Assembly: GCA_013414765.1 (NCBI GenBank)
Contig: CP058708.1
Coordinates: 1,421,553-1,485,552, forward strand
DNA length: 64,000 nucleotides
Source of the DNA: Candidatus Accumulibacter cognatus
Lineage (GTDB): Bacteria > Pseudomonadota > Gammaproteobacteria > Burkholderiales > Rhodocyclaceae
Reading direction: 5' to 3'
This document shows, in pieces, positions 1 to 64,000 of this stretch. Position 1 is the stretch's first letter, and the number at the start of each line of letters is the position of its first letter. A program made the position numbers and the translations under genes. Under the pieces are notes generated by a model, which did no database searches, was not told the origin of the DNA, and worked only from the letters and a program-made list of their open reading frames with translations.

Positions 1-1
1 G

Positions 2-88
2 ATGGTCAAGCGGCTGCTCGGCGAGGACTGGATGGCGCTATACGTCCACAAGGCCAACAACGGCGGTATCGAGCGCGTTCTTCTGTAG
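2..88 (+). CDS. C-terminal end of an unidentified protein (gene starts before the window)
   Basis: An open frame entering from the left edge gives 28 codons and stops with TAG. The visible tail ends in GGIERVLL. It is too short to assign a family, and the same strand continues with the HIT gene about 200 bases on. Called as a partial gene only because the frame is open from the edge and has a plausible coding composition. Confidence 0.4.
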   Translation: MVKRLLGEDWMALYVHKANNGGIERVLL

Positions 89-287
89 ATCCAAGACTCA
101 AGGGGAAAGGAATGTAGTGACAGGCAAGTCGCACGATTCCCCTTTCAGCCTCGCCGATCTGGATATCCTTGTACCTTGATCACATGCCTCCTTCCGTGAC
201 CTAGTTCCTCTCGCTTACCGCACTGGTGGCTTATCGTTGAATCCTGGATGGTGCATCAGCGCCCTGAAATCTGCAAGGAGTCAGCAA

Positions 288-719
288 GTGTGCGAGTACG
301 ATGTTGAGGATTGCGAACTATGCGAATCGCCGGGAGGCGAAGTGGTATGGGAAAGCGACCTGTGTCGGGTCGTCATGGTTGGTGACCCGGATTACCCCGG
401 CTTCTGCCGCATCATTCTGCACCGGCACATGCGTGAGATGACTGACTTGCCTCCAAAGGAAAGGATGCAGTTCATGAGCGTCCTATTTGCCGTGGAAAGT
501 GCTGTCCGGACCTTATACCAGCCGGACAAGATCAATCTCGCGAGCCTTGGCAATATGACGCCGCATGTTCATTGGCACCTGATCCCTCGCTGGCGGGACG
601 ACAGGCATTTTCCCAACTCTGTCTGGACGAAACCGCAGCGGCAGAATAGCCCATGTCGCCCCTTCGTTGACGGGCAGCAACTGGGTAACCAGATCATCGC
701 CGCCATGCGTACCAGATAG
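288..719 (+). CDS. HIT (histidine triad) family protein
   Basis: A 143-residue protein of the HIT superfamily, small nucleotide-binding hydrolases or transferases acting on dinucleoside polyphosphates or nucleoside phosphoramidates. The signature HVHWH is at residues 93-97, with the third histidine expected to be the nucleophile. The fold's usual N-terminal strands and the HxxR segment (ILHRHMRE, about 43-50) are present. I chose the GTG at 288 because AAGGAG lies at 275-280, 7 bases upstream; a TTG 51 bases earlier keeps the frame open but has no ribosome site. Cys residues near the N-terminus (CELC) resemble the zinc-binding pair of some HIT proteins. Substrate cannot be told from sequence. 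Confidence 0.87.
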   Translation: MCEYDVEDCELCESPGGEVVWESDLCRVVMVGDPDYPGFCRIILHRHMREMTDLPPKERMQFMSVLFAVESAVRTLYQPDKINLASLGNMTPHVHWHLIPRWRDDRHFPNSVWTKPQRQNSPCRPFVDGQQLGNQIIAAMRTR

Positions 720-744
720 CCTGATAGAACCGACGGTGAATACC

Positions 745-2355
745 ATGAATGCAGTCCTCCCCAATATCCCGGCGACCATGAAGATTCCCGACCTGCATAC
801 CGGTTTCCAGATGCTCTCGCGGCTTCCTTTGGCCAATTCAAGACAGGCTGCGCTCGACATCAACCTCTTTCTCGATAGTCTGTTGAGAACGCCACCTCAA
901 GGCGAGGTCTATCTGCAGCTGCTCGAACAGACGCGGATTTCACTCTGTTTCATCGAGGAAGAGCTCGCCCGAAGCTACATCAACAAGGCATTACCACTGG
1001 GAGAAGTCGAGGCAAGTGCCTTCTGCCAGGTCATTGCCACCTGGCAGAAGGCAGCCCGCGCCTACGCGCATTGTGCACAGCTTCTGGACGGCCACGACAA
1101 CAGCAACGTCCATGCCGAACGACTGGCCCTGATCCTGCACCGCTGCATTTACTACACGGGAATGGTGATCATCGAGCACCATCGCGCCCGTCAGGCCCTG
1201 CCGGCAGGAGTGTGGCTGAACCTGCACGGATATTACGCGAGTGCCGAAGAATGGGGAATTGCGAATCTCCCCGTGCCGGACTCGCTCGATCCCCTTGGAC
1301 GCAGCAGCCATTGTACCGCCGCTTTCGTCAGCCTCCTCCTCGCTGAATTGGCGAGTCCCTACAGCCTGTCTATGGGTGACATCAGCCTAGTACTTCGCTG
1401 GGCAAGCAATTGGTCTCCTCTGGTGGCAATGCACCCGGCCGTCGAGAATGAGCCCTTACCTCCGTTCGTCGTCGACCTGATGCAGGATTGTGGTCTGCGG
1501 GCGTCGAATGAGTGCCGGCATCGCGAACATCTGCGTCGACTCGACACCACTCGCCTGGTGAGCCAGCTCAATCAATTGAGAAGGCAGTTGCAACAACGAA
1601 TCTCGCCCGCACAGCTCGGCCTCGGTGAAGATTGTACAGCTGCACAGTGTTATCGACTGGTCAATCGTCTCTATAAGCCATGGAGCATGTTGCGTGCCGC
1701 ACGCAAGTTCCGCCGACACAATGCATCGGGAATTTCCAAGGTATCCACCGGTTTTTCGGCAATGCACTACCATATCTCCGGAAAGGAGTTCCAGCAGCCG
1801 GAGATGACCAGCATCTATTCGCGCCAGGAATTCGAAAGCATGTTTGCCTTCCGACACATGCTTGACCCGACGCAGATGCTGGAAGTCCGCCAGGTACAGC
1901 TTGGCTTTGACTTCGATACCTGGGAAGTGCTTGACCAGTGCGCGAATGGTTTTCGCCTGCTGCGCTCGGTAGTTGGCAAGAAAATCGCGCCGGGGCAGTT
2001 GCTTTCCATCTGCCCGCATGACGGCAACTCGCATCTGCTGGCACAGGTGGCGTGGTTGATGCAGGAAGAGGGTGGTAATCTGGTCGCAGGGATCGCCGCT
2101 CTACCTGGCAAACCTCAAGCGGTCGCTGCTCGCCCGCAGGCACTTGAGCCGGGGCACCAAGTTCCCTATCAACGGGCGTTCCTGCTGCCGGCAGTCCCGG
2201 CCATCGGCGCCGAACAAACCCTGATCCTTCCGCCTGGGTGGTTTCGAGCGGAGCGCCGGCTTGAAGTCTACGCTGAGAACCCGATGCAGGTCAGGTTACA
2301 ACGCCTGCTGGCCGAAGGCGCGGACTTTGAGAGGGTGACTTTCAGCGTGGTTTGA
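745..2355 (+). CDS. conserved protein of unknown function (536 aa)
   Basis: A long protein without a domain I can name securely. It has no signal peptide or membrane segment, is rich in Leu/Ala/Arg helices in its first 350 residues, and ends with a more beta-rich part (around residues 395-470, with GKKIAPGQLLSICPHDG and GIAALPGKPQA) that faintly recalls PilZ-like barrels. The frame is open from 667, but the ATG at 745 avoids overlapping the HIT gene and has GGTGA 6 bases upstream. It is followed after 99 bases by the DUF971-ubiE-ubiJ group. Similar long proteins occur in other Rhodocyclales in my recollection, but I assign no function. Confidence 0.75.
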   Translation: MNAVLPNIPATMKIPDLHTGFQMLSRLPLANSRQAALDINLFLDSLLRTPPQGEVYLQLLEQTRISLCFIEEELARSYINKALPLGEVEASAFCQVIATWQKAARAYAHCAQLLDGHDNSNVHAERLALILHRCIYYTGMVIIEHHRARQALPAGVWLNLHGYYASAEEWGIANLPVPDSLDPLGRSSHCTAAFVSLLLAELASPYSLSMGDISLVLRWASNWSPLVAMHPAVENEPLPPFVVDLMQDCGLRASNECRHREHLRRLDTTRLVSQLNQLRRQLQQRISPAQLGLGEDCTAAQCYRLVNRLYKPWSMLRAARKFRRHNASGISKVSTGFSAMHYHISGKEFQQPEMTSIYSRQEFESMFAFRHMLDPTQMLEVRQVQLGFDFDTWEVLDQCANGFRLLRSVVGKKIAPGQLLSICPHDGNSHLLAQVAWLMQEEGGNLVAGIAALPGKPQAVAARPQALEPGHQVPYQRAFLLPAVPAIGAEQTLILPPGWFRAERRLEVYAENPMQVRLQRLLAEGADFERVTFSVV

Positions 2356-2454
2356 GGGGGGCCATCGCCAAATGCCTTATGCCATGGCAGGCAGCCGCAA
2401 TGATTGAGGTGATTTTGCGCTATGATGTGTTGTCACGATTACGCAAAGACCACC

Positions 2455-2880
2455 ATGGCTGGCCTGGACGAAACCACGAAGATCCCAACCGAGATCAAGC
2501 TACATCAGAAATCCCGCATCATCGAATTGAGCTTCGAGGGCGATGAGCGTTTCGAGCTGAGCTACGAATTCCTACGCGTGTTCACGCCCTCTGCCGAAGC
2601 TCGTGGTCATGGACCAGGCCAGGAGGTTCTGCAGGTCGGCAAGCGGGACGTCGATATCGAGCGGGTTGAGGCGGTCGGCAACTACGCCATCCGACCGGTG
2701 TTCTCGGATGGCCACGACAGCGGGCTGTATTCCTGGGATATGCTCTACCATCTGGGTGTCAATCGCGACCAGCTTTGGCAAGCGTATCTGAAACGCCTGC
2801 AGCAGGAGAATGGTAGCCGTGACCCCGCTGAGACCGCAGCAGTCGCTCCCAAGGCCTCCAACACTTGCGGCAAGCATTGA
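2455..2880 (+). CDS. DUF971 (GBBH-like) domain protein
   Basis: A 141-residue protein that matches the DUF971 family over its whole length: the N-terminal [11 protein letters not shown] strand, the [21 protein letters not shown] block and the [13 protein letters not shown] block typical of betaproteobacterial members. The domain is related to the N-terminal domain of gamma-butyrobetaine hydroxylase; in bacteria it is often fused or adjacent to iron-sulfur or ubiquinone genes. The start at the ATG at 2455 gives the usual MAGL N-terminus; an upstream ATG at 2422 would add 11 Cys-rich residues. The next gene, ubiE, starts 28 bases after the stop, suggesting co-transcription. Molecular role unknown. 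Confidence 0.82.
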
Positions 2881-2908
2881 TCCGTCCCGATTGCTCCCCA
2901 GCCCGGTC

Positions 2909-3658
2909 ATGCGCATGAACAACGAGCGAAATACGACCCACTTTGGCTATCAGGAAGTCGCTGAGGAGGAGAAGGCCAGGCACGTTGCCGAGGTTTTCGA
3001 TTCCGTTGCACAGCGTTACGACCTGATGAATGACCTGATGTCGGGTGGTCTACACCGGTTCTGGAAGGCGTTCACCATTGCCAAGAGTGGCGTTCGCGAG
3101 GGTTGGCGGGTACTCGACGTGGCTGGTGGAACCGGCGACCTGGCACTGGCTTTCGCCAGGAAGCTCGGTAACCGTGGACAAGTCTGGCTCACGGATATCA
3201 ACCATGCCATGCTGGCTCGAGGCCGTGATCGACTCTACAACCAGGGCTTCATTGTACCGGTCGCGCAGTGCGACGCGGAAAGACTACCATTTCCAGATGA
3301 TTATTTCGATTGTGTGACGGTTGCCTTTGGCCTGCGCAACATGACACACAAACATCTGGCACTGGCCGAAATGCGGCGCGTCCTCAGGCCTGGAGGACGC
3401 CTGCTGGTGCTTGAGTTCTCTCGGGTATGGAAACCTCTGGCGGCCGCTTACGATTTCTATTCTTTCCAGGTAATCCCTCGTCTTGGACAGATGATCACCC
3501 ACGACGAGGCGAGCTACCGGTATCTTGCGGAGTCGATTCGCGTACATCCGGATCAGGTAGCGCTCAAGTTGTTGATGGAACAAGCCGGACTCGAGCAGGT
3601 CGAATATTATAATTTGGCGCTGGGCGTTGTCGCCCTACACCGTGCTTTCAAGTTTTAG
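2909..3658 (+). CDS. ubiE: ubiquinone/menaquinone biosynthesis C-methyltransferase UbiE
   Basis: Class I SAM-dependent methyltransferase that carries out the C-methylation of the 2-polyprenyl-6-methoxy-1,4-benzoquinol (and demethylmenaquinol) ring. SAM motif I reads [12 protein letters not shown] (residues 69-80); the family signatures [17 protein letters not shown] and FGLRNMTHK are present. The length of 249 residues is normal. Two nearby starts are possible (2909, or 2915 giving [12 protein letters not shown]); neither has a clear ribosome site. The Tim44-like gene starts 16 bases past the stop, with its ribosome site abutting the stop codon, so the two are probably co-transcribed. UbiJ, a partner in the ubiquinone pathway, lies one gene further on. 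Confidence 0.95.
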
Positions 3659-3674
3659 GAGGAGAGATCCACTG

Positions 3675-4547
3675 ATGAAAAAGATCCTTATGACTCTCAG
3701 TATCTGTGTATTCAGCTTTGGCCTGGCGGTCGGAGAGGCTGATGCGAAGCGACTGGGCGGAGGCAGTTCGTCCGGCATGCAGCGCGACTCGGTAGCGCAG
3801 CGGCAGGCAACACCGCCTCAGAATGCCGTCACGCCAGCACCTGCCGCTGCGACGACACCGGCAGCAGCACCCAAACGTAACTGGATGGGTCCTTTGGCGG
3901 GTCTGGCCGCCGGCCTCGGGATTGCCGCACTGTTATCCCACTTCGGCCTGGGTGAGAGCATGGCCAATTTCCTGATGATTGCGTTACTGTTGTTGTGCGC
4001 CGTGGTCGCCTTCAAATTGCTGTTTCGCCGCAGGGGTTCACTGGTGCCAGATGCTCAACCCCTGCAGTACGCCGGTACAGGCGCTCCGGGAATGGCACCG
4101 ATGCCGCAGGCCTTCAATCCTGCGTCGTCTGCGGGTCTGCCTGTCAGCCCTGCCGCTCCGCTGTCGGCCAACATACCGGCAGGCTTCGACGTGGATGGTT
4201 TCCTGCGGGTCGCCAAGCTGAATTTCATTCGACTGCAGGCGGCCAACGATGCTGGCAATCTCGACGACATCCGCGAGTTTGTGACTCCCGAGATGTTTGC
4301 AGAAATCAAACTGCAGTTGGACGAAAGAGGAAAGGCAACACAGCAAACCGATGTCGTGACACTGAACGCGGTGTTGCTCGAAGTCGTCACTGAGGCCGAC
4401 CGGCACATCGCCAGCGTTCGCTTCAGCGGAATGATCCGCGAAGAAGCTGGCTCGGTGGCCGCGCCTTTTGACGAAGTCTGGAACCTTACCAAGGCCGTTG
4501 ACGGTGCCAGAGGCTGGGTAATTGCCGGTATCCAGCAACTTTCCTGA
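3675..4547 (+). CDS. Tim44-like domain membrane protein
   Basis: A 290-residue protein. Residues 1-24 form a signal-like segment (MKKILMTLSICVFSFGLAVG) and a low-complexity Ala/Pro/Thr linker follows. A glycine-rich hydrophobic stretch and a strong membrane span (FLMIALLLLCAVVAFKLLF) lie near residues 75-120. The C-terminal 130 residues have the Tim44/MBA1-type alpha+beta pattern (FLRVAKLNFIRLQAANDAGN to the end). Such bacterial proteins are thought to be anchored in the inner membrane; their job is not established. GGAGGAGAG at 3657-3665 is a strong ribosome site. The gene sits between ubiE and ubiJ and ends 7 bases before ubiJ, as in several betaproteobacteria. Confidence 0.82.
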   Translation: MKKILMTLSICVFSFGLAVGEADAKRLGGGSSSGMQRDSVAQRQATPPQNAVTPAPAAATTPAAAPKRNWMGPLAGLAAGLGIAALLSHFGLGESMANFLMIALLLLCAVVAFKLLFRRRGSLVPDAQPLQYAGTGAPGMAPMPQAFNPASSAGLPVSPAAPLSANIPAGFDVDGFLRVAKLNFIRLQAANDAGNLDDIREFVTPEMFAEIKLQLDERGKATQQTDVVTLNAVLLEVVTEADRHIASVRFSGMIREEAGSVAAPFDEVWNLTKAVDGARGWVIAGIQQLS

Positions 4548-4554
4548 ACCAGAG

Positions 4555-5127
4555 ATGCTGGCCTGGCCTACGCTCGTACTACTCAATCACCTGTTGCAGG
4601 GAGAGTCCTGGGCGTGTGATCGACTGATTCCCTTTGCCGGCAAAACAGCACTCCTGCAATTTGGTAGCACTGCCTTACTGTTCAAGATTAGCGATAGGGG
4701 CACATTCGAAACTACAGCTGCAGGCACTCCAGCAACTGTCAGCATCACCCTTCCTAGTGAAGCTCCCGCGCTTGCGTTCACCGAACAAGCCTCTCTCCTC
4801 ACTTCAGCGACCATTTCAGGCTCTGTGGATCTGGCAGAGACCCTCGGCTTCGTATTTCGAAACTTGCGCTGGGACATCGAGCATGATTTGTCGAAAGTCC
4901 TTGGCGATGTGGTGGCTCACCGTGGCCTCCAGTTTGTCAAGCAACTGGGACAATGGCAACTGGTCGGCTTGAGAAAGTTGGCGATCGGTGTGGCCGAATA
5001 TCTAACTGAAGAAAATGCAGCGATTGCTCGCCGCGGTGATATCGAGAGGTTTTGTCTAGAGGTAGACGCCTTGCGTGACGATTTCTCGCGCATGGAAAGA
5101 AGGCTGGCGCAGCTGGAACGGGGTTAG
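4555..5127 (+). CDS. ubiJ: ubiquinone biosynthesis accessory factor UbiJ (SCP2 domain)
   Basis: A 190-residue protein with an N-terminal SCP2 sterol-carrier-like lipid-binding domain and a C-terminal helical, coiled-coil-like tail (FCLEVDALRDDFSRMERRLAQLE). This is the layout of UbiJ, which with UbiK organises the soluble ubiquinone biosynthetic complex. FVFRNLRWDIEHDLSKVLGDVVAHR is the most recognisable family block. The ATG at 4555 gives the normal MLAWPTLVLLNHLLQ start. In many relatives ubiB follows; here the convergent atp operon follows instead, across a shared terminator hairpin. Confidence 0.88.
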   Translation: MLAWPTLVLLNHLLQGESWACDRLIPFAGKTALLQFGSTALLFKISDRGTFETTAAGTPATVSITLPSEAPALAFTEQASLLTSATISGSVDLAETLGFVFRNLRWDIEHDLSKVLGDVVAHRGLQFVKQLGQWQLVGLRKLAIGVAEYLTEENAAIARRGDIERFCLEVDALRDDFSRMERRLAQLERG

Positions 5128-5167
5128 AACGCTCTGTAGCGTACACTACTCCCGCGCATTGGAAATA

Positions 5168-5200
5168 GAAAAGCAGCCCTCACAGGCTGCTTTTCTTTGT
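5168..5200. terminator. bidirectional rho-independent terminator between ubiJ and atpC
   Basis: A perfect 11-bp stem, GAAAAGCAGCC (5168-5178) and GGCTGCTTTTC (5185-5195), encloses a 6-base loop. It is flanked by a T-rich run on the plus strand and by A-rich sequence that reads as T-rich on the minus strand. It lies between two convergent genes and can serve both. Confidence 0.85.
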
Positions 5201-5237
5201 TCACGATGAGGTATTGACTGACATATGGCGCGGTCAC

Positions 5238-5660
5238 TTAGTGACGCTGGCGTAGCCGCTTGATTGCCTGCAACTGGGCGACCGCTTGCGCCAGTTCCGC
5301 CTCGGCAGTAGCGAGTCCAATGTCCGAAGTCCGATCCTTGAGGGCTTCCTCTGCACGACGCTTGGCCTCTATCGCCTTGGCTTCGTCAAGGTCGTGCGCA
5401 CGAATCGCGGTGTCGGCCAGGACCGTAATCAGCGCAGGCTGCACTTCCAACATACCACCGGAGACGTAGACCATTTCATACTCGTCACTATCCGGAACTT
5501 TCAGACGAATCGTTCCCGGCCTGATACGGGTCAATAGTGGCGTGTGCCGCGGATAGATACCAAGTTCGCCGGCCTCACCCGGAAAAACCGCAAAGTCGGT
5601 CTGGCCGGAAAAGATCAATTCCTCGGCGCTAACGACGTCAACATGTACTCTGATTGCCAT
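5238..5660 (-). CDS. atpC: F0F1 ATP synthase subunit epsilon
   Basis: A 140-residue epsilon subunit, the central-stalk subunit that couples and inhibits the F1 motor. It has the N-terminal beta-sandwich ([19 protein letters not shown], with [21 protein letters not shown]) and the C-terminal helical hairpin rich in Ala/Glu/Arg ([12 protein letters not shown]). It is the last gene of the minus-strand operon atpIBEFHAGDC, 68 bases after atpD; that gap contains a short palindromic hairpin. Confidence 0.97.
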
Positions 5661-5685
5661 GGGTTATTCCCTTTGCTCAGTCGTA

Positions 5686-5706
5686 TCCCTTGCACAGTGC
5701 AAGGGA
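5686..5706. repeat. intercistronic hairpin between atpD and atpC
   Basis: TCCCTTGCAC-A-GTGCAAGGGA forms a perfect 21-base palindrome with a single central base. In the atpD-atpC transcript it would fold into a compact hairpin without a poly-U tail, more like a processing or stabilising element than a terminator. Its role is inferred from position only. Confidence 0.6.
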
Positions 5707-5728
5707 CGCGACGTCTATACTGCCCGCT

Positions 5729-8030
<2,302 letters not shown>

Positions 8031-8048
8031 GGCTATCTCCTTGATCGA

Positions 8049-9587
8049 TCAGGCCAGTGTGGCCTTGAATTCCTCAATCGCCTTGGTGAGCTTCTGCTCA
8101 GTGTCAGCGTCAAGATCCTTGGTGGTTTCGATCCTGGCCACGAGGTCGGCGTATTTCTGTTTGACAAAGCCGTGCATCTGCTTCTCGGTGGCAAGCGCCT
8201 TCTTCACTTCAACATCGTCGAAAAGACCCTTGTTCACTGCGTGCAGGGTGATCGCCATCTCGGAAATAGGCAATGGCGAATACTGTGGCTGCTTCATCAG
8301 TTCGGTGACCAAACGGCCACGATCAAGCTGTTTGCGAGTCGCTTCGTCAAGATCCGAGGCAAACTGCGCAAACGCGGCCAGTTCACGGTACTGGGCAAGC
8401 GCCAAACGGACCCCCCCGCCCAGCTTCTTGATGACCTTGGTCTGGGCAGCACCGCCGACCCGAGAAACCGAGATACCTGCATCGATGGCTGGACGCACAC
8501 CCGCATTGAACAGGTCGGTGTCAAGGAAGATCTGGCCATCGGTGATCGAGATGACGTTGGTCGGAACGAAGGCAGAAACGTCGCCTGCCTGTGTCTCGAT
8601 GACCGGCAGGGCCGTCAGTGAGCCCGTCTTGCCTTTGACCTCGCCGTTGGTAAACTTCTCGACCCATTCTTCGGAAACGCGTGCTGCACGTTCAAGCAAG
8701 CGAGAATGCAGGTAGAACACGTCGCCAGGGTAGGCTTCACGCCCTGGCGGGCGGCGCAGGAGCAGCGAAACCTGGCGGTAGGCCCACGCCTGCTTGGTCA
8801 GATCGTCGTAGATGATCAGTGCATCCTGACCACGGTCACGGAAATACTCGCCCATGGTGCAACCCGAGTAGGGAGCGATGTACTGCAAGGCGGCGGATTC
8901 GGAAGCGGTCGCAGCAACGATGATGGTATATTCCATCGCGCCGTTTTCTTCGAGCTTGCGTACCACGTTGGCGACGGTCGAAGCCTTTTGACCGACCGCA
9001 ACGTAGATGCAGATCAGGTTCTGGCCTTTTTGGTTGATGATCGTATCGACGGCCACTGCAGTCTTGCCGGTCTGCCGGTCACCAATGATCAATTCACGCT
9101 GGCCACGACCGATTGGCACCATTGCGTCGATCGATTTAAGTCCGGTCTGTACCGGTTGCGAAACCGATTTGCGCCAGATGACACCGGGTGCGACCTTTTC
9201 GATCTTGTCGGTCAGCTTGTTGTTGACCGGACCTTTGCCGTCAATCGGCTGCCCGAGCGAGTTCACCACGCGACCGAGCAACTCCGGACCGACTGGAACC
9301 TCGAGAATGCGGCCGGTGGTCTTGACGGTGTCGCCTTCGCTGATTTGCTCGTATTCACCGAGAACCACCGCGCCAACCGAGTCGCGGTCGAGGTTCAAGG
9401 CCATGCCGAAAGTATTGCCTGGAAACTCGAGCATCTCTCCCTGCATGACATCGGTCAGGCCGTAGATACGGCAGATACCATCGGTCACCGAAACGATGGT
9501 GCCCTGGGTGCGCAGATCGGCGCTGATCGCAAGATTCTCGATCTTGCTCTTGATCAGTTCGCTGATTTCGGAAGGATTCAACTGCAT
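8049..9587 (-). CDS. atpA: F0F1 ATP synthase subunit alpha
   Basis: The non-catalytic nucleotide-binding alpha subunit, 512 residues. The P-loop GDRQTGKT is at 169-176. The arginine-finger region ([17 protein letters not shown]) and the C-terminal helical domain are present. The start at 9587 gives [13 protein letters not shown] and has AGGAGAATTTCC just upstream; the frame extends into atpH but those codons are not expected to be used. Confidence 0.98.
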
Positions 9588-9597
9588 GGAAATTCTC

Positions 9598-10134
9598 CTA
9601 GTTCTTGAGCGCCAACCGCAGGCTCTCCAATTTTCCGCGTACGGAGGTATCGAGAACCTGGTCGCCAACCACAATCTTGACGCCGCCGATCAGCGATTGA
9701 TCGACGACCACTTCGGCAGTCAGCCGGGTTTTGAAGCGCGCTTCCAGATCCTCGATCAGCGCCTTGAGCTGCGCGTCGTCAACGGGAAAGGCGCTGTAGA
9801 TCGTGGCTTCCTTGACGCCTTCCTGCGCAGCCCTCAGCTCCTCGAAGAGACCCGCGATTTCCGGCAAGGCGGAAAGCCGTTCGTTGTTGGCGAGGACGTC
9901 GATCAGATTAGCTTCGCTGCCATCCTGCGCCTTGCCGATCAGCGACTTGAAGAGCGTACTCTTCTGCGTGGCAGACAACTCGGGATTGCCGATGCAGGAA
10001 CGCATCTGCTCATCCGTGGCAATTGCAGAAAGCAGCGACAACCGCTCGGACCACGCCGTCAGCGCCTTGTTTTCCAGCGCAATGCGGAAAACCGCTTCAG
10101 CGTAGGGGCGCGCGATGGTAACGAGTTCGGCCAT
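9598..10134 (-). CDS. atpH: F0F1 ATP synthase subunit delta
   Basis: A 178-residue delta subunit of the peripheral stalk, connecting F1 alpha to the b dimer. The family N-terminus [19 protein letters not shown] and the C-terminal [22 protein letters not shown] block are clear. The start at 10134 was chosen for this N-terminus. The gene ends 10 bases before atpA. Confidence 0.97.
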
Positions 10135-10138
10135 GGTA

Positions 10139-10609
10139 TTAGAGTTCCTGCTTGAGCGCGACCAGCATTTCGGCATGCGCCCTGGCATCGACTTCGCGCT
10201 TCAGGATGCGCTCTGCACCCGCCACAGCGAGATCGGCGACACGGCCACGCAGTTCCGCTCTTGCCTGCTCGACCTGTTGAGCAATCTCGGCCTTAGCCGA
10301 TGCGACCACCTTGTCGGCTTCAATTTTCGCCGTCACCTTCGCCTCTTCAACCATCTGAGCGCCGCGCTTCTCGGCAGCAGCAATGATTTCGGCGGCCTTT
10401 GCCTTGGCGTCGCGCAGGGCATCTGCGGAACGTTTGCCCGCCAGCTCCAGCTCATGCTTCCCACGCTCGCCGGCAGCAAGCCCGTCAGCAATCAGTTTTT
10501 GGCGATCGGCCATGGCTTTGGCCAACGGAGGCCAGACGTATTTCATGGTGATCCAGATGAAAACGCCAAACCAGATCGCTTCGCCGATCAACGTTGCGTT
10601 GATGTTCAC
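10139..10609 (-). CDS. atpF: F0F1 ATP synthase subunit b
   Basis: A 156-residue b subunit: one N-terminal membrane span (about 5-25, [20 protein letters not shown]) followed by a long Ala/Glu/Lys-rich helix that forms the peripheral-stalk dimer. It starts with GTG preceded by AGGAGGTTAGC, a strong ribosome site that decides this start. Four bases separate it from atpH. Confidence 0.96.
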
Positions 10610-10644
10610 GCTAACCTCCTGTTAAGAGTTAGTCCGAAAAGCGA

Positions 10645-10923
<279 letters not shown>

Positions 10924-10993
10924 CTAGTAAAACATGCTAAATGGGTTAAACAAAGACAACGTGAATCAAACTCGCAACCGGGCAGCTGGCCCA

Positions 10994-12138
<1,145 letters not shown>

Positions 12139-12162
12139 GGCTAGCCCCTCCAAAACATGAGC

Positions 12163-12191
12163 AGGATACCAGACTCACAATAAGGAATCAA
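12163..12191 (-). promoter_or_regulatory. putative promoter of the atp operon
   Basis: Reading the minus strand, TTGATT (12186-12191) and TATCCT (12163-12168) are separated by exactly 17 bases, 25 bases upstream of the atpI start and within the 145-base space after parB. This is a reasonable sigma70 match, not a proven promoter. Confidence 0.4.
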
Positions 12192-12283
12192 ACCGCAACT
12201 GCAAAAAAGTTTGAATTCCTCGATAGAATCTGCCCTACAGCTAGGATCGGCGAGTCCTGAACGGGCTTTCATGATGCAGCGCA

Positions 12284-13126
12284 TCAATGGCGTAAGCGCT
12301 GCAGAATTCCTTCTAGCTGATCAAGGTCGCCGAACTCGATCAGCACCTTGCCCGCCCCTCGTTTATTGGCTCGTATCGCCACCTGCGCACCAAGCAGATC
12401 AGCCAGTTCGTCCTGCAGACGCAGCACATCGCGATCCGGCCTGCTCGATGTGGTGACTTCTTTTGGTGGGTTGAGGACACACTGAACCAGGCGCTCGGTT
12501 TCGCGTACCGACAAGCCTTTCTGTGCCACCCGCTGCGCTAACTGAACCTGCTGCGCACCCGCCAACGGGAGGAGCGCACGCGCATGCCCCATATCGATTT
12601 CCCCGCGCATCAGGAGTTCCTGTGCTGGTGCGGCCAACTGCAGCAGACGCAGCAGATTCGACGCTGCCGGTCGTGATCGTCCTACGGCATCGGCTGCTTG
12701 CTGATGGGTCATCGAGAACTCATCGATCAATCGTTGCAGACCAAGCGCTTCTTCAATCGGGTTGAGATCCTCGCGCTGGATATTCTCGATCAGCGCCATG
12801 GCCAGCGCGGCCTCGTCCGGGATGATCCGGATCAAGGTAGACACCTCGGTCAGGCCGGCCATCTGTGCCGCTCGCCAGCGCCTTTCGCCAGCAATGATCT
12901 CGTAACGGTCGTCACTGACCGGCCGTACGAGAATCGGCTGCATCAACCCCTGCACCCTGATCGAGGCGGCCAGTTCTTCGAGCGAGGCGCTGTCCATACG
13001 CGTGCGCGGCTGATACTTGCCAGGCTGGAGTCGGCCGACCGGCAATGTCCTTTGCTGTTCCCTGCTCTGAGCGTCATTATCAGCAAGCAGGGCATCAAGG
13101 CCACGCCCCAGTCCTTTCAGTTTCAT
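12284..13126 (-). CDS. parB: chromosome partitioning protein ParB
   Basis: A 280-residue ParB/Spo0J-type CTPase clamp that loads at parS. The N-terminal LKGLGRGLDALL motif, the CTP-binding GERRWR (80-85), the ENIQREDLNPIEEA block and a helix-turn-helix (THQQAADAVGRSRPAASNLLRLL) are all present, and the C-terminal dimerisation region is intact. It overlaps parA by four bases (ATGA), the usual translational coupling. I did not notice a perfect parS palindrome inside this window. Confidence 0.96.
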   Translation of the reverse strand: MKLKGLGRGLDALLADNDAQSREQQRTLPVGRLQPGKYQPRTRMDSASLEELAASIRVQGLMQPILVRPVSDDRYEIIAGERRWRAAQMAGLTEVSTLIRIIPDEAALAMALIENIQREDLNPIEEALGLQRLIDEFSMTHQQAADAVGRSRPAASNLLRLLQLAAPAQELLMRGEIDMGHARALLPLAGAQQVQLAQRVAQKGLSVRETERLVQCVLNPPKEVTTSSRPDRDVLRLQDELADLLGAQVAIRANKRGAGKVLIEFGDLDQLEGILQRLRH

Positions 13127-13935
13127 GGCTCCACTCCAGCCCCGGCAAGCGCCGCGGTCACCCTGCCGGCGCTGCCGGCGTACCGATCGAGAACCTCCTG
13201 CGCCAGCAAGAGATATGCTTGTGCGCCCTTCGAGCCACGGTCGAATGCAATCACTGGCTTGCCATAGGACGGAGCCTCGGCCAAGCGTACATTACGCGGA
13301 ACGATCGTCCGATAAACCTTCGAACCGAAATGACGTTCAAGTTCGCGGGAAACCTGTTGGGTCAGCGTCGAACGCGGGTCGTACATGGTCCGCAACAGCC
13401 CCTCGATCTCGAGCACCGGATTCAATTTGGCTCGCACCTTCTTCAATGTCGCCACCAAGTCCGTCAGGCCTTCCAACGCGTAGTACTCACATTGCATCGG
13501 GATCATCACGGTATCGGCAGCGACCAGTCCGTTGACGGTCAGCAGGTTCAGTGCGGGCGGACAATCCATCACGATGAAGTCATAGTCGCCACGGATGTCG
13601 GCAAGTGCGTCGCGCAGCCGATACTCGCGCTTTCCGAGATTGATCAGATCGATCTCGGCACCCGCAAGTTCGCGATTCGCGGGCATCAGGTCGAAGCCGA
13701 ATTCAGTACGCAGGCTGGTGCCACGCATCGTCGAGCGACCGATCAGAATCTGATAGACCGTCGACAGAGCGTCGCTCCTGACGACACCGCAACCGGTCGT
13801 GGCGTTGGCCTGCGGATCAAGATCGATCAGCAACACGCGCTGGCCGATTTCGGCGAGACAGGCCGTGAGGTTGACGGCCGTCGTCGTCTTGCCAACGCCG
13901 CCTTTTTGGTTGGTTACCGCGAGTATTCTTGCCAA
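13123..13935 (-). CDS. parA: chromosome partitioning ATPase ParA (Soj)
   Basis: A 270-residue deviant-Walker ATPase. The signature KGGVGKTTTAVNLTACL is at the N-terminus with both lysines. Walker B-type IVMDCPPALNLLTVN and the SYGKPVIAFDRGSKGAQAY block are present. It works with ParB to segregate origin regions. It lies 13 bases downstream of rsmG, in the classic mnmG-rsmG-parA-parB order near bacterial origins. Confidence 0.97.
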   Translation of the reverse strand: MARILAVTNQKGGVGKTTTAVNLTACLAEIGQRVLLIDLDPQANATTGCGVVRSDALSTVYQILIGRSTMRGTSLRTEFGFDLMPANRELAGAEIDLINLGKREYRLRDALADIRGDYDFIVMDCPPALNLLTVNGLVAADTVMIPMQCEYYALEGLTDLVATLKKVRAKLNPVLEIEGLLRTMYDPRSTLTQQVSRELERHFGSKVYRTIVPRNVRLAEAPSYGKPVIAFDRGSKGAQAYLLLAQEVLDRYAGSAGRVTAALAGAGVEP

Positions 13936-13948
13936 ATCGACTCCCTCC

Positions 13949-14584
13949 TCAATGCTGCGCCTGACTGCTGCTCATGATTACCAGGTGCCGTTCACCGGTG
14001 ATGCCCGGCACCTTCAAGCGATGCACTGCGTCCACGACCACATCAACCGACAGATTTGCCATTTCGTCCTGCGGCCGAAGGCCTTTCATGGCCAGCCAAT
14101 GACCCCCCGTTTGCAACAGGTGACGCGACAGTCTCACGAACTCGCCGAGATCGGAAAATGCGCGTGCGCTGATCGCTGAGAAACTGGCCACGGGCCTGTA
14201 CGCTTCAACACGGCCACAGTGTACGGCAATATTCACCAACCCAAGCTCAATCGCCACCTGTTGCAGAAAGGCCGTCTTTTTCGCATTGCTGTCCAGCAGG
14301 ACCACCCCCAGTTCCGGGCGGGCGATGGCCAGCGGGATACCGGGCATGCCGCCACCGCTGCCCACGTCGAGTAGTGTCTTCCCCTCGATAAAGGGCAGGA
14401 TCGCCAGCGAATCGAGCAAGTGATGGCTAACCGCCAGCGACGGATCTTTCAGGCCGGTCAGACGATAGGTCTTATTCCACTTGTCGAGCAGGGTCACGTA
14501 AGCGAGCAGCTTATTCTGTGCGGCGTGCGAAAGATCGATCCCCAGGACATGCAGTCCCTGCGCGAGTTCCGTGGCCGGCGTCAT
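13949..14584 (-). CDS. rsmG: 16S rRNA (guanine527-N7)-methyltransferase RsmG
   Basis: A 211-residue SAM-dependent methyltransferase (GidB family) that modifies G527 of 16S rRNA. Motif I is [12 protein letters not shown] (71-82); the [14 protein letters not shown]-terminal block and the [12 protein letters not shown] block are family signatures. The start at 14584 overlaps the mnmG stop by four bases (ATGA); the frame is open much further into mnmG but that is a shadow. Confidence 0.96.
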
Positions 14585-16503
14585 GAACCACAACCGGCGA
14601 TTCGCTGGCGCTGCGCATTCAGTTGTGCACGCTTCAAATGCACCAGCAGGATCGAGACGGCCGCCGGGGTCACTCCCTGAATGCGGGAAGCCTGCCCCAG
14701 AGTCTGTGGACGATGCAGAACGAGCTTTTGCTGAACCTCCCTGGACAAGCCCGTAATGCTGCAAAAGTCGAAATCGTCGGGAAAGAACGTTTCCTCGTTG
14801 GCCAGATGCTTGTTCACATCATCCCGTTGACGTTCGATGTAGCCCTGATACTTGGCTTGGTTCTCGACCTGTTCGATGACCTGTGGATCGCGCAGACCCG
14901 TGTCCACCGAAACATCGCCCAAGCACAACGTCATCAAAGCAGAGTAACTCACGTCCGGGCGGCGCAGCAGATCATGCAGGTTGTATTCGTGCTCCAGAGG
15001 CTTGCCGAAGATCCTGCTCGTGTCTTCATCTGCAAGCTTTGCCGGCTGTACCCAGGTCGACTTCAGGCGCTCCTGCTCGCGTACGATCGCCTCCCTCTTC
15101 TCGCAAAATACTGCCCAGCGCTGCTCGCCCACCAGCCCCAAACGATGGCCTTGTTCGGTCAGACGCAGGTCGGCATTGTCCTCACGCAGTGACAAGCGGT
15201 ACTCCGCGCGACTGGTAAACATCCGGTAAGGCTCTGAGACGCCACGAGTGATCAGATCGTCGGCCAGAACGCCCAGGTAGGCCTCGTCCCGACGAGGTGT
15301 CCAGGGCTCCTTTTCCTGCACCTGCAGGGCGGCGTTGATACCGGCCAGCAGGCCTTGCGCCGCAGCTTCCTCGTAACCGGTGGTACCGTTGATCTGACCG
15401 GCGAAGAAAAGACCACGCAAAGCCTTCGTTTCCAGTGAGCTGCGCAGGCCGCGCGGATCAAAGTAATCATATTCGATGGCGTAGCCGGGGCGCAGGATGT
15501 GGCAGTTCCCGAGACCGCGCATCGAGCGGACGATGGCCAACTGGACATCAAAAGGCAGACTGGTCGAAATCCCATTCGGGTAAATCTCGTGGGTTGTCAA
15601 GCCTTCCGGCTCAAGAAAGACCTGATGGCTTTCCTTAGCCGAAAAACGATGAATCTTGTCTTCGATCGACGGGCAATAGCGCGGACCTATACCTTCGATC
15701 ACACCGGTGTACATCGGAGATCGGTCGAGGTTCTCCCGGATGATCGCATGCGTCCGAGCGTTGGTGCTGGTCACCCAGCACGGCAACTGTCGTGGATGCT
15801 GGGCAGCGTCGCCAAGAAACGAGAAAACTGGCAAGGGATGGTCCGAACATTGCTCAGTCAAGGTCGAGAAATCGATGGTCTTGCCATCCAGCCGTGGCGG
15901 TGTGCCGGTCTTGAGCCTGCCGGCCGGCAATTGTAATTCGCGCAGGCGGGCGGCCAGCGAAACCGACGGTGGATCACCCATACGGCCACCGCTATGATTG
16001 GACAAACCCACGTGAATCCGGCCGTTCAGGAAGGTGCCAGCCGTAAGGACTACGGTTCGCGCGGAGAAGCGCACTCCCAACTGGGTCACGACACCTGCAA
16101 CATGGTCGCCTTCGAGGATCAGGTCATCACATGCCTGCGCAAAGATCACCAGATTTGGCTGGTTTTCGAGGCGACGGCGGATCGCCTGCCGGTACAGCAC
16201 GCGATCTGCCTGCGCACGCGTCGCGCGCACCGCCGGACCCTTGCTCGCATTGAGAATCCGGAACTGGATGCCGGACTCGTCGGTAGCCTCGGCCATCGCC
16301 CCGCCCAGAGCATCAATCTCCTTGACCAGATGCCCCTTGCCGATGCCACCGATCGACGGGTTGCAGCTCATCGCGCCGAGTGTCTCCAGGTTGTGCGTCA
16401 GCAGCAAGGTCCTGATGCCCATCCGCGCGGCAGCGAGCGACGCTTCCGTGCCGGCATGGCCACCCCCTACAACAATGACCTCGAAACGCTCAGGAAATAA
16501 CAT
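14581..16503 (-). CDS. mnmG: tRNA uridine-5-carboxymethylaminomethyl modification enzyme MnmG (GidA)
   Basis: A 640-residue FAD-dependent enzyme that with MnmE modifies the wobble uridine of certain tRNAs. The FAD-binding [14 protein letters not shown] is at 10-23, and the family blocks [20 protein letters not shown] and [11 protein letters not shown] follow. The C-terminal helical domain (ending RQRIAGCGS) is complete. It heads the minus-strand mnmG-rsmG-parAB group and diverges from ahpC across about 190 bases. Confidence 0.97.
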
Positions 16504-16582
16504 GGGCCGTCGCCATTTGTAGCATGCGGAAGACTCTGGAAAAGATCGGCATTTTACGGCAATTTGTTGAAAGGCCGGCCAA

Positions 16583-16619
16583 ATAGCCTTGGACTATGGC
16601 TTGAATTACCAGAATTAAT
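16583..16619 (+). promoter_or_regulatory. OxyR-type operator upstream of ahpC
   Basis: ATAG-N7-CTAT at 16583-16597 is followed after 7 bases by a degenerate second copy, ATTA-N7-TAAT at 16605-16619. This is the spacing of the OxyR tetramer consensus (ATAG-N7-CTAT repeated after 7 bases). It ends directly at the putative -35 of ahpC, the position used for OxyR activation. Confidence 0.65.
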
Positions 16620-16648
16620 TGGAACAATTCTAGCGACTCCACTATGAT
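16619..16648 (+). promoter_or_regulatory. putative ahpC promoter
   Basis: TTGGAA (16619-16624) and TATGAT (16643-16648) with an 18-base spacer lie just downstream of the OxyR-type operator, 48 bases before the ahpC ATG. Proposed from sequence only. Confidence 0.5.
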
Positions 16649-16695
16649 CCAGCCGTCGCTTGTTTTCATTCACCGAACTCGAAGGAGAGCTCAAG

Positions 16696-17259
16696 ATGTC
16701 ACTGATCAACACTGAAATCAAACCGTTCAAAACCACTGCTTTTCACAACGGCAAGTTTGGTCCTGTATCCGACGCCGACCTGAAGGGCAAATGGTCTGTC
16801 GTGGTCTTCTACCCGGCTGACTTCACCTTCGTCTGTCCGACCGAACTGGGTGATCTGGCTGACGAGTACGAGTCATTCCAGAAGATCGGCGTCGAAGTAT
16901 ACGCGGTATCTACCGACACGCATTTTACACACAAGGCCTGGCACGACGCTTCCGAGACCATCAAGAAGATCCGGTATCCGATGCTCGGCGACCCGACCGG
17001 CACCATCACCCGCAATTTCGACGTGATGATCGAAGAAGAAGGCCTGGCGCTGCGCGGCACCTTCGTGATCAATCCCGAAGGCATCATCAAGGTCTGCGAG
17101 ATCCACGACCTCGGCATTGGTCGTGACGCCAAGGAACTGTTGCGCAAAGTTCAGGCCGCCCAGTACGTCGCCAGCCACCCGGGTGAAGTCTGCCCGGCCA
17201 AGTGGACGCCGGGTGACGCCACGTTGGCCCCGTCGCTGGACCTAGTCGGCAAGATTTAA
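16696..17259 (+). CDS. ahpC: alkyl hydroperoxide reductase subunit C (2-Cys peroxiredoxin)
   Basis: A 187-residue typical 2-Cys peroxiredoxin that reduces hydrogen peroxide and organic peroxides in the cytoplasm. The peroxidatic Cys47 lies in FTFVCPTE and the resolving Cys166 in [15 protein letters not shown] at 16681 supports the ATG at 16696. Its reductase partner AhpF is encoded 117 bases downstream after a strong hairpin. The OxyR-like operator upstream fits peroxide induction. Confidence 0.97.
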
Positions 17260-17318
17260 GAACCGTGTGAGCCACGCGGCAGGGGGCTGCTTTCCCTGCC
17301 GTGATTCGGGGTCTCAGT

Positions 17319-17350
17319 GCAAAGGGGCCGCTGCTTGGCGGCCCCTTTGC
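17319..17350 (+). terminator. strong hairpin between ahpC and ahpF (attenuator-like, no U tract)
   Basis: A perfect 13-bp stem, GCAAAGGGGCCGC (17319-17331) with GCGGCCCCTTTGC (17338-17350), has a 6-base loop. No run of T follows, so it is more likely a partial terminator or 3'-end stabiliser that lets ahpC be expressed above ahpF than a full stop. A second, imperfect hairpin (17273-17303) lies just upstream. Confidence 0.5.
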
Positions 17351-17376
17351 AATGCCACTCACCAGGGACAAGACGC

Positions 17377-18936
17377 ATGTTAGACGCAAACATCCAGACT
17401 CAACTGCGGGCATATCTTGAAAAAATCCAGCATCCGATCGAACTGGTCGGCACGCTCGATGGCAGCAACAAGGCACAAGAGATGCTGGCCCTGCTGCAGG
17501 ACATCGCCTCCCTTTCAGACAAGGTCAGCGTCCGGCAAGATGGCAATTCAGCGCGCAGGCCCTCCTTCTCGGTCGGTCGGCCCGGCGAACCCGCGCGGAT
17601 CAGCTTTGCCGGCATCCCGGTGGGACATGAATTCACTTCGTTGATTCTGGCCCTGCTGCAAACCGGCGGCCACCCGCCAAAAATCGAAGCCAGCGTAATC
17701 GCGGAGATTCGCTCCATTCCCGGGCAGTTCCATTTTGAAACCTTCATTTCGCTGTCGTGCCACAACTGCCCGGATGTCGTGCAGGCGCTCAACCTGATGG
17801 CGGTGCAGAACCCGGGCATCAGTCACCAGATGATCGACGGTGGGCTGTTTCAGGACGAAGTGACTGAACGCCAGATCATGGGCGTGCCAACGGTTTTCCT
17901 GAATGGCGAACCTTTCGGGCAGGGTCGCATGACGCTCGAGGAAATCATCGGCAAAATCGATACCGGCGCCTTGCAGCGCGAGGCGGAAAAGGTCTCGGCG
18001 CGCGCACCCTTCGACGTGCTGATCGTCGGCGGCGGCCCGGCCGGCGCCGCTGCAGCGATCTACGCAGCCCGCAAAGGCATTCGTACCGGCGTGGTCAGCG
18101 AGCGTTTCGGTGGACAGGTGCTCGATACCCTGGCGATCGAGAACTTCATCTCGGTAAAGGAGACTGATGGTCCGCGACTCGCCGCCGGGCTCGAGGAACA
18201 CGTCAAGGAGTACGATGTGGACATCATCAATCTGCAGCGCGCCGAAGCCCTGCTGCCGGACAGTGAAGGCGGCCTGACCGAAGTCCGTCTGGCCAGCGGC
18301 GCCAGGCTCAGGAGCAAGACGGTGATCATCGCCACCGGGGCACGCTGGCGCGAGATGAATGTTCCCGGCGAGAAGCGGTATCGCGGCCATGGCGTCGCCT
18401 ACTGTCCGCACTGCGACGGACCGCTGTTCAAGGGCAAGCGGGTGGCCGTGATCGGTGGCGGCAACTCCGGCGTCGAAGCGGCGATCGACCTCGCCGGTGT
18501 TGTCGGCCAGGTCACCCTCCTCGAATTCGAAGCCATCTTGCGTGCCGACGCCATATTGCAGAAAAAGCTTTTCAGTCTGCCCAACGTGAAGGTGATCACC
18601 CAGGCCTTGAGCACCGAAATCACCGGCGATGGCCAGAAGGTCAACGGCCTCTTGTACACTGATCGTGCCAGCGGTGAGTCGCAGCGCCTCGACATCGAAG
18701 GGGTGTTTGTACAGATCGGCCTGCTCCCCAACAGCGAGTGGCTCAGGGACACCATCGCCCTCTCTCGGCACGGCGAGATCGAGGTCGATGCGCGCTGCGA
18801 AACCTCGCTGCCTGGCGTCTTCGCCGCTGGTGACGTCACCACGGTTCCTTACAAGCAGATCGTCATCGCCATGGGCGAAGGCTCGAAAGCCGCACTCAGC
18901 GCCTTCGACCACCTGATTCGCCGCTCGCTTTCCTGA
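17377..18936 (+). CDS. ahpF: alkyl hydroperoxide reductase subunit F
   Basis: A 519-residue NAD(P)H-dependent flavoprotein that regenerates AhpC. The N-terminal tandem thioredoxin-like domain carries the CHNC disulfide centre (Cys128, Cys131). The FAD-binding GGGPAG is at 218-223, the thioredoxin-reductase-type CPHC centre at Cys343/Cys346, and a second nucleotide-binding GGGNSG follows. Length and both redox centres are normal. The ATG at 17377 gives [17 protein letters not shown], the usual N-terminus. Confidence 0.96.
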
Positions 18937-19033
18937 AGGAAGGTTCTGCCATCAGCACCTGCGGGTGCTGATGGCCAGAAGGGACCCTTCTGACGGCTTG
19001 ATCACCAGACCACGCTCAGGTAAGGTTCAAGCC

Positions 19034-20758
19034 ATGAAGATCCCCGAGACGACTGCGGACCTGCAGCAAACCCTCGGCAAGGAAATGTCGAGCAAGCGGG
19101 CACTGCTGATTGATCGCTATCCGAACGCCCGCACTTCGCTGCGCATGATGCTTTCGGCGATGGGTGTTGGCCTCATAGACAATGCCGGCACCTCGGCCGA
19201 CGTCTTCCGGCAACTCAGGGCGCACCGTTTCGACATCATCCTCTCCGACTACCTGCTCGAGGACGAGCGCGACAGCCAGCAACTGCTCGAAGAGTTGCGC
19301 GCACAACAGCTCCTGCCACGGTCTACCGTATTCATCGTGATCACCAGTGAACGCGCCTATCACAACGTCGTCTCGGTGGCCGAACTGGCGCCGGATGACT
19401 ACCTGGTCAAGCCCTTTACCGCCCACGAACTGAACGTACGTCTGGCGCGCGCGCTCCACAGGAAGCGCTTCTTTGCGCAACTCTACGAGCACCTCGACAA
19501 CGGTGCTTACGTTGAAGCGCTGGGAACCTGTGAACGTCTGATCAGACAGGACAGCGGCTTTCGGTTTGACGCCCTGCGGTTCAAGGGAGAGATACTCAAT
19601 ACGCTGGGCAGCCATGCCGAAGCGCAGCGCGTCTACCAGCAGGTGCTGGCACAGCGGGCCGTCCCCTGGGCCCGCATGGGCTTGGCCATGGCGCTGCGAG
19701 GACAACAACAAATGTCCGAGGCAGAAGCATTCGGGCAATCACTCATCGACGACTTCCCCGAATTTATTGCGGCCTACGATTTTCTCGCCGAAGTGCAGGA
19801 GGAAGTGGGCAAGCTTCCGGAAGCCCAGGAAGTGTTGCAGCGGGCAGCGATGATTTCACCCAACAACTCGGCACGACAACGCATGGTTGGCGACGTGGCG
19901 GCACGTAACCAGGATCTCCAGGCCGCCGAAAGAGCCTACGGCAAGGTGCTCCAGCGTCGCCGCAACTCGTCACTGAGGGACATTGACGACTACACCAATC
20001 TTTCACGGGTGATGCTCGACCGTGGTCATACCACTGCTGCCCGCTTGGTCACCGAAGAACTCCGCCGTGACTGGCGGGGCAACCAGCAAGGCGAATTTGC
20101 TGCGCTGGTCATGGAAAGCCTGTGTGCAAACAAGGAGGGCGAACCCGCCAAGGCCAAGCGGGCAGTGGAAAAGGCGCTCATCCTGCATGAAGCCTTGAAA
20201 GACGAAGGCCGTAGTGCAGCGGTTTCGGAGAAACTAGCACTCGACCTGGCACACGCCTGTCTCGTCACTGGCGACGAGAAAAACGCACGCGAGATCGTCC
20301 GCAGGATCGCCGCCGAAAACCATGAAAACCGCATCATGATCGCCCAGGTCCAGAGCATCTACGCCAAAACCGGCAAGGCCGCAGATGGTCAGGCGCTGCT
20401 CGCACAGGTCGGTCGAGAAATCGTCGAACTCAATAACCGCGGCGTTCTGGCCGCCCGCCGCGGCGATGTCGAAGGCTCGGTGAAGTTGTTGATGGAGGCC
20501 GCGGAACGGGTACCCAATCTGCAGTTTCTGGTCAATGCCACGAAGGCGATTTTCACCCTGCTGGAACGGAAAGGCTGGGATCCTGTGCTCGCCAGGCGAG
20601 GCATTCGTTTCCTGCAACTGGCACAGGCCAGGGAAATGCGCAACCCGAAGGTGGTTTCGGCGCGCGAGCTGTACCAGCGCGTCGCACGCAAATACGGCGT
20701 CGCCACGGTTCCGTTCAACGCTTCGAGAACGTTGCGCGGCAAGGGTAGCTTCCCATAG
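19034..20758 (+). CDS. response regulator receiver domain with TPR repeats
   Basis: A 574-residue protein. Residues 22-140 form a CheY-like receiver: the phosphoacceptor is Asp72 in ILSDYLL, the conserved Thr is in VIT around 102-104, and Lys126 lies in LVKPF. The rest is a series of TPR-like helical pairs. There is no DNA-binding or enzymatic output domain, so the output is probably by protein contact. No histidine kinase is adjacent; the gene stands alone after ahpF, sharing its direction across a 97-base gap. TAAGG lies about 8 bases before the chosen ATG. Similar CheY-TPR proteins occur widely in beta- and gammaproteobacteria without an agreed function. Confidence 0.82.
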   Translation: MKIPETTADLQQTLGKEMSSKRALLIDRYPNARTSLRMMLSAMGVGLIDNAGTSADVFRQLRAHRFDIILSDYLLEDERDSQQLLEELRAQQLLPRSTVFIVITSERAYHNVVSVAELAPDDYLVKPFTAHELNVRLARALHRKRFFAQLYEHLDNGAYVEALGTCERLIRQDSGFRFDALRFKGEILNTLGSHAEAQRVYQQVLAQRAVPWARMGLAMALRGQQQMSEAEAFGQSLIDDFPEFIAAYDFLAEVQEEVGKLPEAQEVLQRAAMISPNNSARQRMVGDVAARNQDLQAAERAYGKVLQRRRNSSLRDIDDYTNLSRVMLDRGHTTAARLVTEELRRDWRGNQQGEFAALVMESLCANKEGEPAKAKRAVEKALILHEALKDEGRSAAVSEKLALDLAHACLVTGDEKNAREIVRRIAAENHENRIMIAQVQSIYAKTGKAADGQALLAQVGREIVELNNRGVLAARRGDVEGSVKLLMEAAERVPNLQFLVNATKAIFTLLERKGWDPVLARRGIRFLQLAQAREMRNPKVVSARELYQRVARKYGVATVPFNASRTLRGKGSFP

Positions 20759-21538
20759 TCATTCCAATCGAATGGTGTCGATCGCGAATTTGATAATCAG
20801 GACGCTCACCACGCACAAGAACCCCTTCCTGATGAAACCGCTGCCATGGCGTATCGCAAGATGCGTGCCGAGGAACGAACCGAGCACGTTGCAGCTCGCC
20901 ATAATCAACGCCAGCAAAGGTAGAAAGTGGCCGTGCGGAATGAAAAAGCCCAGCGCGGCGATATTGGTGGCAACATTGACGACTTTCGACGCTGCCGAGG
21001 CGTGCAAGAAATCAAATCCAAAAAGACGGACAAATAGAAAAATCAGGAAACTGCCGGTCCCGGGTCCAAAAAAACCATCGTAGAAACCGATCGCACCGCC
21101 CAGAATCAGGGCATAGGCGAACTCTTGCCCACCTTTGTGCCGAGGCTGATGAATCGCCCCAAAATCGCGCCGAAAAAAAGTGTAAGCGGCCGCTCCGACA
21201 AGCAACCCCAGGATCAGCGGACGCAACATCGCCGGATGCAGCCAGGTGACGGCCATGGCGCCGGCATAGGAGCAGGCAAACGCCGCCAGAGCGGCCGGCA
21301 ATGTCGTTCGCCAGGGCATCTCGACACGGCGTGCGTAGCGCCAGGCTGCATTGCTGGTGCCGAATACACTCGAAAACTTGTTGGTCCCGAAGAGAGTCGC
21401 CGGCATTTCCTGCGGCAACGCGTTGAACAACGCCGGGATCTGGATCAGCCCACCACCACCAACCACGGCATCGAGCAGGCCAGCGAACAGAGCGGCCACT
21501 GCCAGGCCGGCCAGCAGCGAGTAGTCAGGGGCCGCCAT
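20759..21538 (-). CDS. TauE/SafE family sulfite/organic-anion exporter
   Basis: A 259-residue membrane protein with about eight hydrophobic helices. It shows the TauE/SafE signatures GLLDAVVGGGGLIQIPAL near the N-terminus and GFYDGFFGPGTGSFL in the middle, the two pseudo-symmetric halves of the family. Members export sulfite, sulfoacetate or related anions; substrate here is unknown. It converges with the receiver-TPR gene, the two stop codons abutting, and follows the Tam-like gene by 6 bases on the minus strand, so the two may be co-transcribed. Confidence 0.88.
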   Translation of the reverse strand: MAAPDYSLLAGLAVAALFAGLLDAVVGGGGLIQIPALFNALPQEMPATLFGTNKFSSVFGTSNAAWRYARRVEMPWRTTLPAALAAFACSYAGAMAVTWLHPAMLRPLILGLLVGAAAYTFFRRDFGAIHQPRHKGGQEFAYALILGGAIGFYDGFFGPGTGSFLIFLFVRLFGFDFLHASAASKVVNVATNIAALGFFIPHGHFLPLLALIMASCNVLGSFLGTHLAIRHGSGFIRKGFLCVVSVLIIKFAIDTIRLE

Positions 21539-21544
21539 CGCGGC

Positions 21545-22306
21545 TCAGCTCTGCGCGACGAAGAAGAGGCGTTTGAACGGAAACAGCACGTGTCCATCAG
21601 GCTGCCGCAGATAGGTGGTGCGCAGCCGTTCTCGATAGATAGCCAGAAAGCGCTCGGCTGCCGCCGAGTCGAGGCGTGCCAGATAAGGCACCAGCGTGCT
21701 ACCTTTCATCCACTCGAAAACCGCATCGTCACCGCTGAGCAACTGCCAATAGGTAGTCTCCCAGAGTTCCAGGTGACGACAATGCGGTGTCAATAGCTGC
21801 TGGTATTCGGCAGCCGACAAGACGCAACCCATGCGGACGCCGCCAAGCACCTCGCGCCACTCGGTCTTGGCAGCCAGTTCGCGCAGAATTCGATGTGAGG
21901 GAGCATTGAAATTGGCCGGCATCTGCACCGCAAGCATGCCACCCTTAACGAGTTGGCCGAGCAACTGTGGCAGCAGCTGCAGGTGATCGTCTAGCCAGTG
22001 CAGTACCGCATTCGAGAAAATCAGGTCAGGAGGGAAGTCGGCCTGCCAGCTGGAAATTTCCGCTCGCCGCCAGTCGATCATTGGCGCCGTCGCAGCGGCT
22101 TTAGCCAGCATCGCCGAATCACTGTCGACACCGATGATCTGTGCGCTCGGCCAGCGTTCGGCCAATAGCTGCGTGATGTTGCCGGCCCCACAGCCGAGAT
22201 CGACGATGCGGCTTGCCGACTTGCCGTCAAGCCGGGCCAAGAGATCCCGAGCCGGTCTTTGCCGGGCGGCAGCGAATTTCAGGTATTGCTCGGGGTTCCA
22301 ATTCAT
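21545..22306 (-). CDS. tam: trans-aconitate 2-methyltransferase-like protein (Tam)
   Basis: A 253-residue SAM-dependent methyltransferase. Motif I is IVDLGCGAGNIT (around 35-46) and the acidic residue of motif II is in GVDSD. The N-terminus MNWNPEQYLKF, the NAVLHWLDDH block and the C-terminal LRTTYLRQPDGHVLFPFKRLFFVA block match Tam, which methylates trans-aconitate to relieve its inhibition of aconitase. The gene sits between the frameshifted mazF and the TauE gene. Confidence 0.85.
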   Translation of the reverse strand: MNWNPEQYLKFAAARQRPARDLLARLDGKSASRIVDLGCGAGNITQLLAERWPSAQIIGVDSDSAMLAKAAATAPMIDWRRAEISSWQADFPPDLIFSNAVLHWLDDHLQLLPQLLGQLVKGGMLAVQMPANFNAPSHRILRELAAKTEWREVLGGVRMGCVLSAAEYQQLLTPHCRHLELWETTYWQLLSGDDAVFEWMKGSTLVPYLARLDSAAAERFLAIYRERLRTTYLRQPDGHVLFPFKRLFFVAQS

Positions 22307-22312
22307 CTTGAT

Positions 22313-22656
22313 TTACAAGGAAAGGGCGCGTCGGAGCCCGTCATCAACAGAAGCCAACAGGCTCGGCGGTACGCGTCCAATCCTCTCTGTGAGAAATGCC
22401 TTGTCGACGGTGATGATGGGAGAGACGTTCACCACTGACGGTTTGGCGATCCCTGTGCCGCACGCCGGCAAGCGCACCTTGCCTGAGGCTTCTGCCAGCC
22501 GTAGATGGAGGTGATGATAGCGGCGATTACAGTGCTAATCCGGCTGATGTTGAAACTATTGGCAGAGATGATCAGGCACGGCCTGCAGTACACAGACTCC
22601 GAACCCGATGGCTCGGGCAGAGAGGCCCACCAAACCTCCCCGCGTTGTATTACCAC
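22313..22656 (-). pseudogene. MazF/PemK-type toxin, frameshifted
   Basis: The N-terminal half reads MVIQRGEVWWASLPEPSGSE, the classic start of MazF endoribonucleases. The frame changes after IIAAIITS (about 22501-22508); a second frame then gives the normal remainder, LRLAEASGKVRLPACGTGI through VVNVSPIITVDKAFLTERIG to ...DDGLRRALSL and a stop at 22313. The total of 344 bases is one short of a multiple of three, so a single base is missing. The unshifted frame would stop early after 75 residues and lack the RNA-binding half. It could be a true knock-out or a consensus error. Confidence 0.8.
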
Positions 22657-22892
22657 TTCTCACGGGAAATGGACCGTGATTGAATTACGACTAGTTCGTT
22701 ATCTAGTGACGACTCTTCCCCGTCCTGGCCGTACACTTTGTTGAGCTTGGAAGTGATGTCATCTTCGCTGTGTTGCTCAAGGAGCGAGACCAGTGCTCGC
22801 GCATAAAATTGACTACGTGAGACTCCTAGCCGGACTGCGAGCTTCTCGGCTGATTGGAACACTGGATCGGGGATTGAAACGGCGGTCTTCAT
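22650..22892 (-). CDS. MazE-like ribbon-helix-helix antitoxin
   Basis: An 80-residue protein with a predicted N-terminal ribbon-helix-helix (MKTAVSIPDPVFQSAEKLAVRLGVSRSQFYARALVSLL) for operator binding and an acidic, disordered C-terminus that would neutralise the toxin. It overlaps the mazF-like gene by 7 bases, the usual antitoxin-first arrangement. It appears intact although its toxin is broken. Confidence 0.85.
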   Translation of the reverse strand: MKTAVSIPDPVFQSAEKLAVRLGVSRSQFYARALVSLLEQHSEDDITSKLNKVYGQDGEESSLDNELVVIQSRSISREKW

Positions 22893-23192
22893 GTGCCAAG
22901 TATAACCGCGGTCATGCTTTCGTCAACCGCCGACTCCGCGAGGGCCAATCGGGATAGGAGAAAGCCTGGCGGCCTCCCGCTCCCACACCACCTGACGAAC
23001 GGGTCACGTATCCGGCGGTTCGATGAAGCCAATTTCTACCGAGGCGTCAGGCTCAATAGTCCCATTTGTTCGAAGAACCGCAAGGATAGCGCGCTCGACC
23101 AGGTCGGCGTCTGCAACACCGGCAATGGAGCGTGTGCGGACTGGCAAATGTTACATGCTTCACGCACGCCAGCTGCCAGAGCCACGCAACAC
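22893..23192. other. intergenic stretch with intron-tail remnant, no gene
   Basis: Between the antitoxin and the cyclase gene. Short open frames here look like chance. The recognisable content is the group II intron 3'-end-like segment listed separately at 22947-23021. Confidence 0.5.
22947..23021 (-). mobile_element. remnant of a group II intron 3' end (domain V/VI-like)
   Basis: Read on the minus strand, the sequence starts GAACCGCCGGATACGTGACC and continues through GGTGGTGTGGGAG to CTCCTATCCCGAT. This is the motif order that terminates many bacterial group II introns: an ACCGCC/GGTGGT domain V stem, then a purine-rich tract and the short pyrimidine-rich end. No maturase gene or intron 5' end was seen nearby, so only the tail survives. 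Recognised from memory of the motif. Confidence 0.45.
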
Positions 23193-24284
23193 TCAAGACC
23201 TGTCTGCGAAAACCAGAAGTTGGACAAAAAGCTGAATCTTCATGTTCGCCTCCGGAGGGAGTGAGGTGAACTCGGAACCCATGCGCACAATTCCGTTCGC
23301 AGGCTTGCGATTCAGAATCTTGGCGTAAACGTCGCGCGCTTGATAGGCCACTATCGGCAAGTCAAGGCTGAGTTTGATTTCGCAATAAATCGGCAGTTGG
23401 CATTCCAGTTCAAGCAGAGCGCCGTGGTAGCCAAGATCGAGAATCGTGCCTGGGCGAATTTCGGGAAAGACGATACCGTTTTCGATGATCTGGTAACCAA
23501 ACGGCAGTTTGACCCGGATGCGGTGAGAACGACGTTTCTCCTTGCGCGGAACATTGAAACCCAGCGAAGGAATGCCAATCAATTCGCGCAGGCTCACGGG
23601 TACCGGCTTCCCCTTGAGATAAATGTCGATCGGACCTCTGGTGTCGACGAAGTCCTGGCAACGCTCATAGGTGCTCTGACTGATCAGGACCTGACCGCGC
23701 AAACTGAGAGCCTCGATGCGCGACGCCAGATTGACTTCATTGCCAATGACGGTGTACTCATGATAGAGGTCTGATCCCAGCGTGCCCACAAGCACCTCGC
23801 CGGTGTTGATGCCGATGCCCATGTACAGTTCCGGCCATCCCTGATCCCGGTGCGCCTGGTTGAGGGCATCCATCGTGATCTGCATTTCGACAGCGCAAGT
23901 GAGTGCTCGCTGAACATCGTCAGTACGCCGCACTGGCGCGCCGAACAGCGCCATGATCGAATCCCCCATGAATTTGTCTATGGTTCCCTGATACTTGAAA
24001 ATGATCTCGCTCATCCTGACGAGGCAGGGATTGAGAATCTTGATGACATTACCCGCCGGTTGATTGGCGACCATTGCCGTAAACCCGCGCAGGTCGGCGA
24101 ACAGAATGGTGACCTCGCGGCTCAGAAACTCCCGCCCGAGATGCGCAGGAGGAGAGCGCGTGTCGAGTTCATTGAGCAAGGTCTCGACCTCTGCTTGGGC
24201 TGGGCCGCTGAGCGTCCTTCCGGTATCTCTCGCAATGATGCCGTGCAGACATTGCAGCACACGCTGTACCGAACTAAGTCTCAT
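23193..24284 (-). CDS. class III adenylate/guanylate cyclase with C-terminal PilZ-like domain
   Basis: A 363-residue protein (363 from the ATG at 24284; a GTG at 24314 is also possible). Residues about 50-245 form a class III nucleotide cyclase: metal-binding Asp64 in FADLRGF and Asp108 in FMGDSIMALFG, Lys104 in IDKFMGD, and the transition-state Asn/Arg in GNEVNLASR. The residue before VIG is Thr, as in many bacterial adenylate cyclases. From about residue 260 the sequence has a PilZ pattern, RRSHRIRVKL then ILDLGYHGALLE, the RxxxR and DxxxxG elements of c-di-GMP binding (Ser of the classic DxSxxG is replaced). The fusion suggests cAMP synthesis tuned by c-di-GMP. No membrane segment is seen. 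Confidence 0.82.
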   Translation of the reverse strand: MRLSSVQRVLQCLHGIIARDTGRTLSGPAQAEVETLLNELDTRSPPAHLGREFLSREVTILFADLRGFTAMVANQPAGNVIKILNPCLVRMSEIIFKYQGTIDKFMGDSIMALFGAPVRRTDDVQRALTCAVEMQITMDALNQAHRDQGWPELYMGIGINTGEVLVGTLGSDLYHEYTVIGNEVNLASRIEALSLRGQVLISQSTYERCQDFVDTRGPIDIYLKGKPVPVSLRELIGIPSLGFNVPRKEKRRSHRIRVKLPFGYQIIENGIVFPEIRPGTILDLGYHGALLELECQLPIYCEIKLSLDLPIVAYQARDVYAKILNRKPANGIVRMGSEFTSLPPEANMKIQLFVQLLVFADRS

Positions 24285-24355
24285 ATCCTGAGGAGGATAC
24301 GATGCGTCAACCACGCATCGTTCTTTTGCAGAGGGTCATGCTTGCGCAGGCACAT

Positions 24356-24397
24356 CATGTTTTATCCAAGGCCAACTCATGTTTTATCCACGGCCAA
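24356..24397. repeat. two direct copies of a 20-base sequence (22-base period)
   Basis: CATGTTTTATCCAAGGCCAA (24356-24375) and CATGTTTTATCCACGGCCAA (24378-24397) differ by one base and are two bases apart. They lie in the AT-richer gap between the cyclase and the propeller gene (24285-24585), which otherwise contains no supportable gene. Confidence 0.75.
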
Positions 24398-24585
24398 CAT
24401 GAGGTATTATGACATACAAATCGATGTTGCGACAATGAATATTGATGTGGCAGGACATGTCCGGTTGTATGCGTCTTCAATGATGCGGCGTATCGCTTCC
24501 AATAAGATTGAGCGATACGATATCGGCGACGAACCCGGAAGCAGCACCTTCGTCCAGGCAAGCCGCTCCCCGGCGCTTCTGGCGT

Positions 24586-25470
24586 TCATCTGGAGGGGAT
24601 GGGTAGGCGCTCGACTTCAAGAACCCGACCGCGGCCCTGCTCGGCAAGCAACAGATGGCCCGGTGCCAGCGACAGAACGGTTTGCCCCGAATGCAGACCG
24701 CTCAGGATGGTCTGCAACGATCCGGTCCTGTCGAGCAGCAGCAGGCGTGCCCGATGCGTGGCATCTTCGGTGATCCACAGCCCTTCATCGTTGCACATCA
24801 GAAAACCCGGCGCGTTGAGCTGTTCGAGGACCAGCACGTCGGCGCCGTCTGCCTGCCACCGCTTGACCCAGCGTTTTCCCTTTTCAGCGTAGAACAACTG
24901 CCCGTCGGGACAAATCGCGACGCCCTCCGCCTCGCTGAGACCGCTGCGCAAGACAGTCAACACCCTGGTGAGCGGGTCGAAGCGCAACAGACGCCCGTCA
25001 CCCTTCCGATCTTCGACGGCGTACAGAGACTGGCCATCAGTGGCGAGACCTTCGACACTTCGACCCTGGAATAAGGTGTCCATTTGGCCGCCATGCAACC
25101 AGAGCACCGGTAGATCGCCTTCTTCCTGACTGATCACGATGCCCTCTCGAAACGCCACCAGCCCGTCTGGCTTGGACAGCCCGACCACTATCTGGGTCAG
25201 GCTGGCATCGGCTGCACGGCTGAACAGAATGCCGCGCCCATTGCCGAGTTCCTTGCTGATGTATAAGGCACCCTCCCGGTCTTTCGCTAGGGCGCTGACA
25301 TGCGGAATTCCGTCGAGGTAAACCCGGAATGACCAGCCATCCGCGACCGTCACCGGGGCGAAATGCTGCCATCCAAAGAAGCCGCCGAGTAGCACGGCCA
25401 GCAGCGCTGTCAGCCATAGCCCCTGCTTCCTACATGTCGACGAAAACGGCGTGGCAGTCATTCTATTCAT
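24586..25470 (-). CDS. membrane-anchored SMP-30/gluconolactonase-like beta-propeller protein
   Basis: A 294-residue protein with an N-terminal hydrophobic anchor (GLWLTALLAVLLGGFFGW) and then repeated propeller-blade motifs, for example GLSKPDGLVAFREG, RSVEGLATDGQSLYAVED, GLSEAEGVAICPDGQLFYAE and LNAPGFLMCNDEGLWITED. This is the SMP-30/NHL-like six-bladed pattern, probably exposed in the periplasm. Enzyme activity cannot be inferred. Two nearby ATGs (25470, 25461) lack good ribosome sites, so the start is uncertain. It is followed on the minus strand by the cyclase across a 300-base gap. Confidence 0.75.
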   Translation of the reverse strand: MNRMTATPFSSTCRKQGLWLTALLAVLLGGFFGWQHFAPVTVADGWSFRVYLDGIPHVSALAKDREGALYISKELGNGRGILFSRAADASLTQIVVGLSKPDGLVAFREGIVISQEEGDLPVLWLHGGQMDTLFQGRSVEGLATDGQSLYAVEDRKGDGRLLRFDPLTRVLTVLRSGLSEAEGVAICPDGQLFYAEKGKRWVKRWQADGADVLVLEQLNAPGFLMCNDEGLWITEDATHRARLLLLDRTGSLQTILSGLHSGQTVLSLAPGHLLLAEQGRGRVLEVERLPIPSR

Positions 25471-25660
25471 CGGAGGTGTCGTATTGGATCCTGCCACGAT
25501 AGTGGACAGCTGACTGCATGCGTTTTCCTCTCCGAACATGCGCCCCGAGAGGGATCGGAGCGTATCCTAAGCCATGGGATCCTGCATACGCAGGCTGAAT
25601 TGAGCCTTAAACCGCGCTTGCCGATGCACACCGCAGCCAGTCTCTTCAAGTCAAGTCAAG

Positions 25661-27484
25661 TCAAGTGCCGAACTGTAGCGCCGCCAAGCGAGCATACAAG
25701 CCGCAGCGCTCGACCAGCGACGCGTGCGTGCCAACCTCGATGACCCGACCCTGGTCAAGAACGATGATCCGGTCGGCGCGTTGCACGGTGGCCAGGCGAT
25801 GCGCAATGACGATGGTCGTTCGCCCGGCCATCGCGGCTTCGAGCGCGGCCTGCACGACGCGTTCGCTTTCGGCGTCGAGGCTGCTGGTTGCTTCGTCGAG
25901 CAATAACAGTGGCGCGTTCTTCAATATCGCACGCGCAATGGCGATGCGCTGGCGCTGGCCGCCGGACAGGCGGACACCGCGTTCACCGACGAAAGTGGCG
26001 TAGCCGCCGGGCAGCCGCTGCACGAATTCATCGACGAAGGCAGCGCGCGCAGCGGCATAGGTTTCCTCATCGGAGGCGACAGGTTTGCCGTAGCGGATGT
26101 TGTCGGCAATGCTGCCCGAGAAGATCACCGCCTCCTGTGGCACCACCGCGATGCGCGCGCGCAACTCGGCCAGGCGCGCACGCCGCAGGTCGATGCCATC
26201 AATCCGGACAGACCCCGCATCAACGTCGTAGAAACGTTGCAGCAATTGGAAGAGGGTCGTCTTGCCGGCGCCCGAAGGGCCGACCAGGGCAACCGTCTGT
26301 CCGGCCTCGATGGTGAAATCGAGCCCTTGCAACACCACTTGTGCCGGGCGTGACGGGTAGGCGAAGCGTACCCCGCAGAAGCTCACCTGCAGGCCTGCCG
26401 CGGCTGCCGGCAGGGCGATGGGTCGCGCCGGCTCGGTGATCGGCGAGCGTGCACCGAGCAGTTCCATCAACCTTTCAGTGGCCCCCGAAGCGCGCAGCAG
26501 ATCGCCCCACACCTCGGCCAGCACCGCCACGCTGCCGGCGACAACCATTACATAGAGCGCCGTCTGGCTCAGTTGGCCAGCACTGATCTGGCCGGCAAGT
26601 ACCGCCTGGACGCCGCCGTACATGCCGTAGAGCAGTGAGGCAAAGACGCCGATGATGACGAAGGCGGTGAGCAGCGAGCGCGTACCGCTGCGGCGGATCG
26701 AGGTGGCAAAGGCCTGTTCGTTGGCAGCCGCAAAGCGTATCGTCTCGGCGCTTTCCTGGGTGTAGCTCTGGACCACAGGAATGGCATTGAGGATTTCGCC
26801 GGCGATGCCACTGGTATCGGCAATGCGATCCTGGCTGGCACGCGAGAGCTTGCGCACGCGACGAGCGATGAGCGCCGCCGGCAACACCACCAGCACGATG
26901 ATCACCGCCACCGTCAGCATCAGCCGCGGCGTCGTGGTAACCAGCATGGCCAACCCGCCAACCAGCAACACCAGGTTGCGCAGGCCCATGCTGATGCTCG
27001 AACCAACGGCGCTGTGAATCACCGTCGTGTCGGTGGTCAACCGCGACAGCACTTCACCAGTCTTCAGGGTCTCGAAGAACTGCGGACTCTGCCGCAGCAC
27101 ATGCGCATAGACCGCCTGCCGCAAATCGGTGGTCACCCGCTCGCCGATCCAGCTCACCATGTAGAAACGTGCGGCGGTCGCCAGCCCGAGTACTACCGCG
27201 ACGGCGAACAAAACGATGAAATGGTCGCGAATTGCCGGCAGTCGAGCGTCGAGCGACCAGCCAGCCGGCGCCGCGAGACCGCCGTCGACCAGCAGTTTCA
27301 CGGCGTAGGGCAGCGCCAGCGTCGCGCTGGCGGCGAGCAGCAGGAACACCAAGGCCAGTGCGACCTGCCCACGGTAGCGGGCCACGTAGGGCAGCAGCGT
27401 GCGCAGCGGCCGCAGTTTGCGTGCCGGTCGCAGTGGTTGCGCGCCGTCGTCGGTTGACGTGGGCCAGGAAGGTTCTTGGTTCAG
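25661..27484 (-). CDS. MsbA-like ABC exporter (permease-ATPase fusion)
   Basis: About 607 residues: an N-terminal six-helix exporter domain (starting VALALVFLLLAASATLALP) and a C-terminal ATPase with Walker A GPSGAGKT, signature LSGGQRQR and Walker B LLLLDEATS. Such half-transporters form homodimers and export lipids, drugs or peptides; the substrate is unknown. The start is odd: no ATG, GTG or TTG lies at the expected place. A CTG at 27484 overlaps the TGA of the MAPEG gene (CTGA), which would suit coupled translation. The frame stays open to 27679 within the MAPEG gene. Confidence 0.88.
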   Translation of the reverse strand: MNQEPSWPTSTDDGAQPLRPARKLRPLRTLLPYVARYRGQVALALVFLLLAASATLALPYAVKLLVDGGLAAPAGWSLDARLPAIRDHFIVLFAVAVVLGLATAARFYMVSWIGERVTTDLRQAVYAHVLRQSPQFFETLKTGEVLSRLTTDTTVIHSAVGSSISMGLRNLVLLVGGLAMLVTTTPRLMLTVAVIIVLVVLPAALIARRVRKLSRASQDRIADTSGIAGEILNAIPVVQSYTQESAETIRFAAANEQAFATSIRRSGTRSLLTAFVIIGVFASLLYGMYGGVQAVLAGQISAGQLSQTALYVMVVAGSVAVLAEVWGDLLRASGATERLMELLGARSPITEPARPIALPAAAAGLQVSFCGVRFAYPSRPAQVVLQGLDFTIEAGQTVALVGPSGAGKTTLFQLLQRFYDVDAGSVRIDGIDLRRARLAELRARIAVVPQEAVIFSGSIADNIRYGKPVASDEETYAAARAAFVDEFVQRLPGGYATFVGERGVRLSGGQRQRIAIARAILKNAPLLLLDEATSSLDAESERVVQAALEAAMAGRTTIVIAHRLATVQRADRIIVLDQGRVIEVGTHASLVERCGLYARLAALQFGT

Positions 27485-27876
27485 ACGAGCAGCCCACGCA
27501 GTACACCCCAGGCACCGCCGAGGGCCAAGGCGCCGAAGGCAAGCATCGATACCAGGAAGCCCTTGCCGCGCGTCTTCGGATCGCATGCATAGGCCCTGGC
27601 ATACCAGACCCGGCCCAACAGCCAGACGCATCCGATCCCCGTCGCCCAGAGGCTCGACAGGAAGATCGCGAACACCCACAGTACCGGCAGGAAAGCCACT
27701 GTATTCTCGAGGGTGTTCAACTGGATCCGATAAGCGATCTCGAATTGCGGGTGACCACTGGTTGCCGGCGCCTGGATGCCGAACTGGATGCGGCAGCGGC
27801 CGACATAGGCCGCACAGGCGAACAACAGCAGCGCCGTGGCGAGAGTGACCAGAGCCGGTCCTGGATAAGCATTCAT
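27481..27876 (-). CDS. MAPEG family membrane protein
   Basis: A 131-residue protein with four hydrophobic helices and the MAPEG signatures QFEIAYRIQLNTLENTVAFLPVL and VWLLGRVWYARAYACDP (FLPRMP/glutathione-transferase-like membrane family). Bacterial members are usually of unknown substrate. The start MNAYPGPALV is at 27876; the frame extends upstream but without family sequence. Its stop overlaps the probable start of the ABC exporter, so the two are likely one transcript. Confidence 0.87.
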   Translation of the reverse strand: MNAYPGPALVTLATALLLFACAAYVGRCRIQFGIQAPATSGHPQFEIAYRIQLNTLENTVAFLPVLWVFAIFLSSLWATGIGCVWLLGRVWYARAYACDPKTRGKGFLVSMLAFGALALGGAWGVLRGLLV

Positions 27877-27931
27877 GAGGTCGATCCGTATCAGGGCAGA
27901 GCAGGCAAAGACAGCGGGAAGCCGGGAAGAT

Positions 27932-28648
27932 TCAAGATACCTGACTCCCGAGCAGGAAGTTGCCGATGCGCAGCAGACGCCGCCGCGCTGCCTCACCGTC
28001 GAGACCAGCACTCAGCGGCCCGGCGGCGACGGCCAGTTCGGCTGCCCTCTCGGGTGTCAGCAGCGCGGCGCGCTGGCTGTACTCGATGATCGCCAGCTGT
28101 TCTTCGCGTGTCAGCACACAGGGGGGGGCTTCGCTGCCGAACTCGCTACCAGCACTGGCTGGCCGGCGTGTAGCGCCATCAACATGCACCACCAGCGTAC
28201 CGGCAGCCAGGTCGCCCAGGCGTTTACCCTCGGCATTAAGCAGGCTGGTGACGAAACCAGCAGCGTAGAGCAGCGGCAGGAAATCGACGCTGCGCAGCGT
28301 GTTGCGGATGAACGCGGCACTCCAGCCGACGGGGCAACCATCGTCATGGACGACCGCCAGGCCGCAGGCTTTCTTGCCCGGCGTCTGGCCGTGGCGATAC
28401 ACCTCGAATATGATCGGATACCCCCACTCGAGCAGGAATGCACCGAGCAACAGCAGGCCAATGCCGAAATCGCCGATCTGCCCGGCAGCCATCGCCAGCA
28501 ACAGCCAGAGTCCCAGGCGGAGCAGAAAATCGAGAATCCAGGCACGCGCGCGCGTGAACGGTCCAGCCACCCGCAGTTCGATCTCGCAGCCTTCGGGCGT
28601 GGCGATGCGGCGGAGGCTGTCCAGCGGGGCGGCAAGCACAACGGTCAT
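27932..28648 (-). CDS. RDD family membrane protein
   Basis: A 238-residue protein. The RDD domain covers roughly residues 25-155: ARAWILDFLLRLGLWLLL carries the Arg/Asp pair, and GQTPGKKACGLAVVHDDG is the second conserved block. A cytoplasmic C-terminal tail of about 80 residues follows. The start at 28648 lies in the first copy of a 158-bp tandem duplication, so its first 37 codons are present twice. The family's function is uncertain (ion or solute transport has been suggested for some). It belongs to the cluster with DUF58 and MoxR genes upstream. Confidence 0.87.
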   Translation of the reverse strand: MTVVLAAPLDSLRRIATPEGCEIELRVAGPFTRARAWILDFLLRLGLWLLLAMAAGQIGDFGIGLLLLGAFLLEWGYPIIFEVYRHGQTPGKKACGLAVVHDDGCPVGWSAAFIRNTLRSVDFLPLLYAAGFVTSLLNAEGKRLGDLAAGTLVVHVDGATRRPASAGSEFGSEAPPCVLTREEQLAIIEYSQRAALLTPERAAELAVAAGPLSAGLDGEAARRRLLRIGNFLLGSQVS

Positions 28649-28852
28649 CGATGTTCGGCGAAGAACAGCTCCCGGTAGGCCGCGTACAGCGAAGTCCAGG
28701 CACGCGCGCGCGTGAACGGTCCAGCCACCCGCAGTTCGATCTCGCAGCCTTCGGGCGTGGCGATGCGGCGGAGGCTGTCCAGCGGGGCGGCAAGCACAAC
28801 GGTCATCGATGTTCGGCGAAGAACAGCTCCCGGTAGGCCGCGTACAGCGAAG
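28537..28852. repeat. 158-bp exact tandem duplication at the RDD/BPSS1780 gene junction
   Basis: Copy 1 is 28537-28694 and copy 2 is 28695-28852; as far as I compared them they are identical. Each copy holds the last codons of the upstream membrane-protein gene and the first 37 codons of the RDD gene. The duplication leaves both neighbouring genes intact and creates a chimeric mini-frame between them (28645-28806). Confidence 0.9.
28645..28806 (-). pseudogene. chimeric 53-codon frame created by the tandem duplication
   Basis: It starts with the duplicated RDD N-terminus (MTVVLAAPLDSLRRIATPEG), then crosses the repeat junction into the duplicated C-terminus of the upstream protein (SLYAAYRELFFAEHR) and stops overlapping the true RDD start by four bases. 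It could be translated by coupling but is unlikely to have a function. Confidence 0.7.
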
Positions 28853-29591
28853 CATAGAGCACCGGCAGCAGCACCAGCCAGCCGAGCAGCAGCGGCAGGC
28901 TGGCCAGCACTGCGGCGACCAGCACCAACAGGACGTAGACCAGAAACGACGGGAAATTGCGTAGTGCAACGAGGACGCCGGTCTTGATCGCCTGATAAGC
29001 GGACAACTCGTGAAAGAGCAACAATGGCGGCGCCAGCCAGACTGCCATGGCCAATGGCGCGAACACCAGGATCATGGCCAGAAAGGAAACCACAACGGCC
29101 CACGCGGCGGTACTCCCGGCGCCGTCGAGACCGATCGTCGCCAGCGCGGCGATTCCGGTGACGGTGGCAATGATGCCGACCGCGACGGCGACCACCAACA
29201 AAGCCAGCAGGTAGAGCAGCCCGACCATCAGCAAACCTCCCGGTTGACGCGAAAAACCGGCAAACAGGTGTTCGAAGCGAATTCCCTCGCCCTCTTCAAT
29301 GGCACGACAGCCCACGCTGATGCCGCCGATGAATACCGGGATCAGCAGGTTGGCGAGGATGTTCAGGAGCGGGAGCATCCCGGCGATCAGCATCACCGCC
29401 ATGAAGGCAACGGCAATGCCGATCCAGGTGCCCGGCGCAGTGCGGAACATCTCCCAGCCGCGCAACAACCACTGCAAACCGCTCCCGGCCGACACCAGCC
29501 GGCCCTCGGGAATGAAAGTGCCAAAGTTGCTTTCACTGTAGTCATACAGCCGCGCAGAAGGTGGCCTGAACGGATTGTCGTCGATCTGCAT
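28803..29591 (-). CDS. BPSS1780 family membrane protein
   Basis: A 262-residue protein with about six membrane helices after a short polar N-terminus (MQIDDNPFRPPSARLYDYSE). WLLRGWEMFRTAPGTWIGI and GISVGCRAIEEGEGIRFEHLFAGF are typical of the betaproteobacterial BPSS1780 family. Function unknown. Its stop overlaps the ATG of the duplicated RDD fragment. It follows the DUF58 gene on the same strand after a 96-base gap. Confidence 0.83.
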   Translation of the reverse strand: MQIDDNPFRPPSARLYDYSESNFGTFIPEGRLVSAGSGLQWLLRGWEMFRTAPGTWIGIAVAFMAVMLIAGMLPLLNILANLLIPVFIGGISVGCRAIEEGEGIRFEHLFAGFSRQPGGLLMVGLLYLLALLVVAVAVGIIATVTGIAALATIGLDGAGSTAAWAVVVSFLAMILVFAPLAMAVWLAPPLLLFHELSAYQAIKTGVLVALRNFPSFLVYVLLVLVAAVLASLPLLLGWLVLLPVLYASLYAAYRELFFAEHR

Positions 29592-29687
29592 TGCGGCCCC
29601 CTGCCGTCAAAATAGTGGAGTCACGATTCTTCGCGATCGGGCAACCGGTTTCTTTGCCCGGCGGCAATGATCACACGGCGCATACTA

Positions 29688-30995
29688 TCACGCGCCAGAA
29701 CGCTTTCTGGCCCAGTAGTGATTGATCAGCGCCACCGGCAGTTGGCGCGCAGCGACGTCGAGAACTTCGACGCCACCGTGTCGCAACAGCGCCACCTGCC
29801 GCCGCCTCGTCTGCAAGTATTCAATGCCGGCAGCGCGTACCAGCGCGGCTTCAAAATCATTGACCGGCGCTTCGAGCAACTCGTCGAGTACCGCTTCGCG
29901 CAGGCTGGCAACGCTCACCGCATGACGGCGCCGCAACTGTTCGACTGCCGGCAGCAGCGTGTCGTCATCCTCGTCGCGAAGGTTGGTGACCAGAATCACC
30001 AACGCCCGTTTGCGCAGGCGCTGGCTGAGGGTTTCACTGGCGCTCAGATAGTCGGGCACCTGCAGTGACGGTTGCAGGTCGTAAACTGCATTCATCATCG
30101 CTTGCAGGGTCGCCAATGACTTGCGCGGCGGCAGCACGCGCGGTGTGGGGTGGCCAAAGGTTGCCAGTCCCACGGCGTCGCCCTGGCGCAGGGCAACCCA
30201 GGCGAGCATAAGCAAGGCGTCGAGGGTGTGGTCGAAATGCGAAAGCTCACCGTCGCGAGAACGCATCCGGACACCACAATCCAGCAGAAAGACGATCTGC
30301 TGGTCGCGTTCATCGGCGTATGCACGCGAGATCAGGCGGCCGACGCGGGAACTGGCTTTCCAGTCGATCTGCCGCGGCGAGTCGTCCTGACGATAGTCGC
30401 GCAACTGCTGGAACTCCATTCCCTCGCCACGCCGCCGACGCTGCAGGATACCGATCTGCGACAGGCGGTGATCGGTCGCCAGCAGCGTGTAATGTGCAAT
30501 GCGCGCGAAATTCGGGAAGACCCGCACCACGTCCTGCTCTACGACGCTTTCTTGCAGCAACCACAGGCGCAGCGGCGACGAGCAGCGCAGGCTGACGCCT
30601 TCGAACACTTGCCGGCCGCGCTCGCTCACCGAAACCCGGTAGGCGACGCGCAGGCAGCGATCGGCGGTGACCGTGAAGCGCAGTGGCAGGCCCTCGCTGA
30701 GGAAAGCTGTCGGGTGCCGGTCGATCAGCCAGCCGGTAGCCTTCCCTGAATCGCAGTGAAGGCGCAGGCCAACGTTCTGCCAGGTTCCGACCGGCATGGC
30801 ATGCGAGAGGTCGCGCTGCACGGCGATGCGGCCGCGATGGCGCCAGGCGCTTAGCGCGTCGGCAGCGGCCAGGCCGAACAGCGTTGCCGCTGCCGCCTGC
30901 CAGAGGGCCAGCAGGCTCGGCACGACGGCCACCGCCAGACCCAGCCACAGCCACAGCCCGGCAGCAAACAGCAATCTGCGGTCGGGAAGCAGCAT
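29688..30995 (-). CDS. DUF58 domain protein
   Basis: A 435-residue protein with two N-terminal membrane helices, a linker, and the DUF58 core EGMEFQQLRDYRQDDSPRQI followed by DW (the G-x-EF...R-x-Y...R-x-IDW signature). A von Willebrand A-like fold (IVFLLDCGVRM with the metal-site-like DxxxxM) follows. Such proteins partner MoxR ATPases in membrane-associated assembly or stress complexes. The MoxR gene ends 7 bases upstream. Confidence 0.9.
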   Translation of the reverse strand: MLLPDRRLLFAAGLWLWLGLAVAVVPSLLALWQAAAATLFGLAAADALSAWRHRGRIAVQRDLSHAMPVGTWQNVGLRLHCDSGKATGWLIDRHPTAFLSEGLPLRFTVTADRCLRVAYRVSVSERGRQVFEGVSLRCSSPLRLWLLQESVVEQDVVRVFPNFARIAHYTLLATDHRLSQIGILQRRRRGEGMEFQQLRDYRQDDSPRQIDWKASSRVGRLISRAYADERDQQIVFLLDCGVRMRSRDGELSHFDHTLDALLMLAWVALRQGDAVGLATFGHPTPRVLPPRKSLATLQAMMNAVYDLQPSLQVPDYLSASETLSQRLRKRALVILVTNLRDEDDDTLLPAVEQLRRRHAVSVASLREAVLDELLEAPVNDFEAALVRAAGIEYLQTRRRQVALLRHGGVEVLDVAARQLPVALINHYWARKRSGA

Positions 30996-31002
30996 TTGAC
31001 CG

Positions 31003-31992
31003 TCAGGTCCGCGGCGCCGGCACACGTTCGAGCAACGCGCACAGCAGGTCGTCGGCGCTGAGCCCTTCGATCTCTGCCTCGGCGGCCGGCGTCACGCGGT
31101 GGCGCAGCGCCGGCAGCGCCACCGCCTTGATGTCGTCGGGCGTGGTGAAACCCCGCCCGGCCATCAGTGCCCGCGCCCGTGCTGCCCGCACCAGCGCGAT
31201 CGGGCCACGTGGACCGGCGCCACTGGCCAGCCCCGGTGTTCCGCGACTGGCACGAACGATAGCCACGGCATAAGCAACGACGCGCTCGTCGACGGTGACA
31301 TGCGCCGTCCATTGCTGCAGGCCAACCACCGTTGCCGGCTGGATCAGCGTGGCGACCGCCTCGACGTCGAGGTCACCGCCGGTTCTCGCCCTCGTCACCT
31401 GCCGGGTCAATGCCACTTCCTCCTCCTCGCTCGGGTAATCGATGCGGATCTTGAACAGAAAACGGTCGAGCTGCGCTTCCGGCAATGGGTAAGTGCCTTC
31501 CTGTTCGATCGGATTCTGGGTCGCCAGGACCATGAACGGGCGCGGCAAGGGTGAGCTTTTCCCTTCCAGGGTGACCTGTTTCTCCTGCATCGCTTCGAGA
31601 AGTGCCGCCTGCGTCTTGGCGGGCGCCCGGTTGATCTCGTCGGCAAGCAACAAATGCGTAAACACCGGCCCCTGGCGAGTGACGAAATTGGCCGTCACCG
31701 CGTCGAACAGCGTGTGGCCGACCACATCGGAGGGCATCAGGTCGGGGGTGAACTGAATGCGCCGGGTCTGACCGCCGAAGGTTCTGGCCAGAACTTTCAC
31801 CAGCAGCGTCTTGCCGAGACCCGGAACACCCTCGATGAGCACATGCGCATCGGCCAGCAAACCGATCAGCACTTCGTCGATGACCGCCTGCTGGCCGATC
31901 ACCGCCTTGGCGATTTCGGTGCGCAGCGCACTCAGCAGTTGTCGTGCCTGTTGGAGTTTTTCTGCCGGCAGAACCGGCACGGGGGTATTCAT
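31003..31992 (-). CDS. MoxR family AAA+ ATPase
   Basis: A 329-residue AAA+ protein. Walker A GVPGLGKT is at 55-62, Walker B LLLADEINR and the sensor/lid region ATQNPIEQEGTYPLPEAQLDRF follow. MoxR ATPases act as chaperones, often maturing metal or von Willebrand-domain proteins with DUF58 partners. The start MNTPVPVLPAEKL at 31992 lies 10 bases after the DUF4350 stop; the frame is open further but that stretch is a shadow of DUF4350. Confidence 0.95.
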   Translation of the reverse strand: MNTPVPVLPAEKLQQARQLLSALRTEIAKAVIGQQAVIDEVLIGLLADAHVLIEGVPGLGKTLLVKVLARTFGGQTRRIQFTPDLMPSDVVGHTLFDAVTANFVTRQGPVFTHLLLADEINRAPAKTQAALLEAMQEKQVTLEGKSSPLPRPFMVLATQNPIEQEGTYPLPEAQLDRFLFKIRIDYPSEEEEVALTRQVTRARTGGDLDVEAVATLIQPATVVGLQQWTAHVTVDERVVAYAVAIVRASRGTPGLASGAGPRGPIALVRAARARALMAGRGFTTPDDIKAVALPALRHRVTPAAEAEIEGLSADDLLCALLERVPAPRT

Positions 31993-32002
31993 GGCGGGGT
32001 TC

Positions 32003-33142
32003 TCAGAGCTGACGTTCGAGGTCGCGCAGGGTGCGCAGGGCATCGGTAAATGCGTGCGGGGCATCGACCCGGCCATCGAGGGCGGCGGCGATGCGCTCCG
32101 CCGACAGGCCGGTGAGGGCCGCCAGGGCGGTAACCTGTATCCTGGTGGGATGAGCGGCGATGCCCGGCTGACGCAGCGCGAGGCGGTTGCGAAAATGCTC
32201 GCGCGCGGGGACCAGCAGCGTCGCCAGCGCACCCGACCGCCACAGGTAGCGAGCGACGGCAGCCAGGTGTTCGCGTAGTTCGCGGCTCGCCGGCGGCACC
32301 TCCGGCTGCGCTCTCCCGAAGCGCGGAACGATGCGCCAAAGCCAGAGGACGAGCAGCGTTGCCGCAGCGACGCACGCTGCCCCGGCATTGTCCAGTAGCC
32401 AGTCCAAAAGGGTCGGCATCTGCAGACGCGACAGCAACAGAACCTGCGGCGGTGACGAGCGGTCATGCTCGCCGAGCAGTGTCCAGAAGAGTTCGGCATG
32501 ATCCATCGCGCCGATGCGCTGGTTGCTCAATTGCCGGTCAAGCTCGCTGGCGATCGTCAGGTGCCCACGACCGAGGTTGAAATGCAGGATCTGTTTCCCG
32601 ACCCCGTCCGCATTCTCGCCGGCCGACCAGTCCGGTTGCCGCCCGCCGGCCTCCAGGTGTTGCCAGCTAGCGTCGATCCGCAGCGGTCGGAGCATGCCGG
32701 GCAGTGTCACTTCAAGTACGCGCTGCTGCGCGCGCGGCGCTTCCGGAAGTGTCTCGGAGTGCCTCACCCCGAGGCTGTCGAGCAGCGGATCGGCGACGCC
32801 AGGACGTTCGGCGACAGCGATCAGGTAGCCGCCGTCCTCGACCCAGGCGAGCAGGCGATGCAAGCGCTCGGGCGGCAGCCGATGTGCGCGCTGGCGATCG
32901 AGAAACAGCGTACCGCCCGCCGGCAGCCGATCGATGACGCGCGCGTCCGATTGCCGTGTCAGTTGGCCACCCATGCGCATGGTGAAGCGTTCGAGCGCCA
33001 GATAAGGATTACGCCGGGCCTCGGCCTGCGGCGCTTCGCGGTAGGTGACCGGCACCCGTTCGAGATGGTTGCCCAGCCAGCCAGCGAACAGTGCCAGCAT
33101 GACGAGGGCGAAGATCGATGCCATGCGCTGGCGGCGCGTCAT
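32003..33142 (-). CDS. DUF4350 domain protein
   Basis: A 379-residue protein with an N-terminal membrane helix (IFALVMLALFAGWLG), a GATase-like extracytoplasmic DUF4350 region (NPYLALERFTMRMGG through LLAWVEDGGYLIAVAE), a second helix near residue 260 (AACVAAATLLVLWLW) and a cytoplasmic tail. It overlaps DUF4129 by four bases (ATGA). Function unknown; the order DUF4129-DUF4350-MoxR-DUF58 is widely conserved. Confidence 0.88.
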   Translation of the reverse strand: MTRRQRMASIFALVMLALFAGWLGNHLERVPVTYREAPQAEARRNPYLALERFTMRMGGQLTRQSDARVIDRLPAGGTLFLDRQRAHRLPPERLHRLLAWVEDGGYLIAVAERPGVADPLLDSLGVRHSETLPEAPRAQQRVLEVTLPGMLRPLRIDASWQHLEAGGRQPDWSAGENADGVGKQILHFNLGRGHLTIASELDRQLSNQRIGAMDHAELFWTLLGEHDRSSPPQVLLLSRLQMPTLLDWLLDNAGAACVAAATLLVLWLWRIVPRFGRAQPEVPPASRELREHLAAVARYLWRSGALATLLVPAREHFRNRLALRQPGIAAHPTRIQVTALAALTGLSAERIAAALDGRVDAPHAFTDALRTLRDLERQL

Positions 33143-34611
33143 GGTCGTGACGCCGGCTTGCCGAACAGGACATCCCAGCCTGCCAGCAGTTCCTCGATTC
33201 GCTCGACCGGGATCGACAGGCGGCCGTAGGCCGCCATCCGCCAGGTCTCGACGATCGCATTGAAACGCCGGTCAAGCGCCTCGGGGACGCGCCCGGCGAT
33301 GCGGCGCAGGCAGTCGTTTTCGGTGTCTCCAGAGGCAAAGTCGATCTGCCGCTGATGCATCAGGGCAACCAGAGCACCGCGGTAGAGCAGACTCAACGCT
33401 TCGACGCTATCGCCCCGATCCAGCGCCGCGTGCGCCGCCGCCGCCACATCCGCCGGCAGGGAAGTGGGGCGCAGGTCGAGACCGAACAGAAACTCCGGAG
33501 CCATGGGTGCAGTGCGCACGCGCAATCCGGCCTGCCGATGGCGAAGCACCAGAAATATCGCCGCCGCCAAAGCGAAGCCGGAGAAGATCCAGAGCAGGCT
33601 CCTGAGCCACTCGGCGAGGATTTCGAGGATCCGCAAGATTCCCATGATCCAGTTGCTCTGATGGTCATCGAGGTTGTCAACAGGCGAACTCGACGGCTGC
33701 CAGCGCCAACGCCAACGCAAGTCGTTCTTGACCTGACCGAAAACCGGATCGGCGAGGACTGCGTCGATCGTCTGCCTGGCCATGCTGGGCGGCTGCGGCA
33801 CTTCTTCGGCATGCACGGGTGCCGCTGGCGGCACCGCCAGTGCCAGGAAAACTACCAGCAGCGATGTCGTGATGGCTGTCGGAGACTGCCGCTCGGCCAG
33901 GCGTCGGAATGCAAGCTCGATATCCCAGGCTTCGAGTTCGCTGCGCCGGTTCAGATAGAGCGAAAACCCCGAGGCCACATAGAGCGGCTCGACCACCGTT
34001 TCGGCAAGCATGAACATCAGGTTGCCGGCGAAATACCCGGCAGTCGAGCGCTCGCCCCCGAACCACTGCCAGGGCGACAGATCCTGCCCATTTCCCGGTA
34101 CCAGCACCAGCAGCACGATCACGATCGAAACCAGAAGAATCGTTGACATGTTGGCGCAAAAGAAGGTCAGCCAGACAGCCTGCGCCCGGCAGCGCCTCGA
34201 CAACAGCCGGAAACGCGCACGCGCGCGCGCGCCGGTCTGCTGCTCGAGCTGCCATACCGGCAGCAGCAGCGAGCGTGCCAGGCTGCCGCGGCGCAGCGTC
34301 AGGCCGGAGACGACGCCCGGCCCGCGCAGCAGCCGCGGCAGTGCGCGCAGCAGGTCGCGCATGCGACACTCGTCGCCGAAGACCGAACGGCTGAAAACGA
34401 ATAGCAGTACCCGGTCGAACAGTGGCTTCAGCCACCACAGCACGAGCATCGCGTATTCCGGCCACGGCCACATGACGAGCAGAATGACGACCCCGACCGG
34501 CCAATAGGTCGCGAACCAGGCGCGGTAGACCCGACCGCTCCAGTGGCGCAACAGCACACGCCCTAGATCCAGCGCCTCCCAGGGGCTGCGCCGGCGCAAC
34601 CGGACGGTCAT
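33139..34611 (-). CDS. DUF4129 domain membrane protein
   Basis: A 490-residue protein with several membrane helices in its first 300 residues (for example FATYWPVGVVILLVMWPW), a further helix near 370-390 and a C-terminal DUF4129 domain (DSVEALSLLYRGALVALMH through ETENDCLRRI-like GDTENDCLRRI). The chosen start MTVRLRRRSPWEALDLG lies at 34611, 4 bases after the SpoIIM-like stop. It is part of the same MoxR cluster; role unknown. Confidence 0.85.
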   Translation of the reverse strand: MTVRLRRRSPWEALDLGRVLLRHWSGRVYRAWFATYWPVGVVILLVMWPWPEYAMLVLWWLKPLFDRVLLFVFSRSVFGDECRMRDLLRALPRLLRGPGVVSGLTLRRGSLARSLLLPVWQLEQQTGARARARFRLLSRRCRAQAVWLTFFCANMSTILLVSIVIVLLVLVPGNGQDLSPWQWFGGERSTAGYFAGNLMFMLAETVVEPLYVASGFSLYLNRRSELEAWDIELAFRRLAERQSPTAITTSLLVVFLALAVPPAAPVHAEEVPQPPSMARQTIDAVLADPVFGQVKNDLRWRWRWQPSSSPVDNLDDHQSNWIMGILRILEILAEWLRSLLWIFSGFALAAAIFLVLRHRQAGLRVRTAPMAPEFLFGLDLRPTSLPADVAAAAHAALDRGDSVEALSLLYRGALVALMHQRQIDFASGDTENDCLRRIAGRVPEALDRRFNAIVETWRMAAYGRLSIPVERIEELLAGWDVLFGKPASRP

Positions 34612-34615
34612 CTGC

Positions 34616-35602
34616 TCAAGTTGCACGGGATCGGCGTCCAGCCAGCAGCAGATAGGCGCCGGTGAGTAACCAGAAAGCGCAACCGACCGCAATCTTGACT
34701 GCCAGCGGCAAGCCGCGCAGAGGCGACCAGAAAGCCTCGATGAATGCGGCCAGAAAGGTCAATGCCGCCGCGCCATAAAGCAGCCTCACCGCAACGCGGC
34801 CGTTCTCCTGCAAGGCCACCAGGCGCGTCCGGAGACCTGGCGCAAGTAGCGCCATCCCGAGCTTCAGTCCGGCAGCGCCGGCAAGCACCGCGCCGGTCAA
34901 TTCGAAAGCGCTGTGGCCGGCGACAAAACCCCAGAACGTCTCGACCAGGCCGATCTGCGTCAGATGACCGGCAATCGCCCCGATGTAGAGGCCGTTGTAG
35001 AGCAGATAGAATACCGTGCCGAGACCAAAGGCGATGCCACCGGCGAATGACTGAAAATCGATGCGCACATTGTGGCCGATATAGAAAGCCCACATCGCCC
35101 ACTCGCTCGACGCTGTGCGTGGACGGCCGAAGTGCGGGGCCGCCGGCGAGTACATCTCTTCGATCTCGCTGACGGTATCCGGTGAGAGCAGCAGGAAAGC
35201 AGCATCGGGCCAGACCTGAATGGCCATCAGCATTGCCAGCAGGGGCCCCAGCAGAAGCAGCATCGCGGCGACAACGACCCGCCACTCGCCGCGCACCAGC
35301 ACCGGCAAATCGCCGGCGAAGAAACTGAGCAAGGCATTGCCTTCGGGCTTTGCAGCTCCGTAGATGTACTGATGGACAGCCAGCACGCGCTGTTGCAGCT
35401 CCTCGGCCAGCGTCGCCGAATAATTCCGGTCACGTACCAGCGCCAGGTCATGGCACAGGCGGCGAAAGCGCTGCGGCAAGCCGGCAGGATCGATGGCGAG
35501 CTGCTCCGGCATGGCAGCGACAGGCCGTTTCGCTGGCGCCAGCCAGCGGTCCCAAGCCTGCCATTCTGCCTGCCGGCGAGCAATGTATTGGCGTTCCTTC
35601 AC
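34616..35602 (-). CDS. SpoIIM-like (DUF95) integral membrane protein
   Basis: About 328 residues in the stage II sporulation protein M family: an N-terminal soluble helical part (RQYIARRQAEWQAWDRWL) then five to six helices, with AMWAFYIGHNVRIDFQSFAGG and GFVAGHSAFELTGAVLAGAAGL as signatures. In non-sporulating bacteria these genes accompany RDD, DUF58 and MoxR genes, as here. The start is uncertain: GTG at 35602 gives VKERQYIARR; the frame is open to 35662, which would overlap the protease gene. Confidence 0.87.
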   Translation of the reverse strand: MKERQYIARRQAEWQAWDRWLAPAKRPVAAMPEQLAIDPAGLPQRFRRLCHDLALVRDRNYSATLAEELQQRVLAVHQYIYGAAKPEGNALLSFFAGDLPVLVRGEWRVVVAAMLLLLGPLLAMLMAIQVWPDAAFLLLSPDTVSEIEEMYSPAAPHFGRPRTASSEWAMWAFYIGHNVRIDFQSFAGGIAFGLGTVFYLLYNGLYIGAIAGHLTQIGLVETFWGFVAGHSAFELTGAVLAGAAGLKLGMALLAPGLRTRLVALQENGRVAVRLLYGAAALTFLAAFIEAFWSPLRGLPLAVKIAVGCAFWLLTGAYLLLAGRRSRAT

Positions 35603-35616
35603 AAGGCAGTACGCAA

Positions 35617-36348
35617 TCAGTAAGCGGTCAGCGTCATCAGGATGTCGGCATACCAGGCGCAATTGAGGCCCAGCGCTTCATCGAGCTTGCGGTCTCGACC
35701 GCCGACGTCGAGCCGCGCCGAATGAATACCGAGCAGTAGCCACGGCAGATCGCCGCGCGTCGGATCCTGGCCGTAGGTGCGCATGACGACCGCTGCGCCG
35801 CTGGTGCCGCGGTGCGTACGCGCATCGGTCAGAAAGTACCCTTCGCCCTTGAAGCGCAGGCCGAATGACGATGACAGCACTGCTTGCCGAACCACCGGAA
35901 TGTGGTGCAGGGTGTCGTGGAAGCCGAGTGGAAAACCGACCACCAGCAACGAACTGCCGACCTCGACGGCGTCCCCGCAGGCGGGCAGATGCCCAGGAGT
36001 GAAGGCGCGATAGAGAGTCGCGGCCGGCAGGGCGCTGCGGTCGATCTCGATCACCGCCACGTCGATGTCCCCAGCTGTGTCCAGTCCCTGCCGCCAAAGG
36101 CTTTTTCCCCCGTTGTACAGCGGAATCGAGAACCTCGTCGACCCGGCCAGGTTGTTCGGGTCGATGTGTAACTCGATCTCGATACGACTGGGGAAATGCC
36201 GGCTCGGCTTGTCGAGCAGCACATGCCGGCTGGTCACCAGAAACAGTCGCTGGTCGCGCGCGAAGAAAAACCCACTCGCGTTCGTCAGAGGCCACTGCTG
36301 CTCGAAAGTGCAGATGCGCGCAGCGGTGAGCAGAATGGTGTCAAACAT
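35617..36348 (-). CDS. trypsin-like serine peptidase
   Basis: A 243-residue S1-like protease domain. The triad is His42 in VTSRHVL, an Asp at 94 or 96 in GDIDVAVIE, and Ser183 in HRGTSGAAV. There is no clear signal peptide and no PDZ domain, so it may be cytoplasmic. It precedes the SpoIIM-like gene by 14 bases, suggesting membership of the MoxR operon; no such protease is a standard member of that cluster in my knowledge. Confidence 0.82.
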   Translation of the reverse strand: MFDTILLTAARICTFEQQWPLTNASGFFFARDQRLFLVTSRHVLLDKPSRHFPSRIEIELHIDPNNLAGSTRFSIPLYNGGKSLWRQGLDTAGDIDVAVIEIDRSALPAATLYRAFTPGHLPACGDAVEVGSSLLVVGFPLGFHDTLHHIPVVRQAVLSSSFGLRFKGEGYFLTDARTHRGTSGAAVVMRTYGQDPTRGDLPWLLLGIHSARLDVGGRDRKLDEALGLNCAWYADILMTLTAY

Positions 36349-36493
36349 GGAACATGAAAACTTGAATCCGGAAGATGAACGGGGTTGATTGATTGAATGC
36401 TGGTCTTGCCATCACTGTAGGGTATGAGGTATCTGCTTACGCTGCGCCAACCCGATCTGTGCGCTACCCGTGACACGCCTTCAGCGCAACCGA

Positions 36494-36634
36494 CTACTTC
36501 TTGTTCTCGCCTTCCGGGCTGGGCGGCGAGGCATCCTGCTTCGGCGCATCGCCGAGCACCGTTTTCAGCGGGCAGATCGAAAACGCCGGACATTTCTTGC
36601 AACCGGCAACAATGGCGATTGGACACAGAGTCAT
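36494..36634 (-). CDS. small Cys-rich protein (46 aa)
   Basis: A short gene: ATG at 36634 preceded by GAAGGAG at about 6 bases, stop TAG at 36494. The product has four cysteines, C4, C12, C15 and C21 (MTLCPIAIVAG then CKKCPAF and ICPLK), a pattern that could bind a metal or a small iron-sulfur centre, then a charged, Pro-rich tail ending GENKK. I recall similar tiny proteins in Rhodocyclales but know no function. The surrounding 36349-36822 contains no other gene I can support. Confidence 0.7.
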   Translation of the reverse strand: MTLCPIAIVAGCKKCPAFSICPLKTVLGDAPKQDASPPSPEGENKK

Positions 36635-36822
36635 GGCAATGCTCCTTCAGAGTGGCAACCTCCCTAGCATACAACGGTTTAAGTCACGTAGATCAGCTTA
36701 GCCCGACGGAAGCCGACACCCCAGCCGAAGCTTTCACTCCTGCCTTTCCGCCGGACGTATTGCCGCCCAATACGGAAGACACATTTCTTCACACCCGGTT
36801 TGATCAGGCATCTTGCTTCGCT

Positions 36823-37575
36823 TTACAGCATATGTTCGAGAAAAGCCTGCGTACGCGGATGCTCCGGACTCGCAAACATTTCGCCCGCCGGACGCGCCTC
36901 GACGATCTCGCCTTCGTCCATGAAGACGACGTTGGTCGACACCTCGCGGGCGAAAGCCATTTCGTGGGTCACCACAAGCATCGTCATGTGCTCTTCGGCA
37001 AGCTGGCGCATGCTGCGCAGGACTTCGCCGGTGAGTTCTGGGTCGAGCGCCGAAGTCGGCTCGTCGAAGAGCATGATGTCGGGTTCCATGGCCAGTGCTC
37101 GAGCGATGGCGACGCGCTGTTTCTGGCCGCCAGAAAGGCGTGATGGATAACTGTCACGCTTGTCGAGCAGGCCGACCTTGCGCAGCAATTCCTCGGCTTT
37201 GGGAATGATCGTCGCTCGCGCCAGACCCTTGACGGTGATCGGTGCTTCGATGATGTTCTGCAGTACGGTGAGGTGCGGAAACAGATTGAACTGCTGGAAA
37301 ACCATTCCCATCTTGCGGCAGATGCGGCGCAGCTCGGTATCCTGCGCGTAGCGGCAGACACCGGCGGCGTCAGTACTCACCAGCGTTTCGCCCGCGATCA
37401 CGACGGCACCGGAATCGATGCTCTCGAGGTGGTTGAGGCAGCGCAGAAAGGTGCTCTTGCCCGACCCCGACGGGCCGATGACCGCAACGACGTCACCCCG
37501 GTCGACTTCTAGCGAGACACCCTTGAGGACATCGACGACGCCAAAACGCTTGCGGATATCACGTGCGACGATCAT
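36823..37575 (-). CDS. polar amino-acid ABC transporter, ATP-binding protein
   Basis: A 250-residue ABC ATPase of the GlnQ/HisP type: Walker A GPSGSGKST, signature LSGGQKQR, Walker B IMLFDEPTSALDPE, and the H-loop VVTHEMAFA. The start MIVARDIRKRFG (37575) is preferred; the frame continues into the permease gene to 37614. It is the last gene of a three-gene minus-strand transporter: binding protein, permease, ATPase. Confidence 0.95.
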   Translation of the reverse strand: MIVARDIRKRFGVVDVLKGVSLEVDRGDVVAVIGPSGSGKSTFLRCLNHLESIDSGAVVIAGETLVSTDAAGVCRYAQDTELRRICRKMGMVFQQFNLFPHLTVLQNIIEAPITVKGLARATIIPKAEELLRKVGLLDKRDSYPSRLSGGQKQRVAIARALAMEPDIMLFDEPTSALDPELTGEVLRSMRQLAEEHMTMLVVTHEMAFAREVSTNVVFMDEGEIVEARPAGEMFASPEHPRTQAFLEHML

Positions 37576-37594
37576 CGGCAGCACGCCGGACAGC

Positions 37595-38248
37595 TTATTC
37601 GTCGTAGACGGCATGTCGCTTTTCCAGGTAGTTGAATCCCCAGGTCAGGGCCAGCGTCATCAGCAGGTAGAAGGCGGCGGCGACGACGAAGGGCATGGTC
37701 GTGAAATCGCGCTGGACGATCCCCCGCGCGGCGCGCAAGAGGTCGTTCATCGCCAACACATAGATCAGCGAAGTATCCTTGACTAGGGTAATGGTTTCGT
37801 TGCTCATCGGCGGCAGGATGCGTTTGACGACCTGCGGCAGGACGATGCGGCGCATGGTCTGGCCATACGTCAGGCCGAGCACCCTGGCCGCCTCGTACTG
37901 CCCACGCTCGATCGACTGGATGCCGGCGCGAAAGATTTCGGCAAAATAAGCGGCGTAATTGAGGACGAAAGCGACGATCGCCGCCGGGAAATCCGGCAAG
38001 CGTACGCCGATCACTGGCACAAAGGGCAAGGCAAAGTAGATGAACAGCATCTGCAGCATCAGCGGCGTGCCACGCATCAGCCAGATATAGCCATTGACGA
38101 TGCTACTCGCAAGCCGAAAGTGTGAGACGCGCAGCAGCGCCAGGACGAGCCCGAGCGGCACCGAGAGCAGCAAGGTCAGCAGGAAGACCTGCAGCGTCAC
38201 CGCCGTCCCCGCGAGCAGCGGGCCGAGAATCTGGATGATGTAGTCCAT
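37595..38248 (-). CDS. polar amino-acid ABC transporter, permease
   Basis: A 217-residue HisM/GlnP-type permease with five helices. It has the N-terminal LAGTAVTLQVFLLTLL helix, the WLMRGTPLMLQMLFIYFALP block, and the EAA loop EAARVLGLTYGQTMRRIVLPQV that contacts the ATPase. The start MDYIIQILGPLL at 38248 gives the normal length. It lies between the ATPase gene and a 151-base gap to the binding-protein gene. Confidence 0.94.
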   Translation of the reverse strand: MDYIIQILGPLLAGTAVTLQVFLLTLLLSVPLGLVLALLRVSHFRLASSIVNGYIWLMRGTPLMLQMLFIYFALPFVPVIGVRLPDFPAAIVAFVLNYAAYFAEIFRAGIQSIERGQYEAARVLGLTYGQTMRRIVLPQVVKRILPPMSNETITLVKDTSLIYVLAMNDLLRAARGIVQRDFTTMPFVVAAAFYLLMTLALTWGFNYLEKRHAVYDE

Positions 38249-38399
38249 GGAGTCAGCCTGGTCAGCCGAAAGGCGCGGCACTGGCGGAAAGCAGCAGCGA
38301 AGCGCAGCTTGCGCAGAATCTCTTGCCGCGTAGAGGCAGCGCGAGAATCCCCTTCCGTTTCTTGCCGGGGAATGCCTTCCCGATCGGCAAGATACAGAA

Positions 38400-39191
38400 T
38401 TACTTGACGATGTTCTTGCCGAACCACTCGCTGGAAATGCGGGCAGCGGCACCGTCTTTCTTCATTTCATCCATGGTCTTTTGCAGTTTGCCGAGCAGCT
38501 CGGTGTCGTCCTTGCGGACACCGACGCCATATTCCTCTGTGCCGAAATGGTCTTCGAGCACGAGGTATTCGCCGGGTTTCTTGGCCAGGTAATAGCGGCC
38601 GACGACTTCGTCCACGACCAGCGCGTCGAGGCGACCGGTCGAAAGGTCCATCAGCGCCGTGACGTTGTCGCCGTACTTCCTGACTTCCTTGATCGATTTG
38701 GCGACGCCATCCTTCTCGACCGCTTCGACCGCGCTGCTGCCTTCCTGCAGTCCGACGATCTTGCCGGCGAGGTCAGCCTTGCTCTTGACCGGCGACTTGG
38801 CGGTGACCACGACGATCTGCCGGTTTTCCAGGTAAGGCGTGGTGAAGGCGATCTTTTCCTTGCGTTGCTCGGTGATCGTCAGACCGTTCCACAGGGCGTC
38901 AACGCGCTTGCCGTTGAGTTCGGCCTCCTTGGCGTTCCAGTCGATCGGCTTGAACTCGACCTCGGCACCGAGACGCCTGGCTGCTTCACGCGCGAGGTCG
39001 ATGTCGAAACCGACCAGCTTGTTCTCCTTGTCGCGGAAACCCATCGGCGGGAAGTTGTCGTCGAGGCCGACGACGATTCTGGTGACCGCAACCGGCTGGG
39101 CCGCCGCCTGCGACTTCGGCGCCTCCTGCTTGCCACAGCCAATGAGCAGGACGCTGGTAGCCAGCGCGCCGAGCAGCAATGAAATTTTCAT
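38400..39191 (-). CDS. polar amino-acid ABC transporter, substrate-binding lipoprotein
   Basis: A 263-residue SBP_bac_3 family protein. The N-terminal MKISLLLGALATSVLLIGC ends in a lipobox Cys, so it is probably a lipoprotein. The family block GFDIDLAREAARRLGAEVEFKPIDW and the NGLTITEQRKEKIAFTTPYL block are clear. Substrate is unknown; SBP_bac_3 members bind amino acids such as glutamine, histidine or arginine. It is the first gene of the transporter. Confidence 0.93.
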   Translation of the reverse strand: MKISLLLGALATSVLLIGCGKQEAPKSQAAAQPVAVTRIVVGLDDNFPPMGFRDKENKLVGFDIDLAREAARRLGAEVEFKPIDWNAKEAELNGKRVDALWNGLTITEQRKEKIAFTTPYLENRQIVVVTAKSPVKSKADLAGKIVGLQEGSSAVEAVEKDGVAKSIKEVRKYGDNVTALMDLSTGRLDALVVDEVVGRYYLAKKPGEYLVLEDHFGTEEYGVGVRKDDTELLGKLQKTMDEMKKDGAAARISSEWFGKNIVK

Positions 39192-39366
39192 ACATTTTTC
39201 CCTGATTGAATGGACATGAAGTAGCACGAGATCGCCTGTTGTCCCGGCAGCCGACCGATTTTTTGAGGATGGCGAGTACAAACCTCGAACAGGCGGCGAT
39301 TATCCCGGAAAATGAGTCCCTCAAGCCTTTTTCCCCAGCAAAACACTTTCTCGAAAGCCCATTCCC

Positions 39367-40530
39367 ATGCGTTCTCCCCCTCTCGCCGGCCTGCGTGTCC
39401 TCGACCTGACACGACTCTTGCCGGGGCCTCTGGCCAGCATGCATCTCGCCGACCTCGGCGCCGACGTGATCAAGATCGAAGATACCGGCGCCGGTGACTA
39501 CGCGCGTAGCGCCGGTGCAGTGCACGGCGACATCAGCTACTTTCAGCTCGTGAACCGCAACAAGCGCAGCCTCACCCTCGACCTCAAGCAGGCTGCCGGT
39601 GTCGCGGCATTCATGCGCCTCGCCGCGACCGCCGATGTCATCCTCGAAGGCTTTCGCCCTGGCGTGGTAGACAAACTCGGGATCGGCTACCAGGCAGTGT
39701 GTGCGATCAACCCGCGCATCGTGTACTGCGCGATCACCGGCTATGGGCAGAACGGGCCGTATCGTGACCGTGCCGGCCACGATCTCAACTACCTCGGCTA
39801 TTGCGGTCTGCTCGACCAGATCGGCGTCGCCGGCGGCACCCCTGCAATACCGAACTTCCAGATCGGCGACCTGCTCGGCGGCTCCTTGAGTGCGCTGGTC
39901 GGCGTCCTCGCGGCCGTCCACGATGCCCGCGGCAGCGGCAGCGGCCGCTACGTCGATGTGGCGATGGCCGACGCGGTTTTCGCACACACGATCTTTCCCT
40001 TGCTGGCCGTACTTGGACTCGGCCGGGCCTTGCCCCGCGGCGAGGACGTGCTCTCCGGCGGCATGCCCAGTTACGGGGTTTACGCAACCAGCGATGGCCG
40101 CCATTTGGCGGTCAGTGCGATGGAACCGAAGTTCTGGGAGATGTTGTGCAAGGCCATCGACCGCCCGGACCTCAAGCCTTTCGCTTTCGCGACCGGTGCC
40201 GAAGGCCAGCGCATCCGCCACGAACTCGAAGCCGCTTTCGCAAAGCGCAGCTTTGCCGAATGGACGGCGCTGTTCGAGCGCGTCGATTGCTGCGTCACGC
40301 CGGTGCTTCGTTTCGAGGAGAGCCTGCAGAACGAACAGTTGCGGGCGCGCGGAATGATCGTCGAGGTCGCCGGCGTCAGGCAGTTCGCACCGCCCTTCAA
40401 AATCAGTGAACTGCCTTTTGAAACCCGTCTGCCGCCACCGGAAGCCGGCGAGCACAGCGAGGAGATTCTGCGCGAGAGCGGTTTCAGTGCCGACGAGATC
40501 GCCGACTTGCGCGCGCAGAAGGTGATCTGA
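39367..40530 (+). CDS. CaiB/BaiF family CoA-transferase, alpha-methylacyl-CoA racemase-like
   Basis: A 387-residue family III CoA-transferase fold (GLRVLDLTRLLPGPLASMHLADLGADVIKIE at the N-terminus). GHDLNYLGYCGLL and the later IGDLLGGSL resemble the His and Asp catalytic positions of alpha-methylacyl-CoA racemases more than the single catalytic Asp of CoA-transferases, so racemization of 2-methylacyl-CoA esters is plausible; a CoA-transferase role is not excluded. It diverges from the amino-acid transporter and stands alone. Confidence 0.85.
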   Translation: MRSPPLAGLRVLDLTRLLPGPLASMHLADLGADVIKIEDTGAGDYARSAGAVHGDISYFQLVNRNKRSLTLDLKQAAGVAAFMRLAATADVILEGFRPGVVDKLGIGYQAVCAINPRIVYCAITGYGQNGPYRDRAGHDLNYLGYCGLLDQIGVAGGTPAIPNFQIGDLLGGSLSALVGVLAAVHDARGSGSGRYVDVAMADAVFAHTIFPLLAVLGLGRALPRGEDVLSGGMPSYGVYATSDGRHLAVSAMEPKFWEMLCKAIDRPDLKPFAFATGAEGQRIRHELEAAFAKRSFAEWTALFERVDCCVTPVLRFEESLQNEQLRARGMIVEVAGVRQFAPPFKISELPFETRLPPPEAGEHSEEILRESGFSADEIADLRAQKVI

Positions 40531-40550
40531 GAGGCATCTCCTTCAAGGTA

Positions 40551-40899
40551 TTTTGACCGTGGCGTCGCAGAGGAAAAGGGCGCTGGAGAGATGTTTGCGA
40601 ACCACAGCGGCATCGACATCAAACCCGGGCTGTTCCTTCTTGGAGGAGCGCTTTCAGGTGGCCACACGGCGCGGTGAGACTTGACTGTCGTGAATCTGTT
40701 GCTGGAACACGGCGGCGTCGATCGACAGTCCCTTATCGAGGAGAAGAATGGTCCGCGCTCGCCGACGTTCGCGCCAGTATCTGTCACGCTCGTCTATCTG
40801 CTTGAGTTGGCCGCCTTCCTCATCGGTGAGCGTCAGCGTTCTGGCCTTACGGGACAGGGCGAGGCTTTCGGGAGGTGGGGGTGGCAAGTATTCGCGCAT
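40551..40899 (-). pseudogene. degenerate IS630-like transposase N-terminal fragment
   Basis: On the minus strand a frame from 40899 (MREYLPPPPPESLALSRKAR) runs through LTLTDEEGGQLKQIDERDRYW and RRARTILLLDKGLSIDAAV to a stop at 40654. It continues in the same frame after the stop as KRSSKKEQPGFDVDAAVVRK. The DEE..L..I.ER...RRRART.LLL..GLS pattern is that of the DNA-binding N-terminus of IS630-like transposases. No catalytic domain follows, so this is a relic. It fills most of the 480-base space between the CoA-transferase and the P-type ATPase. Confidence 0.45.
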
Positions 40900-41012
40900 A
40901 AGTCGGAGGATTTTTCCGGAAGCGCTTATCAGAGCCTGGAACACTTGCGGAAGTGGCGATGGATTTCCTATCCTTTGGTGGCAAACTTGCCGGCAGCCGG
41001 GAGAGCCAAGCG

Positions 41013-43559
41013 ATGAAGGACGCGAATCTGCAATCGGCAAGCGCGCGCAGTGCCGGTGGCGAGGCCGTGTGCCGGCCGGCCTTCTGGAGCGCTGGCGCGC
41101 ACGCTGCGGCGCAGGCCGAACAGCAACTCGCGCGCTGTGGACCGAACGTCCTGCGCGGGAAGTCTGAGCCGGCGCTGATCGTCGAATTCCTGGCCCGTTT
41201 TCGCAACCCGCTGGTACTCGTCCTGCTTGCCGCCAGCGGGATTTCCGCGCTGACCGGCGAAGAAGCGAGCTTCCTGATCGTCGTCGTGGCCAGCGTCACC
41301 CTCGATTTCTTCCAGGAGTACCGCGCAGGACAGGCAGCCGAGCGCCTCAGCGAATCGGTCACCGTTCGCGCCAAGGTGCTGCGCAACGGGCGCGAGACCA
41401 GCATAGCCGCTACGACGGTCGTTCCGGGCGACGTCATCGTCGTGGCTGCTGGCGATCTGGTGCCTGCCGACAGCGTGCTCATCGAGGCGAAGGACCTCTT
41501 TGTCAATCAGTCGTTGCTGACCGGCGAGTCGTTCCCCGCCGAAAAACGCGCGCAAACGCCAACGGGCGCGAGCACCGACCCGAGTTGCGCCAGCAATGCC
41601 CTGTTCATGGGCACTTCGATCATCAGCGGAACGGGCAAGGCGCTCGTCTGCCGCACGGGACGATCGAGCGAATTGGGCGAGATCGGCGAAGCGCTGGGGC
41701 GGCGAGCACCGCCTACAGCCTTCGAGCACGGAACGCGCCAATTCGGCATGCTGATCATGCGTCTCACGGTTCTGCTGGTGCTCTTCGTGTTGCTGGTCAA
41801 CACGCTGCTGCACCGGCCGTTGCTCGAATCGTTTCTTTTCGCCATCGCGCTGGCCGTGGGACTCACTCCCGAGCTGCTGCCGATGATTGTCTCGGTCACG
41901 CTGTCGCGTGGCGCGCTGCGCATGGCGCAACATGAGGTGATCGTCAAGCATCTGCCGGCAATCCACAACCTCGGCAGCATGGACGTGTTGTGCACCGACA
42001 AGACGGGAACGCTGACCGAAGCACGGATCCGCCTCGAGCGGCACGTCAACGTCGCTGGCCAGGACAGCGTAGAGGTACTGCACCTGGCCTTCCTGAACAG
42101 CTTCTTTGAAACCGGTCTGCGCAGCCCGCTCGACGCGGCGATCCTCGAACACCAGGAAATCGACGTCAGTGCATGGCGCAAGATCGACGAAGTCCCTTTC
42201 GACTTCGAGTGCCGGCGCGTCTCGGTGCTCGTCGATGACGGGCAGCACCGGCGCCTCGTCGTCAAGGGAGCGCCGGAAGACATTCTCGGACTGTCGACGC
42301 ACTGCGCTGACGATTCGGGCCAGTTGCAGTGCCTCGACGAGCAGACGCTGGCGCGCGCCATGGCGGTACACGACCTGCTCGCCGCCGATGGCTTTCGTGT
42401 TCTTGGCATCGCCTGGCGCGACGTCGCTACCGAGCACATACACGCGCGCATCGACGACGAGACCGAACTGACGCTGGCCGGCTTTGCCGCCTTTCTCGAT
42501 CCGCCGAAAGCCGGAGCAGCCGCCGCGCTGGCCGCGTTGCAGGCCAGCGGTGTCAGCGTCAAGGTGGTCACCGGCGACAACGAGCTCGTCACGCGTCACG
42601 TCTGTGCCGAGCTCGGCCTGGCGATCAGCGGCGTTCTCCTCGGCAGTGAAATCGAAAATCTCGACGATCCGGCGCTGCTCGCGCGTGTCGAACGCGTCAA
42701 CGCCTTCTGTCGCGTCACGCCGGCACAGAAGAATCGCGTGATTCTGGCGCTGAAGGCGGGCGGCCACACGGTTGGCTACCTCGGCGACGGCGTCAACGAC
42801 GCCCCCTTCGCTGCACTCGGCCGACGTCGGCATATCCGTTGACAGCGCGGTCGATGTGGCAAAAGCTGCCGCCGAGATGATCCTCCTGCGCCACGACCTT
42901 GGCGTCCTCCACGAAGGGGTCATTGAAGGCCGGCGTACGTTCGGCAACATCATGAAGTACATCATGATGGGACCAGCTCGAACTTCGGCAACATGTTCAG
43001 CATGGCCGGCGCGACGCTGTTTCTGCCTTTTCTGCCGATGCTCCCGGTGCAGGTGCTGCTGAACAACCTCCTCTACGACATCTCAGAAGTGCCGATTCCG
43101 TTGGATCGCGTAGATGACGATTACCTAGCGCAGCCTCGTCACTGGGACATGAACTTCATCCGCAACTTCATGCTGGCGATCGGCCCGGTCAGCTCGCTCT
43201 TCGATTTTCTGACCTTCGCCGCGTTGATCGTCCTGTTCCAGGCCGGCGAGGGACTGTTCCGCACCGGCTGGTTCATTGAATCGATCGCCACACAGGTTCT
43301 CGTGATCTTCGTCATCCGCACGCGTGGCGCCGCGCTGCATAGCCGGCCGAACCCGATGCTCGCGCTGGCCTCGCTGGCCGTCGTCGCTCTCGCCTTTGTG
43401 CTGCCGTTCACCCCCGCGGCGGCGCACCTCGGGTTCGTCGCACCGCCGCCGCAGTTCTTCGTCTTCGTCGCGCTGATGACTGCTCTCTACCTGTGCGCAG
43501 TCGAAATCGTCAAGCGCGCTTTCTATCGCCGCTTCGGCCACGGCCCGACGGCCAGCTAG
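41013..43559 (+). pseudogene. mgtA: magnesium-translocating P-type ATPase (MgtA-like) with two compensating frameshifts
   Basis: The frame from ATG 41013 (GGGAGAG 7 bases upstream) encodes a normal P-type ATPase: phosphorylation motif CTDKTGTLT, TGES, ATP-site KGAPE, and VTGDNELVTRHV. At 42801-42808, within GDGVNDAP, one extra base shifts the reading; about 165 bases later, at 42971-42973 ([12 protein letters not shown]), one base is missing and the original frame returns through the last membrane helices to 43559. The unshifted frame stops at 42842. Restored, it would be about 848 residues, close to normal MgtA. Whether the errors are real or from sequencing cannot be told here. Confidence 0.85.
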
Positions 43560-43629
43560 CGTCGGCATGGCGATTCGCCCGGCAGCGACGGAGTTGCACC
43601 TGGCGAACACCGAACATCTGATGTCATCG

Positions 43630-43780
43630 TTATATCATCTTTCTGTAGTGTGATACACGGTTGCGCTGGCTCTCTTTGCGATGGTGAAAGGCCATGTACT
43701 CCTCGAAGTCGCCGCTGGCACAAAGCGAGCGCAAGCGGAACACCGCTTCAGCACCGTCGTGACCCGGCGAACGCGTGCAG
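43630..43780 (-). pseudogene. C-terminal transposase relic
   Basis: A minus-strand frame ends in GAEAVFRLRSLCASGDFEEY then MAFHHRKESQRNRVSHYRKMI. This is close to the C-terminus of transposases in which an A-E-A-V-L-x-L-R-S-L-x-x-S-G-D-F-x-E-Y-W block precedes the end; I recall it from ISKra4-type elements but cannot confirm the family. Nothing upstream encodes the catalytic part. The rest of the gap 43560-44024 has no supportable gene. Confidence 0.4.
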
Positions 43781-44024
43781 CGGTAGGTTTCCCGTCGGAC
43801 CGACGGGAAGTCTTGCGCAATGACGCTGATCCTGGCGCCACGGATCGCTCGGCGCAGCGCCGGCGCGCTCCGGCTTACGCCGAGGGAAAATGCCCTGCCG
43901 CCCTGCTCGCGGCAATGGACGATTTCTGCCGGACCGTCCGGCCAAGGGCCATACCGAACGCGGTCAAGGCACTTGCGGCGCAGGCCTTTCGGCCATGGCC
44001 GATGTTCCGTGGTATAAAGCCGCC

Positions 44025-44759
44025 ATGTCCACCGACGTGCAACTGCCTTCGACGCCACAAGCCAGCAGCGGGTACCGGTATTACGACCTGGTCATGGCTG
44101 CTTTCGTCGCCGTCTATCTGTGCTCGAACCTGATCGGCCCGGCGAAGGCGGCGCAACTAACGGTCCCGGTGATCGGACCGGTGACTTTCGGCGCCGGCGT
44201 CCTGTTCTTCCCGATTTCGTACATCTTCGGCGACATCCTCACCGAGGTCTATGGCTACGCCCGCGCGAGACGCGTGATCTGGGCGGGTTTCGCGGCGATG
44301 ACTTTCGCCTCGCTGATGGCCTGGGTCGTCGTCCATCTGCCGCCGGCGCCCGCATGGCAGAATCAGGCAGCGTACGAAATCGCCTTTGGCTCGACCTGGC
44401 GCATCGTTCTCGCTTCGCTGACCGCCTTCTTCTGCGGCGAATTCGTCAATTCTTTCGTTCTCGCCAAGATGAAGATCCTGACGCACGGGCGCTGGCTTTG
44501 GACACGCACGATCGGCTCGACGATCGTCGGCGAGGGCGTAGATTCGCTATTGTTCTACCCGCTTGCCTTCTACGGTTCCGGACTCATTCCGAACGAGATT
44601 CTCTGGCGTGTGATGCTCGCGCAGTTCGTCACGAAAGTCGGCGTCGAAGTGGTCTTTACGCCACTGACCTACAAGATCGTCGCGGCGCTCAAGCGCGCCG
44701 AGCACGAGGACTACTACGACATACGCACCAACTTCACGCCTTTCCGCCTGAGGACCTGA
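44025..44759 (+). CDS. queuosine precursor transporter (YhhQ/QPTR family)
   Basis: A 244-residue membrane protein with six helices in the YhhQ/VUT family, which imports queuosine precursors for tRNA modification. Signatures are YLCSNLIGPAKAA, ISYIFGDILTEVYGYARARRVIW, FFCGEFVNSFVLAKMKI and the VGEGVDSLLFYPLAF block. The ATG at 44025 gives MSTDVQLPSTPQ; the frame is open further upstream without family similarity. It stands alone between relic DNA and a TPR gene. Confidence 0.9.
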   Translation: MSTDVQLPSTPQASSGYRYYDLVMAAFVAVYLCSNLIGPAKAAQLTVPVIGPVTFGAGVLFFPISYIFGDILTEVYGYARARRVIWAGFAAMTFASLMAWVVVHLPPAPAWQNQAAYEIAFGSTWRIVLASLTAFFCGEFVNSFVLAKMKILTHGRWLWTRTIGSTIVGEGVDSLLFYPLAFYGSGLIPNEILWRVMLAQFVTKVGVEVVFTPLTYKIVAALKRAEHEDYYDIRTNFTPFRLRT

Positions 44760-44936
44760 GACGCTGTGAACAAAGCCACCGTGCGGCCGAACTGCGGCGT
44801 TGCACGCTCGCGCCACGCACCTCGGCCGGTTCGCGACGATTTCTGCACCAGCTCCCGCTCATGCCGCGCGTGGCGCTGGCCCGGCGCCAGCGCTGTGTCT
44901 GCATTGCCCAAGCAAACAAGGAGGAAGACAGTATCC

Positions 44937-45416
44937 ATGAACCAGTCGCTCGTACGCATTCTCTCGACCGCCGCAGTGGCCGTGCTCAGCCATTGTCCGG
45001 CATTCGCCGACAGCACGCCCAGCGCGAGCGCCGCTCCCGACACACTGGCGCAAGCGCGTGCGTACGTCGAGGCCAGACAATGGACAGCGGCGATTGCCGA
45101 ACTGAAGCGCATCAACGATCCGGCCAGCGCGGACTGGAACAACCTGATGGGGTACAGTCTGCGCAAGTCTGCGTCGCCGGACCTCGAGGCTGCCGAGCGC
45201 CACTACAACGAAGCGCTGCGCATCGACCCCAGACACCGCGGCGCGCTCGAATACTCCGGCGAGCTCCACCTGATGCGGGGTGACCTTGCCGCGGCAGAGA
45301 AACGCCTCGCTGTCCTCGACAAGGCGTGCCTGTTCGGCTGCGAAGAGTATACGCATCTGAAGAAGGCGGTCGAGCGCTTCAAGGCATCCGGCGGCAAGGC
45401 AAGCACTTCTCAGTAG
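44937..45416 (+). CDS. exported TPR-like protein
   Basis: A 159-residue protein with a signal peptide (SLVRILSTAAVAVLSHCPAFAD, cleavage after AFA likely) and two to three TPR-like helix pairs: ARAYVEARQWTAAIAELKRIN, DLEAAERHYNEALRIDPRHRGAL and DLAAAEKRLAVLDKACLF. AAGGAGGAA at 44918-44926 supports the ATG. Probably periplasmic; such small proteins often act as scaffolds. Expression direction matches the queuosine transporter, 177 bases upstream. Confidence 0.8.
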   Translation: MNQSLVRILSTAAVAVLSHCPAFADSTPSASAAPDTLAQARAYVEARQWTAAIAELKRINDPASADWNNLMGYSLRKSASPDLEAAERHYNEALRIDPRHRGALEYSGELHLMRGDLAAAEKRLAVLDKACLFGCEEYTHLKKAVERFKASGGKASTSQ

Positions 45417-45636
45417 CGGGCGATCGCCACACGCAAGCGTTCCGGCGCCACCGCGCGCTCACCGTGCTCCCAGGCACCGATCGCTTGCGCGACTTCGCGC
45501 GCGAGCAGTCCGCGCCGGGCGGCTTCGCGCCTGGCGGAGGACGCGGCTGCGCCGCGTCCGTGGAATCGCCACTGCGCGGCGATTCAGAGTTTCCGTGGAC
45601 CAGAGTTGCCAGAGATCAGCGTTCCAGTGGGCAGCG
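45417..45636. other. short degenerate region without a clear gene
   Basis: On the minus strand a stretch reads REAARRGLLAREVAQAIG then AWEHGERAVAPERLRVAIARY before a stop at 45411. It has a helix-turn-helix-like flavour (W-E-x-G-E-R) but no start codon. Probably a relic. Confidence 0.3.
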
Positions 45637-47060
45637 TTACAGGATGGGGGAGAAACACACCAACCGCAACCCCAGGGACTTCGCTCCGGAGGCCTGGATC
45701 GTTGGCGCGGCGGTAGGCGCCGCGCGCGTAGTCACTGGAGTTGCCCAGGAGCCGCCGCGCACCACAAGCCGGGTATCCGCCTGGCCCGCGTCCTCGCGCC
45801 CATCGTCGGCGACGTACGGATACTGCCCGACCACGCTGTTCGTCCACTCCCCGACGTTGCCGCTCACATCGGCCAGGCCTTCCGGAGTATCGCCGCAGAG
45901 AAAGACGCCGACCGGAGTCTTTGCGCACACGTTCTTACGGTACTCTTCGGCGTTCTCGCGTATCCATTGCAGATCGTCGCGTAGCTGCTGCTTCATTCCG
46001 TCGGCGCTTCCCTCGCCACTGCGCCAGCGCTTTGCCACCAGCGCTCGTCGTCGTAGCCGCCGGCTTCGAGGAACATCCGCCATTCGGCGTTGGTCAGCGG
46101 AAAGCGTGCGATCGCGAACTCGCCGACTGCGAGCGTGTGCGCGGGCGCCTCGTCGGGGTCGATTCCCTCGTCGCTGCCGATCGGGTACGTTCCGGCCGGA
46201 ATCGTGACCAGCGGCAGCAGGTAGTCGCCGTACGCGCCTTTGCACCGTTCGAAGCGCGGTTCGCCGGGCGAGCGCGCAGGTCGGCGCTGGCGTCGCGGCT
46301 GCGCTCGAACAGCGTCTGCTGCAGCATGGCGCGCAGCGCCGGCGAGATCGACACTTCGGGCTGCGCCGCGCAACGCCCGGCGAGCGGCACGTTGTGCGCC
46401 AGCAGCGCGCGGACGAAGCCTTCGCTGTCGGCGGCCAGCGCATCGGCGAGGACGAACGTTTCCTCCCAGCCGGTCGGCGGCGCTGCCGGCAGTGCGTCGG
46501 CAACGGCGAGACCGGCGAGCACTTCGGCCAGGCCGGACTGCATCTCGGCGGCGCGCCACGCGCTCGCCGTGAGCGCGGGCTGTGGCCGGACGGCAAGCGC
46601 GTGCGGCGAAGTATTCCTGCAACAGTTGATGGACGAAGAACACTTCGTCCCATTGCACTTCGAGCGCCGGCAGCGCGACGCCGGCGTACAGCAGGTCTTC
46701 GGCAGACGTGAGCGCGTGCAGCGCGAGCAGCGCGAGCGCGTCGTTCCTGCATCGCGTAAGCCAGGCGCGCCAGCGACTGGCGGACGAAGCCGGTGAACAG
46801 CGCGTCGGTGCCATCGTTTGCCTGCGCGAGCAGCAGCCTGAGGTAATACGGCGGGCGGAACAGGTCGAACTGCGCCGTTCCGCGCAGGTGCTGCAACAGG
46901 CACGGGCCGCGTGCGGCGTCGTAGAGCGTCAGGAAGAGTCCGACAGCGCTTCGACGCGCAGGTGTAGCACCGGCAGGTCAGCAGTCGACAACGATGAGCT
47001 GTAAGTGAGACGGTATTCATCGAGGCTGCGCGCCGGGTGGTGAACGATTTTCTGCAGCAT
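45637..47060 (-). pseudogene. decayed STAND (NACHT-like) NTPase fused to a formylglycine-generating-enzyme-like (SUMF1) domain
   Basis: Pieces of one gene in three alternating frames. From ATG 47060: MLQKIVHHPARSLDEYRL; then an abrupt jump to SSSLSTADLPVLHLRVEALSD, LTLYDAARGPCLLQHLRG, FRPPYYLRLLLAQ, FTGFVRQSLARLAYAM, VQWDEVFFVHQLLQEYFAAR (the helical region after a STAND NTPase), and GLAEVLAGLAVADALP. A C-terminal SUMF1-like domain follows: LLPLVTIPAGTYPIGSDEGI, FPLTNAEWRMFLEAGGYDD, ADVSGNVGEWTNSVVG, VVRGGSWATPVTT, GLRLVC. The segment that should hold the P-loop NTPase core is missing, and at least five frame changes (near 46940, 46748, 46615, 46285 and 46010) break the rest. A relic, possibly of a conflict/defence or signalling gene. 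Confidence 0.65.
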
Positions 47061-47208
47061 TGTTCAGCATATGGGATGCCCAGGCATGGGGTGCGGACCT
47101 GCCTCGCGGTACTCATGGATGAGGCCCTGCGCGACCAGGCACACCGCCGCCAGGACCTCGGACACGATGCAGCAGGTTCCCGTACGGAGAGTTCTGCGAG
47201 TGCGTGCG

Positions 47209-48789
47209 TCAACTCGGCGATGGATCAAGATTCCATGGCCCCCGAACCTCGCCGAAACGGGCGTGGGCATTCCGACCCTTTGCCGGAACCGGAACGACTT
47301 GATTCTTACCTCCCTGTTTCGCCAGATACACGCCTTGATCGGCCCGTCGGATCAAGCTGTCCTCCGTTTCCGGTTCCGAAAGCTCGGTCGCACCAATACT
47401 TGCCGTGATCTTCAGGGGAATGCCCGCAGCGGTGGTTAGCGGTTCTTCGGCAAGACACCGACGAAGGCGTTCGGCAAGTCGAACGGCACCCGCCAGGTCC
47501 GTCTCCGGAAGCAGGAGAGCGAACTCTTCTCCACCATATCGGAATGCAGCATCGAGCCCACGCAGGCAACGCCTGATCACTGCACCGGTCGTTGCAAGGG
47601 CCTGATCCCCTTCAAGGTGGCCGAAGGTATCGTTGAGTTGCTTGAAGTTGTCGAGGTCGATGACGAGCAGGGAAAGTGTTCGATGGTACCGTCGCGCTCT
47701 TTCGGTTTCGATTTTGAGGCGCTCGTGAAAATGACGCGCATTGAACAGAGAGGTGAGAGCATCGGTGATGCTCATCGTGCGATGAAGGCGTTCGCTTTCA
47801 CGCAGCGCTTCTTCGGCGCGCTTGCGCTCAGTGATGTCTTGGAGTGTTTCGATCGCGCCGATCAGGTTGCCTTCCACATCATGGAGCGGTGCCGCGGTAA
47901 AGAACAGCCACAAGCCGCTTTCTCCGAGATGGGGAAAGAAGTCTTCGATCTCGTACGCCCCATCGAGCACTGTGGAGGGGCGAAACTTGCCTTTGTAATA
48001 ACGAGAAACGCTTTCGTCCACGGCAGATTCCAGGATCAGATCGGCAAAAACGGGGCGTTGGGATTCGTAGAACGGTTGCCATTGATTCCGGGTACCCACC
48101 ATCTTCTGCGCGGAATGGCCGGTGATCAGTTCGCAAGCACGGTTCCAATGGGTCAGCCGGTGCTCGCGGTCGATGACAAAGGTGGACACCGAGCTGCAGT
48201 AGACGATCTGACGCAAAAAGCCCTGGCTTTCCAACAGCAGGGCTTCGGTGTGATGTCGAGCGGTGACGTCGAGCAAGATCTCGATCGCGCCAACGATCTG
48301 CCCGTCTGCATTCTTGAGCGGTGCTGCGGTAAAGTGCAGCCAGAGACCGTCCGGACCAAGGCAGGGAAAGAAGTCACAGACTTCGATGCCGCCCTCGACC
48401 AAGGGCGAACGATGGTATTTCCCGTGATAGAGTTTTTCCACCTTTTGATCCACGGTCCCGTCGACGATCAGATCGGCGAGAGTGGGTCGCGGTTGCGTAT
48501 GAAATGCCCGCCATGAGTCGCACGTGCAACACATCCTTTCGGCATCGAGGCCAGTCAGTCTGGCAAGCGCCTTGTTCCAGACGATGATCTGGTGATTCTG
48601 GTCAATGACGAAAACGGGAATCGACAGTTCCGCCGTGGCTTCGGTCAGGAGAAATGGCGCCAGCGGCCCGAAGTGGTTTGCCTGGGACAGGAGGTCGTGC
48701 TGGTCTGCCCAGGAAGTACTCTCCTCACTCGCCCGGTTTCGCACGACTCGCTCGCTGTCGGACGTCCTTTCTGTGTCTTTGTCACTCAT
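47209..48789 (-). CDS. diguanylate cyclase with two PAS domains (PAS-PAS-GGDEF)
   Basis: A 526-residue cytoplasmic signalling protein. Two similar PAS modules (about 50-180 and 190-322), each with the FxxxxGxxGLWLxFTAAPL pattern, precede a GGDEF domain from about 340. The active-site GGEEF is at 419-423, with the inhibitory RxxD (RGLD, 410-413) five residues before it, so c-di-GMP synthesis with product inhibition is expected. Neither PAS shows an obvious heme or flavin ligand. Its C-terminal tail is short and polar. It stands next to the decayed STAND gene and an IS element; no EAL protein is adjacent. Confidence 0.92.
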   Translation of the reverse strand: MSDKDTERTSDSERVVRNRASEESTSWADQHDLLSQANHFGPLAPFLLTEATAELSIPVFVIDQNHQIIVWNKALARLTGLDAERMCCTCDSWRAFHTQPRPTLADLIVDGTVDQKVEKLYHGKYHRSPLVEGGIEVCDFFPCLGPDGLWLHFTAAPLKNADGQIVGAIEILLDVTARHHTEALLLESQGFLRQIVYCSSVSTFVIDREHRLTHWNRACELITGHSAQKMVGTRNQWQPFYESQRPVFADLILESAVDESVSRYYKGKFRPSTVLDGAYEIEDFFPHLGESGLWLFFTAAPLHDVEGNLIGAIETLQDITERKRAEEALRESERLHRTMSITDALTSLFNARHFHERLKIETERARRYHRTLSLLVIDLDNFKQLNDTFGHLEGDQALATTGAVIRRCLRGLDAAFRYGGEEFALLLPETDLAGAVRLAERLRRCLAEEPLTTAAGIPLKITASIGATELSEPETEDSLIRRADQGVYLAKQGGKNQVVPVPAKGRNAHARFGEVRGPWNLDPSPS

Positions 48790-48954
48790 GTGTTTCCTCC
48801 TCCTTGTTTTTTTTCTACCAATGACTGAAGAAAGTGGTGTGATCCAGGCCGGCTAAGGATCAGCAACAAGAAGAGGGAAGTTTGCCATGCAAGGCGGCGA
48901 TATTGCTATGCATGCAGGGACAATTCCTGCACTCCAACATTCTGACTGCCCATG

Positions 48955-48963
48955 TTACTGCCA
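48955..48963. repeat. left target-site duplication of the IS4-type element
   Basis: TTACTGCCA directly abuts the left end; the identical 9 bases follow the right end at 52911-52919. Confidence 0.85.
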
Positions 48964-49072
48964 CTGAAGTTTAGACACACGCGTGCTCCGCTCGCCGGGT
49001 TTTCGCGGAGGCGAGCGATGGCTTTCAAGACAATGGCATTCCCCAGCGCCGATCGACGCTGGGCGAGACGTC

Positions 49073-49393
49073 TCAACACTGCAAACGCTGATCCTGACCG
49101 GGGAGAGGCATCACGAATTGACCGGACTTCGAGTCGTAGGCGTCGCGCACGGGAAGTCCGATAAATTGCATGCGCAGCCACTGGGCGAAAAGGCCCGCAG
49201 TGATCATGGCACCCTTTCTCCAGGGGGCGATGGCCATCAGCGGAAAGGACGGCCACAACTGCAGGGCGAGCAGTTGCGTCAACGCGTAGGCCGTGGAGCG
49301 AATCTGCATCCACAGTTCCAGCGCGGCCTTCGACTGCTGCCACAGATTGGCCACGCCCCACCAGCGCTTCAGGTTGTGAAACAAGGGCTCGAT
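49073..49393 (-). pseudogene. C-terminal part of the interrupted IS4-type transposase
   Basis: Starting at the junction with the inserted element the frame reads IEPLFHNLKRWWGVANLWQQ, then SKAALELWMQIRSTAYALTQLL, to a stop at 49073. EP-x-F-x-x-x-K contains the catalytic Glu of an IS4-type DDE transposase (the YREK-like region). It joins in frame with the N-terminal part ending at 51758. Confidence 0.8.
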
Positions 49394-51757
49394 ATACCAT
49401 CACGGATGCCGCTATAAATTTGGCGGGAACGACCACCGCACCGAAATTGAGTCGAGCCGCCCTCTTGGGGTTGGCACAATGGCTGGAGAGGCGAACTCGC
49501 CCTGAAATCTCGACTCGAAATGCTGTGGGGACTGATGATGCCTGCGGATTGGCGCCGCGTGATCCGTCTGCTGAGCCCCCTGGCGCTACGCCAATAGCCT
49601 TCAGTCCGCGGCACGGAAGCCCAAGGTGATGAACAGCAAGAGCGCCCCGTGGCCGTTGCTGAGCGAGAAGGTCCGGAACGATCATCGGGACCGTCTCGCG
49701 GTGGTGTACGTTCGCCAGTCCACCTTGCAGCAACTGGTTCGACATCAGGAGTCGACTCGTTTGCAGTACGGACTGGTAGAGCGGGCAGTGGAACTGGGCT
49801 GGCCGCGCTCTCGAGTCGAAGTGATCGACGATGATCAGGGTAAATCGGGGGCCAGCGCGGAAGGCCGGGTGGGCTTTCAGCGGCTGGTGAGCGAGGTCAG
49901 CCTCAACCATGTCGGCATCGTGCTGGGCCTCGAGATGTCCCGCCTGGCGCGCTCATGCCGGGACTGGTATCAACTGCTGGAAGTCTGCGGACTGTTCGGG
50001 ACCTTGATTGGCGATCTGGATGGCATTTATGATCCGACCGATTACAACGACCGACTGCTACTGGGTTTGAAGGGGACGATGTCGGAAGCGGAGTTGCACG
50101 TGTTGAAGCAGCGCCTGCTGGCCGGCAAGCGCGCCAAGGCCACCCGGGGTGAACTCGGAATGCAGGTGCCGATCGGCTATGTGCGCCGGCCGTCGGGTGA
50201 AGTAATCAAGGATCCCGATGAGCAGGCGCAGACGGTGATCGGGCTGATCTTCGATCAATTCGAGCGTTGCGGCACGCTCAACGGGATGCTCCAGTATCTG
50301 GTCCGCCACCAGATCCAGCTTCCCTGTCGCGTGCGTACCGGGGTGAATCGAGGCGAGCTGGAATGGCATGCGCCGAACCGGGTGACGCTCTCGAATCTGC
50401 TGCACAACCCGCTTTACGCCGGCGCCTACGCCTATGGTCGTCGGCCAACGGATATCCGGCGCAAGCAACCCGGACGGCCGGCGACGGGCCGACGGGTGGC
50501 GCCACGGGAGCAATGGGCCGTCCTGCTCAAGGATCACCTGCCGGCCTACATCAGCTGGGAACAATACGAGCGCCACCTGCGTCAGCTGGAAGCCAATGGC
50601 ATCAAAGCTCAGGGCGCCATCCGGCATGGCCCGTCGCTCCTCTCGGGGCTGCTCGTGTGTGGGCGATGCGGACATCGCATGATGACCCGGTATAACAGCA
50701 GTGGCACCGGGCTGCGCTACGCCTGCGATACGATGGCGGCCAGCTACGGCCAGGCCCTTTGCCAATCGCTGGCTGGCCAGGCGCTCGATGACTTCATCAC
50801 CGAGCAGGTCCTGGCAGCCCTGCAACCGGCCGCGCTGGAGATCAGCCTGCAGGCGCTCGAAGATCTCGAAAGCGAGCGCGAACAATTGCACCGGCATTGG
50901 CAGCAGCGCCTCGAACGAGCCCATTACCAGGCCGAGCGGGCATACCGGCAGTTCAATGCAGTCGAACCCGAGAACCGTTTGGTGGCCCGCACCCTGGAGC
51001 AGCAGTGGGAAGCCGCACTGACCGTCGAAGGCGAATTGCAGGCCGAGTATGCGCGCTTTGCCGCCGAACAACCGGCCACGCTCAGCGCGGCCGAACGTGA
51101 GGCCATCCGCCGGCTCGCCTGCGACATTCCCGCCCTGTGGCACGCGCCCACGACGATGGCTGCCGATCGGCAGGCCATCATTCGGCAACTCGTGACGCGG
51201 GTAGTGGTCACCGTCCAGGGCGAGAGCGAACGGGTCGATGTCCAGGTGCATTGGATCGGCGGCCACGACACGCAGGCGACCCTCATCCGGCCGGTGGCCC
51301 GTCTCGACCAACTGAGCTATTACCCGAAGTTGATGGCGCGCGTGGCCGAGTTGCACGCCCAGGGTGAAAATGCCGCCGCCATTGCCCGTCGGCTGAACGC
51401 CGAAGATTGGCGCCCGGCCAAGCACTGCGACACCTTCAACGCGCCCATGGTGCTCACGTTGCTGTTGCGCCAGGGTCTGCGCAGCCGCCAGTCCGCTTAC
51501 GCGGGCATGATCGAAGAGGCACAGGAAGAACTGACGCTGAATGAACTTGCCCGTCGTCTGAATGTCCCTCAGCCAACGCTGTATAGCTGGCTGCGCCGAG
51601 GTCTACTGCACGGCCGGCAGGTGATCCATGCCGACCATCCACTCTGGCTCATTCAGGCCGACGAAGCAGAACTGGCCAGGCTGAGCGCGTTGCGGGCAAG
51701 TGCGAAGTCATAACGAACTTCACTCTTATGGAGGTTTTATGTCTGGTAAATGTCGAT
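49394..51757 (+). mobile_element. 2,364-bp single-gene element carrying a large serine recombinase
   Basis: The element interrupts the IS transposase between GI and EPLF. The left junction reads GGGCTCGAT/ATACC (49385 on), the right GGTAAATGT/CGATCCCCC (51745 on). CGAT occurs at both junctions, and removing one copy plus the insert restores the uninterrupted transposase codons GGG ATC GAG CCC. A short shared core without terminal inverted repeats is what serine-recombinase insertion leaves. Cargo is limited to the recombinase; 49394-49628 contains no other gene I can support. Confidence 0.8.
49629..51713 (+). CDS. large serine recombinase
   Basis: A 694-residue site-specific recombinase. The N-terminal resolvase-type domain has the nucleophile Ser31 in YVRQST and the catalytic EMSRLARS block (102-109). 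A recombinase domain follows (VPIGYVRRPSGEV, LHNPLYAGAYAYGRR), then a zinc ribbon with Cys344, Cys347, Cys366 and Cys378, a long coiled coil (about 395-480), and a C-terminal helix-turn-helix (LTLNELARRLNVPQPTLYSWLRRG). Likely drives integration and excision of its own element. GTG 49626 or ATG 49629 are both possible starts. The frame is intact, so it may be active. Confidence 0.92.
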   Translation: MNSKSAPWPLLSEKVRNDHRDRLAVVYVRQSTLQQLVRHQESTRLQYGLVERAVELGWPRSRVEVIDDDQGKSGASAEGRVGFQRLVSEVSLNHVGIVLGLEMSRLARSCRDWYQLLEVCGLFGTLIGDLDGIYDPTDYNDRLLLGLKGTMSEAELHVLKQRLLAGKRAKATRGELGMQVPIGYVRRPSGEVIKDPDEQAQTVIGLIFDQFERCGTLNGMLQYLVRHQIQLPCRVRTGVNRGELEWHAPNRVTLSNLLHNPLYAGAYAYGRRPTDIRRKQPGRPATGRRVAPREQWAVLLKDHLPAYISWEQYERHLRQLEANGIKAQGAIRHGPSLLSGLLVCGRCGHRMMTRYNSSGTGLRYACDTMAASYGQALCQSLAGQALDDFITEQVLAALQPAALEISLQALEDLESEREQLHRHWQQRLERAHYQAERAYRQFNAVEPENRLVARTLEQQWEAALTVEGELQAEYARFAAEQPATLSAAEREAIRRLACDIPALWHAPTTMAADRQAIIRQLVTRVVVTVQGESERVDVQVHWIGGHDTQATLIRPVARLDQLSYYPKLMARVAELHAQGENAAAIARRLNAEDWRPAKHCDTFNAPMVLTLLLRQGLRSRQSAYAGMIEEAQEELTLNELARRLNVPQPTLYSWLRRGLLHGRQVIHADHPLWLIQADEAELARLSALRASAKS

Positions 51758-52714
51758 CCCCCAGCGCTCGGCGTAGATCGCGACGACCTGTTGGGCCGAC
51801 AGGTCGGTCTCGGTGGCCAGAATCAGGCGTGGGCGCGACCAGGTGTGATCGGGCAGGAGCATCTCGCACCACACCGCGCGTACCGGGAGCCCCTTCAGGA
51901 ATCGCGCCACAGCGATGACCGAACGCACCCGAACCCGCTGCACCTTGCCGTACAGCATCAGCTCCCTCTCCTGCACCGGCAAGGTTTCGAGCCTCGCCGC
52001 ATCGATCCGCTGGCCGTACTTGCGCTGGCGGCCTCGGCGTTTCGGCTCCGGTTCCGGCGGCAGAAACAAGGCCGTATCGCGGCGCACCTGTCCGATGATG
52101 CGGACCGGTTGTTCGAGCAACGGAAGAATCAGGGTGCGGCGCATGAACCAGGCATCGATCAGCAAGCGCCCCCCCTGGACGTGCCCCCGGACCGAGTCCA
52201 TCAGTTGGCGTGCCCCCCAGAGCTTGCCGCGCTGACCCGATTCTTCGAGCAGCCACGAGCGAATCGGCACCGTCAGCGCCGAACCCAGGCGGACGCGCAC
52301 GACCAGGGCCAGCGTGACCCAGCACTGGCTGTTCAGAAAGGTCGGCCGATTGGCCTTGTGGCTGTGATCGTGCTTGATACTGATCCCCGGCCCGGACTTC
52401 GCGCCGCGCAGAACCAGCGTATCGTCGAGGATCAGGGTGACCAGTTCGGTGGGGCACACCGTCAGCACCAGCTGTAACAAACGCAGCGACAATTCCGTGA
52501 CCGGCACCTGTGCTCGCTCGATGAGCTTGTAATAGGTGGTCCAGTGTGCCTCCCGGCGAATGGCCCCGATGGCCCGCGTGACCCAGCCTTCCGGGTTGAG
52601 CAGGCAACCGATCAGCAGTTCGACGAAGGTCCGGCGAGAACGCGGTGGCACCGCCACCAGGAGAAAGGAAATCCATTCCGAGAGTAGCAAGCAGACGTTG
52701 GCAGCGAGAGACAT
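51758..52714 (-). pseudogene. N-terminal part of the interrupted IS4-type transposase
   Basis: From ATG 52714 (MSLAANVCLLLSEWISFLL) the frame carries IS4-type DDE features: LILDDTLVLRGAKSGPGIS with the first catalytic Asp, KHDHSHKANRPTFLNSQCWV, a second Asp in RLLIDAWFMRR, and ATETDLSAQQVVAIYAERWG at the junction. The native protein would continue IEPLFHNLK in the left fragment; instead it reads five foreign codons and stops at 51737. Confidence 0.85.
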
Positions 52715-52749
52715 GAGGGAAAGTCCAGGATCGAAAACGATCCCTCATT

Positions 52750-52802
52750 GGTCGCCGCGCGCTGCTTGCGCGAGAACCCTGCGCAAGCAGCGCGCGGCGA
52801 CC
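52750..52802. repeat. perfect 22-bp inverted repeat (9-base loop) upstream of the IS4-type transposase
   Basis: The arm GGTCGCCGCGCGCTGCTTGCGC (22 bases; 52750-52771) is exactly mirrored at 52781-52802. It lies inside the IS, between its right end and the transposase ATG at 52714, so it would fold in any transcript entering from outside. The likely role is shielding the transposase from read-through expression, as known for other IS families. Confidence 0.75.
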
Positions 52803-52910
52803 TCACGATTCCCACGTCATGTCAAGTCTTTTTTGTATTTCTTCGAAAAATTTTTGCGGCGCCGGAATGTCTTCGGCATCCGCTGGCGATTGCGAGTGTC
52901 TAAACTTCAG

Positions 52911-52919
52911 TTACTGCCA
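52911..52919. repeat. right target-site duplication of the IS4-type element
   Basis: TTACTGCCA, identical to 48955-48963. Confidence 0.85.
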
Positions 52920-53051
52920 GAATCCTCCGCTACCCATGGGGTAGGCGATCACTCGCGCAGAATTCTTCCAATGGATGTGCTACTTCGGTTGGAATCAGGC
53001 AGTTTTTCGGGTGGAAACTCGATGTTCAAGTTTTTGCTATACCGTGCGCGG

Positions 53052-54088
53052 TCACGATTGAATCTTCTGGAAGGTTTGGAAGTTCAGGGTCAATAGGGAC
53101 TGTAGCGCCTTGGCGTGGATGGTGTGGGTATCTTGCAAGCAGCGTTCGATGGCCGTCGTGAAGGAATGGAAGTCGGGGTAGTACTTGGCGTAGAGGCACT
53201 GCTTTTTGACGAACTTCCACAAACGCTCGATGAGGTTCAAATTTGGGGAGTAGGTGGGTAAAAAGAGCAACTCGATCTTCAGTTTCTCGGCGCAGGTTTT
53301 CACCAACGCACAACGCTGATAGCGGGCGTTGTCCAGGACGACCGTCATAGGCAGCGTGGGCCGTAGGGTAACCAGTTTCTCCAGCAAAGCACAGACGCTG
53401 AGCGAATTGATGTAGGTGGAATTGACGACGGTGACGACCTCTTTGGTGACGGCGTCGAGCGCACCCAGTACGTTGAAGCGCTGCCGGCCCGAGGGCGCCT
53501 TGATCCAGACCCGAGCAAGGCACCACACCACCGACAGGAAGGCGCCCAAGACAAAGTGTGCCGCGTCTACGAAGAACACGGCACGTTGGCCCGCTTGGGC
53601 TTCTGCCAAACGCGGTTCAAGTTCTTTTTTTTAAAGGCTTCCTGGACCTCGGGATCCGCCTTGGCCGGCAGGGTGCCGGTCTTCAGGCGTCTCATCCCGC
53701 ACTTCTCTCGCAGGAAAAGCCGCACCTGAGTCGGCGAGCGGCTCAAACCCGTGAGCTTTCTGATCGCATCCACGGCCTCATGGATCGAAGCCGGCGGATG
53801 GGTGAGAAAATAAGCCCCGATCGTCTCCTGATGCGCCACCAGTTCGCTCTGCGGCCGACGGAAATGCAGTTCCTTCACCCCGGCGACGCCGCCCTCCACC
53901 TACTGCTGGAGGTAGGTGCGAAGCGTCTTGCCGCTCACGCCCGCGAGCCGCGCGATATCTTGATGCGCAAGCCCCTGGCTTTTCAGCCACAGCGCTTCCA
54001 TCTTGCGTCGCACGTGGGGATGCGGATGGTGAAATCGCTCGTGCTCTAAGGCGTCCGCCTCCGCCGGGGTAAAGGTCAGTCTCAGCAT
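53052..54088 (-). pseudogene. IS630-type transposase with an in-frame stop and an A8 frameshift site
   Basis: Frame 1 from ATG 54088 encodes the N-terminal helix-turn-helix (PHVRRKMEALWLKSQGLAHQ through GVSGKTLRTYLQQ), then a TAG at 53900-53902 where relatives have Tyr. The same frame continues EGGVAGVKELHFRRPQSELV to DPEVQEAFKKK. At a run of eight A (read on this strand, just before GAACTTG at about 53622-53632) the frame must shift by -1 into the catalytic part: FFVDAAHFVLGAF (first Asp), VVLDNARYQ (second Asp), and SPNLNLIERLWKFVKK (Glu), ending at 53052. The slippery run may be a programmed frameshift; the TAG probably inactivates the gene. Confidence 0.85.
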
Positions 54089-54225
54089 CGCAGCCTGTCC
54101 CTACAGAAAGCAATGCTCGAATTCTACAGCCCATTACACCAGACAGTTAAAGTCGTTTGTTACCTATTTCAGTATATCTGACGACCAGCGGCTAACATGA
54201 AAGTATTGTTCCGGAGGGTTCTGCC

Positions 54226-55235
54226 ATGTTTGCCGACACCTTGCCCTTTGCCAGCCAGTACGTGTCCCGTTGAGGGAGGAACTGAGCCGGCGGCATCCCT
54301 AACATCGCCTGAGCCGGCTCCAGCAGGGCTGGCTGAGTTTCTGCCTAACTGGGCGATTGCTTGGGGAGCCTGAACTGGTCGGCGTTCGAACGTATGGGCT
54401 TGGGCCGCTATAATATTGGCGCGCTTTCCTGGATGTTTCGCTATGCCCAATTGCCGTGATCGAAACTGCTCCAGGCCGGCGTCTCTCTTCTTCTGCGCCG
54501 CTTCCACCTCAAGCGCGGCGTTCTGGTTGCCGATGACACCGACCATCAGCGGGCGAAAAGGACCACGCTGATCTACGGCGCCCACAATCTATTCGACAAG
54601 AAGAGCGGCGGCTATTTCAACGGCCAATACAAGGAGATGTCGATCCAGGACAAATGCACCCGGCATCAGAGCACGCCGCAAACGGTTGCACTGCGAGGCG
54701 CGGAGTCCGTCCAAATGAGGATCAACAGTGCCCGCCTGAAGGTCAAGGCGCATGGCACGCAGCGTTTTGTGATTGCAGTCAAGCGCGTTGATGAAGCGCA
54801 ATACCGTTATTGGGTGGCGACCGACTTATCCTGGCGAACGCTAGATATCGTAGGTTGCCATACGTTCAGATGGCGGCTGGAAGTGTTCTTTGCGGACTGG
54901 ACAGCCGGACGAAGACGGATCAGTACGAGGGTTGCCCCTGGGCCTGCTGCTAGACCATGCCTTGCTCATCCACCCTGAGCAACGTGCCTGCCTGGAAAAC
55001 AGGGCACCCGCGTGCACCGTGAGTAGCCTGAAACAAGCCGCCTGTGCCGAAACCGTCATGCGGCTTGTCCGGAACATTCTGGCCGCAGGCGGAACCTGCA
55101 CGAATGCCTTATGAACTGGCTGAAAAGCTCAGCATGCTGTTCTCGCTGGCGCCCTCGGGAAAACACATGAGCGATCGGGATCTCGTCCGACTTGAACCTT
55201 CGGCGTCACTTCGCTATCAGGCCGCTGCACCATAA
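54226..55235 (+). pseudogene. broken IS4-type transposase
   Basis: Starts MFADTLPFASQYVSR (ATG 54226, CCGGAGGG upstream) and stops at once. Later pieces in several frames are recognisable: LQQGWLSFCLTG, GLGRYNIGALSWMFRYAQLP, VSLLLRRFHLKRGVLVADDT then DHQRAKRT, IYGAHNLFDKKSGGYFNGQ, LKVKAHGTQRFVIAVKRVDE, YRYWVATDLSWRTLDIVG, WRLEVFFADW and LGLLLDHALLIHPEQRAC. A segment after NGQ that would carry the second catalytic Asp is missing. Multiple stops, shifts and a deletion make it non-functional. Confidence 0.75.
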
Positions 55236-55278
55236 GGGGGTGACAATCCCGGCATGAAAACTTGAACATCGAGTCACA

Positions 55279-55545
55279 TCACTTGGATATCTTGCCATCT
55301 TTGATGATCAGCGAGTCGTTGCCGCTGGCCGTCGCGCTCGAACCGGTCTTCTTGACCGTCACGGTACACGGCCCATTGCCCAGATCACGCGTTGAGCTGG
55401 CGCCCACGCTGCCGTCAGTGGTCGAGGAGCATTTGATCAGCACGTCGTGCGAGGTGCTGTCCCGGTTGACCAGCTTGACAGCGGCCAGCGCCGACTGACT
55501 GACACAGAGCATGCCGGCGATCGCGGCCATCGAAACGATTCTCAT
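55279..55545 (-). CDS. small exported protein of unknown function (88 aa)
   Basis: An 88-residue product with a signal peptide (MRIVSMAAIAGMLCVSQSALA, cleavage after ALA) and a mature part of about 67 residues rich in Ser, Thr, Gly and Lys. It has two cysteines (IKCSSTTDG and NGPCTVTVKK) that could form a disulfide in the periplasm. The beta-strand-like pattern (VKLVNRDSTSHDVLIK) suggests a compact sandwich. I recognise no family. It lies 4 bases beyond the IS-relic right repeat. Confidence 0.65.
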   Translation of the reverse strand: MRIVSMAAIAGMLCVSQSALAAVKLVNRDSTSHDVLIKCSSTTDGSVGASSTRDLGNGPCTVTVKKTGSSATASGNDSLIIKDGKISK

Positions 55546-55624
55546 GATCTCTCCTTGGTCAGAACCGATTGTGGCAACTGACGCCAGTCACCTCGGGTCA
55601 TGCTACTCCGGTGTGTCGTTTATT

Positions 55625-56128
55625 TCAACGACAACACGACTGGACATGTGCAGCGTGGCGTTCGCGCAAATCGCGCCAGATGGTCTCGGGTACCAGCGCC
55701 TGGATCTGCCCGGCCAACTCGTCGGCCAACCGGGCGTCGTCTGCGGACAGTTGCGTTGGTACCTGCACCTGGCGGTCACCCCGGCACAGGCTAAAGGCGC
55801 GATGGCTACCCCCAACCATGAGGCTCGGAGATTCCTGCCATGGCCGCTCCACGATCCGCTGGCCGCGTACCCAAGCCTTCAGGGCCGCGGCGCGCTCGGG
55901 CGCGATGGGAAAAGGTTGCACCCACTGAGGCGGCGCCTCAAAAGGGTAGCCCGGAACGAAGACGATCTGACCGTTCCCGCCAGTCCAGCCCTTGATGCTG
56001 AACCAGTAGTGGTGTGGTGGCGGCACACTGCCTTCATGCCAAACGTATTCGAACTCGATCTCGGCACCTGACGGATCGACCTTTTCGGCCGACCATGCGG
56101 TACCCGGCGACGGTGATGAATCGGACAT
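55625..56128 (-). CDS. hypothetical protein (167 aa)
   Basis: A 167-residue soluble protein without signal peptide. It is rich in Trp and Pro in its first half (EFEYVWHEGSVPPPHHYWFS, GYPFEAPPQWVQPFPI) and ends with a helical segment (ADDARLADELAGQIQALVPE). Chosen start MSDSSPSPG at 56128; the frame extends upstream to 56239. No family recognised. The small exported gene lies 79 bases downstream on the same strand. Confidence 0.55.
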   Translation of the reverse strand: MSDSSPSPGTAWSAEKVDPSGAEIEFEYVWHEGSVPPPHHYWFSIKGWTGGNGQIVFVPGYPFEAPPQWVQPFPIAPERAAALKAWVRGQRIVERPWQESPSLMVGGSHRAFSLCRGDRQVQVPTQLSADDARLADELAGQIQALVPETIWRDLRERHAAHVQSCCR

Positions 56129-56702
56129 GGTTGCACCTGCTGAGGTTATGTGTTGCACGACACTCATCAATGGCCAGGGCCCCTGCGGGAATACGCGACC
56201 TGGAGAGAGGAGGCATCGCAGGGAACATGGCCAGGACAATGTAGCCGAGCAAGCGAGATCGAGTCAAACCGCCAGCGGGTCAGCTCGACCAGTGGCGCGA
56301 GCTCAGTCACGACACGAACCAGCATGCCTGCGGTCGATAGGGCTTGGTCCGGCCAGAATAGGAGACGACCGTCCCGGCCCGGCACCTTCAGCATCGAGAC
56401 CTCGGAACCCATGGCTTAGCGCGGCGGTTGACGGCAATCAAAAAAGCTCCGCCTCGCGTTGCCGGCGTATTTATGCCGTTGTATTTAATTTGCGAGGACA
56501 ATATTCTCAACCCCAAGCAGGAGGTAGGCCACCACACGGCAACGGAGGCGATATGGACATTTTCCTCGAAAACACCGGGAATCAATCCTGGATATATTTC
56601 AACAAGCACAATGTACCAGCGGCATCGTCTGCGCACCGGCCAGCTTGACGAGTGATAGTCTTGAATGAGACAAAGCAAGGGTCTCCCGATTGGAGTATAG
56701 CC
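56129..56702. other. 574-base stretch with no confident gene
   Basis: A minus-strand frame of 81 codons (56167-56412, MGSEVSMLKVPGRDGRLLFW...) is open but has no recognisable family or clear ribosome site. The second half, from about 56450, is more AT-rich and probably holds the promoter of the downstream gamma-glutamyltransferase gene. Confidence 0.45.
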
Positions 56703-58484
56703 ATGCACATCATTTTCCTCGTTCTGCTGATGCTGGTCGTGGGCTGCAGTCATTCCCCATCGCTGACTGCGAGCGCAACTGCCGAAAGCCGTCAACCTGA
56801 AGGCGCCTCGGGCCTCAGTGCACAGCCCGGATGGCACGGCCAGAAGTTTGCCATTGCCACGGCCAATCCACTGGCCAGCGCTGCAGGACTCGCCATGCTC
56901 AAAGACGGCGGCACGGCGATCGACGCGGCGGTTGCCGCGCAGATGGTGTTGACCCTCGTCGAACCACAATCCAGCGGCATCGGCGGTGGCGCTTTTCTGC
57001 TCCACCACGATGGTCGCCAGACGGTTGCCTTCGACGGTCGCGAGACAGCACCAGCAGCAGCCAGTGAGAGTCTGTTCGTCAAGGCCGACGGCAAAGTGAT
57101 GACTTTTCAGGAAGCCATCGTTGGTGGCCGCGCCGTCGGCGTGCCAGGTGCCCTGCGGATGCTCGAAGTGGCGCACGCCGAATATGGCCGGCTGCACTGG
57201 CCGACCCTTTTCGAACCGGCGATCCGGCTAGCCGAAAATGGATTTCCGGTCAGCCAGCGCCTGCACACACTGCTCAAGGCCGACCCCCATCTCCGGAAGG
57301 ATCCGCAGGCCGCTGCCTATTTTTATGATCCGGATGGTCAACCCGTCACCGTCGGCAGCCTTTTGCGCAATCCCGAACTGGCTGGCGTCCTGCGCAGGAT
57401 CGCCAGCGAGGGGTCACGGGCACTGCACGAGGGCGAGATCGCGCAGGCGATCGTCGATAAGGTGCAGCAATATCCGGAAAACCCCGGCCAGCTTACCTTG
57501 GCGGATCTGGCCGCATACCAGCCGCAGCGCCGCCAGCCGCTGTGCAGCAGCTATGCGCCCAAACGGGTTGAGCCACCGCGAACTTACCTTATCTGCGGTT
57601 TTCCGCCTCCAGGTTCGGGAGCGATCGCCATCGCCCAGATTCTCGGCATCATCAATCACACCGAAGCTGCATTCCTGCCGTTTGCCACCCCACTCTGGAT
57701 GCACTATTACAGTGAGGCAGCACGCCTGGCTTTTGCCGATCGCGCCCAGTATGTCGCCGATCCGGATTTCGTCGCTGCACCGGTGGGCAACTGGTACGCG
57801 CTGATCCAGCCGGAATACCTGGCTGAAAGAGCGAGGCTGATTGGCCCGCACAGCATGCAGGTCGCCAGACCAGGCTCGCCATCGCCGGGACCAATGACCC
57901 AGGCAGCGATGCCCGAACAGCCTGAATACGGAACCTCGCACCTCAGCATCGCCGACCAGTACGGCAACGTCTTGGCAATGACCACCACCATCGAGGATGC
58001 CTTCGGAGCACGCCAGATGGTACGGGGATTTCTCCTCAACAACCAGCTCAGTGATTTCGCCTTTACCCCGACCGATAACCGAGGTTTGCCCATCGCCAAC
58101 CGCGTCGAACCGGGCAAGCGCCCGCGCTCATCGATGAGTCCAACGTTGGTCTTTGACCAGGACAGCGGTGAGCTGGTGATCAGCGGCGGCTCACCGGGCG
58201 GCGCGTTGATCATCCACTACACGGCCAAGCTGCTTTACGCGATGCTGAACTGGGGATTAAAACCGCAACAGGCCATCGACCTGCCCAACTTTGGTTCGCT
58301 GAACGGGCCGACACTGCTTGAGGAAAAACGTTTTTCCCCGTCCTTTGTCGAAGCGCTTAGGGCCCGCAGCCACGTGGTGAACGAAGTCGGCATGAACAGC
58401 GGTCTGCAGGCCATCGAAAAGACCTCGGCTGGATTCGCCGGCGGAGCCGATCCACGCCGTGAGGGCCTGGTGCTGGGCGAGTGA
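56703..58484 (+). CDS. ggt: gamma-glutamyltransferase (lipoprotein)
   Basis: A 593-residue Ntn-hydrolase that cleaves or transfers the gamma-glutamyl group of glutathione. The N-terminus MHIIFLVLLMLVVGC ends in a lipobox Cys15, so it is probably membrane-anchored outside the cytoplasm. Autocleavage and catalysis are expected at Thr411 in EYGTSHLSIAD. The GGTAIDAAVAAQMVLTLVEP and SGIGGGAFLL blocks of the large subunit and the RPRSSMSPTLVF and SGGSPGGALI blocks of the small subunit are intact. ATG 56703 is preferred over the upstream in-frame codon at 56652 because it starts the signal sequence. Confidence 0.93.
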   Translation: MHIIFLVLLMLVVGCSHSPSLTASATAESRQPEGASGLSAQPGWHGQKFAIATANPLASAAGLAMLKDGGTAIDAAVAAQMVLTLVEPQSSGIGGGAFLLHHDGRQTVAFDGRETAPAAASESLFVKADGKVMTFQEAIVGGRAVGVPGALRMLEVAHAEYGRLHWPTLFEPAIRLAENGFPVSQRLHTLLKADPHLRKDPQAAAYFYDPDGQPVTVGSLLRNPELAGVLRRIASEGSRALHEGEIAQAIVDKVQQYPENPGQLTLADLAAYQPQRRQPLCSSYAPKRVEPPRTYLICGFPPPGSGAIAIAQILGIINHTEAAFLPFATPLWMHYYSEAARLAFADRAQYVADPDFVAAPVGNWYALIQPEYLAERARLIGPHSMQVARPGSPSPGPMTQAAMPEQPEYGTSHLSIADQYGNVLAMTTTIEDAFGARQMVRGFLLNNQLSDFAFTPTDNRGLPIANRVEPGKRPRSSMSPTLVFDQDSGELVISGGSPGGALIIHYTAKLLYAMLNWGLKPQQAIDLPNFGSLNGPTLLEEKRFSPSFVEALRARSHVVNEVGMNSGLQAIEKTSAGFAGGADPRREGLVLGE

Positions 58485-58591
58485 TGATCACGCTTCCATG
58501 CCCTCGCTGATGCGGGCAGCAAGCGAACCGGGGACTTGGCCTGCCAAGCAACGTCACCAGCAGACCACCCTCACGGCGCCACAGCACACCA

Positions 58592-59794
58592 CTACATCAC
58601 ATAACAGTGTTCTTTAAGGAAAGCCACTGCCTCGCCAAGGGTCGTATCAGAGCTATCGAGCAGATAGCTTTGAGCCTCCGGAAAAAATTCATTCCATAAT
58701 TTTTCCAGGCCTTCCTGCATCTCATGGGGCGCGCACTGACGAATGAAGCCGAGCACTGGTTCCTGCTTTAAACCGTCTGCACGAACCTTGCGGATCAGGG
58801 CTCTCGCTGCCGATCGTGTCAGAGTAGGTTTGGGAACCGTATCGGCTGCGATGCAGACAAAAATCGTCAGCAGCGAGTCATCGTCAGTCTTGCCTGCAGT
58901 CATCTTTTGCCACTCCTTCGAAACTGCGGCATCGAATAGACTGGCATCTTCGAGATCGACATCCCGCAGAAAATACCCTTTCTGAACAGTCTCTTCGAAC
59001 AACTTGTCGATCGCCAATGAGGAATCGAGAATCCTCGGAAGATCCTCTGTTTCGACCTCCTGCAAGTGGCGTCTGGCAATCTCCTGGTACGATTCAGGCA
59101 GGATCTGGAATATCTCCTTGACTCGCTTTCTGCCTTTCGGCGCTATCCCTTTCTTCCTGATTGCCTTCAGAATACTGACTAAGCCGGCAGCATTGGGGAG
59201 TGCAGGTGGGGTGTTTCCGCCAAGATAGACGAGCATGGCCGTACGCAGGAACGATCCAACGGGCACCATCGAAAGGCTGGAGGGGGCTACTCCAAGGTTT
59301 TCGGCAAACCAGAGTGCCGCTTCAATCGCCAAGTGATACGCCTTCCTTTGTTCGAGGGCGATTCGATATTCGGCAGGCTCCCTGAGCGACCACTCAGCCA
59401 GGAATTCCCTTTGTGACTTCGCGCTCATACCGCCAATGATGTCACAATCGGGCAAGGCCCAGAGCGCCTTGATCATTTCGGAACCGCCACGCGAATGTGA
59501 CAGAAAAGTGTGGTCCCGCAACGATCGAGCTGCTTTGTCGAGGTCACCACCGCTGCGGTCAGCAAGAAAAAGACTGACCAGATTGACGATCCGCGTACGC
59601 GCCTCCTCGATATTCGGCCGCAAATACTGCGTCCCGAAATACTCGGCAATCTGCAGCATTCCCTTTGGGGCGTCATTCAGGATACTGACAACTCTATGCT
59701 GATCGATGATCCCATTGCGCACCCCGTGAGCGAGGGCCTTTTCGAAAAAAGACCGCGCATCGAATACTGCGATTTTCTGGCAGCTAGGCGGCAT
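58592..59794 (-). CDS. unknown protein (about 400 aa), last gene of the J-domain operon
   Basis: A soluble, mostly helical protein with no membrane segment and no motif I can tie to a family. Notable runs are SFFEKALAHGVRNGIIDQHR, LWALPDCDIIGGMSAKSQRE, EQRKAYHLAIEAALWFAENL and IRKKGIAPKGRKRVKEIFQI. ATG 59794 has AAGG about 12 bases upstream; ATGs at 59806 and 59842 are alternatives. It follows the 240-aa gene within about 50 bases and is likely co-transcribed with it. Confidence 0.7.
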   Translation of the reverse strand: MPPSCQKIAVFDARSFFEKALAHGVRNGIIDQHRVVSILNDAPKGMLQIAEYFGTQYLRPNIEEARTRIVNLVSLFLADRSGGDLDKAARSLRDHTFLSHSRGGSEMIKALWALPDCDIIGGMSAKSQREFLAEWSLREPAEYRIALEQRKAYHLAIEAALWFAENLGVAPSSLSMVPVGSFLRTAMLVYLGGNTPPALPNAAGLVSILKAIRKKGIAPKGRKRVKEIFQILPESYQEIARRHLQEVETEDLPRILDSSLAIDKLFEETVQKGYFLRDVDLEDASLFDAAVSKEWQKMTAGKTDDDSLLTIFVCIAADTVPKPTLTRSAARALIRKVRADGLKQEPVLGFIRQCAPHEMQEGLEKLWNEFFPEAQSYLLDSSDTTLGEAVAFLKEHCYVM

Positions 59795-59842
59795 GGGCGG
59801 TAACATCCTTCTGTGAGTAGCCGGTAATTCAGAAACCTGCAA

Positions 59843-60565
59843 CTATAGCGCTGACTCCTCCCCCAGTTCGACCGGCGACCTGTCCGCAGGCCTGGGCCTT
59901 GCCAGGTCAGGCGACACGAGTTCTTCGGCCCTGCTACGCGCACGCAGGATCAGCAGGACATCCCGAAAGATCTCGGGGTATTGGTAACGAAGTATCCAGG
60001 TCAGCTCCATCCAGTCGTGATCGTTGACTTCATTGTGCGTCAGGAAAGGACGATTGACACCGGGATCAGCGAGCGCGTCCAGACGTTCTTCGTCGGTCAT
60101 GTCGTCGGCAGATTCCTCTGCATCGGCGAAGAAATCAAAGGTCGCCGTCTTGAAGAAATGCTCGACGTTTTCGACACGCTCGCAGAGATAATCGGCCAGG
60201 ACCTCGCAGCCGCCTTCGAATTCTCCGATCGCCTCGAGGAATTCGCCGGGATCGCTGCCTGCCCGGAAAACCACTGAATTGATCATGCCGTGCAACCGCT
60301 CATGACTTTGCTCGCCGTAGCGCCGTTCGAGGACGATTGCACGGGCGAACTGTTCTGGCGAGACCAACAGGTTCACCACTGATTCCCGAGATGAATCGAA
60401 GTCGCGCAGAACAGCCAGCAGGTCTTTGGCTGGAAAGTCATCGAGAGCCACCACCAAGGCATCGTCACCATCGCTTTCCGCCAGCGAAGCCAGGGCTGCT
60501 TCGGCACCGACGATGTTGCCGAGTTGGATCAGTCTCCCTGCTTTCACCAGTACCGGATGGCCCAT
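59843..60565 (-). CDS. unknown acidic protein (240 aa), J-domain operon
   Basis: A strongly acidic 240-residue soluble protein. Helical stretches are LIQLGNIVGAEAALASLAES and WMELTWILRYQYPEIFRDVL; acidic patches include FFADAEESADDMTDEERLDA. No family recognised. Its ATG overlaps the stop of the preceding gene by one base (TGATG), implying coupled translation. Confidence 0.7.
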   Translation of the reverse strand: MGHPVLVKAGRLIQLGNIVGAEAALASLAESDGDDALVVALDDFPAKDLLAVLRDFDSSRESVVNLLVSPEQFARAIVLERRYGEQSHERLHGMINSVVFRAGSDPGEFLEAIGEFEGGCEVLADYLCERVENVEHFFKTATFDFFADAEESADDMTDEERLDALADPGVNRPFLTHNEVNDHDWMELTWILRYQYPEIFRDVLLILRARSRAEELVSPDLARPRPADRSPVELGEESAL

Positions 60566-61122
60566 CAGTGATCCTCCGAAAATTGATCTTTCCGATCAAA
60601 ACCCTGTTCGGCAAGCCAGTCGGCACCGGACTCTGCAAGGTCGAGGCTGTCATCGAAGTCCTGCTCGTTCTGGTCGCTGTTGACAGCGTCACGCGTGTCT
60701 GTCGACCGTTCAGGCTCTGGCTCAGACGACGCTGCAAAGCGCCCTTGCAGATATTCCAGGCAGGCGGTCACCACCATGAACCGGTCACCGTTCGGGTCCT
60801 TGAGGACGACCTCGGCGAGGGCTTCGGCCCAGGATTCCAGCTCCACCGCCGTCAGCAGTGTTGACCAGTCGGGCAGGTCTTCGGGCTCCTGTGCGGCAAG
60901 CTCCCGCATTACTTCCGGACTGGCAAAACGCATGCCGCCGTGAAAGGCAACGGCTACCATTTCAGGGTTGCACTCAATCATCGGCAGGAGTTGCGCAAGC
61001 TGCCCGCGCTTCGCCTTGAGCCGCTTGGCCAGGACATCGTGCCCTGCCGAATCGGTCATCAAGTCGTCTAGCTCGGCGTCATAGGCAGACTTCAGATCTT
61101 CAAAGAATGGCGACAGCCTCAC
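60565..61122 (-). CDS. unknown acidic protein (185 aa), J-domain operon
   Basis: A 185-residue protein, helical at first (FFEDLKSAYDAELDDLM, KRLKAKRGQLAQLLPMI) and ending in a very acidic, probably disordered tail (SEPEPERSTDTRDAVNSDQN). It begins with GTG overlapping the TAG of the J-domain gene by one base (TAGTG). No family recognised. Confidence 0.72.
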   Translation of the reverse strand: MRLSPFFEDLKSAYDAELDDLMTDSAGHDVLAKRLKAKRGQLAQLLPMIECNPEMVAVAFHGGMRFASPEVMRELAAQEPEDLPDWSTLLTAVELESWAEALAEVVLKDPNGDRFMVVTACLEYLQGRFAASSEPEPERSTDTRDAVNSDQNEQDFDDSLDLAESGADWLAEQGFDRKDQFSEDH

Positions 61123-61397
61123 TACAGTACTCCTTCAAGATAATTTTTCCAGATTTCCCGCGCAGTTTCCAGAGGCTTATCGAGAAGATTACGGCGTCGA
61201 TTCTCATCGTAGACCTGTCGACGACTGGTGTCAGAAAGTGTTTCATAGGCTTCCTGAACGTCGCGAAAATGGTCGGTCGCTTCCGGAGCCTTGTTGCGGT
61301 CTGGATGAAGTAACCAGGCCTTTCTGCGATATGCAATCTTGACCACATCTTTTGAGGCATCACTGGCGATCCCGAGTATGGCGTAATAGTCTTTCAT
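61122..61397 (-). CDS. stand-alone J-domain (DnaJ-like) co-chaperone (91 aa)
   Basis: A 91-residue protein consisting of a J domain and little else: DYYAILGIASDASKD, helix II AYRRKAWLLHPDRNK with the HPD motif at 31-33, and helix III FRDVQEAYETLSDTSRRQVYD. It lacks the Gly/Phe, zinc and substrate domains of DnaJ, so it should recruit Hsp70 (DnaK) to a specific client, plausibly one of the three proteins encoded by the genes directly behind it. Confidence 0.93.
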   Translation of the reverse strand: MKDYYAILGIASDASKDVVKIAYRRKAWLLHPDRNKAPEATDHFRDVQEAYETLSDTSRRQVYDENRRRNLLDKPLETAREIWKNYLEGVL

Positions 61398-61544
61398 GCA
61401 TTCTCATCAAGACGGTTGCTCCGGAGGCTTCGACCAAAGGCCATGACTTTATCATGGTCAGAGCCACTGCCGTTCCCTTCGCCCCCGAACCTTCTTCGGC
61501 GTGCGGGCGAGTGAAGGTTCGTGAGTTGCTGACGCGATTTCACC

Positions 61545-62393
61545 TTAATATCGCCTAGAAAGGCCGAGACGCTGCCACAGGGTAGTGGTCAGCTCCACTT
61601 GGTTGAGTGTATAGAAATGCAAACCAGGAGCGCCACTGGCCAACAGTTTTGCACAAAGCGAGCTGACCACATCGAGACCGAAAGCGTGGATCGACAAGGT
61701 GTCGTCACCGTAGCTTTCAAGTTTTTTCCTGACCCAGCGCGGTATCTCCGCACCACAGTTATCCGAGAAGCGGGCAAGACTGCTGTAGCTGGAGATCGGC
61801 ATGATGCCGGGGACGATCGGCACATCAATGCCGAGCGCCTGGCACTCGTCGATAAAATGCGCGTAGGCGTCGAAGTTGTAGAAATACTGCGTGATTGCCG
61901 AATTGGCACCAGCGTCGAGCTTTCGTTTGAAAGCCAGGAGATCCTCCATCGGGCTTTTTGCCTGCGGATGGTATTCCGGATAAGCCGCGACTTCAATATG
62001 AAACCAGTCGCCTGTTTCGGCGCGAATGAACTCGACGAGCTCGTTGGCATAGCGAAAGGTGCCCGGCCTGGCCATACCCGACGGCAGGTCACCGCGCAGT
62101 GCAACCAGATGGCGAATACCATGTGCCTGATACTGTTCGAGAATGCTGCGAATGCTATCCGGAGTCGACCCGATGCACGACAGGTGCGGTGCCGCCTGAT
62201 GACCTTCGCGCTGGATTTCAAGCACAGTCTCGAGCGTGCGGTCACGCGTCGAACCGCCGGCGCCAAAAGTAACCGAGAAAAACCTGGGCTCCAGAAGCGC
62301 CAAGCGAGCACGCGTGCCCCGCAACTTTTCCGCTCCCTCGAGGGTTTTCGGCGGAAAAAGCTCTAGGCTGAAAACGGGAGGCTGCGGGGTCAT
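61545..62393 (-). CDS. metF: methylenetetrahydrofolate reductase
   Basis: A 282-residue flavin-dependent TIM barrel that makes 5-methyltetrahydrofolate for methionine synthesis. Signatures are FSLELFPPKTLEGAEKL at the N-terminus, FFSVTFGAGGSTRDRTLETV, HLSCIGSTPDSIRSIL, LRGDLPSG and QYFYNFDAY. Length and motifs are normal. It lies 13 bases after ahcY on the minus strand and would share its SAH riboswitch. Confidence 0.96.
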   Translation of the reverse strand: MTPQPPVFSLELFPPKTLEGAEKLRGTRARLALLEPRFFSVTFGAGGSTRDRTLETVLEIQREGHQAAPHLSCIGSTPDSIRSILEQYQAHGIRHLVALRGDLPSGMARPGTFRYANELVEFIRAETGDWFHIEVAAYPEYHPQAKSPMEDLLAFKRKLDAGANSAITQYFYNFDAYAHFIDECQALGIDVPIVPGIMPISSYSSLARFSDNCGAEIPRWVRKKLESYGDDTLSIHAFGLDVVSSLCAKLLASGAPGLHFYTLNQVELTTTLWQRLGLSRRY

Positions 62394-62406
62394 GAGTCGG
62401 CAAATG

Positions 62407-63813
62407 TCAGTAGCGATATTGCTCGGACTTGTAAGGACCTTCCTTCGCTACGCCGATGTAGGCAGCTTGCTGATCCGTCAGCTCGGAGAGCTCGGCATTG
62501 AGTTTCTTGAGCTGCAGGCGGGCCACCTTCTCGTCGAGGTGTTTGGGCAGGGTATACACCCCGACCGGATAGTTGGCATTGCGTGTAAACAGTTCGATCT
62601 GGGCAATCGTCTGGTTGGCGAACGAGGAACTCATCACGTACGAGGGATGGCCGGTACCGCAACCGAGGTTGACCAGACGACCTCTGGCCAGCAGGATGAT
62701 GCGCTTGCCATCGGGGAAGATCACATGATCGACCTGCGGTTTGATCTCTTCCCAGACATAGGTCTCGATCGAGGCGACGTCGATTTCGTTGTCGAAGTGG
62801 CCGATGTTGCAGACGATCGCCTGATTCTTCATCCGGGCCATGTGCGCATGGGTGATCACGTGATAGTTGCCGGTACAGGTGACGAAGATATCGGCCTTGT
62901 CAGCCGCGTAATCCATGGTTACCACGCGGTAGCCTTCCATGGCCGCCTGCAAGGCACAGATCGGATCGATTTCGGTGACCCACACCTGTGCGGACAGGGC
63001 GCGCATGGCTTGTGCCGAGCCCTTGCCAACATCGCCATAGCCGGCGATCAGGGCAATCTTGCCAGCGATCATCACGTCGGTGGCGCGTTTGATACCATCG
63101 ACCAGCGATTCGCGGCAACCGTAGAGGTTGTCAAACTTCGATTTGGTAACCGAGTCGTTAACATTGATCGCCGGAAATTTGAGCTCACTCCTGGCGTGCA
63201 TCTGGTACAGGCGATGCACGCCGGTCGTGGTTTCCTCGGTCACGCCCTTGACCGCTGCCAGACGACGCGAGTACCAAGTCGGATCATTGGCCAGTTTGGC
63301 CTGGATCGTCGCAAAGAGGATCGCCTCTTCCTCGGAAGTCGGGCTGGCAAGCACCGACGCGTCACCTTCGGCTCGGGCACCAAGGTGCAGGAGCAGCGTC
63401 GCGTCGCCGCCATCGTCGAGGATCATGTTGCTGTAACCCGCATCCGGCCATTCAAAGATGCGATGAGTGTAATCCCAGTAATCTTCCAGCGACTCGCCTT
63501 TGACGGCGAAGACCGATACTCCGGAAGCTGCGACAGCCGCAGCAGCGTGATCCTGGGTCGAAAAGATGTTGCACGAAGCCCACCGTACTTCAGCACCAAG
63601 AGTAACCAGGGTCTTGATCAGTACGGCGGTCTGAATCGTCATGTGCAGCGAACCAGTAATGCGTGCGCCCATGAGGGGCCTGGTGGTCGCGAACTCTTCA
63701 CGAATCGCCATCAGTCCCGGCATTTCGGTTTCGGCAATACGAATTTCCTTGCGACCCCATTCGGCGAGGCCAAGGTCAGCAATCACATAGTCTTGAGTAA
63801 CAGCATCCGACAT
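62407..63813 (-). CDS. ahcY: adenosylhomocysteinase (SAH hydrolase)
   Basis: A 468-residue NAD-dependent enzyme that splits S-adenosylhomocysteine to adenosine and homocysteine, relieving SAH inhibition of methyltransferases. The NAD-binding [13 protein letters not shown] and the [16 protein letters not shown] block are conserved. The C-terminus [20 protein letters not shown] and the final ...KSEQYRY are the usual ending. It is preceded by an SAH riboswitch and followed by metF. Confidence 0.97.
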
Positions 63814-63922
63814 GGCAAGGCTCCTTAAGAACGGTGACCAGGGGAAGGAAGCTGTCGGGCATATCTGCTGAAGGACTTCAGCCTGCGCCCATCCCTCTCC
63901 TCGCGCCCGGCACGGGTTGGTT

Positions 63923-63990
63923 GGATGAGCGCCGTTTGAAAAATCCGAGCCTGAAACTGTCGGACGACAGCCCTGCAGCGCTCCTCGGAT
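63923..63990 (-). ncRNA. SAH riboswitch upstream of ahcY
   Basis: On the minus strand: CCGAGGAGCGCTGCAGGG, a variable hairpin, CAGGCTCGGA, a short A/T-rich linker, then AACGGCGCTCATCC. CCGAG pairs with CTCGG, and GAGCGC can form the family pseudoknot with GGCGCTC. This matches the SAH riboswitch consensus, which sits before ahcY genes in betaproteobacteria and turns expression on when SAH accumulates. About 110 bases separate it from the ahcY start. Confidence 0.85.
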
Positions 63991-64000
63991 TGAACCCGGA

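What the first reader, a model, noticed from the sequence alone, without database searches (positions are those of the whole stretch)
49394..51757. Single-gene large-serine-recombinase element inserted precisely into an IS transposase
The two halves of an IS4-type transposase (51758-52714 and 49073-49393) are separated by exactly 2,364 bases that contain only one large gene, an intact 694-residue serine recombinase. Both junctions share CGAT. Joining the halves gives GGG ATC GAG CCC TTG and a 425-codon frame. This is a self-mobile recombinase element with no cargo, targeting a site inside another IS; such minimal elements are little described.
Basis: partly seen in the sequence, partly recalled or inferred. 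Interest (0 to 1): 0.8.

Follow-up and report, generated by a model that had tools for sequence, protein, structure and literature searches.

The report
Recombinase mini-element inside transposase active-site codon
A 2.4-kb DNA parasite that makes little besides its own integrase sits in the codon for the presumed active-site glutamate of another jumping gene's transposase; relatives mostly hit the same codon in other transposases, and in nearly all that could be read the first gene regains its start codon only when the parasite closes into a circle.

Summary
A 2364-bp element (49391-51754 with a TC core; TCGAT is shared, so the stated ends are equivalent) splits an IS701-type transposase; four empty copies of that IS (one truncated, one 92% identical) lie in the same genome. 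It encodes a 694/695-aa large serine recombinase (LSR).

(1) Target. Joining flanks of 18 insertions of 14 related elements (LSR about 51-72% identical) puts 14 of 18 at the joint between the Ile/Val codon and the presumed catalytic Glu codon of a transposase (IS701 3, IS4 3, IS5 8). The shared core is GA of that codon. Four of 18 lie elsewhere.

(2) It is not a one-gene element. A leader, ORF1, lies upstream, its ribosome-binding site and start codon at the opposite end. It is whole only in the circle: in frame in 14 of 14 elements, and in 8 of 9 distant ones as first scored. ORF1's stop overlaps the LSR start in 11 of 14.

Best model: an autonomous LSR element preying on transposases, using active-site codon conservation as landing site, LSR output favoured in the circle. 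Mobility and target are well supported; the expression switch is inferred. No wet evidence.

The parts
49391..51754 (+). LSR mini-element, 2364 bp, ends placed with a TC core (equivalent to 49394-51757 within TCGAT)
   Evidence: empty copies L003-L006 in the same genome; homologous ends in other elements
49626..51713 (+). large serine recombinase (Resolvase + Recombinase + zinc ribbon, HTH-like C-terminus), GTG 49626 or ATG 49629
   Evidence: Pfam PF00239 E 1.4e-18, PF07508 E 1.4e-11, PF13408 E 1.6e-8; HTH_17 E 1.9e-5, below its cut-off
51739..51754 (+). 5' end of the split leader gene ORF1 (ATG, 16 nt to the joint); in the integrated state it reads out into the transposase
   Evidence: circle reading; GGAG upstream in 11 of 14 elements
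51730..51734 (+). Shine-Dalgarno-like GGAGG in front of that ATG
   Evidence: sequence
49391..49629 (+). rest of ORF1 (84 codons in the circle: MSGKCRYTITDAAIN...LLGLAQWLERR...); stop TGA 49627-49629 overlaps the LSR start GTG
49520..49597 (+). ORF2, short +1-frame ORF inside ORF1 (MLWGLMMPADWRRVIRLLSPLALRQ), counterpart of the W..LP..RR..L peptide of relatives
   Evidence: coding status inferred, not borne out by the codon-position test
51744..51754 (+). P arm of the predicted attP (TGG N6 TC)
   Evidence: TGG at -11 in 10 of 14 elements
49391..49399 (+). P' arm of the predicted attP (N6 CCA)
   Evidence: CCA at +7 in 12 of 14 elements
51755..52714 (-). 5' part of the interrupted IS701 transposase, ending RWGI just before the Glu codon
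49073..49390 (-). 3' part of the transposase, beginning with the Glu codon GAG (49388-49390, minus strand), EPLFHNLKRWWG...
48964..52910 (-). whole IS701-type IS including the insert; terminal inverted repeats at 48963-48982 and 52892-52911
   Evidence: (I3)
48955..48963 (.). left copy of the IS target duplication TTACTGCCA
52911..52919 (.). right copy of the IS target duplication TTACTGCCA

Best explanation
A minimal integrative element driven by a large serine recombinase. (a) Shown from sequence: it inserts without duplication at a 2-bp core; in its close family that core is usually the GA of the Glu codon in the RWxIE-type motif of transposases of different families, taken to be the catalytic Glu, so the recombinase lands on codons that transposases can hardly change. 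(b) Shown from sequence: a circle of the element would leave the transposase frame whole and fuse a GGAGG-ATG at the right end in frame to ORF1 at the left end. (c) Inferred: leader and LSR are translated as a coupled chain (ORF1's stop overlaps the LSR start in 11 of 14 elements), so the circle makes recombinase and integrates into a fresh transposase copy, whereupon the start codon is cut off and output falls. Excision probably needs low read-through expression, perhaps with ORF1 or ORF2 as directionality factor (guess).
For: Empty sites in the same genome. 14 of 18 reconstructed insertions at I/V^E of a transposase (families by NCBIfam). Of six loci with one readable side, five ends abut the same residue and the sixth reads through NPIE; NCBIfam gives IS4 for three, IS630 for two and nothing for L046. 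The L011 target aligns over 300 residues with Tn5 transposase, YEQRWSIEEFHK on YTHRWRIEEFHK. Four mismatch-free copies in one genome suggest recent movement. The joint reads open to the end of ORF1 in 14 of 14 distinct elements, mean 270 nt against 39 and 43 nt in the two shifted frames; joint-to-stop length varies from 236 to 327 nt with the frame kept. In distant relatives the split leader is in one case tested a recognised Pfam domain, DUF5372 (E 1.9e-26), with an ATG 13-16 nt before the joint in frame in 8 of 9 distinct elements as first scored. Predicted attP arms: TGG N6 core N6 CCA in most.
Against: 4 of 18 insertions are not at such a Glu: two Sorangium copies in a repeat protein, one in IS66 TnpB (an element whose LSR frame is broken in that record), one Singulisphaera copy at an unidentified site. 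The codon-position test on five same-length leaders is weak in the 5' half (differences 0.46, 0.41, 0.52 at positions 1, 2, 3) and shows no coding pattern in the 3' half for ORF1 or ORF2. No circle joint in the window genome's assembly (an assembly shows the main state). No sigma-70-like promoter near the right end. In three Streptomyces elements the start would be GTG without GGAG, an ATG also follows the joint, and the LSR starts 15 nt after ORF1's stop. Excision, expression and directionality are untested.
Confidence: 0.75

Rival explanations
1. LSR element with relaxed specificity (multi-targeting, TndX-like): any GA/TC core with a loose flank will do, and transposases are hit only because they are numerous.
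For: Four of 18 insertions are elsewhere; multi-targeting LSRs are a published class (PMC10083194, passages seen). Ends were often placed by homology and by recognising a transposase frame, which could favour such cases.
Against: 14 of 18 fall on one and the same residue in three transposase families, with five of six one-sided ends beside it; abundance of transposases cannot choose the codon. The B' arm carries CCA (antisense of the Trp codon of RWxIE) at +7 in 9 of 11 antisense insertions, as the P' arm does in 12 of 14 elements. No DUF4368 hit in the Pfam scan.
Confidence: 0.15
2. The split leader has no coding role: the ATG-like end is only the recombinase binding site, and open frames across the joint are chance in GC-rich DNA plus shared descent.
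For: Leader GC is 0.42-0.68; each element alone has a 0.7-17% chance of an open frame by mononucleotide shuffling. The codon-position signal is weak. The elements are related, so the counts are not independent.
Against: 14 of 14 close elements and 8 of 9 distant ones in frame as first scored, eight different joint-to-stop lengths with the frame kept in the close group, cyanobacterial elements with the start 82 and 85 nt away still in frame, ORF1 stop overlapping the LSR start in 11 of 14, GGAG before 11 of 14 starts, a DUF5372 match in the leader of a distant relative.
Confidence: 0.1
3. A normal part of this IS, or a passenger moved only by the DDE transposase.
For: The insert lies inside an IS with a target duplication.
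Against: Other copies of the IS lack it; relatives sit in other IS families with the same internal joint.
Confidence: 0.02

Closest known systems
Large serine recombinases / serine integrases, including multi-targeting LSRs (PMC10083194; listing and passages seen)
   Same: Catalytic N-terminal domain, Recombinase and zinc-ribbon domains, short core, insertion without duplication; that paper reports LSRs that target conserved coding sites.
   Different: Here the element is almost only the LSR, targets mostly lie at one residue of transposases, and the element splits its own leader gene. That paper's supplementary target-gene lists were not read, so transposase targets may be among them.
Elements with circle-formed recombinase expression: Tn4451/Tn4453 TnpX (Lyras and Rood 2000, seen only as a reference title in PMC13023037); ICEclc Pcir and ICEKp1 (PMC13023037, passages seen)
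   Same: Circularisation joins an expression signal at one end to the recombinase gene at the other.
   Different: There it is a promoter; here it is a ribosome-binding site, start codon and first codons of a leader gene.
Integration-dependent immunity of mycobacteriophage BPs (PMC4557955; listing and start of abstract only)
   Same: The attachment site lies in a regulatory gene of the element (recalled in detail; the listing shows only the start of the sentence).
   Different: There the gene is the repressor; here the start of the operon leader is severed.
Helper-embedded PICIs (PMC10111431, abstract seen)
   Same: Integrase clade that repeatedly lands inside genes of another mobile element; excision restores the gene.
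   Different: A satellite with its own replication zone; prophage late genes as targets.
Group II intron RmInt1 in ISRm2011-2 (PMC4238363, passages seen)
   Same: A mobile element at home in a transposase gene.
   Different: RNA splicing and retrohoming rather than DNA recombination.
IS607 family (PMC4058570; listing and start of abstract)
   Same: Small serine-recombinase element.
   Different: Inverted domain order; here the catalytic domain comes first and the protein is LSR-sized.

Membership tests
Large serine recombinase element | Resolvase N-terminal, Recombinase and zinc-ribbon domains in that order | tested here: met
Large serine recombinase element | Insertion at a short core without target duplication | tested here: met
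   empty copies; joined flanks
Large serine recombinase element | attP and attB arms of unequal kind around the core | tested here: inconclusive
   predicted attP TGG N6 core N6 CCA in most elements; minimal sites not measured
Large serine recombinase element | Recombination by the enzyme in vivo or in vitro | not testable with these tools
   needs an assay
TndX/TnpX multi-targeting clade | DUF4368 domain (in 63% of that clade by PMC10083194; so a missing one is no strict test) | tested here: not met
   no DUF4368 among the seven Pfam hits at E up to 0.001
IS607 family | DNA-binding domain before the catalytic domain | tested here: not met
   catalytic domain at residues 25-176
Insertion sequence with DDE transposase | Terminal inverted repeats and target duplication of the 2364-bp unit | tested here: not met
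   only the host IS shows them; the ends of the insert share TCGAT alone
SCC cassette (Ccr) | NCBIfam CcrC, CcrA or CcrB above cut-off | tested here: not met
   38, 36 and 25 bits against cut-offs 900, 700 and 900

The most novel reading that the evidence does not exclude
A superfamily of small LSR elements whose lineages have each specialised on a hardly changeable motif of rival mobile elements' transposases: W-x-I/V-E (IS4, IS5, IS701, and by one-sided ends IS630) in the close group; the K/N-x-x-x-E motif of rve-type transposases (IS21, IS481-, IS3- and ISNCY-like; 6 of 6 insertions of five DUF5372 elements) and YN..RPHS of IS3-type OrfB (3 of 3 copies of one element) in distant groups. Each carries its landing site inside the start of its first gene, so the excised circle is the form that can translate that gene from its proper start, making integration its own off-switch.
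Probability: 0.55. Interest if true: 0.85.

Novelty: new variant of a known kind. Interest (0 to 1): 0.75.

Why it matters
If right, one class of mobile DNA has solved the problem of a lasting landing site by using the active-site codons of other mobile DNA: multi-copy, dispensable to the cell, and hard for the target to mutate without losing transposition. It also shows a translation-level circle switch (start codon supplied across attP), a step beyond circle-formed promoters. The family offers a graded set of LSRs with readable targets (TGG N6 GA and others) for studying how LSR specificity evolves, and may explain 'recombinase family protein' genes found inside broken transposase genes.

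Tried and rejected
Viral contigs: no relative of the recombinase confirmed. Class-wide search: 1 of 369 genomes, the window's own, at E up to 1e-150. Promoter/terminator scan: 1 promoter-like site against 0.9 expected, inside the LSR gene; no terminator. Codon-position test: weak or negative. ORF1 and ORF2 peptides: no Pfam match but one at E 0.074, taken as chance; the leader of L094 has no Pfam match either. Exact circle joint not in the assembly. (DNA alignment) used wrong coordinates and says nothing. One search stopped with an error after its first part (copy identity); the second part was redone. For L103, L105, L107 and L110 the joint was written one base off the GA core; the shared stretch is GAG. 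For L077 the shared stretch is 15 nt, so its joint is the least certain. For L048 my joint was 2 nt off its aligned place and out of frame; aligned by eye with its 94% relative L049 it would read in frame; it is scored as a miss. In one search the joint of L094, L097 and L099 was written 3 nt off; one search has it right (2619 bp). Group-1 loci not resolved at both ends and not in the counts: L014, L016, L046, L081, L082, L112 (one side each, reported apart) and L018/L111, L019, L043, L044, L045, L113, L114, L115. DUF5372 loci looked at: 10; ends tried: L049, L050, L090, L120, L021, L022, L020, L023, L048; not tried: L024. Other distant loci (for example L025-L040, L117-L119) were not resolved. 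Placing ends used homology to known ends and, in part, recognition of a transposase frame, so ends and targets are not fully independent; they are for the window (empty copies) and the Singulisphaera copies (identity breaks).

Full report
Observation. The window carries an IS701-type IS (inverted repeats 48963-48982 and 52892-52911, duplication TTACTGCCA on both sides) whose transposase is cut in two by 2364 bp with one long ORF. The same genome has three near-identical empty copies, one of them truncated, and a 91-92% copy; an intact copy reads 425 codons. The shared junction sequence is TCGAT. The element occurs once in this genome.

The recombinase. Pfam finds Resolvase, Recombinase and zinc-ribbon domains in LSR order, with HTH-like matches near the C-terminus. 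The best NCBIfam hits (XisF, Ccr) are far below their cut-offs. PDB relatives by sequence are weak (YokA, E 6.2e-7). One scan found 35 loci in named genomes that encode relatives; 548 plasmid records match, 545 of them below 60% identity; 15 of 41 near genomes, the own one included, have some match at E up to 0.001, many of them weak.

Ends. Relatives mostly share the right end (GGAGG, spacer, ATG, then TGG N6 TC) and the left end (N6 CCA after the core). Four copies of 2629 bp without a mismatch in one Singulisphaera genome (L103, L105, L107, L110) and two copies in one Sorangium genome (L015, L035) give the ends from where identity stops. The 14 distinct elements with both ends placed are 2364-2629 bp long.

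Target. I joined the flanks of 18 insertions. In 14 of 18 the joint falls between the Ile/Val codon and the Glu codon of the RWxIE-type motif of a transposase: window RWGI^E, L011 RWSI^E, L012 RHLV^E, L013 RWDI^E, L017 RNEV^E, L075 RWTI^E, L076 RWVV^E, L077 RWRI^E, L078 RWAI^E, L079 RWVV^E, L116 RWIV^E, L103 and L107 RSIV^E, L105 RNII^E (in the last three within the shared GAG, in L077 within 15 shared bases). The best NCBIfam model is IS701 for 3, IS4 for 3 and IS5 for 8; four of the IS5 ones (L012, L017, L079, L103), all incomplete reads, score below the curated cut-off. That this Glu is the third catalytic acid (YREK motif of IS4-type enzymes, E326 of Tn5) is recalled; the L011 target aligns with Tn5 transposase across the motif. 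The exceptions are L015 and L035 (a repeat protein of Sorangium), L080 (IS66 TnpB, shared ACCA, LSR frame broken in that record) and L110 (unidentified). Of six further loci with only one readable side, five ends (L014, L016, L046, L082, L112) abut the same residue and L081 reads through NPIE with its end not placed; NCBIfam gives IS4 for L014, L016 and L082, IS630 for L112 and L081 (all below cut-off, being fragments) and nothing for L046. Any Glu codon is GAR, so a GA core fits both versions; the Trp codon (CCA on the antisense strand) stands at +7 in 9 of 11 antisense sites, the place where the element's own P' arm has CCA in 12 of 14 elements. I read this as a recombinase tuned to TGG N6 GA.

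The split leader. In the integrated element, ORF1 runs from the left end to the LSR start without its own start at a conserved place. Joining the ends as a circle puts the right-end ATG (GTG in the three Streptomyces elements) in frame with it in 14 of 14 distinct elements, open for 236-327 nt after the joint, mean 270 nt against 39 and 43 nt in the other two frames. GGAG precedes 11 of the 14 starts. ORF1's stop overlaps the LSR start as ATGA or GTGA in 11 of 14; in the three Streptomyces elements the LSR starts 15 nt after it. Two cyanobacterial elements start 82 and 85 nt before the joint and are still in frame. Many of the peptides share an LLxLAxWLxRR-like stretch; a second small ORF with W..LP..RR..L lies in the +1 frame. 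The codon-position test on five same-length leaders is weak in the 5' half and shows no coding pattern in the 3' half.

Distant relatives. With LSRs about 40% identical, two more layouts were read. DUF5372 elements: seven distinct ones (L049, L050, L090, L120, L021 with its second copy L022, L020, L023) have the leader cut at the left end and an ATG 13-16 nt before the joint in frame (PF17342 E 1.9e-26 on the leader of L049); an eighth, L048, was out of frame at the joint I tried. 6 of 6 insertions translated (L049, L050, L090, L120, L021, L022) lie in transposase frames just before the Glu of K/N-x-x-x-E (KGRIE, KGKLE, NGMSE, KGRVE, KGKVE, KAAVE); best NCBIfam models are IS21 for L049, L021 and L022, IS481 (below cut-off) for L050, IS3/IS2 for L090 and ISNCY for L120. 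The Rhizobium element of L094/L097/L099 (2619 bp) splits an IS3-type frame at YN..[RH]PHS in 3 of 3 copies (IS3 best or second best, below cut-off as fragments), with its leader in frame across the joint. In L090 and L120 the LSR stop overlaps the leader's start (TGATG). Circle frame over all groups: 22 of 23 distinct elements as first scored. That these motifs surround the catalytic Glu of rve enzymes is recalled.

How it works. Shown: position, target, frame. Inferred: excision as a circle, coupled translation of leader and LSR in the circle, fall of LSR output after integration, restoration of the transposase on excision. The role of ORF1 and ORF2 is open.

Literature. Ten searches of the held library, whose listings are capped, showed no title or abstract start that describes such elements; DUF5372 is in no held paper. 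Supplements, preprint servers and most subscription journals were not searched, so absence is not proof. Near parallels seen: multi-targeting LSRs (PMC10083194, passages), circle-formed promoters of ICEKp1 and ICEclc (PMC13023037, passages), helper-embedded PICIs (PMC10111431, abstract), RmInt1 in ISRm2011-2 (PMC4238363, passages), integration-dependent immunity (PMC4557955, listing only).

Verdict. A real, intact-looking LSR mini-element; a member of the LSR kind by domains and mode of insertion, with an unusual target rule and an unusual start-codon arrangement.

Noticed in passing
L090 and L099 (plasmid of Rhizobium sp. T1473, NZ_CP149874.1 about 479-485 kb): One IS3-type transposase gene seems to be hit twice: a DUF5372-type element at NGMSE and the 2619-bp element at YN^EIHPHS about 45 residues on; the joined frames continue each other.
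   Followed up: partly
window 49375 and 51759: The occupied IS copy carries T and C here, like the 92% copy L006, where the three near-identical empty copies have G and G; the two alleles flank the joint. Allele exchange or a different source copy.
   Followed up: partly
L090 and L120, right end: LSR stop and leader start overlap (TGATG), so in the circle translation could run on from the LSR to the leader: a circular chain of coupled genes.
   Followed up: no
L076, L077, L018, L019, L103 leader regions: Runs of 7-8 C where ORF1 and ORF2 overlap; possible programmed slippage that fuses them.
   Followed up: no
L077 left end and target: The element's P' arm and the target's B' arm are identical over the first 9 nt (AATGCGCCA) and a little beyond.
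   Followed up: partly
window 52750-52802: Perfect 22-bp inverted repeat with a 9-nt loop just upstream of the transposase start, inside the IS.
   Followed up: no
window 53052-54088: A second transposase-like gene in broken frames (its C-terminal part reads like IS630) next to the IS, by eye from the ORF list.
   Followed up: no
L046 (same genus as the window): 65% relative whose left end seems deleted and fused to transposase sequence; right end at an IEEAF motif in sense orientation (no NCBIfam hit for that stretch).
   Followed up: partly
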